41,014 nt of DNA from Planctomycetota bacterium (GTDB taxonomy: Bacteria; Planctomycetota; Phycisphaerae; UBA1845): contig JAJRWX010000004.1 of NCBI GenBank assembly GCA_024276605.1, positions 1 to 41,014 of the forward strand, given 5' to 3'. The position numbers and the translations under genes were made by a program. Shown piece after piece: positions 1 to 41,014 of this stretch (the first letter of the stretch is position 1; each line of letters starts with the position of its first letter). The notes beneath the pieces were generated by a model that did no database searches, was not told the DNA's origin, and saw nothing but the letters and a program-made list of their open reading frames with translations.

Positions 1-685
<685 letters not shown>

Positions 686-813
686 GGGGATTACCTAGAC
701 GCAATTCAACCAAAAGTTGAATGCGGTAATGTCAGCATATTTTCGTCGGAGATTTATTTCCGATAGTCGGAATCGAGAGATTTCGACAGACGATGAACCT
801 GTACTTGATATGG

Positions 814-855
814 AAAGCCCGACAATTGGCGAAAGCTGGTTGTCGGGCTTTTTTT
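814..855 (+). terminator. Rho-independent terminator of the 16S gene
   Basis: A 12-bp perfect stem (AAAGCCCGACAA at 814-825 with TTGTCGGGCTTT at 840-851) is followed by a T run to 855. It lies about 130 bases past the mature 16S end, so the transcript appears to stop before any other rRNA. The leader between 683 and 813 presumably holds the 3' processing stem. Confidence 0.9.
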
Positions 856-977
856 GTTTATTGGTTTAGATTCGTGCTATATTAGATGCAGCAATCAATA
901 ATCTTGATATAAGTTGGCGTAGCGCCTTACGCGACAGGCAATGCTAAACGATGGTTTGTTGATGAATTATCCGTTCG

Positions 978-1025
978 ATCATTGACTCGCCCAGGTCCAA
1001 AAAGAAGGACCTGGGCCACCCGGTC
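978..1025 (+). repeat. Family A palindromic repeat, single copy (sense orientation)
   Basis: A 48-base element with the order ATCATTGACTCG, stem arm CCCAGGTCC, loop AAAAAGAA, stem arm GGACCTGGG, then CCACCCGG. Six further copies lie at 1902, 2181, 17547, 17624, 25528 and 25706. This copy and the reversed one at 1902 bracket the 229-residue gene. The rest of the 856-1086 gap shows nothing recognisable. Confidence 0.85.
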
Positions 1026-1086
1026 GTAAACGCTTCAGATATCAGGACTGAGAGTGGTATAGTTACCACCCTGACTATCTGCTTCA

Positions 1087-1776
1087 GTGCTGGACATGGA
1101 AGTGCAAATGGCAAGTCGCGAAAAGAAAAAAGGCAAGTGCGATGCATGCGATAAAGATCCACGAATTCTATTACAAATCGACAGTGGACAATGGTTGTGT
1201 CAGACATGCCGCCGTCAATTTAAGCAAGCAACAAAATCAAAAGAATGCGAATTTGATATCGAGAATATTGACCGTACATCTGATGATTTGAAAGCGAATC
1301 GAGAATGTCTACCCGCTACTGAAAAACAGATCGCCTATGCCCGACGTCTCGGATTCGATGTTGACGAATCGTCTACACGGGGTCAGGTAAGTGAATTCTT
1401 AGACGTGCACGATTCGGTGAAGTGTTACGTTTATGATGTTTGGCAGGCCATCACTGGCAATCGCCCCAAAGATTGTGATATATCGAGAAATCATCTGGAT
1501 AGAGTAATTTGCCGAGTAATCACCGAACTCAAAATCGGCAAGATTATTGATGAAATTGAAATGCAGCGTTATGACGCAATGTGCGAAGCATCAGACTATC
1601 ACGAAAGTAGAGGTGAGGAAGTAAATTTCAAGGATCTAAAACCTCCACTTGAACGAGATAGAATATTCAAAAGTGTGGCATCACTCTTGAAAAAGCAGTT
1701 TCCAGAGATATATACAACAACGCTCGTTTGGAGGAGCGGAATTAAGCAGATGTTTGCCAGATTCCTAGGACTATAG
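1087..1776 (+). CDS. Hypothetical protein with N-terminal zinc-ribbon-like motif
   Basis: I do not recognise a family. The 229-residue product has a lysine-rich start, then CDAC and CQTC pairs about 20 residues apart, as in a small zinc ribbon. Around residues 77-105 is an ATEKQIAYARRLGFDVDESS stretch, resembling a short helical motif (TEKQIxYAxxLG) found in many unrelated bacterial proteins. The C-terminal half is helical and charged, without signal peptide or membrane segment, so it is probably cytoplasmic. The GTG at 1087 and ATGs at 1096 and 1108 are all possible starts and none has a clear ribosome site. It is flanked by inverted copies of a palindromic repeat and has no operon partner. 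Confidence 0.6.
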   Translation: MLDMEVQMASREKKKGKCDACDKDPRILLQIDSGQWLCQTCRRQFKQATKSKECEFDIENIDRTSDDLKANRECLPATEKQIAYARRLGFDVDESSTRGQVSEFLDVHDSVKCYVYDVWQAITGNRPKDCDISRNHLDRVICRVITELKIGKIIDEIEMQRYDAMCEASDYHESRGEEVNFKDLKPPLERDRIFKSVASLLKKQFPEIYTTTLVWRSGIKQMFARFLGL

Positions 1777-1901
1777 AAATTTTGCACTCATTAGATTCTG
1801 TAGACATACGAATCAATTGAATTGTTGGTACATGTCAACGGGTGGCAGGGACGTTTGTTCTTTCGCGAAAGAGAATCGGTTTATCTTATTGAACTGCTGG
1901 T

Positions 1902-1946
1902 TGGGTGGCCCGGGTCCTTCTTTTTGGACCTGGGGGAGTCGATGAT
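1902..1946 (-). repeat. Family A palindromic repeat (reverse orientation)
   Basis: Reverse-complement copy of the 978 element: GGGTGGCC, then stem CCGGGTCC/GGACCTGG around a TTCTTTTT loop, then GGGGGAGTCGATGAT. It faces the copy at 2181 head to head with 234 bases between. No gene is supported between 1777 and 2536; apart from this pair I see only a short CCCGAT/ATCGGG hairpin near 2273 without a T tract. Confidence 0.85.
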
Positions 1947-2180
1947 ACGAATTCAATCTACTCAAGAGCGCAATTCGAATCACCAGATTATTGGCCAGCT
2001 AGCATCTCAATCCATTTTCAATACAGGCTCATCACCAAGCTCATAATAACGATCCCGGCGCGCCGGGACTCCAAAGCCAATCTTCCGCTCGATCAACCAG
2101 TGCGGCTGTGATCGGATTCTTATGGCAGTCTCCTGGTTCGTTATAACTGCATAAGTGCACGAGCATAAATTCAAGCGTAC

Positions 2181-2225
2181 ATCATCGACTCCCCCAGGTC
2201 CAAAAAGAAGGACCTGGGCTACCCG
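2181..2225 (+). repeat. Family A palindromic repeat (sense orientation)
   Basis: ATCATCGACTCCC followed by stem arms CCCAGGTCC and GGACCTGGG around loop AAAAAGAA, then CTACCCG. It is nearly identical to the 978 copy and makes an inverted pair with 1902. Confidence 0.85.
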
Positions 2226-2536
2226 ACATGAAGGCCACTAAACACCACGGATAACTTAATGCTGCGTAGACTCCCGATGAATCGGGATTATATATCGCTC
2301 GCGGGGCGGGCGGTTCGGTTTTTTGCCGGACTGCGTCTTGAGGATTGTGGCCAAAGGGGCTTATAATGCCCGACTCGTTTATAGGGAGACGTGGCGTTCA
2401 CTGCGTGGACGATGCGAGCAAGTAGGCCGACGGATTGGCCGACATTTATCCTGTAGATATAGGTTGTAGTTGCCGCTGTGGCTCGACAGCGCGTTTTCAT
2501 CGAACCCGGTTCTAGCAGGCCGGATGGGAAAGTATT

Positions 2537-3472
2537 TTGCCGACTGAACTACCTGACTATCGAATCATCGAACAGCTTGGTGTTGGTGCGGGTTCAGCTA
2601 TCAGTCTGGCTGTTTATATTAAAACGGGCAAAAAATACGCCGTAAAAAATGTGGAACGCCAATCCCCGGACGATGATGTGTTCGTCAAGCAGGCGGAAAA
2701 TGAATATGAGATCAGCCAAAAAATTGATAGCGATTTTGTAAGAAAAACTTTTTCCGTTCATCGCATACGCAAGTTGATGCAGCTCAAAGAATTGATTCTT
2801 GTCATGGAGTTGGTGGAGGGTCTTAATCTTGAGAAAGCGCGTCCCAATCGTCTGAAGACTTTTCTCACGGTGTTTACACGTGTAGCTCAAGGGCTACATG
2901 CCATGCACGAGGCCGGCTATATCCATAGCGACATCAAGCCGACGAACATCATGGTTTCCGCAGGCGGTATGGTGAAGATTATTGACCTGGGACAATCATG
3001 CCCCCTACATTTTCGGAAAGAGCGTATTCAAGGGACGCCTGATTTCATCGCACCCGAGCAGGTGCAACGATTGCCGCTCGATCAGCGCACCGATGTATTT
3101 AATTTGGGCGCGACCATGTATTGGGTGCTAACCTCGGAGAACTTTCCGACCAAGATTCAAGGTACGGACGACCGTGGTGGTATCAATATCATTCGGTCGA
3201 AAAAGCCTATTGCTCCGATCGAGATCAACGATAAAATTCCGCTGGCGTTGTCCCAATTGGTGATGGAATGTTGTCGAGAGCGGGCTGCGGATCGTCCCTC
3301 GGATATGAAGCAACTCATATCGCGCCTCGCGGTGATTCAGACGATTTGGGACAAGCATCGTGAAACCAAGCGCATGGAAATGGAAAGCGGCGGTATGAAT
3401 CCGGATACGCATGATAGCGCGTCCGGTGAGGATGATGATGAGCCAATGATGATACCTGAGGAAGACAAATGA
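2537..3472 (+). CDS. Cytoplasmic Ser/Thr protein kinase (Hanks type)
   Basis: A 311-residue eukaryotic-like kinase. Visible motifs in order: glycine loop GVGAGS (15-20), ATP-binding lysine in YAVK (K37), catalytic loop HSDIKPTN with D132, DLG in place of DFG (D150), and APE in FIAPEQV. The catalytic-loop arginine is replaced by Ser131, as in kinases that need no activation-loop phosphorylation. After the kinase domain comes a short acidic tail. There is no transmembrane or sensor domain, so it acts in the cytoplasm. The start is TTG at 2537; an in-frame TAG at 2513 rules out a longer start. The stop codon overlaps the next gene by 4 bases (ATGA), so the metallophosphatase downstream is probably its antagonist. 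Confidence 0.88.
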   Translation: MPTELPDYRIIEQLGVGAGSAISLAVYIKTGKKYAVKNVERQSPDDDVFVKQAENEYEISQKIDSDFVRKTFSVHRIRKLMQLKELILVMELVEGLNLEKARPNRLKTFLTVFTRVAQGLHAMHEAGYIHSDIKPTNIMVSAGGMVKIIDLGQSCPLHFRKERIQGTPDFIAPEQVQRLPLDQRTDVFNLGATMYWVLTSENFPTKIQGTDDRGGINIIRSKKPIAPIEINDKIPLALSQLVMECCRERAADRPSDMKQLISRLAVIQTIWDKHRETKRMEMESGGMNPDTHDSASGEDDDEPMMIPEEDK

Positions 3473-4323
3473 ATGATGGCGCTTCCGCTGCCGAGGTCTT
3501 TCTCGAAGCTGCAGAACTCAATCGTAACGATCCGCTGCTTACCGGCTCTCTGCTGTCATTTCCTAATTACGGCCAATTGGTGATGACCGGCGATATGCAC
3601 GGACATCGGCGCAATTTCCAAAAGTTAAAATGGTATTGTAAGCTAGAGCAGGCCGGTGCGCGACACGTTGTTTTACATGAACTCATCCATGAAGATGTAA
3701 CGACGATGGATGGTCTGGATACTTCGCACGAAGTGCAGCTATGGGCTGCCCGTTGGAAATGTGAATTTCCGGATCAGGTACACTTTTTGCAGAGCAATCA
3801 CGAACTGGCTCAGCTTAATCGTCAGGAAATTACCAAGAATGGCCGCATCGTCACACAGGCGTTTGAAGAGAGTGTAGCCGTTGCGTATGCCGGTGAAGAG
3901 ACGCGCGTGTTGGATGCGATCAACACGTTCATTCAATCACTTCCACTAGCCGGTCGGACGGCGAACAGAGTTTTTTTGTCGCATTCATTGCCCAGCCCAC
4001 ATGATATACCAAGTTTTGATAAAACCGTGTTGGATCGTGTACCAACGAGGCAAGACCTGACGGAAGGCGGACCGGGGCATCGGCTGGTGTGGGGACGCTA
4101 TCATACGGAGGCTGCGCTGCAGGCCATGGGCCAACTGTTGGATGTCGATATTTTCATGTGTGGCCATCAGCCCCAAGAGATGGGCTATGCCGTGTTGCAC
4201 GACCGCATGATCATTCTAGCCAGCGACCACAACCACGGCGTTTTTCTACCGTTCGATCTTAGCAAGCCGGTCGAAATCAACGATCTGGAAAAACGAATTA
4301 AGCCTTACGCCGGGGTTATATAG
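3469..4323 (+). CDS. Calcineurin-like metallophosphoesterase, probable protein phosphatase
   Basis: A 284-residue protein with the PPP/metallophosphoesterase signature: GDMHGH near residue 38, SNHE near 107 (canonical GNHE), an SHS histidine near 168, and CGHQP near 225 (canonical GHT). The second metal motif, normally GDxVDRG, is changed: the equivalent stretch reads HELIHED, so the bridging Asp may be replaced. It has no signal peptide. It is translationally coupled to the kinase at 2537, whose stop overlaps its ATG. The likely role is dephosphorylation of that kinase or its targets; a nucleotide or Ap4A hydrolase is the alternative. Confidence 0.82.
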   Translation: MNDGASAAEVFLEAAELNRNDPLLTGSLLSFPNYGQLVMTGDMHGHRRNFQKLKWYCKLEQAGARHVVLHELIHEDVTTMDGLDTSHEVQLWAARWKCEFPDQVHFLQSNHELAQLNRQEITKNGRIVTQAFEESVAVAYAGEETRVLDAINTFIQSLPLAGRTANRVFLSHSLPSPHDIPSFDKTVLDRVPTRQDLTEGGPGHRLVWGRYHTEAALQAMGQLLDVDIFMCGHQPQEMGYAVLHDRMIILASDHNHGVFLPFDLSKPVEINDLEKRIKPYAGVI

Positions 4324-4427
4324 TGCTAATAGCGGATATGTTTGTTGTAAGTCATTCGATTTAGCTATCTTGCAAGGTGATCACAGTTAGGTCGTTCTCA
4401 GGCTACCCCATTTTGAGAGTCATTCAA

Positions 4428-4919
4428 ATGGATCACAAAAACAGCCGTGCCCCAAAACAGTTAGGCGACTTTGGCGAGGGGCTTGTTATGTACACACTCA
4501 TCCGTAAAGGATACGAGGTTGCCTGCGTCGATCATGTCGGAGCCGATTTAATCGCTCATAAGGATCAATACAGGATCGCGGTATCAGTTAAAACGCGAAT
4601 GTATCGGGAAGGGTCTTGTGAATCCCAAGGTTTTGTTTTCGAATTCGATCAGCTGAAGAAACTCGAATATTTCGCGAAGCGATTTGATCTTAAGCCTGTA
4701 ATGGCGCATGCTGCTTGCATCGCTGACAACCAAATCATTCATCTTTTTATATTGCGTGTTACGGATATTTATTCCGAACTGAAAAAAATCAAGCGTGGAT
4801 ATAGCATTAATTACAGCCGGAAGCGTTTGAAAGATACAATCAAATTACCGTGTGTAGACTATTCATGCTGGTCCGACGAGCGAATCACTAAAGGATTGTT
4901 CGAGCATAACGGAGCGTAG
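4428..4919 (+). CDS. PD-(D/E)XK nuclease-like protein of unknown role
   Basis: The 163-residue product begins with a region typical of the PD-(D/E)XK fold: GDFGEGLVMYTLIRKGYEV, then GADLIAHKD, then an SVKTR strand. The Glu, Asp and Lys would form the catalytic triad, but the residue before VK is Ser where Glu or Gln is usual, so activity is uncertain. The middle (FVFEFDQLKKLEYFAKRF) resembles group I intron homing or archaeal resolvase-like relatives. ATG 4428 is preferred; a GTG at 4377 would add 17 residues. It stands alone between the kinase-phosphatase pair and the metal cassette. Confidence 0.6.
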   Translation: MDHKNSRAPKQLGDFGEGLVMYTLIRKGYEVACVDHVGADLIAHKDQYRIAVSVKTRMYREGSCESQGFVFEFDQLKKLEYFAKRFDLKPVMAHAACIADNQIIHLFILRVTDIYSELKKIKRGYSINYSRKRLKDTIKLPCVDYSCWSDERITKGLFEHNGA

Positions 4920-4961
4920 GGGGACGCACACCTGAACCATGTACATTCGTTTGTTTCTTTT

Positions 4962-5426
4962 CTACTCTGACGATAATCCAATCTGAACGAATTTCCGCCG
5001 GGTTCGTTTTAGTATCAGATTCCAGGCGGTGCCTGCTACGAGGCTGACGACGCCGACGTAGAGCACAGGCGTTACGTTCCAAACAAGACGCCCGACGACA
5101 ATCGCTGCGGAGCCAAGCACGACAAGTGCCAACGGCCCGACTCTTCGGTATTGATTCGCCGCCCAACCCACGCTGATCACCGAAACGATCAGGAATGCGA
5201 CGATAAGCGGTCGCTGTACGCGATCAGTGAGAAGAAAGCCCAATCGGAGCGAAGAGAGTAGGCCCGCGTATGCGGCGACACATACCGGGCACGAGAAACT
5301 CGGTAAAATCGGCAGCACCGCAGCCGGAATAGCGATGATCGTCTGATACCAAACCCGACGACCCCGCAAGCGGGTTTGCCCGGCGCTTTCTAGAACAGCC
5401 TCGTCCTTCGGTTTGTCAGCCGTCAT
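4962..5426 (-). CDS. MerC-like small membrane protein, probable metal transporter
   Basis: A 154-residue protein with about four membrane segments. The first carries SFSCPVCVAAYAGLLSSL; paired cysteines in the first membrane helix are typical of MerC-type mercury transporters, which pass Hg(II) to the cytoplasm. The start is ATG 5426, which overlaps the TGA of the upstream Cys-rich gene by 4 bases, so the two are translated together. An open frame continues further upstream but lies within that gene. It is the last gene of a MerR-controlled cassette. No mercuric reductase is visible in the window, so the metal could also be another thiophilic ion. Confidence 0.7.
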   Translation of the reverse strand: MTADKPKDEAVLESAGQTRLRGRRVWYQTIIAIPAAVLPILPSFSCPVCVAAYAGLLSSLRLGFLLTDRVQRPLIVAFLIVSVISVGWAANQYRRVGPLALVVLGSAAIVVGRLVWNVTPVLYVGVVSLVAGTAWNLILKRTRRKFVQIGLSSE

Positions 5427-5740
5427 TTGCCTTTTTGGCAGCACGCCGGTGTGGTTTTCTCGTCCGTATTCTTTGCGGTTTTGTTGCCGATTGGACACCG
5501 ATCTTTGCACACAAGCTTCCCGGTGAGCGGGCATACGATTCGACCGGGGCAATCCGGGCGATTGTGGTCAATCGTCGGGCATCGATCCCGGCAGATGAGT
5601 TTACCCGTCTCGGGGCAAACGATCTTGCCAGGGCAGTCTGCCCGTTCTGTATTGGCAGCAGCCAGCTTAACGGCACCAAGCGTGGCCATGCCAAGTATTG
5701 CCAGCGCCAGTACAGAGAGTGTCCATCGTTTAGATACCAT
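5423..5740 (-). CDS. Secreted protein with two four-cysteine repeats, probable metal binder
   Basis: The product of about 105 residues has an N-terminal signal or anchor (KRWTLSVLALAILGMATLGA) and then two near-identical 20-residue repeats that start CPGKIVCP and CPGRIVCP. Each has spacing C-x5-C-x7-C-x3-C and ends DRCP; a CC pair follows near the C-terminus. I do not recognise the family. The ten regular cysteines and the MerR/MerC context suggest export and binding of a soft metal outside the cytoplasm. Three ATGs follow each other (5746, 5743, 5740); the AAGGAG at 5752-5747 is best spaced for 5740. The first ATG overlaps the merR stop. Confidence 0.8.
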   Translation of the reverse strand: MVSKRWTLSVLALAILGMATLGAVKLAAANTERADCPGKIVCPETGKLICRDRCPTIDHNRPDCPGRIVCPLTGKLVCKDRCPIGNKTAKNTDEKTTPACCQKGK

Positions 5741-5742
5741 CA

Positions 5743-6177
5743 TCATCTCCTTCTTTTTCTAGCGGGGCGGATTTCCTTTAACACTTTGCACTCGCTGTTC
5801 GAGCGCTGACAACGGTCCAGTGCCTGCCCCAAGGCTTGCTGAACGCGTTTCAAGTCCTTCATCTTCTCGTTGACTTCCGCCAGGCGCTGTTCCAGCAGTC
5901 GCCTCACTTGGGCCTTGCAGGATTTACCGCTCTCTCCTTCGAGCCGGCCAAGCGCGCGGATGTCATCAAGCGTGAAGCCTACGGCCTGGGCGGAACGGAT
6001 GAACCGCAATTGTTCAATGGCCTGTTCATCGTAAAGACGATAGCCCGCACGGCTTCGCGTGGTTGGTGAGAGGAGGCCCTCCTGTTCGTAGTACCGTAGC
6101 GTGGGCGTAGCCACGCCAGCCGTGCGGGCCACCTCACCGATGGTCATCAATCGATCTGTTTGTGCTTTCAGTGTCAT
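5743..6177 (-). CDS. MerR-family metal-responsive transcriptional regulator
   Basis: The N-terminal winged helix reads MTIGEVARTAGVATPTLRYYEQEGLL, then the dimerisation helix follows. Cysteines lie in GKSCKAQ before that helix and in RCQRSNSEC after it, matching the three-cysteine layout of MerR/ZntR/PbrR sensors. The last two are six residues apart, while MerR has eight, CueR seven and ZntR nine, so the metal cannot be assigned. ATG 6177 is chosen because the promoter at 6187-6218 places the transcript start near 6180; the GTG at 6186 would be upstream of it. It is first in a three-gene overlapping operon that it presumably controls. Confidence 0.88.
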   Translation of the reverse strand: MTLKAQTDRLMTIGEVARTAGVATPTLRYYEQEGLLSPTTRSRAGYRLYDEQAIEQLRFIRSAQAVGFTLDDIRALGRLEGESGKSCKAQVRRLLEQRLAEVNEKMKDLKRVQQALGQALDRCQRSNSECKVLKEIRPARKRRR

Positions 6178-6186
6178 CTCACACAC

Positions 6187-6218
6187 ATTCTACACCTTAA
6201 AGTCAGCTTGAATGTCAA
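6187..6218 (-). promoter_or_regulatory. MerR-type promoter/operator of the metal cassette
   Basis: On the minus strand TTGACA (6218-6213) and TAGAAT (6192-6187) are separated by 20 bases, longer than the normal 17 as in MerR-family promoters. The spacer holds an imperfect dyad, CATTCAAG with CTTTAAGGTG. Transcription would start a few bases from ATG 6177, giving a nearly leaderless message. Confidence 0.75.
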
Positions 6219-6300
6219 GCGGAATACTGAAATTTCTTTTTTTTTCGCCGGGCACCTACGTCGCTTACGCCCCTTAGACTCAGACCCTATGGCATTAAAT

Positions 6301-6379
6301 CAGAGCCGCACGGCGCTAGCCTGCGGTCCTCTTGTAGCCATATGTCGGTATGTCACCAGGCTTACGCCGTGGTGATCTG
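6301..6379. repeat. Family B hairpin repeats, inverted pair
   Basis: The sense copy (6301-6328) has flank CAGAG, outer arms CCGCA/TGCGG, a bulged C, inner arms GGC/GCC and loop GCTA. The reverse copy (6352-6379) has outer arms CACCA/TGGTG, the same bulged C and inner arms, and loop GTAA. Eight well-kept copies occur in the window. Confidence 0.85.
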
Positions 6380-6877
6380 AACTGACCAATGCCGATTCTG
6401 TCATGCACCGTGTCCATCCCCAAACGCCGTAACGCGTGAGCATTCGTTTATGCTGCATTACCGTTGGCGGGTTTAGCCATTGTGATGTTTTGTATATTTC
6501 ATTTTGTGTCTTTGCAGGATGCATAGTTGTGGCATGGAAATTGAAGGCTAAACGGTGGAGGGAGTATTTGAAGGTGCAGGTAGCTGCAGGCTACTTTGTT
6601 TCACCAGTTGATGACTTGAGATTGCCCAAGTTATCATGAGGTGGGGGCTTCAAATCTTCCACTAGGTGTTCATCCTGACTGTATTGTGGCCTTGGATAAG
6701 TACGATGTCTGGGCAGTCTGGCGACTTTCCCAGGTGTTGGAAACATCGCTTGGTGTTTGGCGTACTCTCACTCGGTAGTGGATGGCTTGGTTACCTGTAC
6801 GATCTGGATCGTGTGGGAAGCCGGTCATGCTTGCTATCAAAGAGTATTCGTCATTCACCCGGTAGGAGAATCGACTG
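6380..6877. other. Gene-free stretch upstream of the thiolase-like gene
   Basis: Nothing codes convincingly; the short open frames lack family resemblance and ribosome sites. It must hold the promoter for the thiolase-like operon, but I cannot place it. A TAGGAG ribosome site sits at the right end (6863-6868). Confidence 0.5.
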
Positions 6878-8248
6878 ATGATCAAACTGAGTCGAGAGAA
6901 CTTGCGCATTCCTAAATTCGAGAAACCCGTCTATGTCGTGGCTGGCGGCTTAACGGATTATCGCAAGCGTTATCCCGAAAAGAATTCCTGCCAATTGTGT
7001 ACGGAAGCGATACGCATGGCCGTCGAGCAGAATGATCTGAAGGTCTCGCCTGATGAATTGCGCAGTATGGTCAATTGGTGTGTCTATTCGCAGTTTGCAG
7101 ACCACTTTGGTGACCAGCTACTTGCGGCAGCCAAGATTCATGATTACCTGGGGTTCGACCCGCTGGGTAACATCGAAGTCAAGACGGGTGGCGCAACGGG
7201 TGGTTCGGCGGTCTTATCGGCTGCGCAGGCCGTGGCTTCCGGGTATGCCAATTGTGTGCCCGTTGTCGGCTGGGAGCGCATGGACGAGGTATCCACCAAG
7301 GTTGGTAACTCCTACATTGCTAGCGCCGCGTGTAAGGATTTTGAGAGTGAGTTAGGTTGGATGTATGCCAGTTACTATGCACTCATGGCGCAGCGTTATC
7401 AATTTGAAAATAACGTGCCGCGTGAAACGCTGGCTCAAATCGCTGTGAAAAATCATGAGTATGCCTGCTATTCGCCTTACGCGCAAAGCCCCGGCAAGTA
7501 CAGCATTGAGGAAGTCCTTAAGAATGATATTGTGTCCCATCCGCTTTCGTTTTTAGAATGTTGTACCATGAGCGTGGGGTCGGCGGTGCTGTTTCTGGCT
7601 GACGAGGAGACGGCCTACAAGTTGACGGATCAGCCCATTTTACTGAAGGCGATTTGCGGCGGCTCCCATACGTTGAGGACAGCTGACCGACGTCATATGC
7701 CGATCTTGCTATTGCCCAATGAGACGGAGGAGACGTACAAGGATTACTTCACCGGTGATCGCGCCGACTGGCCGGGATTCAGTTCATTCCTCGCGTCGCG
7801 CATGGCTGCGTATTTGGCGTATAACATGGCTGGCATCAAAGACCCGGTCGAGGATTTCGACCTTCTCGAAACGCACGATGCCTTCACCATCAGCGACATT
7901 CAAACGTATGAGGACATCGGCCTGCGACCGTATGGCCGTGGAAGAGAATTCATCGAGTCCGGGGATGCATACTTCGAAGGGCGATTGCCGACTAATCTCT
8001 CCGGCGGTTTGATTGGTACGATGCATGCGGTTGGGGCGACGGGTATTTTTCAGATTGTCGAACTTCTCTGGCAACTACAAAACAAGTGGGAAAAATTTCA
8101 TGCTGACCCTGAACTCTGGCATCGATACGGAAAGAACAAACCGTCCGATTTCCGTAATCTGCAGGTGGAAAACGCCAGACGTGCGTGTGCAATTTCTCAT
8201 GCTGGAACGGGTAGCCACGTGACGTGTGCCATACTAGAGAAACCATAG
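6878..8248 (+). CDS. Thiolase-superfamily protein (SCP-x/acetyl-CoA acetyltransferase type) lacking the nucleophilic Cys
   Basis: The 456-residue product has the thiolase layout: an N-terminal half with GGATGGSAVLSAAQAVASG (about 104-122), LSFLECCTMSVGSAVLF in the middle, an ETHDAF motif (H333) and GTMHAVGATG (H383) matching the conserved GHPxGATG. Where SCP-x enzymes read CATG with the acyl-accepting Cys, this one reads GATG (Gly105). So it may catalyse a condensation without an acyl-enzyme, or act as a partner subunit. ATG 6878 has TAGGAG upstream. The next gene is a zinc-ribbon OB-fold (DUF35) protein, the usual partner of archaeal-type thiolases and HMG-CoA synthases, so a complex is likely. 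The substrate is unknown. Confidence 0.82.
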   Translation: MIKLSRENLRIPKFEKPVYVVAGGLTDYRKRYPEKNSCQLCTEAIRMAVEQNDLKVSPDELRSMVNWCVYSQFADHFGDQLLAAAKIHDYLGFDPLGNIEVKTGGATGGSAVLSAAQAVASGYANCVPVVGWERMDEVSTKVGNSYIASAACKDFESELGWMYASYYALMAQRYQFENNVPRETLAQIAVKNHEYACYSPYAQSPGKYSIEEVLKNDIVSHPLSFLECCTMSVGSAVLFLADEETAYKLTDQPILLKAICGGSHTLRTADRRHMPILLLPNETEETYKDYFTGDRADWPGFSSFLASRMAAYLAYNMAGIKDPVEDFDLLETHDAFTISDIQTYEDIGLRPYGRGREFIESGDAYFEGRLPTNLSGGLIGTMHAVGATGIFQIVELLWQLQNKWEKFHADPELWHRYGKNKPSDFRNLQVENARRACAISHAGTGSHVTCAILEKP

Positions 8249-8294
8249 AACGACGCGTCGCTATAGCGTGTTTATCTCAAAAGGAGCTGTATCA

Positions 8295-8765
8295 ATGATC
8301 GACTGGCCGACGGCAACTTTAGAAGTGAAGGACCGCGACCCGCTGGTCGTGCAAAATCCCAAAACATGGTCGCATAGCCACAGCTATGGAGGCTGGGGAA
8401 AATTCTTCCTGGGGTTGCAGGAAAAAAAGATTTTAGCCACGCGATGTGTCAATCCAAGCTGCGCCGAAAAACGGTTGTGGCTACCGCCTAGATGTGAGTG
8501 CCCGGACTGTTGGTCGGAGATGGAGTGGTTAGAGGCTCCGCAGGAGGCGCGAATCTATACCTGGAGCGTGGTGAAGTACCCTGGTGAACTGTTCAAACTA
8601 CCTTCCGATACACCATTGATTAGTGTTGAAATTGAAGGTGTCTGCACCAAGCTATTGAGTTGGCTCAAGGATGGCGAACCTAAAATTGGTATGCCGGTTA
8701 ACGCGGTCTTCAATACGGGCAGGCCTACGAACACCATATTAGATTTGGCTTGGGTGCCGAAGTAG
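8295..8765 (+). CDS. Zinc-ribbon/OB-fold protein (DUF35), thiolase partner
   Basis: A 156-residue protein. A rubredoxin-like zinc ribbon (CVNPSC, then CPDC) precedes an OB-fold half from ARIYTWSVV onward, the DUF35 arrangement. Members of this family bridge thiolases with acyl-CoA synthases and help channel intermediates. ATG 8295 is chosen because AAGGAG at 8281-8286 stands 8 bases ahead; an in-frame GTG at 8268 has no such site. It is 46 bases after the thiolase-like gene in the same direction. Confidence 0.85.
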   Translation: MIDWPTATLEVKDRDPLVVQNPKTWSHSHSYGGWGKFFLGLQEKKILATRCVNPSCAEKRLWLPPRCECPDCWSEMEWLEAPQEARIYTWSVVKYPGELFKLPSDTPLISVEIEGVCTKLLSWLKDGEPKIGMPVNAVFNTGRPTNTILDLAWVPK

Positions 8766-8783
8766 AGATTGAACGAGACGTGA

Positions 8784-9128
8784 ATGAGTGAGTCCACGGC
8801 AGACAACGGGAATACTTGGCCGGCGATTATCGATGAGTTACCGGAGGCTGATCTTCCGATCGATGGGCTGCATGGGCGAATTCTCAAATGCGGTGACTAT
8901 TCGATATTATTTTTGGTCGCAGCCCATGATGTGACCGTACCCAAGCACCAGCACGAAGCACAATGGGGCATTGTGCTTGCCGGTAGTATGGAGATTACTA
9001 TTGGCGACTCCCAATTCATTTATCAGCGTGGCGATATGCACTACATTCCGGCGCATGTTGATCACAGTGCCGTGATACACGCCGGATGGCGAGGCTTGTA
9101 TATTTTCAAACGAAGAGATTCGGAGTAG
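8784..9128 (+). CDS. Small cupin-domain protein
   Basis: 114 residues forming a single cupin barrel. Motif 1 reads KHQHEAQWGIVLAGSMEI, motif 2 reads GDMHYIPAHVDHSA, giving His residues for a bound metal. It starts 18 bases after the OB-fold gene and ends the operon. The function could be a metal-dependent isomerase, dioxygenase or a sensor; the neighbours suggest a role in the same acyl-CoA pathway, but this is inference. Confidence 0.8.
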   Translation: MSESTADNGNTWPAIIDELPEADLPIDGLHGRILKCGDYSILFLVAAHDVTVPKHQHEAQWGIVLAGSMEITIGDSQFIYQRGDMHYIPAHVDHSAVIHAGWRGLYIFKRRDSE

Positions 9129-9250
9129 CACTAACTTATCCCAATGAAGGCACGGATCATGGGCATAGGCTGATAGTGCTTAGTTACAGCTAATATTTCG
9201 GGTGACATGGGCAAGGCTTTTTTTGCCCGTGGTGGCCACCGGAGCTACAC

Positions 9251-9303
9251 GGGTAAGTCCCGATGTATCCCGACGAATAGTCGGGATACATCGGGACTTA
9301 CCC
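9251..9303. repeat. 24-bp perfect inverted repeat
   Basis: Arm 9251-9274 (starts GGGTAAGTCCCGATG) and arm 9280-9303 (ends CATCGGGACTTACCC) are fully complementary around loop GAATA. The flanks ACAC and ATGCCACCC recur around the smaller hairpin at 19415, so this is one repeat family. It could also end transcripts from the cupin operon. The weaker palindrome GGTGGCCACC lies just left of it. Confidence 0.9.
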
Positions 9304-9415
9304 ATGCCACCCGAATTCTTAGCTGTGATGAAGCACTAGGCTATGAAATCGGGAAATATTTCGGTATAATGGTAGTCTCGGAGCCGGAACAAGTCGGGTA
9401 ATGGAGGAGATTGGA

Positions 9416-10450
9416 ATGATAGTCAGAACAATTGCGCTGACGGTTGTGTATCTTTCTTGTACTGCGTGGGTAAGTGCCAATCCACCGGAGTTCGTACTCG
9501 AGTGGGGATCAAACGGAGCCGGCGATGGCCAGTTTGGCGGAGCGCATGGGATCGAAGTTGACGCTGACGGGAATGTCTACATAGCTGATACGAGTAACAA
9601 CCGCATCCAGAAATTTACGAGTACCGGTGTCTTTGTCATGAAGTGGGGAACCGCCGGCACCGGCCCCGGTCAATTCAATCATCCGCACGGCATCGGCATC
9701 GGCCCGCTGGGTAATATTTACGTTGCCGAAACCGGAAACAATCGCGTCCAGAAATTCGCCAGTGACGGAACCTTTATCGCGACGTGGGGCTCGTTCGGTA
9801 CGGGCGATGGACAGTTTCAGCACAACCACGGGCTGGCTGTGGATAGCAACGGAAACGTCTTCGTGGCGGATCGGAATCAGAATCGTGTACAGAAGTTTTC
9901 CACAGACGGCACGTTCCTCCTTGCCTTTGGAACGACGGGTACGGGCGACGGTCAGTTTAATGGTACGAACGGCGTCGCGGTGGATGGCGATGACAATGTG
10001 TTTGTGGGTGACAGCAGCCCACGGATTCAGAAGTTCACGAATGACGGCGTGTTCATTACCTCGTGGGGTTCCGCCGGCGCCGGGGATGGCCAGTTCAACT
10101 TCCCGAGGGGGCTTTCGACCGATGAGCTGGGCAACGTTTACGTGTGTGATCGAAACGACCATCGCATACAGCAGTTTACGGGCACCGGGACATTTTTATC
10201 TTCTTGGGGTTCTTTAGGAGGTGGTGAAGGCCAGTTTAACCTTCCATACGGCATACGCGCGGGCACAAACGGAATTGTTTACGTTTCCGACTCGAACAAC
10301 TTTCGTGTGCAGATGTTCCAGTTTCCTCAGACGAATGTTCCGACAACATCCGCATGGGGGATGGCTGTCATGATTCTACTATTGTTGACGGTTGGATCGT
10401 TGGTGCTGAGTAGGGGAGGAATTATCTCGGGCAACTGTCTTATCGCATGA
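9416..10450 (+). CDS. Exported six-bladed NHL-repeat protein with VPTT-type C-terminal anchor
   Basis: About 344 residues. A signal peptide (IVRTIALTVVYLSCTAWVSA) leads into six NHL repeats of about 47 residues, each built on GxxGxGDGQF...GIAVDxxGNVYVAD...NRIQKF. The end reads VPTTSAWGMAVMILLLLTVGSLVLSR: a VPTxSxWG motif, membrane helix and Arg, as in IPTL-CTERM sorting signals common in Planctomycetota. The propeller probably binds ligands outside the cytoplasm, and the tail is likely cleaved or retained at the membrane. ATG 9416 is preferred since GGAGGAG at 9403-9409 is 6 bases upstream; the ATG at 9401 would start before that site. Confidence 0.88.
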   Translation: MIVRTIALTVVYLSCTAWVSANPPEFVLEWGSNGAGDGQFGGAHGIEVDADGNVYIADTSNNRIQKFTSTGVFVMKWGTAGTGPGQFNHPHGIGIGPLGNIYVAETGNNRVQKFASDGTFIATWGSFGTGDGQFQHNHGLAVDSNGNVFVADRNQNRVQKFSTDGTFLLAFGTTGTGDGQFNGTNGVAVDGDDNVFVGDSSPRIQKFTNDGVFITSWGSAGAGDGQFNFPRGLSTDELGNVYVCDRNDHRIQQFTGTGTFLSSWGSLGGGEGQFNLPYGIRAGTNGIVYVSDSNNFRVQMFQFPQTNVPTTSAWGMAVMILLLLTVGSLVLSRGGIISGNCLIA

Positions 10451-10806
10451 CGCGGGATGCTTACGCTACGTCCAGAACAATCGCCCTAGGTGCAAGACGA
10501 TGGGCCATGCCTTTTCTCTCCTAGGTGGTGGTGCCACGTGATTTGTTCGCTACTATCTTGGGGCGAATCTAGCGGCTTGATTTCTCATAACTGGGAACAG
10601 TTTGGTCAGCGCTCATTCCTAATCACCATCCGCCAGTATTCAAGCCGTCATTCCGCCGCTTCGTCCTAACGTCCAAGCTTATTATCGAACTTGTGGAACG
10701 TACATATGGAATTGTGCTAGAATGCTACATTGATGACCTGCCCCCGTTGCATGTACCAGTTGTTTTGTGAGTCGGTAGATCGAATGATGAGTTTGGTAGG
10801 AGTCGT
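10451..10806. other. Gene-free stretch
   Basis: I see no coding frame, repeat copy or RNA gene here. It ends with a TAGGAG site for the next gene and presumably carries that gene's promoter. Confidence 0.5.
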
Positions 10807-11922
10807 ATGATGTCACGCTTTTATATCGGGTTTATGCTTTCGGTATTGTTCGCTTTGCAACCGAATGAGGTGCAAGCACAATCAAAACAGATGGGGACGA
10901 CGGCGGGGCATCTTTTAACCGCCCAAAGGAATCTTGCTATCGACAGTGCGTTATCGACTCAACTCGATGCCGCTATAGTCGGTGTTGATATTGATAATGA
11001 CGGCGTGCCTGACGTAATAGATGTCTGCAACAATACGCCGATGGGTATACCAGTTGATTCGGTCGGACGACCTCGCGGTGATTTCGATATAGACTGCGAT
11101 ACCGACCTCGTCGATTTGGGGCTGTTTCTTGCTGGTTTCACCGGCCCCATGATGCCGGTCACCGATCATTCGTGTAACCCGATTACGCAAATCGGATGCC
11201 CTGTCAGCCAGAAGTGTACTTTAATTCCGGACGCGCAGAATCCATTGAATTTGCGGACGGTTTGTCAAGCCGATGGGACGGTGCCATTGGGCGGCACTTG
11301 CTCGACGGATCCGGTGACCAGCGTCGACAACTGCACAGCCGGTATGCTCTGTTCCAACGACACGTGCATGGCGTTTTGCTCTGATGCACCAAATACATGT
11401 TCAGCGTTAGAGCAGTGCTATGTCTTATCCGGTCCTGTGGATAGCCCGGGCGTGGGACTGTGCAAGGAACCTTGCGATCCACTTTCCAGCGTAACCAACT
11501 GTCCAAGTGGTGAGGCCTGCTATGTGTACTTTCAACCGCAAATGTCTGTGTGTGCCTCACCGGCGGGAACAGGAACGCAAGGAGTCGATTGTCAATATAT
11601 AAACGATTGTGCAACAGGCTATAGTTGCGCACTGAACAACTCACCAGTGAATTCGACAGGTTTGACCTGTGCATTTATCTGCGATGCATCGCGTAGTGGC
11701 GGCCCAACATGCTTGGACGGTCCTGGATCCACCTTTCGATGCGCACAAATCAATCTGTTCTACGCGAATGCATCTTACTTACCCGATAACTATGGTATGT
11801 GCATCGATCCTGTAGAGTGGAGTATCTTCGATGAGGACGGCGATACCATACTGGACTTCAATGATCTTTGTCCCGGCACTCCGCCGGGAACACCCGTCGA
11901 TGCCGACGGTTGCCCGCTGTGA
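10807..11922 (+). CDS. Secreted Cys-rich protein with calcium-binding (thrombospondin-3/dockerin-like) repeats
   Basis: A 371-residue exported protein. After the signal peptide (cleavage likely near VQA|QS), DIDNDGVPDVIDVCNNTP is a thrombospondin type 3 repeat. Next comes GDFDIDCDTDLVDLGLFLAGFTGP, in the dockerin-like DxDxDxDLxDxxxFLxxFxGP style of Planctomycetota. The central 230 residues hold about 25 cysteines in CxxxxxC-type modules (CPVSQKC, CSNDTC, CPSGEAC) resembling myxobacterial surface modules. A second type 3 repeat, DEDGDTILDFNDLCPGTPPG, ends the protein. It is probably a structural or adhesion protein stabilised by disulfides and calcium. ATG 10807 follows TAGGAG. Confidence 0.8.
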   Translation: MMSRFYIGFMLSVLFALQPNEVQAQSKQMGTTAGHLLTAQRNLAIDSALSTQLDAAIVGVDIDNDGVPDVIDVCNNTPMGIPVDSVGRPRGDFDIDCDTDLVDLGLFLAGFTGPMMPVTDHSCNPITQIGCPVSQKCTLIPDAQNPLNLRTVCQADGTVPLGGTCSTDPVTSVDNCTAGMLCSNDTCMAFCSDAPNTCSALEQCYVLSGPVDSPGVGLCKEPCDPLSSVTNCPSGEACYVYFQPQMSVCASPAGTGTQGVDCQYINDCATGYSCALNNSPVNSTGLTCAFICDASRSGGPTCLDGPGSTFRCAQINLFYANASYLPDNYGMCIDPVEWSIFDEDGDTILDFNDLCPGTPPGTPVDADGCPL

Positions 11923-12110
11923 TTAGCATTAACACGGAGAACATACACCGTTGGTGTTTGGCATGGATTGTCACTCATCGTCTAGGCCCGCCCTTGGCTA
12001 TGACGGCGCGCGAGGATAATAGGTGACACCTGTACGCTTGAATGACTATGTGTATTATTGGGACGTCAAGTAATAGGCCAAGTCTGTGGCTTGAATCGCC
12101 GATCTGACTG

Positions 12111-12138
12111 GTAGTGTGTAGTGTGTAGTGTGTAGTGT
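12111..12138. repeat. Tandem heptanucleotide repeat (GTAGTGT x4)
   Basis: Four exact copies of GTAGTGT lie 47 bases before the YjfB-like gene, in the gap 11923-12184. Slippage could change its length. No gene is visible in the rest of the gap. Confidence 0.9.
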
Positions 12139-12184
12139 TTGTTTGCGCATTAACCAGTGCTAGCATTTGATTAAGGCTTAAGTT

Positions 12185-12385
12185 ATGGATATTCCTAGTG
12201 CGGCAAGCATTTCGGCGTTAAAGGCTGCTCAAACGCAAAATCAGATCAACACGGCAGTGTTCAAGAAATCTCTTGATGTCGCCAAGGCCCAAGGCCAAGC
12301 TGCGATCTCTCTGCTCGAAAGCGCGGCTGAATCTTTTGATGCACAAAAAAATAGTGGTAGCGGACACTTCGACGTAAAGGTGTAG
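12185..12385 (+). CDS. Small YjfB-like putative motility protein
   Basis: A 66-residue protein, MDIPSAASISALKAAQTQ at the start, then KKSLDVAKAQGQAAISLLESA. The MDI start, the Ala/Gln-rich helices and the LKKxLD-LLE spacing match the YjfB-like family of small putative motility proteins. It has no signal peptide. No flagellar gene is near. The ribosome site is weak. Confidence 0.7.
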   Translation: MDIPSAASISALKAAQTQNQINTAVFKKSLDVAKAQGQAAISLLESAAESFDAQKNSGSGHFDVKV

Positions 12386-12420
12386 CCTTTTCAAGCGGGC
12401 GCCATGATGACATAGGCGGT

Positions 12421-12482
12421 CCGCAGGCTTGCGCCGGCGGCTCTGATCGTATGTCCGCAGGCTTGCGCCGGCGGTTCTCATT
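12421..12482 (-). repeat. Family B hairpin repeats, tandem direct copies
   Basis: Two copies of CCGCAGGCTTGCGCCGGCGG follow each other 33 bases apart in the same orientation. On the minus strand each has outer arms CCGC/GCGG, inner arms GGC/GCC and loop GCAA. The flank CTCTGAT is kept in the first copy. Confidence 0.8.
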
Positions 12483-12565
12483 GTCATGCCCGCGCAGGTG
12501 GGTATCCAGTCGATAGTCGTATGCCTTCAGTACGCCAACTGGATTCCCACCTACGCGGGAATGAC
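12483..12565. repeat. 28-bp imperfect inverted repeat (GTCATKCCCGCG type)
   Basis: Arm 12483-12510 (GTCATGCCCGCGCAGGTGGG...) and arm 12538-12565 (...CCTACGCGGGAATGAC) match at 25 of 28 positions around a 27-base centre. A degenerate copy is at 33865 and a half copy at 25753. Similar MITE-like repeats are scattered through many bacterial genomes. Confidence 0.85.
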
Positions 12566-12609
12566 GAGTGTGTGCGCGGTTCGGCGTGCAGAAGAAGAAA
12601 AGAAAGGCG

Positions 12610-13674
12610 CTATTGGGAGGGTTGGTTTTTGTAGAAGGCTTTCCAGATGGCGTCGGCGAACATGGCGTGTGCTTTTTCGTTGGGGTGTGGGTCCAGTTGA
12701 TTGACAATCAAAGATTTTCGATCGACGTTTGCGAGTAGGGGAAGTAGATCGAGCACGTCAACGCCAATCTCGTTGAAAAAGTTGGTTAGCGCCTGGTGTA
12801 GCGCGGGCGCGTTATATTCCCGTCCTCCCGTCATAATGAACGGTAATAACACTACGCGCAGGGTGACATTATGTTGGCGACAGTATTGGGCGATGATTTC
12901 TAGCTGTTGTTGCTGGAGACTCCATACCTGGGGGTCCGTATATCCTTGTGCTAGCCAATCGTGGTAGACGCGTACCGTCGGGAGACGCGGCAGCCAAACG
13001 CGGCGATAGAGATAATCCAACAGGCATGAGCTATCCAGATTGAAAAAGCCGGAGGTTGGCGGTTTGGTGGGGTTAAAATCCGGTGTGGTCGGCAACAGTT
13101 TTTCGATGTCGTTGGGCACGTAACACAATACGATTTCGTCGACGTGATATCGATCGATCATATCTTCGATCGGCTCAACCTGCTGCTGCGTACCCCAACC
13201 CGGTTTGGCTACGTTCATCACTTCGGTTCGGTGGGGGCGCTGCTGATTCAGCCGTGCTTGTATAATATCCGTAAATCGATCAGCGACATTGTTGATACCC
13301 CAGCCATAGGCAAAGGAATCTCCGACAAAAGCGATGCGCCGCACGCCTTCGGGCTTATCAACAGACCAATCCTTATCCCGGCAGCCCATCTCGTTAAGCT
13401 TGGTGTACATGGCGAACCACCGGCGGGCAGGTAGAGAGACCCCGAACGCGTCCGTCTCGACTACCGTGAAACGAATATAGCTTTCAGCCACGAGCGCGGT
13501 GACGCCCAGTAGAGATAAGAATACTAATCCGTTACCCATGACCAATCTGGTTTTCGGGCAGCATTTTTTTGGGAAAAAACGAAAGAAACACCACGTGTGA
13601 ACCAGTATGGAGATCAGCAGCAGCCACCATAACAGATAATCCGCGAGGTAGCCGAACACGCCGCTGGTTAGCAT
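12610..13674 (-). CDS. Membrane-anchored SGNH/GDSL-type hydrolase
   Basis: 354 residues. Two hydrophobic segments at the start (LLWWLLLISILVHTWCFF and GLVFLSLLGVTALVAESY) anchor it. The SGNH blocks are visible: GDSFAYGWG with the nucleophilic Ser, GWG and YVPND with the oxyanion Asn, and DPHPNEKAH with the catalytic Asp and His. Enzymes of this kind deacylate or acetylate envelope glycans and lipids; the exact substrate is not evident. ATG 13674 overlaps the nadC stop by 7 bases, so it is the last gene of a selD-nadC operon, though the three functions have no evident link. Confidence 0.85.
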   Translation of the reverse strand: MLTSGVFGYLADYLLWWLLLISILVHTWCFFRFFPKKCCPKTRLVMGNGLVFLSLLGVTALVAESYIRFTVVETDAFGVSLPARRWFAMYTKLNEMGCRDKDWSVDKPEGVRRIAFVGDSFAYGWGINNVADRFTDIIQARLNQQRPHRTEVMNVAKPGWGTQQQVEPIEDMIDRYHVDEIVLCYVPNDIEKLLPTTPDFNPTKPPTSGFFNLDSSCLLDYLYRRVWLPRLPTVRVYHDWLAQGYTDPQVWSLQQQQLEIIAQYCRQHNVTLRVVLLPFIMTGGREYNAPALHQALTNFFNEIGVDVLDLLPLLANVDRKSLIVNQLDPHPNEKAHAMFADAIWKAFYKNQPSQ

Positions 13675-14552
13675 GGGATGCGCTCCAGGGAGAGGTCCAA
13701 CGCAGTAACTGAATGAGTTATAGCCCCGACGGAAATGCGATCCACACCTGTCTCAGCCACGCCGTGAACCGTGTCGAGTGTGATACCACCGGATGCTTCT
13801 AATTCAATGTTATTTTGCAAGCCTTGTTCGCTGCGCAGCTCCACCGCACGAATTAAATCGTCTGTAGAGAAATTGTCCAACAAGATGATGTCTACGCCGA
13901 CTACTTTGAGGAGTTGCTCATACTGGTCCAAGTTGTCAACTTCCACTTCCACAAATGATGGTTTGTTGTCTCGCGGGTCGAGTTTATTGAGCATGTCGAA
14001 AATAACCGAGGCGAAACGCTGGGTGGAGACTCCGGCTAAGTGATTATCTTTGATGAGTACCGCGTCGAATAGGCCCGTTCGATGATTGCAGCCTCCGCCA
14101 CATCGAACCGCATATTTTTCCAAGCTGCGCCAGCCGGGGGTTGTTTTTCGTGTGTCGTATATCTTAGCTGTGGTGCCGGTGATGGCTTTGACATAAGCAT
14201 GAGTCGCGGTAGCTACGCCGCAAAGTCGTTGTAGAAAATTTAACAGGACGCGCTCGGCAGAGAGAATGGCACTGAGCGGGCCGGTGATATTCGCCAGGGT
14301 GGTATCAACGTCGAATGTAGCACTGTCACGGCCTGCGGCGCTCCATTCGATATCGATGTTGGGATCGTATTGAGTCAGGATCGAAGCTGCGATTTCGCCA
14401 CCGGCAAAGACGCCGTCTTGCTTGGCAAGCAAACGGAACTTCGCCGGCTCGGTGGGGGCATCCATGAGCGCAGCCGTGACGTCTCCACGACCGAGGTCTT
14501 CCTTTATGGCTGCTCGGATCAACTCGATGACGTCTGGTTGTTTCGCAATCAT
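13668..14552 (-). CDS. nadC: Nicotinate-nucleotide pyrophosphorylase (carboxylating)
   Basis: The 294-residue enzyme converts quinolinate and PRPP to nicotinate mononucleotide, CO2 and pyrophosphate in de novo NAD synthesis. Visible motifs: EDLGRGDVT near the start, LNFLQRLCGVAT, YDTRKTTPGWRSLEKYAV, GGGCNHRTGLFDAVLIKDNH, and the late EASGGI and GVDRISVGAITHS. These cover the quinolinate and PRPP sites. ATG 14552 comes one base after the selD stop (TAA-T-ATG), so translation is coupled. nadA and nadB are not in the window. Confidence 0.96.
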   Translation of the reverse strand: MIAKQPDVIELIRAAIKEDLGRGDVTAALMDAPTEPAKFRLLAKQDGVFAGGEIAASILTQYDPNIDIEWSAAGRDSATFDVDTTLANITGPLSAILSAERVLLNFLQRLCGVATATHAYVKAITGTTAKIYDTRKTTPGWRSLEKYAVRCGGGCNHRTGLFDAVLIKDNHLAGVSTQRFASVIFDMLNKLDPRDNKPSFVEVEVDNLDQYEQLLKVVGVDIILLDNFSTDDLIRAVELRSEQGLQNNIELEASGGITLDTVHGVAETGVDRISVGAITHSVTALDLSLERIPC

Positions 14553-14553
14553 A

Positions 14554-15600
14554 TTATTTAAGTACGACGGTGTGCTGCGCTTGTTTTTCGACGGATCCAA
14601 TGATTGCCGCTGATCGCGTTTGGTTCTCTTTGAGCTTGGTGACCAGTCGGTCTGCATGGTTAGCGGCTACGGCGATGAGCAAGCCACCGGAGGTCTGTGC
14701 GTCAGCTAATACATGAACCAGCGTTTCGTCGACCTTGCCACAGTCTAGTTGTGCTTTGAGATAATTCAGCGTGGAAGCGTAGGCACGGGTTAGCAGACCC
14801 CGCTTTGCTAGTTCGATGGTTTGTGTTAACAGAGGTACGCAAGCTGTTTCGATCGTTACCGTGACACCACTGGCAGCGGCTAGTTCGTGAGCGTGGCCGA
14901 TCAATCCAAAGCCGGTGATGTCCGTCGCAGCAGAAGCGTCGACTTCGATGGCTGCTTCAGACGCGCCGCGGTTTAGGTCTATCATCACATCGATCGCTTC
15001 GGCGAGCTGATCTTGGCTTATTTTGTCTGCTTTAGCGGCGGAAGTTAGTACCCCGCTGCCAATCGGTTTGGTCAGAACAAGCTTATCACCGGTTCGGGCG
15101 CCTTCGTTGGTTAAGATACGATCAGGATGGACGATGCCTGTTACGGATAGCCCGTATTTTATCTCAGCGTCGCGCACGCTGTGTCCACCGGCTAGGACTG
15201 CTCCGGAGGCTGCGACGCGTTCGGACCCGCCTCGGAGTATCTCGCCGAGAATGTCAAGATCAAGTTCTTTATCGGGGAACCCGACGATGTTCATCGCGGT
15301 AAGCGGTCTGGCGCCCATGGCGTAGACGTCCGACAGGCTGTTCGTTGCGGCAATTCGTCCGAATGTATAGGGGTCGTCCACCAGTGGGGGGAAAAAGTCG
15401 AGCGTCTGTACGAGGGCTGTCGACGCATCGAGCTTGTACACCCCGGCGTCGTCGAAGTGTTGAGACCCGACCAACAGGTTGGGATTATCGACCGGCGTAA
15501 GTCCGCGCAGAACCTGCGCGATAGCCTCTACGGGCAGCTTACCCGCTCAACCGGCGCACGAAGCATAGTCGGTAAGTCGTATTTTTTTTCCTGTGCTCAT
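14554..15600 (-). CDS. selD: Selenide, water dikinase (selenophosphate synthase), selenocysteine-containing
   Basis: SelD makes selenophosphate from selenide and ATP for selenocysteine and selenouridine. A conventional open frame begins only at 15474, but reading through one TGA (15549-15547) extends it to ATG 15600 with the normal SelD N-terminus: RLTDYASCAG-U-AGKLPVEA, then VDNPNLLVGSQHFDDAGV. The TGA is codon 18, at the position of catalytic Cys17 of E. coli SelD, and Lys21 matches Lys20. The full product has 348 residues, the usual family length. The rest shows DFFPPLVDDPYTFGRIAATNSLSDVYAMG, AGGHSV and DITGFGLIGHAHE. No strong ribosome site precedes 15600. It leads the operon selD-nadC-SGNH hydrolase. 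Confidence 0.95.
15505..15549 (-). promoter_or_regulatory. Candidate bacterial SECIS element within selD
   Basis: After the UGA (15549-15547) and 27 further bases comes a perfect hairpin, GCGCAG-GUU-CUGCGC (15519-15505), extendable by a C-G pair. The loop begins with GU, and the apical GCAG/CUGC resembles E. coli fdhF. The distance from UGA to loop is 33 bases, at the long end of the range known for bacterial elements. Confidence 0.7.
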
Positions 15601-16000
15601 CGTGACGTGAATGTACCCGCAGCCACGAGATTTGTCAGCCTATGGCTCGGTAGGTGTGGCTATTACATCAGTCGTAAAACATGTCGCCTCGGTGAAATAG
15701 GTAGACCGTCAAGCCTTGCGTCACTGTAAACGGCTAAAAAGGCCGATAACAAACATGGTGGCTTGTTGTTGAATGCGTTGTCTTATGCGATATGTGCAAC
15801 TTTTTCGTGTTGGTGATGTAGAAGCTATTGGGATACGTGACAAACCCTGCGTTCTGATGATGCTAGAGTTGTCACGGCCCAAGTAGTGTGCCCTAGAGGT
15901 TATCACTGGACAGTCTTGGGAAACGCCCGACAATGTCACCCCTTGATGATTCCGAATAAATTGTGGATGGACTGTTACTGTGGGTAAAGATCATCTGATT
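15601..16000. other. Divergent intergenic region between selD and the cyclophilin gene
   Basis: No coding frame, repeat or RNA is convincing. It must hold the promoters for selD (leftward) and the isomerase gene (rightward), which I cannot place. I looked for selC (the selenocysteine tRNA) and did not find it. Confidence 0.5.
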
Positions 16001-16999
16001 ATGATGCGAAATGTCATGTTTACTCTGTGGTTGGCCATGCCATTGGCTCAGCCAGCTAACGCCCAGCACGAGATGGCTGGGATCGAGGCCCATGTTCAAG
16101 CCATGTCTTACCACAACGCGCTGGGCAAACCGATTTGGATACACTTTTCGATCGAGAATTTGTCTGATGAGCCGATTACATTGATGGTGCCTGATGCCAA
16201 GCCGGTCATTCCCTCTCCCGAGGTCGGCTTACCTATATCCCACGTTTTCAGTGGCGGTAAAGCATCAGCTGTTCACTTATCGTCCGAGGCTGGTCACAAA
16301 CTGGGTTCTCCGAAGCGCGTGCGGCCTGTTGACCAAGCACCGATACTCATTCTCGGGGCTAAGTCCAGCGTGGGTACGATGATCGATTTGCGGCAGCATT
16401 TTCCGGTTTTGCGCGGAGCCGGTAGCTATCGCCTTACCTGGACGCCATACGGCGGCGCGACGAGCAGCGAGCCTATCACCATCCGTGTAACGCCTCTCAA
16501 GCAGGCGGAGATTGTGACGGATGAGGGCAAGATGACATTGCGATTTTTCTATAAGGAAGCGCCGCTATCGGTGGCCAATTTCATCGAGTTAGCGTCTAGC
16601 GGGTTTTATAAAGGCTTGCTGTTCCATCGGATTGAGCCTGGGTATCTCATTCAGGGGGGGTGTCCACGCGGTGACGGTACGGGTATTCGCACCGACGGGA
16701 AGCGCATTCCCGCAGAGTTTAATTCCATCCCCCATAAAAAAGGCTCAGTATCGATGGCCTTGTTAGATGGCGACGCCGATTCGGGAAGTTGTCAATTTTT
16801 CATCAGCAATACACGTCAGAAAGATTGGGATGGCCGGTATACGGTTTTTGCTGAGTTGGTCGGTGAAGAGTCTTTTGCCGTGCTCGACCGACTCATGGCT
16901 ATGCCAGTGGATGAGTTGGGTCGTCCCAAGCGAACCGTGTATATGCGCAGCGTACGCATTGTCGATGCGCCGACCGACGTCTATATAGGTCAACCCTAA
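16001..16999 (+). CDS. Exported cyclophilin-type peptidyl-prolyl isomerase
   Basis: About 332 residues. A signal peptide (MMRNVMFTLWLAMPLAQPANA) is followed by about 150 residues of beta-rich domain of unknown role, then a cyclophilin domain from about residue 165: RFFYKEAPLSVANFIELASSGFY, LFHRIEPGYLIQGGCPRGDGTG and SGSCQFFISNTRQKDWDGRYTVFAELV. The FHRI and QGG catalytic segments are present. It probably folds exported proteins, with the N-terminal domain as a binding module. ATG 16001 or 16004 fits the signal peptide; the GTG at 15980 would add seven charged residues. Confidence 0.9.
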   Translation: MMRNVMFTLWLAMPLAQPANAQHEMAGIEAHVQAMSYHNALGKPIWIHFSIENLSDEPITLMVPDAKPVIPSPEVGLPISHVFSGGKASAVHLSSEAGHKLGSPKRVRPVDQAPILILGAKSSVGTMIDLRQHFPVLRGAGSYRLTWTPYGGATSSEPITIRVTPLKQAEIVTDEGKMTLRFFYKEAPLSVANFIELASSGFYKGLLFHRIEPGYLIQGGCPRGDGTGIRTDGKRIPAEFNSIPHKKGSVSMALLDGDADSGSCQFFISNTRQKDWDGRYTVFAELVGEESFAVLDRLMAMPVDELGRPKRTVYMRSVRIVDAPTDVYIGQP

Positions 17000-17114
17000 C
17001 AGGTTGCATATCCAAATCCGAACCAAAAGTATAAGCACCCGGTGTCTTCGGATGGTTACACACGCTGTGCATGTTCTACGCGCTCGTGGCGCGAGTGGCG
17101 TTTTGAAGACACGA

Positions 17115-17240
17115 TGGGTGGCATGCCCAAGCCCCTAGGCGCGGGCATGTTGGAACGAAGATAGCACTGTCGTCGCGCTTGGGCATGACACTCACCGACG
17201 CTCAATTCATGCCCGCGCTCTCAGCTTGGGCATGCCACAC
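17115..17240. repeat. Family C repeats (GGCATGCCCAAGC...GCGGGCATG), two full copies and a half
   Basis: Sense copy at 17115-17152 (TGGCATGCCCAAGC then GCGCGGGCATG), a half copy in reverse at 17174-17190 and a full reverse copy at 17207-17238. CATGCCC and GGGCATG form the outer stem. Another sense copy is at 17507. Confidence 0.8.
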
Positions 17241-17263
17241 GCCGCACGGGCTGGAATGCAGCA

Positions 17264-17400
17264 GGGGTGCCCCATCCTTTGCCTACTGGCAAAGGGTGGG
17301 GAAGGATGTTCCGTGACATAATAGTGACACTTGTGATGCCTTACGACACAAGATCCGTCCCCCACCCTTCGGACAGTACACCGAAGGATGGGGCACCCGC
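17264..17400. repeat. Family D nested inverted repeat (GGGTGCCCCATCCTT)
   Basis: Each end is itself a hairpin (CCTTTGCC with GGCAAAGG at 17276-17295; CCTTCGG with CCGAAGG at 17366-17387). The two ends are inverted relative to each other: GGGTGCCCCATCCTT on the left and AAGGATGGGGCACCC on the right. About 56 bases lie between the two hairpins. Confidence 0.8.
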
Positions 17401-17463
17401 GCCTTTTACCATCACGCCTCGGTATGTCTTTGGGTTGCGATGTCCTGTCGTGTGACGAGTATA

Positions 17464-17493
17464 GTCAGAGCACCACGGCGCAAGCCTGGTGAC
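17464..17493 (+). repeat. Family B hairpin repeat
   Basis: Flank GTCAGAG, outer arms CACCA/TGGTG, bulged C, inner arms GGC/GCC, loop GCAA. Identical through the hairpin to the copy at 17674. Confidence 0.85.
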
Positions 17494-17506
17494 ACGGTAA
17501 CAGGCG

Positions 17507-17540
17507 TGTGGCATGCCCAAGCTAAAAGCGCGGGCATGTC
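17507..17540 (+). repeat. Family C repeat
   Basis: GTGTGGCATGCCCAAGC, a short spacer, then GCGCGGGCATG. It directly abuts the family A pair at 17547. Confidence 0.75.
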
Positions 17541-17546
17541 GGCGGC

Positions 17547-17669
17547 GGGTGGCCCACCTCGTTTTCGATGTGGGGGAGTCGATGATGGTGTGTGAATCTC
17601 GTTATGAAAGAAAGAGGAACGCCGTCATCGACTCCCCCACGTCCAAAAAACAGGACATAGGACACCCAG
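17547..17669. repeat. Family A palindromic repeats, close inverted pair
   Basis: Reverse copy 17547-17587 and sense copy 17624-17669, with the GATGAT heads facing each other across 36 bases. The reverse copy has changed stem arms, CCCAC/GTGGG and TCG/CGA, in place of CCCAG/CTGGG and TCC/GGA, so pairing is kept while bases differ. Confidence 0.85.
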
Positions 17670-17673
17670 CGAG

Positions 17674-17703
17674 TCAGAGCACCACGGCGCAAGCCTGGTG
17701 ACA
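17674..17703 (+). repeat. Family B hairpin repeat
   Basis: Flank GTCAGAG, outer arms CACCA/TGGTG, inner arms GGC/GCC, loop GCAA. It follows the family A pair directly. Confidence 0.85.
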
Positions 17704-17764
17704 CGCTGACGGGTTGGCGCGGGTGGGTTTTCTGAATCACGTGGCCTTGTTTACGTGCGTTTGT

Positions 17765-17792
17765 CCGCAGGCTGGCGCCGTGCGGCTCTGAT
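17765..17792 (-). repeat. Family B hairpin repeat (reverse orientation)
   Basis: On the minus strand: flank ATCAGAG, outer arms CCGCA/TGCGG, bulged C, inner arms GGC/GCC, loop GCCA. From here to 18034 nothing recognisable is seen. Confidence 0.8.
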
Positions 17793-18034
17793 CGATTATC
17801 CTGGTGGTTGCGCGTGCCAAATGGCTTCAGGCAGGTCAACCTTTCACCAATGCCTATTGGCATTGGCGAAAGAACGACCTGCCCTACGAATTTCTAGCTG
17901 ATATTGTAAGACTTGCAGCCGGTGGCACGGTGTCGTTATACTTCGCAGGCGACGTGGGTAATGGGTGCTCTAATTAACCGCTGGAGTACCACAATTCGCA
18001 AGGCGAATCCGTCGAAGAATCTAGGGGGCAAAAG

Positions 18035-18056
18035 GGTATCAAGATACCAAGGTATC
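18035..18056. promoter_or_regulatory. Putative operator: three alternating GGTATC half-sites
   Basis: GGTATC-AA-GATACC-AA-GGTATC lies about 60 bases before rocD, forming overlapping dyads. A second dyad (CGGGC/GCCCG) lies at 18084-18098, just before the ribosome site. A repressor or activator of arginine catabolism could bind here; no binding protein is known. Confidence 0.35.
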
Positions 18057-18116
18057 ATAGTACTGGGGTATAGGGAAGTTTCTCGGGCTAGTGTGCCCGA
18101 ATGGTAAAAGGAAAAC

Positions 18117-19349
18117 ATGATGGTGATGCAGACATCTACAAACGTGGGACCGATGACAGGTACGGCACATATCGAACTGGTGGAACATTACGCGGCTCAT
18201 AACTATCACCCGCTGCCGGTTGTCGTAGCCGATGCCAAAGGTGTGTGGGTGACGGATGTCGATGGTAAGCGATATATGGATATGTTAGCCGCCTATTCTG
18301 CGGTGAATTTCGGGCATGGCCATGAAGAGCTTATCGCGGCGGCTAAGGCGCAGTTGGATCATGTCACGCTCACCTCGCGGGCTTTTCATAACGATCAACT
18401 TGGCCCGCTGTGTAAGGAATTAGCGGAGCTATGCGGTATGGAAGCCGTGCTTCCCATGAACACCGGCGCGGAGGCGGTGGAGACGGCTATCAAGACCGCG
18501 CGTAAGTGGGGTTATACCAAGAAGGGCGTAGCGAAAGATCAGGCGAAGATCATTTGTTGTACTGGCAACTTCCATGGCCGAACGACGACGGTGGTTAGTT
18601 TTAGTGATGATCCGCAATGCCGCGAAGGCTTTGGTCCTTTCACCCCGGGTTTTGAGCTTGTCGCTTATGGTGATATAGATGCCCTGCGTGGGGCTATCGA
18701 TGACAATACAGTGGCATTTTTGGTTGAACCCATTCAAGGTGAGGCCGGGATTATTGTCCCGCCGGCAGGTTATCTCAAACAAGTACGTGAGGTGTGTAGC
18801 GAGAAGAATATTCTTTTTATTGCGGACGCAATACAATCGGGTCTGGGCCGTTGTGGCACGACGTTCTGCGTCGAGGCTGAAGGTGTTAGACCGGACCTGT
18901 TTATTCTCGGTAAAGCACTCGGCGGGGGCATTATGCCCATCTCAGCCGTAGTGTCTTCACGTGAGATTCTCAGTGTGTTCACCCCCGGCGATCATGGCAG
19001 CACCTTCGGCGGTAATCCGCTTTCCTGTGCAGTGGCCAGAAAAGTGGTGGATATTCTCAAGACGAATAAGTATCAGGATAACGCCAAGCAGATGGGAGAA
19101 TATCTGTTTTCCGGTCTCAACAAGATCAACTCGCCGCATGTCAAAGAGATTCGCGGTCGAGGTCTGTGGGTGGGTATCGAGTTCCATCCGGCTGCAGGTA
19201 AAGCGAGAGAATACTGCCAAAAACTTATGGATGCAGGCATGTTGTGCAAGGATACGCACGAACAAACCATGCGACTCGCACCGCCGCTTTGCATAACGAA
19301 AGAGGAAATCGATTGGGCGCTGGAGCGGTTGACGAAAGTGTTGGCGTAG
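18117..19349 (+). CDS. rocD: Ornithine aminotransferase (ornithine-oxo-acid transaminase)
   Basis: The 410-residue class III PLP aminotransferase turns ornithine and 2-oxoglutarate into glutamate semialdehyde and glutamate. Visible: the DVDGKRYMDMLAAYSAVNFGHGHEEL start typical of RocD, the MNTGAEAVETAIK phosphate-binding stretch, EPIQGEAGI, and the PLP lysine in LGKALGGGI (K266). The motif usually written DEIQ reads DAIQ here, which is unusual beside the PLP ring. Acetylornithine aminotransferase (ArgD) is the alternative, but the next genes are catabolic. The start is ATG 18117 after AAGGA; ATG 18126 is also possible. Confidence 0.9.
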   Translation: MMVMQTSTNVGPMTGTAHIELVEHYAAHNYHPLPVVVADAKGVWVTDVDGKRYMDMLAAYSAVNFGHGHEELIAAAKAQLDHVTLTSRAFHNDQLGPLCKELAELCGMEAVLPMNTGAEAVETAIKTARKWGYTKKGVAKDQAKIICCTGNFHGRTTTVVSFSDDPQCREGFGPFTPGFELVAYGDIDALRGAIDDNTVAFLVEPIQGEAGIIVPPAGYLKQVREVCSEKNILFIADAIQSGLGRCGTTFCVEAEGVRPDLFILGKALGGGIMPISAVVSSREILSVFTPGDHGSTFGGNPLSCAVARKVVDILKTNKYQDNAKQMGEYLFSGLNKINSPHVKEIRGRGLWVGIEFHPAAGKAREYCQKLMDAGMLCKDTHEQTMRLAPPLCITKEEIDWALERLTKVLA

Positions 19350-19410
19350 GTTGAACGCGGCTGATCTGATAGGGTACATTGGGACTTGCCTGGTGCTTAG
19401 ACCTCGGAAG

Positions 19411-19443
19411 ACACGGGTAAGCTATCGCTTACCCATGCCACCC
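19411..19443. repeat. Small hairpin repeat, same family as 9251
   Basis: ACAC, then GGGTAAGC (19415-19422), loop TATC, GCTTACCC (19427-19434), then ATGCCACCC. The flanks are the same as in the longer element at 9251; only the hairpin interior differs. Confidence 0.75.
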
Positions 19444-19507
19444 AACAAATGATGAGTAACATTGAGCTAGAGTATTTCTGCCATAAGCGATCGTAAGGAG
19501 ATTGTAG

Positions 19508-20440
19508 GTGAGCGTAAATCTTAAAGGCCGTCATTTTCTTTCCATCTTGGATTTTTCTCGGGAGGAGCTTTTGGCCGTGCTGGATACTGCTAAGGAGCTA
19601 AAAGGGAATCGTGATGCGGCGGGTGGTTCGCTACCGCTTACCGGTAAAACGCTAGCCATGATTTTCCAGAAGCCTTCGTTGCGCACGCGGGTGTCATTTG
19701 AAACTGGTATGACGCAACTTGGCGGTCATGCGATCTATCTTTCGCCGACGGATATTAGTATCGGTAAGCGCGAGACGACCGAAGATATAGCTATTGTGCT
19801 CTCTCGTATGACCGACGTCATCATGGCCCGCGTATTTGGTCACGATATTGTTGTGGACCTGGCGAAGTATTCCAGTGTGCCGGTTATCAACGGGTTAAGC
19901 GATTACGAACATCCCTGTCAGACGCTAGCTGATTTTCAGACGATCATCGAACGCAAGGGAAAACTCGAAGGTTTGACGTTCTGTTACGTGGGTGATGGAA
20001 ACAATGTCGCGCATTCCCTAATGTTCGGCGGAGCTTTGGTGGGCATGCATGTGACGATCATCACGCCGCCTAAGTATGAACCGTTAGGTGCAGTCATGGA
20101 GAAGGCGACGACTATCGGCAAGGAAACCGGCGCGACGATAACGATCACCAACGATCTTGAAGCTATGAGCGGCGCGGACGTGCTTTATACCGATGTCTGG
20201 GCGTCCATGGGGCAGGAAACTGAAGCTGAGTCGCGTAAGCGGATTTTCAAGGCATATTGTATCGATGGGAAGGCGATGCAGTTGGCGAAGGACGATGCGG
20301 TTATCCTTCATTGCCTGCCCGCGCACTACGGTGATGAGATTGATTATGCTACTTCTCGGTTGCCGAACTCAGCTATCTTCGATCAAGCGGAAAATAGGCT
20401 TCATGCACAGAAGGCGTTGCTCGTACATGTCGCGGGGTAA
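19508..20440 (+). CDS. argF: Ornithine carbamoyltransferase
   Basis: The 310-residue enzyme interconverts ornithine plus carbamoyl phosphate with citrulline. Motifs: carbamoyl-phosphate site KPSLRTRVSFE (S57-R61), HPCQTLADFQT near 132, the ornithine-side DVWASMGQE and the HCLPAH loop near 271. GTG 19508 has AAGGAG 7 bases upstream. It stands between an ornithine aminotransferase and a carbamate kinase, so it probably runs in the citrulline-breaking (catabolic, arcB) direction. The symbol is given by family, as sequence alone does not separate ArgF from ArcB. Confidence 0.93.
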   Translation: MSVNLKGRHFLSILDFSREELLAVLDTAKELKGNRDAAGGSLPLTGKTLAMIFQKPSLRTRVSFETGMTQLGGHAIYLSPTDISIGKRETTEDIAIVLSRMTDVIMARVFGHDIVVDLAKYSSVPVINGLSDYEHPCQTLADFQTIIERKGKLEGLTFCYVGDGNNVAHSLMFGGALVGMHVTIITPPKYEPLGAVMEKATTIGKETGATITITNDLEAMSGADVLYTDVWASMGQETEAESRKRIFKAYCIDGKAMQLAKDDAVILHCLPAHYGDEIDYATSRLPNSAIFDQAENRLHAQKALLVHVAG

Positions 20441-20515
20441 AGGAAAAGGTTTTGGGGTCGATATAGACGTAGCGCCATCACGCTGGAAGTAACTAAACGA
20501 CGATATACAGTGCTC

Positions 20516-21478
20516 ATGGACACCTCTACCGGACAACTTATAGTCGTTGCCCTTGGCGGCAACGCGATTTCGCAGCCTGACGAGGTAGGTCGCGTTGAAC
20601 AGCAGTTTGCGAACTCGCGCATAACCGCAAAGGCACTAGCCGATCTTATTGAGCAGGGTAATCAACTGGTCATTACGCACGGCAATGGACCGCAGATCGG
20701 CAATTTTTTGTTGCGTAACGATGCGGCTGCCGGTGCTATTTATCCACTGCCTATGGAGGTTGCGCTAGCTCATGTGCAAGGCGGGATGGGGTTTATGATC
20801 GCCCAAACGCTGACCAACGAACTCTATCAACGCGGGCACGATCGCACGGTGGCTGCCCTGATGACCACGGTGTTGGTAGATCGTAACGACCCGGCCTTTG
20901 GAGATCCGACCAAACCGATTGGACGATTCCTCGATAAGGAGGAGGCGGATCAACTTTCCGGGGCCGAGGGTTGGGACATCAAAGAAATCAAGCCGGGTAA
21001 GTTTCGCCGCGTTGTCCCATCTCCCATGCCGTTGAAAATCATGGAGATGGACAACATCCGTCGCGGCGTGGGTGCGGGTGCCTTGCTGGTGACGTGTGGT
21101 GGCGGGGGCATTCCTGTGATCCGCCGGGAGGACGGCGAGCTACGGAGTGCGCGTGCAGTGATCGACAAGGACTTAGTCAGCGCCTTATTAGCTGCGGAGC
21201 TTGGCGCGGATGCTTTGATTATCTTAACCAATGTCGATCGCGTATGCCTCAATTTTGGTCAACCCGATCAAAAGTCGGTGGATCATATGAGCATCTCTGA
21301 GGCGAGGGCCTGGTTAGCGGATGGTCAATTCCCCGCCGGTTCGATGGGACCAAAGATTCGTGCCGCGATCGATTTTCTCAGTAAAAGCCATCATGACCGG
21401 GCGAGCGTCTACATTGGTCCGCAAGACCGATCCACTGACATCCTCTCGGGGCAAGTGGGGACGTGCATCTCAAGATAG
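20516..21478 (+). CDS. arcC: Carbamate kinase
   Basis: About 320 residues of the amino-acid kinase fold: VALGGNAI, THGNGPQIGNFLLR, CGGGGIPVI, DKDLVSALLAAELGADALIILTNVD and SMGPKIRAAIDFL are all characteristic of ArcC. It makes ATP from carbamoyl phosphate and ADP and so completes energy gain from citrulline. The start is ATG 20516 or GTG 20510. It follows the ornithine carbamoyltransferase by about 75 bases. The operon lacks an arginine deiminase (arcA), which must lie elsewhere if arginine is the substrate. Confidence 0.95.
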   Translation: MDTSTGQLIVVALGGNAISQPDEVGRVEQQFANSRITAKALADLIEQGNQLVITHGNGPQIGNFLLRNDAAAGAIYPLPMEVALAHVQGGMGFMIAQTLTNELYQRGHDRTVAALMTTVLVDRNDPAFGDPTKPIGRFLDKEEADQLSGAEGWDIKEIKPGKFRRVVPSPMPLKIMEMDNIRRGVGAGALLVTCGGGGIPVIRREDGELRSARAVIDKDLVSALLAAELGADALIILTNVDRVCLNFGQPDQKSVDHMSISEARAWLADGQFPAGSMGPKIRAAIDFLSKSHHDRASVYIGPQDRSTDILSGQVGTCISR

Positions 21479-21633
21479 CCTCGTATGTTTCTAATCTGAC
21501 CGTTGAATAGGCGATTCTAGTTGAGATGTGTGTAATCATTACATTTTCGTAGACCAGAATACACGTGCGGTGAATGATGCCGTATGTGTGTCGCACGCAG
21601 GTTAAGACTTCATCCCGAAGCGTAAACAAGTAC

Positions 21634-21665
21634 TAAAAAAACCGCCAGCCCATCGGGGCTGGCGG
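21634..21665 (-). terminator. Rho-independent terminator of the pseudopilin gene
   Basis: On the minus strand a 10-bp stem (CCGCCAGCCC 21642-21651 with GGGCTGGCGG 21656-21665, loop of 4) is followed by seven T. It lies 35 bases past the pseudopilin stop. Between 21479 and 21633 nothing else is seen. Confidence 0.93.
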
Positions 21666-21699
21666 CATGTGAGAAAGCTGTAAGAGAGACACCTACAGT

Positions 21700-22866
21700 T
21701 TAGTTGGATCCAACTGATTCATCCACACAAATGGAAGATATACGGCCACTGCCGCCCCATCTTAATCCCGTTGGGACGCCAGGTGAGGGGAGCGTATCTT
21801 TTTGCCAGCCGGGACCGCGAATGATGATGCACCTCGAGGCCTGTTGACGTTCTTCATCATCATATACACGTTCTATTTTATAGTGCTCAGAGTAGCCCTC
21901 GGCATCTTTCGTACCAGCAATAAGGTATGATTGGTATTCGGCATGGCCATCAACAAAGGCCTTGTTGTACCACCAATCTTTGCCGTGCCATCCCCGAATA
22001 ACCTTGGTCGGACCTGGATCAAGGCCAACACCACCGACATCCAAGCATACGTCCGGCTCTCGTCGCGCAAGAACAGCGTTTCGGCCAATCGTCTCTTCGT
22101 AATAGATCGTACGACCGGGGCTGGGGATACGTGAAGCTGGTCTAAGATATGGGCCGTTTGAATTAACCGGACCACCACCAACGAATGAAGTCATAAAGGT
22201 ATTGGCTGAATAACTGGTGCCAAAGTGGTCATAGGCTGATCGTTCCGAATGTAGAACCCAGTCGGCACAGTGCGATTGAATACCACGCGGTGGACCGTCG
22301 TCAGCAGGGCATTTGAAAATGCCGAGATCGAGCTTAGTGTCCTCTACTTGTCCATCCCTGCTTGGTCGTTTGCTGGCAAACTCACCATTGTCAGCGAAGC
22401 CGCCTGGATACAGTATGCTGTTGAGTGGACGTGTGACAGGGCCGAAGCCGGCTTTCGTTCCGTATCTACTTGTGATAACGGCATATTTTCCTGTGGTAGG
22501 CCCCGGAATGAACCCCTGTTCCCCAATGCCGGATTTGCCACCCCAATCGAAGATACCTACACCGGCCTGCTGATTGTCGGTCAGTTTAACGGAGGAATAG
22601 ACAAAACCGTCTTTGTCGAATTGCTTGGCATGTACAGGAATGCCAAAGCCTTGTGGGTCGTCAGCTTCGTAAACGCGGCTGCTCGTCCCTACGTTCTTGA
22701 TATGCGAAAGGCAGGCTACTTGTTTCGCTTGTCTACGAGCTGCTTCCAGCGATGGAAGCAGAATCGAGATCAACAAGGCGATAATAGCAATCACAACCAA
22801 CAGTTCGATAAGCGTAAAAGCTTGTCGCCTAGTATGGCGAATTCTTTGTCCATTCAACGTACTCAT
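21700..22866 (-). CDS. Planctomycete-type pseudopilin with prepilin N-terminus
   Basis: 388 residues. The start RRQAFTLIELLVVIAIIALLISILLPSL is a type IV prepilin methylation motif with its hydrophobic helix, cleaved before Phe. The C-terminal part carries AFVDGHAEYQSYL, the H-x-DG-like signature of the large DUF1559/H-X9-DG pseudopilin group expanded in Planctomycetota. It probably assembles in a type II secretion-like pseudopilus or as a surface protein. ATG 22866 has GGAGG 6 bases upstream; a GTG at 22869 is less well spaced. It is monocistronic with its own terminator and divergent from the kinase gene. Confidence 0.9.
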   Translation of the reverse strand: MSTLNGQRIRHTRRQAFTLIELLVVIAIIALLISILLPSLEAARRQAKQVACLSHIKNVGTSSRVYEADDPQGFGIPVHAKQFDKDGFVYSSVKLTDNQQAGVGIFDWGGKSGIGEQGFIPGPTTGKYAVITSRYGTKAGFGPVTRPLNSILYPGGFADNGEFASKRPSRDGQVEDTKLDLGIFKCPADDGPPRGIQSHCADWVLHSERSAYDHFGTSYSANTFMTSFVGGGPVNSNGPYLRPASRIPSPGRTIYYEETIGRNAVLARREPDVCLDVGGVGLDPGPTKVIRGWHGKDWWYNKAFVDGHAEYQSYLIAGTKDAEGYSEHYKIERVYDDEERQQASRCIIIRGPGWQKDTLPSPGVPTGLRWGGSGRISSICVDESVGSN

Positions 22867-22869
22867 CAC

Positions 22870-23187
22870 AGTCCTCCATGGGGCTAGGGGAAGTCACTCA
22901 AACTTTATTATTTATCCATTATTCGACATTCGATAGGCCATTACAGGCAACCTATCACATTTAGTCAAGTCCTCGGAGTAGGCAGATCTATGCAGCTTTC
23001 AGCCTCAAAAACCTTTCTACTCATCCTTATAACACCGCCGAAGCCAAAACGACGGAAAAAAAATAAAAAAAATATTATTTCTATTCGCCGAAGCATCGTG
23101 CAACGGGGTTATGATGTATTGGGAATACGTAAAAAGTGCGGTTGCACGGGTGTTGTGGCCGTTTTTTGTGATTTGTTGTGAGTAACC
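22870..23187. other. Divergent promoter region
   Basis: It separates the pseudopilin (leftward) from the kinase (rightward). An A-rich tract at 23055-23075 could act as an upstream promoter element for the kinase. I cannot assign exact -10 and -35 boxes. Confidence 0.45.
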
Positions 23188-24840
23188 ATGTCGATGCGCC
23201 CGGATATGACGTGTGATTTAACAGATGAAGAATTCTGGAGCGGCATGGATCGTCAAGCGCCGGAGTTGGTCGAGCATGTCCAAACATGCCCCCAATGCCA
23301 GGTCCGGGCGGCGCAACTTGAGTCTGGTATCGCAGCCATCACCCATGTTTCTTCGCCTCCCCAGCCTCCTCTGCCACAAATGATTGGTCATTATCGGATT
23401 ATTCGCAGGCTTGGCGTGGGTGGTATGGGGATCGTCTATGAGGGTGAGCAGCAGACTCCCAAGCGTCTGGTGGCTGTTAAGGTAGTCCGAGGCGGCCAAT
23501 ATATCGATGCGAATCGAGTTAAACTTTTCCAACGAGAAGTGCAAACCTTGGCCCGGCTTAAACATGCGGCCATTGGGGCCATTTATGAAGCGGGGCGAAC
23601 GGAAGACGGTCAGCACTTTTTTGCGATGGAACTCGTTCGCGGAATGAGGCTCAATGAATTTGTCCGACAGGCCGAAGTGCCCCGCGTGGCTAGACTCAAA
23701 CTTTTTTGTCGAATTTGCGAGGCTATCAACTATGCACACCAACGCGGCGTCATACATCGTGATTTGAAACCATCCAACATATTGGTGGATATCGATGGCA
23801 ATCCAAAAATCTTGGATTTCGGATTAGCACGTATTACCGATCCCGACGCTGCGCTGGCTACAACGGGTACGGAAATTGGTAAGTTCATGGGGACGTTACC
23901 CTATATGAGTCCGGAGGAAGCGCGCGGGAACCCGGACGAAATTGATGTGCGTAGTGATGTCTACTCCCTCGGTGTTGTGCTGTATGAATTGTTGGTCGAT
24001 CGTCTTCCCTACATCGTGAGTCGATCAGCTATCCCCGAGGCAGTGCGTGTGATTTGCGAGGATAGGCCCAGACGGCCTAGTGCTTTCGACAAAACTCTTC
24101 GCGGCGACTTGGACACGATTGTATTGAAATCTCTGGAGAAGGAGCGAGGTCGTCGCTACCAAAGTGCCGCAGCGATGGCTGAGGATATAGAGAGATATTT
24201 GACGGACCAACCGATTTTTGCACGCCCACCGAGTTTCGTATACCTATTTGGAAAATTGTTAAAACGACACCGCCTGGTAGCTGTCGTTGCAGTATCGGTG
24301 CTTTTGGTGGTGGGTGGTGCACGTTCTTGGTTAGTGTTGGTGCAAAGGGATGATTTGAAAATTCTTCAAAATACGCGTGAGCTACAGGATTTACGCTTAG
24401 CCATTAAGTCCAAACGAATGGCTGCCGCCTTTCGGATGGCTGGTCAGTATGATCTGGCGGAGAGTGAGTATCGAGAGTCTGCGGAAATTTTCCGACAGCT
24501 ACGACGCGAAAAGGATCTGGCTGAAGTAAAACATGACTGGGCTGAGTTGCTAATTTTGCGTGTGAAGGATGAAACCCTTAGCCATACGCCTTATGCGAAG
24601 TTAGAAGAGGATGAGCGGATACAGATCGACCAAAAATTGGAGGCTGCGGAGGAGTTACTTATCGAAGTGTTGAGCGTTTATGATGCTGATCCGTCGCGAT
24701 GGCGTGATAAAAAAAGGAAGGTGCTTGAAGACATGGTATATATTTTTGGTCCACAAGCTTGGGATAATAAGGAGGCTTTTCTCTCCTACCAAGATGAGAT
24801 TAATATCATGGATACTGACAAGTTTCCGAGAGCGAAATGA
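23188..24840 (+). CDS. Ser/Thr kinase with N-terminal anti-sigma-like zinc finger and membrane segment
   Basis: 550 residues. The N-terminus carries H30-x3-C34-x2-C37 (EHVQTCPQC), the zinc-binding motif of ZAS anti-sigma factors. The kinase domain (about 66-330) has GVGGMG, VAVKVV, HRDLKPSN (D192), DFG and a YMSPEEAR segment. A membrane helix follows at about 370-392 (LVAVVAVSVLLVVGG), then an outside domain of helical repeats (TPR-like, RMAGQYDLAESEYRESAEIF). The domain order suggests that an outside signal controls kinase and anti-sigma activity. It lies 60 bases before an ECF sigma gene, the likely partner. ATG 23188 is used. Confidence 0.9.
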   Translation: MSMRPDMTCDLTDEEFWSGMDRQAPELVEHVQTCPQCQVRAAQLESGIAAITHVSSPPQPPLPQMIGHYRIIRRLGVGGMGIVYEGEQQTPKRLVAVKVVRGGQYIDANRVKLFQREVQTLARLKHAAIGAIYEAGRTEDGQHFFAMELVRGMRLNEFVRQAEVPRVARLKLFCRICEAINYAHQRGVIHRDLKPSNILVDIDGNPKILDFGLARITDPDAALATTGTEIGKFMGTLPYMSPEEARGNPDEIDVRSDVYSLGVVLYELLVDRLPYIVSRSAIPEAVRVICEDRPRRPSAFDKTLRGDLDTIVLKSLEKERGRRYQSAAAMAEDIERYLTDQPIFARPPSFVYLFGKLLKRHRLVAVVAVSVLLVVGGARSWLVLVQRDDLKILQNTRELQDLRLAIKSKRMAAAFRMAGQYDLAESEYRESAEIFRQLRREKDLAEVKHDWAELLILRVKDETLSHTPYAKLEEDERIQIDQKLEAAEELLIEVLSVYDADPSRWRDKKRKVLEDMVYIFGPQAWDNKEAFLSYQDEINIMDTDKFPRAK

Positions 24841-24900
24841 AGGTAAGACGGTTGAGATGCGATTGACCGATGTATGTAAAAAAAACTGAAAGTTATCTTA

Positions 24901-25470
24901 GTGATCGAAGATCAACCTACAGGCACTTCTGATTCAACGGCTAAGATCGCAGAACTAGTGGCTGCGCTGCGTAGCGGTGAAGGTGATGCAGCTGGGCTAT
25001 TCAACCAATTATTTCGTGACGCGTTGTTGCGGTTTTGTTGGGGATACCTTGGCAGTATGGACGAAGCCGAGGACGCATTGCAGGACATTTTGTATAAGGT
25101 GCTTACCGCTCAACATACGCCAGATGAATTTCGCCCTTGGGTCTACAAGATGACGCGTAACCATTGCCTTAATTTGATTCGTGATCGCCAGCGCCGCCAC
25201 GACAATATCGCGCTACCTTCTGATTCGATGATCTACGAATCCCTTACGGGACACTTGACCAGACTTGTCAAAGATGAGATGCGGTCAAAACTGTCGGAGT
25301 TAGTATTGCAGCTACCGGATACGCAACGTGAAGTGCTTCGATTACGTTACGTGGAAGCGCTATCTCGGGCAGAGATAGCGGAAGTGCTCGATATAGCTGA
25401 ACCCCTAGTAAAATCGCGTATATTCGATGGTCTACAAAAGCTGAGGGCGCTGTCCGAAGAATTGAGCTGA
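24901..25470 (+). CDS. ECF-type RNA polymerase sigma factor
   Basis: 189 residues with region 2 (FCWGYLGSMDEAEDALQDILYKVLT) and region 4 (LPDTQREVLRLRYVEALSRAEIAEVLDIAEPLVKSRIFDGLQKLR). No region 1 or 3 is present, as in ECF factors. It starts with GTG 24901, 60 bases after the zinc-finger kinase gene, and presumably shares its transcript. ECF factors paired with Ser/Thr kinases in Planctomycetota are controlled by phosphorylation; that is inferred here. Target genes are not evident. Confidence 0.9.
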   Translation: MIEDQPTGTSDSTAKIAELVAALRSGEGDAAGLFNQLFRDALLRFCWGYLGSMDEAEDALQDILYKVLTAQHTPDEFRPWVYKMTRNHCLNLIRDRQRRHDNIALPSDSMIYESLTGHLTRLVKDEMRSKLSELVLQLPDTQREVLRLRYVEALSRAEIAEVLDIAEPLVKSRIFDGLQKLRALSEELS

Positions 25471-25527
25471 TGTAAACCTGGGTTAACGGTTATAGTTTTG
25501 GCAAGTGCTGGAAAGCTATAGTGACAG

Positions 25528-25750
25528 AGTGGCCTACCTCCTTTGGAGGTGGGGGAGACGATGATTGTGGGCGGGTAACATCACCAGATCATCGACCAAA
25601 TTTCGTTGTTCAGTTCATGCTCAATACCGATTCATTTCCGATCGGGCAAGCATCGATTCGTTGCGGTAATACACGTTGCACCTCAGCTACGACTCGATGT
25701 AGGCTATCATCGGCTCCCCCATGTCCAAAAAAAAGGAGATGGGACATCCG
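25528..25750. repeat. Family A palindromic repeats, inverted pair
   Basis: Reverse copy 25528-25566 (arms CCTACCTCC/GGAGGTGGG) and sense copy 25706-25750 (arms CCCATGTCC/GGAGATGGG, loop of eight A). GATGAT heads face each other across 139 bases. The stem sequences differ from the other copies but still pair. They occupy the gap 25471-25819. Confidence 0.82.
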
Positions 25751-25752
25751 CT

Positions 25753-25775
25753 CCGCATACGCGGGAATGACGGGA
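25753..25775 (+). repeat. Half copy of the GTCATKCCCGCG-type repeat
   Basis: CCGCATACGCGGGAATGACGGG matches one arm of the inverted repeat at 12483, without a partner arm. It lies right next to a family A copy. Confidence 0.65.
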
Positions 25776-25819
25776 TAGGATTGGCTGCGTGGGTTTTGTG
25801 GGGTACAGTTTAAGTTACT

Positions 25820-27604
25820 ATGGATGCTATCGTAAATATCGCGGTTTATAAGTTCGTACCCTTGGATGATTTGTCTGGCCGACGCGACACGTTGTTAGCC
25901 TTGTGTAAGCGGTTGTCACTCAAGGGGACGATTCTACTCACGCCGGAAGGGATCAATTTTTTTCTGGCGGGTAGCCGTAACGCGATCGATGAATTTTTAT
26001 CCCAGATTCGTAGTGAGCCTGCATTGGCTGACTTGGAGGTGAAGGAGAGTTATAGCGACTATCAGCCGTTTAGCCGTATGCTGGTGAAAATCAAGAAAGA
26101 GATTATCGCGTTTGGTGTTGAGGGGATTGATCCGTTACGGAAAACATCGCCGCGCGTGTCAGCCTCAGAATTGAAGCGGTGGTTGGATGAGGGGAGGCCG
26201 GTCACGATGCTCGATGTGCGCAATGACATGGAGTTTAAGGTCGGCACGTTTGAAAATGCGATAGCGATTGGCGTCGATGATTTTCGAGATTTTCCGCAGG
26301 CCGTGAGCGAATTGCCTGACGAAATGAAAGATCAGGTGATTGTTACGTTTTGTACTGGGGGCGTCCGCTGCGAAAAGGCCGGGCCTCAAATGGAGCGTCA
26401 GGGTTTTCAGCACGTTTACCAATTGGACGGTGGGATACTCAAGTATTTTGAAGAGTGCGGTGGCGAGCATTACAACGGTGAGTGTTTTGTTTTTGATAAG
26501 CGTGTGTCGCTGGATAGTCACCTTTGCGAAACCGATACGGCCCAGTGTTACGTTTGTCAGGCCATACTTTCGCCCGAGCAATGTCTATCACCGGAATATG
26601 TTGCCGGTACGTCTTGTCCACAGTGTTACAAATCGCCCGAGCAGCGACTAGAGGAAACGTTATCCCGGCGACATGCGGCTATTCGTGATGTGACGACGCC
26701 TCTGCCGGGTTGCAAGCCCTATGAGAATGTTCGACCGATCTATGTGACCGGGCGGTGTGATGGACATCAGGCTATCGATTTTTTGTGTGCGCTTTATATC
26801 CGCATGACTCGGGAACAATGGCTTGACGTGTTTGATCGTAACCAGTTGCACTGCGATGGACGGCGTATGACGCCCGACGAGATCGTTCGTGCAGGGCAAC
26901 GATTGGATCACATCATACCTGAAACGGTAGAGCCGGCGGTCAACGGCGATATACAGATTCTTCATGAAGATGACGCGCTGGTCGTGGTGAATAAACCCGC
27001 ACCGTTGCCGATGCATCCTTGTGGTCGATACAATCGTCATTCGCTTAGCTGGATGTTGGGTGAAGTGTATCAACGCATCAAGCTGCGTATTGTCCATCGA
27101 CTCGATGCTAATACTTCCGGTGTTGTCGTGTTATGCAAGACGAGCAAATTCGCGGCCAAAGTTCAGCGGCAGTTTGAGCGCGGCGAAGTGGAAAAAGTAT
27201 ATGTCGCTTGGATATATGGCCAGCCTGATGCCGATCATTTTTCTTCTACCAAACCGATTAGTTCCCAGCCGGGTCATGCAGGAGTACGCCTGCTTGATCC
27301 TATGGGCCTCGCTGCACGAACGGACTTTTGCGTGTTAGAAAGATGTTCAGACAATACTACGCTGATAGAAGCATGCCCTCGCACGGGTAGAACGAATCAG
27401 ATACGTGTTCATTTGTGGGGGCTTGGCCTACCGGTTCTGGGTGACCCGATGTATCTGAGAGATGGTAACATCGGTTCTACGCAGACGTTATCCGTTGACG
27501 ATACCCCCTTATGTCTTCATGCCAAGTCAATCTCCTTTAAGCATCCCGCAACCGACCAGCAAGTTATCTACGAGGCATCAATCCCTGTATGGGCGAAAAT
27601 ATGA
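25820..27604 (+). CDS. Fusion: tRNA uridine-34 hydroxylase (TrhO/YceA) + RluA-type pseudouridine synthase
   Basis: 594 residues. The first 290 or so are TrhO: an N-terminal acylphosphatase-like part (LKGTILLTPEGINFFLAG), a rhodanese domain with active-site CTGGVRCEKA (C178), and a Cys-rich end (CYVCQAI, CPQCY). TrhO hydroxylates wobble uridine 34 of tRNAs. The remaining 300 carry the RluA-type catalytic core: ILHEDDALVVVNKPAPLPMHP, VHRLDANTSGVVVL with catalytic D429, and TGRTNQIRVHLWGLGLPVLGD. The two activities would act on RNA uridines. I see no stop or frameshift at the junction. ATG 25820 is used. No operon partner. Confidence 0.92.
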   Translation: MDAIVNIAVYKFVPLDDLSGRRDTLLALCKRLSLKGTILLTPEGINFFLAGSRNAIDEFLSQIRSEPALADLEVKESYSDYQPFSRMLVKIKKEIIAFGVEGIDPLRKTSPRVSASELKRWLDEGRPVTMLDVRNDMEFKVGTFENAIAIGVDDFRDFPQAVSELPDEMKDQVIVTFCTGGVRCEKAGPQMERQGFQHVYQLDGGILKYFEECGGEHYNGECFVFDKRVSLDSHLCETDTAQCYVCQAILSPEQCLSPEYVAGTSCPQCYKSPEQRLEETLSRRHAAIRDVTTPLPGCKPYENVRPIYVTGRCDGHQAIDFLCALYIRMTREQWLDVFDRNQLHCDGRRMTPDEIVRAGQRLDHIIPETVEPAVNGDIQILHEDDALVVVNKPAPLPMHPCGRYNRHSLSWMLGEVYQRIKLRIVHRLDANTSGVVVLCKTSKFAAKVQRQFERGEVEKVYVAWIYGQPDADHFSSTKPISSQPGHAGVRLLDPMGLAARTDFCVLERCSDNTTLIEACPRTGRTNQIRVHLWGLGLPVLGDPMYLRDGNIGSTQTLSVDDTPLCLHAKSISFKHPATDQQVIYEASIPVWAKI

Positions 27605-27642
27605 ATCGAGCGTCGAGTTCGTGACACTCATGATGGTCAATG

Positions 27643-27891
27643 TTAAACGGTGTTTCGCAATAGTTCTTTAAGCCGACGTTCATCTACACGATGCCGGAAA
27701 ATCTCCTCGCCGTTGAGATGAACGACCGGGATGTCATGCTTGTATTGTGCAAGCCAAGCCTGCTGACCTGGTGCAGATATGTCAATACACGACAATTCAA
27801 AACTTATCTGAGATTGTACGCGCTTAACCACATACAAAGCCGCGTGACACAATGTGCAATCAGGCTTAGTGAAAAACGTGATGCGATTCAT
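27643..27891 (-). CDS. Glutaredoxin-like small thiol protein
   Basis: 82 residues with the thioredoxin/glutaredoxin fold start (ITFFTKPDCTLCHAALYVVKRV; CTLC active site) and a cis-proline strand DIPVVHLNGEEIF. It matches the small glutaredoxin-like family DUF836. ATG 27891 overlaps the stop of the dehydrogenase gene by 4 bases (ATGA), so it is co-translated with it. It may reduce a disulfide in that enzyme or pathway. Confidence 0.88.
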   Translation of the reverse strand: MNRITFFTKPDCTLCHAALYVVKRVQSQISFELSCIDISAPGQQAWLAQYKHDIPVVHLNGEEIFRHRVDERRLKELLRNTV

Positions 27892-28994
27892 GTGGATGGT
27901 GTGACTAGTGCCTTGACCACGCTTCCGGCAGCAATGGCTGATAGTGCTTCGTTCACCTCTGACAACTTATATCGCGCAAGGGGCATATTCGCCCATAGGG
28001 CACGGGCATGTGCAAGCCGTAGCAATTCCACCCCGCGATGAAAATGGGAATAGTCGCTCCCCCAACAGCCATACATGCTGAGATGCTTTTTGTTGAGGTC
28101 GAGATGCGGGTTGAAGGGGATTTCGCCGTGGTCGGTATACTGTCCGACTATGACAACGGTGCCGGCATCACGCGTATAGCGCATGGCATCCGTAACCGCT
28201 GAGGGTGCGCCGGTACATTCGATGGTTATATCCGCACCCCGGCTAAGGGTTCTATCGCGTACCCATTGCTCACGCTGCGGCGTAGTAGCTGTCGTGAAAT
28301 CCAGTATGTCGCACGCACCCATACGCCGCGCACATTCGAGCCGCATACTCGGCCCACCTATGCACAGCACTTTTCCTGCGCCACGTAGCGTAGCCAACGC
28401 AATTGCGGATAGCCCGACAGGACCGGAACCGAGGATCAATACCGTATCTGTTAAATTGATATCGGCTCGCTCCACGGCATGCAGCGCCGTCGGTAATGAA
28501 CAACCTCCAGCCATGAACACGTCTGATGGTATGTCATCGAGGCGAATGCAATGCACCCCCGGCTTGATGTGGATATACTCAGCCCACCCGCCGGTGAGTC
28601 CATCCTCAAGGCCGTAAGTAATGCCGTACACTTTGCGATGTGGGCAACGCGTCGTAGCTTTGGCTACTAAGCAATGCCAACAGTTATGACAAGTTTTATG
28701 GACATCGAGAAAAGTGACCCGATCGCCTTCTGCAAAAGGTTGGCCATAGACATCTTTGATCTCGCCGTGGATTTTTTCTAAAACGCCGACGGAGACATGG
28801 CCGGGGATGATGGGGTAGGGAACTCCGGCTAGCAAACCTTGTTGAAGGTAGAGGTCCGTGCCGCATACTTCGCTACATTCAACGCGTAGCAAGGCTGCAC
28901 CGGGTTTCAGTTCCGGTAGCGAAATCTCGCGTAGCTCGACGTCCGCCCCTGGTTTGGGCATCACCGCAGCTACAGCAACCAAAGAAGTGCCCAC
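27888..28994 (-). CDS. Zinc-dependent medium-chain alcohol dehydrogenase
   Basis: 368 residues. Catalytic zinc site: C44 in EVCGTD and H66; the residue after His, normally Glu in GHE, is Val67 (GHVSVG). Structural zinc: C102, C105, C108, C117. NAD-binding stretch ILGSGPVGLSAIAL follows near 185. It oxidises an alcohol or sugar alcohol with NAD(P), but the substrate cannot be read. GTG 28994 has AGGAG 6 bases upstream, within the aspS stop region, so it is likely on the aspS transcript. Its stop overlaps the glutaredoxin-like gene. Confidence 0.88.
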   Translation of the reverse strand: MGTSLVAVAAVMPKPGADVELREISLPELKPGAALLRVECSEVCGTDLYLQQGLLAGVPYPIIPGHVSVGVLEKIHGEIKDVYGQPFAEGDRVTFLDVHKTCHNCWHCLVAKATTRCPHRKVYGITYGLEDGLTGGWAEYIHIKPGVHCIRLDDIPSDVFMAGGCSLPTALHAVERADINLTDTVLILGSGPVGLSAIALATLRGAGKVLCIGGPSMRLECARRMGACDILDFTTATTPQREQWVRDRTLSRGADITIECTGAPSAVTDAMRYTRDAGTVVIVGQYTDHGEIPFNPHLDLNKKHLSMYGCWGSDYSHFHRGVELLRLAHARALWANMPLARYKLSEVNEALSAIAAGSVVKALVTPST

Positions 28995-29003
28995 GATCAG
29001 CTC

Positions 29004-30794
29004 CTATTTCTTAGGCAATGGTTTGGTCGCGATAAATAGATCGTCGAGTTGCTGCTTGACTACAATGCCCGGCGCATTGGTTAGCGGACATACCGCACGT
29101 TGCGTTTTTGGAAAAGCGATGACCTCGCGCAGGCTATCCGACTTGTTGAGCATCATTGCCCAGCGGTCGAAACCGAATGCGATACCACCATGTGGTGGGG
29201 CACCGAAACGCAAAGCGTCGAGCAGAAACTCGAACTTCTCCTTGGCTTCATCCGGGCCAATGCCCAAAAGTTCAAAGACTTTACGCTGCACGCTTTGTTG
29301 GTGAATACGAATACTACCGCCGGCCATTTCCGTGCCGTTGAGCACCAAGTCGTAGGCTTTGGCGAGCACCTTGCCGGGGTCTGTTTCCAGCATGGGAATG
29401 TCTTCGTCTCGTGGTGCGGTGAATGGGTGGTGCGTACTGGTCCAGCGGTTTTCTTCGTCGTCCCATACCAGCAGTGGGAAATCCACTACCCAAAGCAAAT
29501 TCCATTGATCCTCCGGAATCAGATTGAGGATATTGGCTAATCGGGTACGCGTGTAGTGCAAATACTTGCTTACGTCTGCGTATGTACCGGGCATGAAGAA
29601 GATGGTGTCGCCGACATCGGCGCCAACTTCGGCGCACAGCTTCGCGCACAAAGGCTGAATGAACTTGGCGATGCCCGTAGAAAACTCAAGACCGTTGTCA
29701 CCCTTGATAACTTTGACGATAGGTAAACCAGCGCCGCCGATACCTTTGATTTCCTCCGTGAGGCCGTCGGTGATTTTGCGGGTTAGTTGATCACCACCTT
29801 TAGCTACGAGGCATTTGACAACCCCGCCGGTGCCGATCGCGCCTTGAAAGACACGAAAATCGCAGGCTGTTACGGTTTCGGTGACATCCTGAAGCTCCAT
29901 GCCGAATCGCAAGTCAGGTCGATCAATGCCGAATCGCCGTGTGGCCTCAGCTTCGCTCATGCGCGGAAAGGGTGTGGTGATATCCAGACCCAGTCCTTCC
30001 TTGAATATTCGCTCCACGCATCCTTCAACCATACTCATCACGTCGTCAGCCTGGACGAACGCCATTTCCATATCGAGCTGCGTAAATTCCGGTTGACGAT
30101 CCGCCCGCAGGTCTTCATCTCGAAAACATCGTACCAGCTGAGCATATCGATCGAAGCCTGCGATCATGAGAAGTTGTTTGAAAATTTGTGGCGATTGCGG
30201 CAGGGCATAAAAGTTTCCCGGTCGAACGCGCGATGGTACGAGGTAGTCACGCGCACCTTCCGGCGTTGACTTTGTCAGGAACGGGGTCTCGATTTCGACA
30301 AAATCCTGCTGGTTGAAATATTCACGAATAGCCTGGCCAATGCGATGACGCAAACGAAAAGTTTTTTGCAACTCCGGTCGTCGTAAATGGAGAAAGCGAT
30401 ATCGTAGACAAAGCTCCTCCGCCGCGTCAAAGTCGTCGTTGACTTGAAAGGGTAGGGGGTCACATTCACTGAGAACATCTATTTCGTCGACTTCGACTTC
30501 GATTTCTCCGGTAGGAAGTTTTGGATTCACCCATTCCCCTCGGCTAACGACACGTCCCACGATGGCAATGACGTATTCATTGCGAAGTTTACGGGCGAGT
30601 AGGTGAGCCTCTACGGCGTGATCCGGGTTGAACCGTAGTTGGGCAAGCCCGGTGTGGTCCCGTAAATCAATAAAGGTCATGCCGCCATGATCTCGGAAGG
30701 AATTGACCCAGCCCGTTAGGGTTACGGTTTTACCAACATCAGTTGCCCGAAGATCGCCGCATTTGTGTGTTCGTTGATTGTAATTTACTGTCAA
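29004..30794 (-). CDS. aspS: Aspartyl-tRNA synthetase (bacterial type)
   Basis: The 596-residue class II enzyme charges tRNA-Asp (or Asp/Asn where it is non-discriminating). N-terminal anticodon-binding OB fold: GWVNSFRDHGGMTFIDLRD. Catalytic motif 2: RCFRDEDLRADRQPEFTQLDMEM. The GAD insert is present, and motif 3 reads GIAFGFDRWAMML. Length and order are standard for bacterial AspRS. The start is TTG 30794 with AGGAG 8 bases upstream. Whether it also makes Asp-tRNA-Asn depends on gatCAB elsewhere. Confidence 0.97.
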   Translation of the reverse strand: MTVNYNQRTHKCGDLRATDVGKTVTLTGWVNSFRDHGGMTFIDLRDHTGLAQLRFNPDHAVEAHLLARKLRNEYVIAIVGRVVSRGEWVNPKLPTGEIEVEVDEIDVLSECDPLPFQVNDDFDAAEELCLRYRFLHLRRPELQKTFRLRHRIGQAIREYFNQQDFVEIETPFLTKSTPEGARDYLVPSRVRPGNFYALPQSPQIFKQLLMIAGFDRYAQLVRCFRDEDLRADRQPEFTQLDMEMAFVQADDVMSMVEGCVERIFKEGLGLDITTPFPRMSEAEATRRFGIDRPDLRFGMELQDVTETVTACDFRVFQGAIGTGGVVKCLVAKGGDQLTRKITDGLTEEIKGIGGAGLPIVKVIKGDNGLEFSTGIAKFIQPLCAKLCAEVGADVGDTIFFMPGTYADVSKYLHYTRTRLANILNLIPEDQWNLLWVVDFPLLVWDDEENRWTSTHHPFTAPRDEDIPMLETDPGKVLAKAYDLVLNGTEMAGGSIRIHQQSVQRKVFELLGIGPDEAKEKFEFLLDALRFGAPPHGGIAFGFDRWAMMLNKSDSLREVIAFPKTQRAVCPLTNAPGIVVKQQLDDLFIATKPLPKK

Positions 30795-31212
30795 AATCCA
30801 TGCTCCTGATATCGAGATTTAATCCGATCCTGCTCGATCCTTCGTCCTTCAAGGAGTCGAGTTAGGTTTCGGCAAGATGCCCGTTGTAGGGTAATTCGGT
30901 GGAAAATCAATCGCCCTGTAGATATCGTATCGTCGGGAATGTGTCCGGGGATTTTGTCATCGGGTTGATAAGGCCGTCATTTTCGTGCGGACTACCCCTA
31001 TTTTGATGTCATGAAGTGGGTATCAGGTATTGATGGGGTTGATATACTAACGAAAGACAATCGATGGGGCACCTTGACCGGACAACCGGGCCACGGATAC
31101 ATTATAGTATCGCTGGTAGTCTTTACGTAGGGCAGCAACGAACTACGTTGCTTAGTTGGCCTAGCGGTTTGTGGGTGAAATGAGTTGGGACCGGATGTGG
31201 GGATGATAGTGT
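30795..31212. other. Divergent gene-free region before the lipoprotein cluster
   Basis: It separates aspS (leftward) from the first lipoprotein (rightward). I see no gene, repeat copy or RNA in it; it must carry both promoters. Confidence 0.5.
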
Positions 31213-32070
31213 ATGAGGAATCCAATGAATTCAAATCTTGGGCGATCCGGATTTCCGGTTGATAGAGAGTTCTGGTGCGGATTAGTTGTAATGGGAATCG
31301 GGCTAGTGACGCTGGTTGGCTGTGGATCGCTAAACCCGGCTTTTGTGGATTTGATCGATCCTTCGGGACAATCAGCTCGGTTGGATAATGCGCCGGGTCA
31401 TGTTGTAATACAATTTGTCAATAATGCAGAGGTGGATGAGCGGCTGATTTCGTATTTGGAAAGTCCTGACGGTGGCAATTTATTGCTCACAGCGGCGGAG
31501 AAACGAGCCTTGCGACCGCGCGTTCGATTGCGTGTGCAGGTCGTGTTCCGTAACGGAGTTCAAACGACGTTTGAAATTGTTGATGGCAGTGCTAATTTGA
31601 TTGACCAGAATTTTAGTGCCCAGGCAACCCCTGACTTAAATCAGAACGATCTTGATAATCTTGTTGTGATTTGTGATGTGCAGTCCGTGTCGATTCTCCC
31701 GGGTTCTACTGATGTCTTCATTCCAACGGCCTTGCAGGCATTTCAACGTGTGGCAATTAATGTGGGTGGTACCACTGATCTGACACAATTGGTATTTCGT
31801 CAGCTATTACTTCCCCGGTTTCAACCGTTACAGGTGGATCAGGTGGATGAAGACGGGAACGTGCTTGTCATTGCGAATGTTGGCGTGCGAGATCAGCCCG
31901 CACCGGTAACAGATCCGATCTGCGGATCTGTTATTACGATTACGCTGGACGGCGTACTGCGTGTGCCGTTTTTGGATGGAATAACTGATAGACCCAGCTT
32001 TGACCAGGACGATGCTGAATCAGTGGCCAGTATTGGAGGTCGCTATGAATTTAATGTAGGTGTACAGTAA
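31213..32070 (+). CDS. Lipoprotein of unknown function (NPAFV motif)
   Basis: 285 residues (281 if ATG 31225, with GAGGA upstream, is used). A hydrophobic signal ends in lipobox LVGC, so it is lipidated at that Cys. The mature start is CGSLNPAFVDL, a motif shared with the next gene (CGNGIFNPAFVN). The rest is beta-rich with no known domain; two Cys (ICD and ICG) may form a bond. It heads a run of four small exported lipoproteins and may be part of an envelope system, but I cannot assign a role. Confidence 0.75.
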   Translation: MRNPMNSNLGRSGFPVDREFWCGLVVMGIGLVTLVGCGSLNPAFVDLIDPSGQSARLDNAPGHVVIQFVNNAEVDERLISYLESPDGGNLLLTAAEKRALRPRVRLRVQVVFRNGVQTTFEIVDGSANLIDQNFSAQATPDLNQNDLDNLVVICDVQSVSILPGSTDVFIPTALQAFQRVAINVGGTTDLTQLVFRQLLLPRFQPLQVDQVDEDGNVLVIANVGVRDQPAPVTDPICGSVITITLDGVLRVPFLDGITDRPSFDQDDAESVASIGGRYEFNVGVQ

Positions 32071-32119
32071 TTTATGTCATGGGGCATCAACATCGTTGGA
32101 ACGATGGGAGAATATCATT

Positions 32120-32812
32120 GTGCTGAATTGTTGTAAGAGGCTACGAGCGTATAGCTGGGTGATGAATGCCCTGCTGGTCGGCATATGTGCCGGTTGCGGG
32201 AACGGTATTTTCAACCCGGCTTTTGTCAACACGTTCAGCGGCGGGGTGTTCCCATTGACGCCGGGACCGGGTGCGGATTTTGTGCTTGTTCGCGTAGTCA
32301 ATGAAACTAGCCAAGTCGCCGAGTTTACAGTTACTATTGAACGTGATGTAATTGAGGTCGATGACGATGGAAATCCGCTTGTAGATGATGATGGCAATCT
32401 CATCACTAGGCCGCTGCGGGAGACGAAACGACTAACGACCACCAATGTGTCACCGGCCAATGAGTTGGGTGTGCTGTTCGATTGTAGCACATCACCTATC
32501 AATATTGTGGGGCTTGGAGAGAACCTACTACCAACCGACGCGGCTGTGTTTATTGGTGGTGGTGGAACAGGCGGAATGGTTGGTTTTGGCATCCCTGCGT
32601 CGACCGTGAATCCACTATCTCGTGCGGCGGGTAACTTTGGATGTGGTGATACCATCATTTTTCGAGCTATCCTCAGTACAGGTGTGACAGGTGGTGTCAG
32701 AATTGAGTCATTCAGGCTCCCGGGCAGTACGCAACCTTCGAATTTCTCAGGCCCGAGCACGTTTGTGAATCTTCAGGCATTTCTGGAGTCTCAAACGCCG
32801 GAAGATCAGTAG
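32120..32812 (+). CDS. Lipoprotein of unknown function (paralogue by N-terminal motif)
   Basis: About 230 residues. GTG 32120 with GGGAG 9 bases upstream gives a normal lipoprotein signal: KRLRAYSW, hydrophobic LLVGICAG, lipobox Cys. The mature start GNGIFNPAFV repeats the NPAFV motif of the previous product. An Asp-rich EVDDDGNPLVDDDGN segment resembles a calcium-binding loop. An open frame reaches back to 32060, but it would overlap the upstream gene and spoil the signal peptide. ATG 32162 is a shorter option. Confidence 0.72.
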   Translation: MLNCCKRLRAYSWVMNALLVGICAGCGNGIFNPAFVNTFSGGVFPLTPGPGADFVLVRVVNETSQVAEFTVTIERDVIEVDDDGNPLVDDDGNLITRPLRETKRLTTTNVSPANELGVLFDCSTSPINIVGLGENLLPTDAAVFIGGGGTGGMVGFGIPASTVNPLSRAAGNFGCGDTIIFRAILSTGVTGGVRIESFRLPGSTQPSNFSGPSTFVNLQAFLESQTPEDQ

Positions 32813-32856
32813 CCAGTTAAGTTATACAGGCGCACCATTTATTCAGGAGTCAGCGG

Positions 32857-33102
32857 ATGAAACTTGGACGGTCAACGGCGGTTGGTTGGGGCTTGTCTTT
32901 GGTAGCCGCCCTTAGTGGTAGTGTGTTAGTCGGCTCATGCGCCACGCGTGTCAAAGATACGATTTTTGGTAGTACGCGTAATTATTTCCTCTCTCCCCAG
33001 TTTAGTGGTATGGTCATCAATTCGTTGCTCACAGGCATAGATATCGATACCTCTGTTAGTCCTTCTAGTCCATCTAGCTCTTCCAGTCCGTTCAACCCGT
33101 AA
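32857..33102 (+). CDS. Small Ser-rich lipoprotein
   Basis: 81 residues. Signal segment WGLSLVAALSGSVLVGSC with a lipobox-like VGSC, then a short domain (KDTIFGSTRNYFLSPQFSG) and a Ser/Pro tail (SPSSPSSSSSP). CAGGAG stands upstream of ATG 32857. It is in the same direction as the two lipoproteins before it. Function unknown. Confidence 0.65.
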   Translation: MKLGRSTAVGWGLSLVAALSGSVLVGSCATRVKDTIFGSTRNYFLSPQFSGMVINSLLTGIDIDTSVSPSSPSSSSSPFNP

Positions 33103-33293
33103 ACGTATATTTCCGCTCCCCTTTTTCAAATGCCTCGTCTTAGAACGAATCAATCATCTTGGCTGTTTCCCCTCCTACAACGCTAATTCCTGATATTGCT
33201 TCAGTGATTTGACATGAGCCTTGTGTCTTTACACACTATACATTCTATCATGTTTCGGGCTGTGTTATTTACACTTTTGTCGAGGGATTAGAT

Positions 33294-33851
33294 ATGTCAT
33301 TATGGTTTCGAGGTTCATGTACGCGAGGCGTTTTGTTGTTGCTACTACCGCTGCTGGCTGGTTGTCCGCAAATGGTTTCATCGCTACCCGCGGAGGCTAC
33401 GCGCGTTACGATTAAGAGCCAATGCGCACAGAATGTGATTGCCTGTACGAGTTCCTGGCCGGTAGCTATGGCGTCCGTGATTGCATTGGAAGGGCAAACG
33501 GTTTCGGCTACCGCAGATGGCTTTATGGTCATCGGCGAGATTGAGCATGGCGAATTCGATGTCCTGCTTAGTGCCGGCGACAGCACGGTGGGTAACGACG
33601 CGACGTCATTATCATATTTTTGGAGTACCGGTGCGACGGATACCGATCCATGCTCACTGATCGATGGCACGGTGTTCTCCAATGAAGAAATGCCTATCCA
33701 ACGTTTGGATGTGGGCCTGCATTATATCCGATTGCGTGTGGAAAATGACATTATCCGCGACGTGGTTGATACGGATAGCTGTGGCGTATTTGGTGAAAAC
33801 ATTCCCAGTTTCGATTTTATCGAAATCGTCGTAGATGTGCGCAGCGGGTAA
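33294..33851 (+). CDS. Lipoprotein of unknown function
   Basis: 185 residues. Signal peptide GVLLLLLPLLAGC with the lipobox Cys, then CPQMVSSL. The mature part has about five Cys (SQCAQNVIACTSS, DPCSL, DSCGV) and a beta-rich PKD-like or immunoglobulin-like pattern (GQTVSATADGF, YFWSTGATD, YIRLRVEND). It would sit on the outer membrane. GAGG stands before ATG 33294. Last of the four-lipoprotein run. Confidence 0.7.
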   Translation: MSLWFRGSCTRGVLLLLLPLLAGCPQMVSSLPAEATRVTIKSQCAQNVIACTSSWPVAMASVIALEGQTVSATADGFMVIGEIEHGEFDVLLSAGDSTVGNDATSLSYFWSTGATDTDPCSLIDGTVFSNEEMPIQRLDVGLHYIRLRVENDIIRDVVDTDSCGVFGENIPSFDFIEIVVDVRSG

Positions 33852-33864
33852 GCGGTTTGCTCTT

Positions 33865-33948
33865 CGTCATTCTCGCGCAGGCGGGAATCGTGCGACAGAC
33901 TGGTGTGCGAAAACTTGGCTCTGGTTTCCCACTTACGTGGGAACGACG
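33865..33948. repeat. Degenerate inverted repeat of the GTCATKCCCGCG type
   Basis: Left arm CGTCATTCTCGCGCAGGCGG and right arm CCCACTTACGTGGGAACGACG are decayed versions of the 12483 repeat arms, about 35 bases apart. It lies between the lipoprotein stop and the tRNA. Confidence 0.65.
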
Positions 33949-33983
33949 GAGGGCGAGATGCCACCTTGACTCATACAATGCAC

Positions 33984-34057
33984 TAGCGGCGCCCGGACTC
34001 GAACCGGGGACCTCGGGTTTATGAATCCCACGCTCTAACCAGCTGAGCTACGCCGCC
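33984..34057 (-). tRNA. tRNA-Met (anticodon CAT)
   Basis: On the minus strand the acceptor GGCGGCG, D arm GCTCAGCTGGTTAGAGC, anticodon loop TTCATAA (CAT), T arm CCCGG-TTCGAGT-CCGGG and CGCCGCT fold into a cloverleaf. The elongator Met type fits best; a tRNA-Ile with lysidine (also CAT) is less likely. CCA is not encoded. Pair 1-72 is G-U and 31-39 is A-A, both slightly weak. Confidence 0.92.
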
Positions 34058-34585
34058 TTGGTCTATAATGTCCGGGTTCACCATACGATTGCAAGGCTAA
34101 GCCGGGAATAGACACGAAAGAACATAACGCCAGCTAAGGATTCAGACAAGGCATCGGGCCTATGTACTAGGGTGCGGGGTGCAATACTGAATCGGCTACT
34201 GTCGGTCAGCCTTTCAGGCTACACTGGAGTACGACATTTAAGTTGCCGATACTGTCACGCACCTTGACAGCCTTAGAAACATCTTTACGAGTCGTAGGCC
34301 TTTAGCCTGCGTGGTCTTAAAACGGCTTGGCGATACTGGAAACCAGGACGCTGCGTGGGGTACCGCATCCTACATTGTTGTGTATCGTTTTTTTGTGGCA
34401 ATCTTTCGGGGGAAACGGGGTTTTGGCCGCGACATAAATATAGAGCTTGCTGTAAAGTCCGCTGCTCAGTTAGATTCGGGCAATCCGTCTGACGCGAGGT
34501 GGAGCCGTGGTGTCGATCGCGTCGATCAAAAAGTGTAGCGTGAATGATTCCTGGAACGGGCATATATATGCCATGCGCAAATGCC
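34058..34585. other. Gene-free stretch upstream of the glycosyltransferase
   Basis: No RNA, repeat or convincing coding frame appears here. It should carry the tRNA promoter (leftward) and that of the glycosyltransferase. Confidence 0.5.
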
Positions 34586-35845
34586 ATGCACATAGCTTAC
34601 ATTCACCAACATTTCTCGACTAAGCAAGGGGCGACGGGCACACGGTCTTACGAGATGAGTCGTCGACTAATAGATGCGGGGCATCGTGTGACGATGATCT
34701 GCGGAAACTACACCGTCGGACATCAAGCGAATCGGTCTAGCGGTCCAGTGTCCGAGTACGAGGTTGACGGTATCTCGGTGAAGCAAATCGCCGTGCGCTA
34801 TGCGAATGAAATGTCTTTCACGCAGCGCATCGTGTCTTTTTTCAGGTTTGCTCGGGGGGCGACAAAAATTGTATCCAAACTCAATGCGGATATTGTATTC
34901 GCTACTTCAACCCCGCTGACGGTGGGCATTCCCGGTATGAAAGGGGCTAAAAAAAGCGGCGCTGCCTTTGTATTTGAAGTGCGCGACCTTTGGCCTGAAT
35001 TGCCCATAGCCTTGGGAGTTTTGAAGAATCCGGTGTTGATCTGGTATACCCGGCGATTGGAGCGAAAAATATATCGGGCTGCGATACACATCATCGCCCT
35101 AGCACCCGGCATTAAAGAGGGTATTTGTAACGCGGGCATTCCCGAATCGCTGGTGTCGATTATCCCTAATAGTTCAGACTTGGACTTATTCCAACCAACC
35201 GATGCGAAACCGCAAGACCCACGCTATGGATCGCCGGATGATTTTCGACTTGTCTTCACCGGTGCGCATGGATTAGCCAATGGCCTTGACGCCGCAATAG
35301 ACGCAGCTGCTGAAATCAAACGACGTCAATTATCCGGTATTCGTTTTATTTTTATTGGGCAAGGCAATCAAAAGAAACGCCTCATGGCCCGGTCGCGTGA
35401 GGAAAAACTTGATGATTACATCAGCTGGATCGATTCCATGCCTAAGCAAGAGTTAGCTAAACTTTTGCCTCAAATGGATGTGGGACTGATGATGTTGAGT
35501 AATATCCCGTCATTCTATTATGGCACTTCCCCGAATAAGTTTTTTGATTATCTGGCTTGCGGACTGCCAGTGCTGAACAATTATCCCGGCTGGTTAGCGG
35601 ATATGATTGGCGAGCATGATTGCGGTATCGCGGTGAATCCTGACGATCCCAATGCCTTTGTGGATGCCATTGTTCATCTGCGAGAAGATAAGCAGCGATT
35701 AGTACAAATGGGTCACAACGCACGAAAGCTAGCCCAAGATAAGTTCTCCCGAGACCACCTGGCCGGGCAACTAGTATCCATTCTGGAAGAAGTTCATAGT
35801 GCGCATCACCAAGCCCAACCTAATTCACTTCGGACTACCCATTGA
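34586..35845 (+). CDS. Family 4 glycosyltransferase
   Basis: About 419 residues of GT-B fold. The start MHIAYIHQHFSTKQGATGTRSYEMSRRL is the usual WbuB-like opening with the glycine loop. RDLWPELPIALG and the C-terminal half with VFTGAHGLANGL, WIDSMPKQELAKLLPQMDVGLMML and SPNKFFDYLACGLPVL (nucleotide-sugar site with Glu/Asp replaced) complete the family. It transfers a sugar from a nucleotide donor in polysaccharide or glycolipid synthesis. ATG 34586 gives the family start; ATG 34544 adds 14 residues. No other polysaccharide genes are adjacent. Confidence 0.88.
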   Translation: MHIAYIHQHFSTKQGATGTRSYEMSRRLIDAGHRVTMICGNYTVGHQANRSSGPVSEYEVDGISVKQIAVRYANEMSFTQRIVSFFRFARGATKIVSKLNADIVFATSTPLTVGIPGMKGAKKSGAAFVFEVRDLWPELPIALGVLKNPVLIWYTRRLERKIYRAAIHIIALAPGIKEGICNAGIPESLVSIIPNSSDLDLFQPTDAKPQDPRYGSPDDFRLVFTGAHGLANGLDAAIDAAAEIKRRQLSGIRFIFIGQGNQKKRLMARSREEKLDDYISWIDSMPKQELAKLLPQMDVGLMMLSNIPSFYYGTSPNKFFDYLACGLPVLNNYPGWLADMIGEHDCGIAVNPDDPNAFVDAIVHLREDKQRLVQMGHNARKLAQDKFSRDHLAGQLVSILEEVHSAHHQAQPNSLRTTH

Positions 35846-35970
35846 CGAAAACGTGCTAAACAATAGTCTTAACCACTCATTCAAGGATCACTCCAATTTG
35901 GGTACGTCGTATTTCCGGTGGGATTAGTATGCCGAGAAAGAGCTACTGGCGCAAACCTACGGAACCCAAA

Positions 35971-36042
35971 TCAGAGCCGCACGGCGCGAGCCTGCGGGCA
36001 CCCGGCGTCATATGTCACCAAGCTTGCGCATGGTGCTCTGAT
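35971..36042. repeat. Family B hairpin repeats, inverted pair
   Basis: Sense copy 35971-35997: outer arms CCGCA/TGCGG, bulged C, inner GGC/GCC, loop GCGA. Reverse copy 36014-36042: arms CACCA/TGGTG, loop GCAA, one inner pair lost. Two decayed copies follow near 36094 and 36125. Confidence 0.8.
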
Positions 36043-36159
36043 GATGGTCAGCAAGCTTGTCCCGAAGTACATCGGGAGTGCTCGGATAATGCGTTGTCAC
36101 CAAGTTTGGGTATGGTTGTTTGACGCACCGGTCGCTTGCGCTCGCAGCTCTGATAGGCA

Positions 36160-36537
36160 TAGCGATCTCAATTGTGGGAATTGGGTGTTCATGTGTACCA
36201 CATTCCGAGATTTCCTGGGTTTGTATTTTATCCGTTCTATTCCATTTGGGGGCCGAGGATTGTGGAGAATTAGCTATAAACGACGCTTTCGACTGTTGCA
36301 CTGCCAGTGTTCTCATTAGATAGAACCGATGCGTTATGCATTGGCATATCCCTTGCATATAAGCTTTACCGTGTGAACGTCCATATATCGTAGGACTGAA
36401 TTTTGCACGAGTTGCGGCGACTTGTCGGGCAAGATATCAGCGTTAGATGTTCACGGCAATGATTGAGCTGTAAGGTGTGGGTTGAAGAGCTTGTAACGTA
36501 TGCCAGATTGTACTTCTGACTAGAGGGGGGTGGGTGT
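36160..36537. other. Gene-free stretch upstream of the multiheme cytochrome
   Basis: No gene is convincing, although an open frame from TTG 36120 shows a hydrophobic start. No other repeat copy is seen. A GAGGGGGG-type ribosome site (near 36523) leads into the cytochrome gene. Confidence 0.45.
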
Positions 36538-39500
36538 ATGCGTTTGGTTAGTATCATTCTCGTTGTCTCATTGTCTTTTTTGTCTCAAACGGCTAAAGGC
36601 GCTCATGTCACTACATGGTCAACCGGTCTTGATAATCCCGGTTTCATAGCCATCGATGCTACACAAGTTCTTGTGACGGAGCCTAGATCAGGTCGGGTCG
36701 TGCGGTACGATCATAGCGGTGTCATGTTAGGAGAATGGTTAGAACCATTAGGGCCGGCAGGCATAGCGATACACCCGGATGGACGCATCGTCGTCTCACG
36801 AAGTAAAGATGCCGACGTAGGTGTTTACGATGCAAGTTTCGGATTTCTTCATTTACTCTCGAATGGTTCAGTCAATTTTGTCAAACCAACGGATTTGACT
36901 ATTGATGACACGACTGGACGATTATATGTCGTAGATAGCGGTGCGGATCGTATCTATGCTTTTAATCCTGACGAGTCACTTGCGTTGATCGTTGGTATAC
37001 GTGGCGATCGGTATGGTGAATTCAAGTATCCTAGCGCTATAGCGGTTGATGGTGCCAACGACCGTATGTATATAGCCGATCAAGATAACTTTCGCATTCA
37101 AGTCTTTTCGCGTGCCGGCGTTTTTCTATTTTCATTTGGATATAGAATCAAATATTTGCCCGGCGGTATTAGTGAGGGATGGATGCCTCGTATTACGGGG
37201 CTGGCAGTAGATAATAATGGCATCATCTATGCGGTCGATGCGCTAATGGGTACGCTGCGTGCGTTTGATCCGAGTGGTGCGGAGCTTGCGCTGATGGCTT
37301 CGCATGGCGTAAATGCAGGGGATTTGCAGTCTCCTACGGATGTCGCGGTAGACGGGGCCGGGCGTATCTTTGTCGCCAATAGCAACGTGGGTAGCGTTGA
37401 GCTATATGATGGGTACACGGCGGCCCGTAGCCCAACCAGTGGGATTTTTTATCGCGGCACGAATATCAGTGCGTATGATGATCTTTGGAAGTGGATCACG
37501 AAGGATCGGTCTATCTTGGCTGCTAGGCAACGGTCAGGGGCAGGGGGGACGGGGATTACCAAAAAAGAGACCAATGCCACGATTACAGCACCAGGATGGG
37601 ATCCGCCGCATATGCTTGATGATCTGTCGTGCGGCAGATGTCATGGTGTTGCCGGTCTACCGCTGGGCCATGAGGGTACGGTAAGTGGGCAGGCTAATCT
37701 TTGTCAGTCATGTCATAACGCCGGCGGTCAGGCATCAGCATCGTCCATCCGTTTAGCCGACCGAGTAGACGCTGGGGGGCTAACGCCCAGTGGCGGTGGT
37801 CGCTCCCATGCTTGGGATGTGCCTGCGATTAATGCAGCCGTCGGATCAGTCGGTCCTCCTGCAGGCAGCACATTAGATGTTCATCTTGACGGCGGGAACA
37901 TCAAGTGTGCGACGTGCCATAATCAACACAACAATGATGCCGGTTCACCCTTGCTGCGAGATAACAATACCAACGGCGCGATGTGCAAGCAGTGTCATGC
38001 CGATCATATCGGTCATACTCCAAGCGGGCCTTGGCAGCCGACCTGCGAGGATTGTCATGATATGCACGCACCGGTCAGCGCTAACCTCGCCCTTATCAAC
38101 ACGAGCATATACAACCGAACATTGAACGTCGATAAGTTGATTCTATTCACGGCTACCACTGGTGCGGGGAGCTTTGCTGACGGCGATCCATCGGCGTATG
38201 ACGGTATTTGCGAAGCGTGCCATACGGCTACAAATTACCACCGGCATGATGGCAGTGGCGCGGCGCATAACGAAGGCAAAGATTGTACTTCGTGCCATCC
38301 CCATGAAACCGGATTTATGCCTGCCGGTGGCGATTGCACGGCGTGTCATGCCGGACCTCAGGATAACGGCGATGGTGTACCGGTAGGTGGACGACGGGCC
38401 GTGGTGTCCGAGTTTCCCCTCAACGATGCCCACGCTCATTATGGAGCGATACTCGATGAGAATGCTTGTCAAGTCTGTCATAGTGTGGATACACACATGG
38501 ATGGATTTGTTGAATTGATTGATCCGGATGACGGGAGTATTTATCGATTCGTGTCAGCCAGCGATCTTGTGGGTGACCCGGATGTATCCAATTTCTGTGA
38601 TGGATGCCATGACGCAGATGGTGCCACACGATTGGCCCAACCTTTTGACCCGTTTGGAAACGGTAACGCTGCACCGGATGTCGCGACCAAGTTTACCGGC
38701 ACATTGCAATGGAACGAAGAGTACGGCGACTTTTGTTTCGGTAACGAAGGAACATTACGCGGGGTGAATAGTCATCACGACATCAGTGATGCGGACCAGG
38801 CTTTTAGTGGTGCCAAGTTGGAATGCCTCAACTGTCACAGTGCACATGCTGTGTCTAAGTCCCAGCCGACGGCTGATCCGTTCAATCCAACACAACCATG
38901 GACAGGTACGGATAATGAGTTTTGTATGTCATGCCACGGTGGTGGTACTGGCCCGCTTGATCCACAGTTTCCTCCAGGTGTGTACGGTCCTGTGATTGAC
39001 GTGAATGATCCTGGGTGGGTGGCGCTAGGCCTCGACTGGACGACAATCCTTGGTGGGGCCTGTATGACTTCAGATTGTTCTTCGCTGCGTGGTATTGACT
39101 CCTGCGACTATGTGGATGGGCCTTGGTTTGTGGACTACTCATGGACACATTCTGCGCATGGGCCGGATTCCAAGCGTTTATGGGGTGGTTATTCCGGGGC
39201 ACCGGGCGCTGACATGAGTTGTATGGCATGTCATGACCCACATGGTTCCTATACGCCGACGAATACAGCCGGTAATCCGTACATGATTCGCGATATGGTG
39301 GATGGAACATCCTTTATCGATGACGGAACGCGTACCGGTGGTTTTAATGGCCCCCCGTGGAATACAACCGGTTCAACACGGGATGTCACAGTGGGGGTCA
39401 ATGGCTTAGATGTGGATTGGGGTGGCTCGACGAGTTTGTGTAGTGCTTGTCATGCTAATTGGCTTGACGCCTACAGTTGGCACGGTACCTGTAGTGGATG

Positions 39501-39747
39501 CCAAACCTGCCATGGCCATGGTATGGCGTTTGGTGAGACGGATTTTGTGGGTACGAACGATACCCCGTGCCCTGTGCCACCAGCACCCATATATGGAGAC
39601 AGCGGAGTTTCTGGCACGCTGATTGCACCAAATCGAATGTATAGTAAAACCGATGACTTACGACCTATAGTGCATCAAGCGCAGGGCCTTAAACTGCAAG
39701 CGGGCGTAGGTCGTGGTGATTCATCTACTTCGTTGAATAAGGAATGA
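36538..39747 (+). CDS. Exported multiheme c-type cytochrome with N-terminal NHL propeller
   Basis: 1069 residues. A signal peptide (LVSIILVVSLSFLSQTAKGA) precedes an NHL-type beta-propeller to about residue 300 (DDTTGRLYVVDSGADRIYAF; VDGANDRMYIADQDNFRIQVF; VDGAGRIFVANSN). From residue 365 to 992 come fifteen CxxCH heme motifs, including CGRCH, CQSCH, CKQCH, CEACH, CLNCH and CQTCH, with spacing of 17 to 70 residues and HxxH-like distal His around. No membrane anchor follows. It would carry electrons outside the cytoplasmic membrane, perhaps with the propeller docking to a partner. The function as extracellular electron conduit is inference. The haem-attachment genes are not in the window. Confidence 0.93.
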   Translation: MRLVSIILVVSLSFLSQTAKGAHVTTWSTGLDNPGFIAIDATQVLVTEPRSGRVVRYDHSGVMLGEWLEPLGPAGIAIHPDGRIVVSRSKDADVGVYDASFGFLHLLSNGSVNFVKPTDLTIDDTTGRLYVVDSGADRIYAFNPDESLALIVGIRGDRYGEFKYPSAIAVDGANDRMYIADQDNFRIQVFSRAGVFLFSFGYRIKYLPGGISEGWMPRITGLAVDNNGIIYAVDALMGTLRAFDPSGAELALMASHGVNAGDLQSPTDVAVDGAGRIFVANSNVGSVELYDGYTAARSPTSGIFYRGTNISAYDDLWKWITKDRSILAARQRSGAGGTGITKKETNATITAPGWDPPHMLDDLSCGRCHGVAGLPLGHEGTVSGQANLCQSCHNAGGQASASSIRLADRVDAGGLTPSGGGRSHAWDVPAINAAVGSVGPPAGSTLDVHLDGGNIKCATCHNQHNNDAGSPLLRDNNTNGAMCKQCHADHIGHTPSGPWQPTCEDCHDMHAPVSANLALINTSIYNRTLNVDKLILFTATTGAGSFADGDPSAYDGICEACHTATNYHRHDGSGAAHNEGKDCTSCHPHETGFMPAGGDCTACHAGPQDNGDGVPVGGRRAVVSEFPLNDAHAHYGAILDENACQVCHSVDTHMDGFVELIDPDDGSIYRFVSASDLVGDPDVSNFCDGCHDADGATRLAQPFDPFGNGNAAPDVATKFTGTLQWNEEYGDFCFGNEGTLRGVNSHHDISDADQAFSGAKLECLNCHSAHAVSKSQPTADPFNPTQPWTGTDNEFCMSCHGGGTGPLDPQFPPGVYGPVIDVNDPGWVALGLDWTTILGGACMTSDCSSLRGIDSCDYVDGPWFVDYSWTHSAHGPDSKRLWGGYSGAPGADMSCMACHDPHGSYTPTNTAGNPYMIRDMVDGTSFIDDGTRTGGFNGPPWNTTGSTRDVTVGVNGLDVDWGGSTSLCSACHANWLDAYSWHGTCSGCQTCHGHGMAFGETDFVGTNDTPCPVPPAPIYGDSGVSGTLIAPNRMYSKTDDLRPIVHQAQGLKLQAGVGRGDSSTSLNKE

Positions 39748-39750
39748 TAC

Positions 39751-40611
39751 GTGTACCTGAGAATATCAACACGTGGTTCATTTAAGCGTATGTTGTTTTT
39801 CAGATACTTGCGTCTGATAAGCATCCTATGCCTATGTTTAGCCTTTTGTTCGACGTCGACGTTAGCTGCAGTGCTTGAGCCTTCGGCGGATGGTACCATC
39901 TCTGATGGGCGAAACGCGGCTTATGATGGTACGCCGGATGCCTGGGACTGGATTTTTAACGATACGGGTTACGAAGGCTCAATCACACTCAATAAGTCTG
40001 AACTCAATAACTGGGAAGATCGCGTAGTGTGGGAATATGATCTTCGTGGCATAAGTTTACAGCCACCGTTGTCAGCTACGTTGACATTTACGATAAGGGG
40101 GCCTGCGGTGTTTCCTCGACCCCTTACCTCGGTGCATGTATATGCTTACACCGCCAATCTAATCGAAGAATTAGAGGATTATTTTGTGTCGCCCTTACGA
40201 TTGGCGGCGTCCGTCCCGGTGGGCGCTTTTCAACCACCTACCGCGTATACCATTGATGTGTCTCGTGAGGTGAACGAGGTGCTATCCAGTGGAGCCATAG
40301 CTATTGGTTTTCGTTTTCAGATTGATCCCGATACACTACATGCCATAAATCAGGTTTTCATTGATGCGTTGGATTCAGATCCAACAACAAAGCCGGCGTT
40401 ATCCATTGAAGCCAATTTGCGTGGTGACAGCGATCTCGATAAAGATGTTGATTTATTCGACTTCAACGATTTTCTTGCGTGCATGCAGGGTCCGGAGGAA
40501 TCTTTATATGTAGCGTGTGACACGTTTGATTTCGATTTGGATGGTGACGTCGACCTGGCAGACCGCGCTTCATTTCAAGTGTATGCTACCCTATACCAAG
40601 CGTCTAATTGA
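39751..40611 (+). CDS. Secreted protein with C-terminal dockerin-like calcium repeats
   Basis: 286 residues. Signal peptide in LRLISILCLCLAFCSTSTLAA; mature start VLEPSADGTISDGRNAAYDG. The body (FNDTGYEGSITLNKSELNNWEDRVVWEYDL, then IGFRFQIDPDT) is a beta-sandwich like DNRLRE/CBM-type domains of Planctomycetota. The tail holds two paired motifs, DSDLDKDVDLFDFNDFLACMQGP and DFDLDGDVDLADRASFQVY, the calcium loops of dockerin type I. GTG 39751 lies 3 bases past the cytochrome stop, so the two are co-transcribed; AAGGA stands upstream. ATG 39790 is a shorter start that keeps the signal peptide. Confidence 0.8.
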   Translation: MYLRISTRGSFKRMLFFRYLRLISILCLCLAFCSTSTLAAVLEPSADGTISDGRNAAYDGTPDAWDWIFNDTGYEGSITLNKSELNNWEDRVVWEYDLRGISLQPPLSATLTFTIRGPAVFPRPLTSVHVYAYTANLIEELEDYFVSPLRLAASVPVGAFQPPTAYTIDVSREVNEVLSSGAIAIGFRFQIDPDTLHAINQVFIDALDSDPTTKPALSIEANLRGDSDLDKDVDLFDFNDFLACMQGPEESLYVACDTFDFDLDGDVDLADRASFQVYATLYQASN

Positions 40612-41014
40612 TCAACCAGCGTAGGCTCAAGCTTGGAATATCGTTGCATCGCGTACGCAATTGGTTCAATTGCACACATGATAAAACAAAACTGTTCAGA
40701 GGGAATATGGTTTACTCGATGATTAGCGATGCATCATCCAGTAATACCAAAGTTTCCGGATGACGTCTGCGCCATTGCCGGAGAGTTTCGATGGGGGGGG
40801 GTCTCAAGAAAGGCAATGCGGTTGCCCAACTGCGAGCCACCAATACCGTCAAATGCACCGTCCTGCATCGGATTGTCACCGGGCAGGTTAAAACCAGCCA
40901 CTGATGGGCGGGTTAAAACCGGCCAGTGGTTGTTTCCTTCTTATACCTCATAGCTTCTTTTCCTCAAGTTTTTTCTTGGCGGATGTCTTTGGGGCTATAT
41001 CCTGGCCAGACCTG
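40612..41014. other. Right-edge stretch with a 25-bp tandem duplication; no complete gene
   Basis: Two imperfect 25-base units lie at 40881-40905 and 40906-40930, each with GGTTAAAACC at its core. On the minus strand from 41014 an open frame ends ...KTSAKKKLEEKKL at about 40950; it could be the C-terminus of a gene cut by the window edge, but too little is seen to name it. Confidence 0.4.

Follow-up and report, generated by a model that had tools for sequence, protein, structure and literature searches.

The cassette at positions 4962-6218 (minus strand) of the 41,014-nucleotide stretch of planctomycete DNA analysed here (hereafter the window) is a mer-like system in a new variant, with a new protein family. 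It consists of a MerR-type promoter, a merR-type gene, the gene for a putatively exported cysteine-module protein (hereafter the Cys protein) and a MerC-family gene, in that order. The Cys protein recurs in planctomycete bacteria, its gene adjoining those for a metal-responsive regulator and for membrane importers of the mercury type, which makes it a probable envelope trap for mercury or a comparable soft metal. We consider, with moderate confidence, that the findings jointly are best explained by a MerR-switched mer-like operon, in which an envelope Cys trap would work with a MerT or MerC importer, without mercuric reductase. The family is compact and well bounded, with a testable soft-metal role, in a phylum for which mercury genetics are thin (one planctomycete MerA, according to an excerpt of PMC8261052).

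Cassette layout, cysteine modules and distribution

The promoter/operator (6187-6218; TTGACA-N20-TAGAAT, an imperfect dyad) is followed on the minus strand by the genes for a 144-aa MerR-type regulator (5743-6177; Pfam MerR_1, 5e-21, and MerR-DNA-bind, 1e-15), the 107-aa Cys protein (5423-5746) and a 154-aa MerC-family inner-membrane protein (4962-5426; Pfam MerC, with a CPVC pair at residues 46/49). A 4-nt ATGA overlap at both the merR/Cys gene and the Cys gene/MerC junctions confirms the tight succession of three genes under one MerR-type promoter proposed in the first-pass annotation, the right edge of which, at 6218, was exact: the promoter runs from 6218 to 6187 and DNA homology to relatives starts at about 6219. 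The higher GC content noticed there was also found, at 56.4% for the cassette versus 51.0% (sd 2.4) for 373 stretches of equal length elsewhere in the window, all of them below the cassette value. Elsewhere in the window, positions 1-682 lie inside a 16S rRNA gene, and the rRNA genes may be unlinked, because Rfam gives no 23S rRNA in the window.

The Cys protein begins with positively charged residues, followed by a hydrophobic stretch (presumably an N-terminal signal or anchor), two modules, a polar tail and, four residues from its end, a vicinal CC (residues 102-103; 5438-5443, minus strand). Module 1, CPGKIVCPETGKLICRDRC (residues 38-56; 5579-5635, minus strand), and module 2, CPGRIVCPLTGKLVCKDRC (residues 66-84; 5495-5551, minus strand), are separated by nine residues and have exactly the same C-x5-C-x7-C-x3-C spacing; the two nearly identical four-Cys modules and terminal CC read from the sequence at first pass were therefore correctly described. 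The predicted structure suggests one hairpin per module, and shows no metal site because the model is poor (mean pLDDT 54).

A scan of genome contigs with the window Cys protein yielded 23 relatives (L004-L026), 21 in planctomycete-titled records and two acidobacterial. Together with the window and 14 loci from a whole-genome search (L046 and L048-L060), they constitute a set of 38 loci, nearly all from Planctomycetota and partly non-independent (L024/L026, L015/L048, L049/L050, L054/L055 and L057/L058 are one-genome pairs), from which L047 (same contig as L015) and L061 (sister subfamily, see below) were left out. Each protein has one or two modules. The four cysteines are invariant in all 58 strict modules, as the search pattern itself demands, and positions left free in that pattern are also fixed, with D at position 17 in 56 of the 58 and I or V at position 5 in 57; conservation of the module cysteines goes beyond chance. 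The CC tail is kept in 35 of the 38 loci, the exceptions being L060 and two loci that look degenerate, L023 and L050, and a simple pattern detected a lipobox-like motif before the modules in four. L023 and L050 hold decayed copies, the latter in the same genome as the intact paralogue L049.

When 392 planctomycete genomes were searched with a profile of the family (A1), which includes the window protein and leaves out the broken copy L023, 14 matched at E 0.001. The matches in G178 and G344 were weak and fit the sister subfamily better; the 12 genomes with a strong match are hereafter referred to as carriers. Of the 100 closest genomes to that of the window, which is counted among them, 20 contain a match to the family; the plasmids, phages and viral contigs searched contained no relative of the Cys protein.

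This patchy presence, the GC content and a different site in a congener indicate that the cassette looks mobile, in line with the first-pass suggestion of horizontal acquisition. In congener G393, the counterparts of window 2335-4316 and of 12166 onward lie next to each other, separated by about 1.4 kb that contains a different open frame, and window 4317-12165 is absent from the corresponding place. The G393 cassette is found on other contigs, broken at merR, with 76-83% identical DNA (the copy on its contig C10 is L005, and hence among the 38 loci); mobility is supported by this location elsewhere. The other congener, G392, had no Cys-protein match. DNA similarity to the window begins at 6219-6220 for L004, L006 and L009 and ends at 4982-4985 for L004, L005 and L006, without flanks. 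In five relatives, cassette GC is close to flank GC, which argues against base composition simply marking the cassette as foreign. The cassette thus acts as one unit, placed within a stretch (4317-12165) that varies within the genus, although an assembly error in a metagenome-assembled genome (MAG) is possible. It is adjoined by a dispersed intergenic repeat (6297-6380), with 65 more partial matches in the window's own genome and some in G393.

Importer neighbours and mercuric reductase

The window's MerC-like protein belongs to Pfam MerC (PF03203; 36.6 bits for a cut-off of 27.6, and 37.8 in the genome search), has a CxxC aligning with that of canonical MerC and is the sole MerC match in its genome; against the NCBIfam organomercurial transporter MerC equivalog it scores 19.5 bits versus the 140 required. 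According to an excerpt of PMC3466566, merC had been found solely in beta- and gammaproteobacterial mer operons. The importer expected of a mer operon is a MerC in the window and a MerT in relatives. Same-strand MerC- or MerT-family genes occur within 4 kb downstream of the Cys gene at 22 of the 38 loci: MerC in seven (accompanied by MerT in L006 and L008) and MerT alone in 15. Neither is present within this distance in 14 loci, and L013 and L022 have no downstream DNA by which to judge. These counts come from searches with profiles built from the loci themselves, all-frame ORF clustering being too noisy for gene counts, and five MerT proteins were checked against Pfam and NCBIfam; in all five, MerT and HMA follow either a CopZ-like zinc/iron-sulfur part or a thioredoxin part of the DF type. 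One-chain MerT-HMA fusions with CopZ-N or DF-type (seleno)protein domains are seen in L015, L058, L012, L016 and L060. At the genome level, MerT was found in 10 of the 12 carriers versus 33 of the other 380 planctomycete genomes (392 in all; Fisher p 5e-9), the window's own genome being one of the two carriers without it. A further same-strand gene downstream of the Cys gene is common to L005, L006, L007, L008, L015, L018, L023, L052 and L058; its products resemble outer-membrane barrels, and the one from L005 has a match below threshold in Pfam.

MerT operons of other planctomycetes revealed a sister subfamily. Six of 20 fetched MerT loci, drawn from 48 MerT places listed, hold in or beside the operon a protein of 52-79 residues with a hydrophobic start and the ending CPLTGEELPCxxCCP (L086 2895-3062, L091 4132-4296 and L101 3284-3520 on the plus strand; L094 3928-4083, L096 4600-4776 and L099 4290-4457 on the minus strand). 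The sister profile (A4) was related to A1 with 96% probability in a profile comparison. The sister protein was found at E 4e-7 or better in 10 of the 392 genomes, eight of which have MerT, and for the two subfamilies combined the association with MerT was 17/21 versus 26/371 (p 8e-15; 392 genomes); the six A4 seeds were themselves drawn from MerT loci, which biases the A4 association and hence the combined figure; the A1 test is free of this bias. L061 (6402-6701, minus strand) encodes a two-module version of the sister protein.

The reductase of a mer operon was not found: no carrier genome reached the cut-off of the MerA model TIGR02053. Any one absence means little, since several carrier genomes are MAGs with a completeness of 80-99%; its recurrence in 12 of 12 is nevertheless notable. 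Carriers do contain MerA-like ORFs, with many matches, all below the cut-off; the 12 best, on inspection, had no C-terminal CC, and these ORFs were read as related disulfide reductases. A second MerA model gave four matches at E 1e-100 among the 392 genomes, none over its cut-off; each of the four sequences has CC at its end and MerT nearby, and the A1 protein occurs in none of the four genomes, the sister protein in one (G238). The MerB search gave no match, and none in controls either. An importer without a reductase is expected to poison the cell, and the absence of MerA, unforeseen at first pass, complicates the idea that the Cys protein feeds an importer; the soft-metal role put forward with that idea receives partial support from the recurrence of the family with a soft-metal MerR-type switch, MerC and MerT. 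The role of MerT/MerC importers in cells without mercuric reductase is the question that this raises. Excerpts of PMC8261052 list a single planctomycete MerA and discuss strains without MerA, and a reference title in PMC4570782 concerns mercury hypersensitivity with cloned mer operon fragments.

The strongest competitor of the trap-and-importer account, a real possibility although an unlikely one, is that the Cys protein serves in sequestration rather than supply, as an exported metallothionein-like sponge keeping Hg(II) or Cd(II) from the cytoplasm, with MerC/MerT serving another flow or acting outward with neighbouring efflux pumps. The lack of MerA in all carriers, the one or two modules per protein, the lipobox-like motifs and the presence of RND or P-type ATPase genes around some copies would fit such a sponge, but the tight linkage with importer families (22/38) suggests co-operation with transport.

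Regulator, promoter and proposed mechanism

A MerR-type gene lies directly upstream of the Cys gene, on the same strand, in 33 of the 38 loci; in the other five, merR is divergent (L017), just downstream (L051) or absent (L056), or less than 80 bp of upstream DNA is available (L005 and L007). Three cysteines occupy metal-site positions in 32 of the 35 regulators read, L017, L020 and L026 being without the first. Those of the window regulator (C87, C123 and C130) align with the cysteines of an annotated plasmid Hg(II)-MerR, and the regulator thus has the three cysteines corresponding to Cys82/117/126 of Tn501-type MerR. Excerpts of PMC5027573 describe Hg(II) binding by three cysteines of MerR, the first-position Cys being the additional ligand relative to CueR.

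The identity of the metal is less clear from the regulator of the window itself. Its metal loop is two residues shorter than that of plasmid MerR, as in CadR, with a CadR-like C-x6-C spacing, and its closest solved structures are those of CadR. NCBIfam scores were 111 bits for ZntR, 101 for CueR, 99 for MerR (98.9 for the Hg(II)-responsive MerR model TIGR02051, with a cut-off of 150.85) and 98 for CadR, all below cut-off. These features would suit a Zn(II), Cd(II) or Pb(II) system for which Mer-like names are misleading, a reading that we rate slightly below sequestration. Against it, the Hg MerR model was the best match in eight of nine relatives' regulators scanned (L053 was best with a Zn model), none of which was above cut-off, the top one reaching 142.1 bits on TIGR02051 versus about 151 needed, and MerC and MerT represent Hg-importer families distinct from each other. 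The co-occurrence of these two families and the fit of the relatives' regulators to Hg MerR favour mercury, and Hg(II) is, we infer, most likely the divalent soft metal involved; the best score of the window regulator with ZntR and the missing MerA are the reasons for which Zn/Cd/Pb and sequestration retain some probability.

Copper is improbable. The Cys protein might be a periplasmic Cu(I) binder acting with CopZ-like fusions, given the zf_CopZ/BFD domains fused to MerT-HMA proteins and the copper, RND or P-type ATPase genes adjoining some copies of the Cys gene (CopA/CusA-like beside L020, L022, L024, L006 and L018, named by eye, and by Pfam for L006), but the first-position Cys, which Hg MerR uses as a ligand beyond those of CueR according to the PMC5027573 excerpts, is kept in 32/35 regulators.

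The -10 element of the window promoter ends 9 nt before the merR ATG, a gap so short that the merR mRNA may be nearly leaderless (6177-6187). A TTGAC hexamer with a -10 element at exactly 20 bp was found in 32 of the 38 upstream stretches, other spacers of 12 to 28 bp in 0 to 4 of them, and the 20-bp promoter in 200 shuffled sets (single-base shuffles) at a mean of 0.065 and a maximum of 2. This promoter precedes merR in the window and its nearest relatives and lies between merR and the Cys gene in many others, making the Cys gene the first regulated gene in those loci. The L060 and L051 promoters have CCGTA..TACGG arms in common with an annotated mer operon promoter (19-bp spacer); spacers of Hg-MerR promoters are 20 bp in Gram-positive and 19 bp in Gram-negative bacteria, according to an excerpt of PMC5027573. 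The cassette thus has the MerR-type regulator on a long-spacer dyad promoter of mer operons.

Under the favoured account of a MerR-switched trap and importer, the MerR-type sensor is predicted to bind a divalent soft metal through its three cysteines and, when loaded, would untwist its own 20-bp-spacer promoter, yielding the regulator itself, the exported Cys protein and the MerC-family membrane protein. The Cys protein would lie at the outer face of the inner membrane, where its four-thiol hairpin modules may capture metal outside the cytoplasm; its flexible terminal CC would then hand the metal to the MerC CxxC (or, in relatives, to MerT-P fusions at their HMA and CC), or the protein may simply hold it. 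In an oxidising periplasm, its cysteines could be present as disulfides. A broader proposal, which we advance tentatively and consider unlikely in its full extent, is a reductase-free soft-metal (mercury) defence of Planctomycetota, in which a MerR-switched, exported multi-hairpin thiol trap, from a superfamily of two subfamilies, would take the roles of MerP and MerA by envelope binding and vicinal-Cys exchange with MerT/MerC and CopZ-like fusions.

Known families and related systems

The Cys protein founds a new family, absent from the databases searched: it matched no Pfam, NCBIfam or PDB family above cut-off, consistent with the first-pass remark that no known family has such spacing, and the literature search found no description of it. 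The NCBIfam search with the window protein gave no match, and the single Pfam match, to EGF_BRNP1-3 (PF25415), was sub-threshold (17.8 bits versus a cut-off of 27, over 14 residues). The 23 aligned members gave weak matches alone (best Pfam E 2e-4, best NCBIfam E 0.003), none taken as membership. PDB sequence matches to PHD-finger-like proteins (TRIM66; E 0.8-5) were rejected as due to chance. The least probable alternative, a disulfide-rich structural protein with EGF- or Kazal-like hairpins and no metal role, accords with an extracytoplasmic location and with the weak EGF_BRNP1-3 match in 11 of the 23 members (best E 2e-4), but that match, the sole candidate for the known non-metal disulfide-rich family that would have spoken against the soft-metal role, was rejected as weak and sub-threshold, and the modules have four cysteines, not six, in a constant metal-operon context. 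The 19-residue module is short enough for peptide synthesis and might be developed into a metal binder or a component of a biosensor.

Bacterial metallothioneins resemble the Cys protein in being short, Cys-rich and, probably, metal-inducible, but the Cys protein is predicted to be exported and has a fixed C-x5-C-x7-C-x3-C module, with no Pfam or NCBIfam metallothionein match among family members. MerP, an HMA-fold periplasmic Hg(II) scavenger, is likewise a small exported thiol protein adjoining a Mer importer; the Cys protein differs in having four-Cys modules and a terminal CC, and its window representative has no HMA match in Pfam or NCBIfam. The window regulator shares three Cys at metal-site positions with ZntR, CadR and Hg-MerR, but falls below every equivalog cut-off. 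In relatives, proteins similar to MerTP fusions and MerT-CopZ-like transporters (NCBIfam NF033556 and NF045683) are encoded close behind the Cys gene, below the NCBIfam cut-offs and with an extra CopZ-N or DF-thioredoxin domain, whereas the window has MerC instead. The closest overall parallel is with the mer operon (merR-merT-merP-merC-merA, e.g. that of P. aeruginosa plasmid pPA942-IMP45), which the cassette resembles in its MerR-type switch, long-spacer promoter, MerC/MerT-family importers and a predicted extracytoplasmic thiol protein at the MerP position; it differs in being without MerA and, in the window, a free-standing MerP, in having merR co-directional with the operon, and in its novel Cys-module protein.
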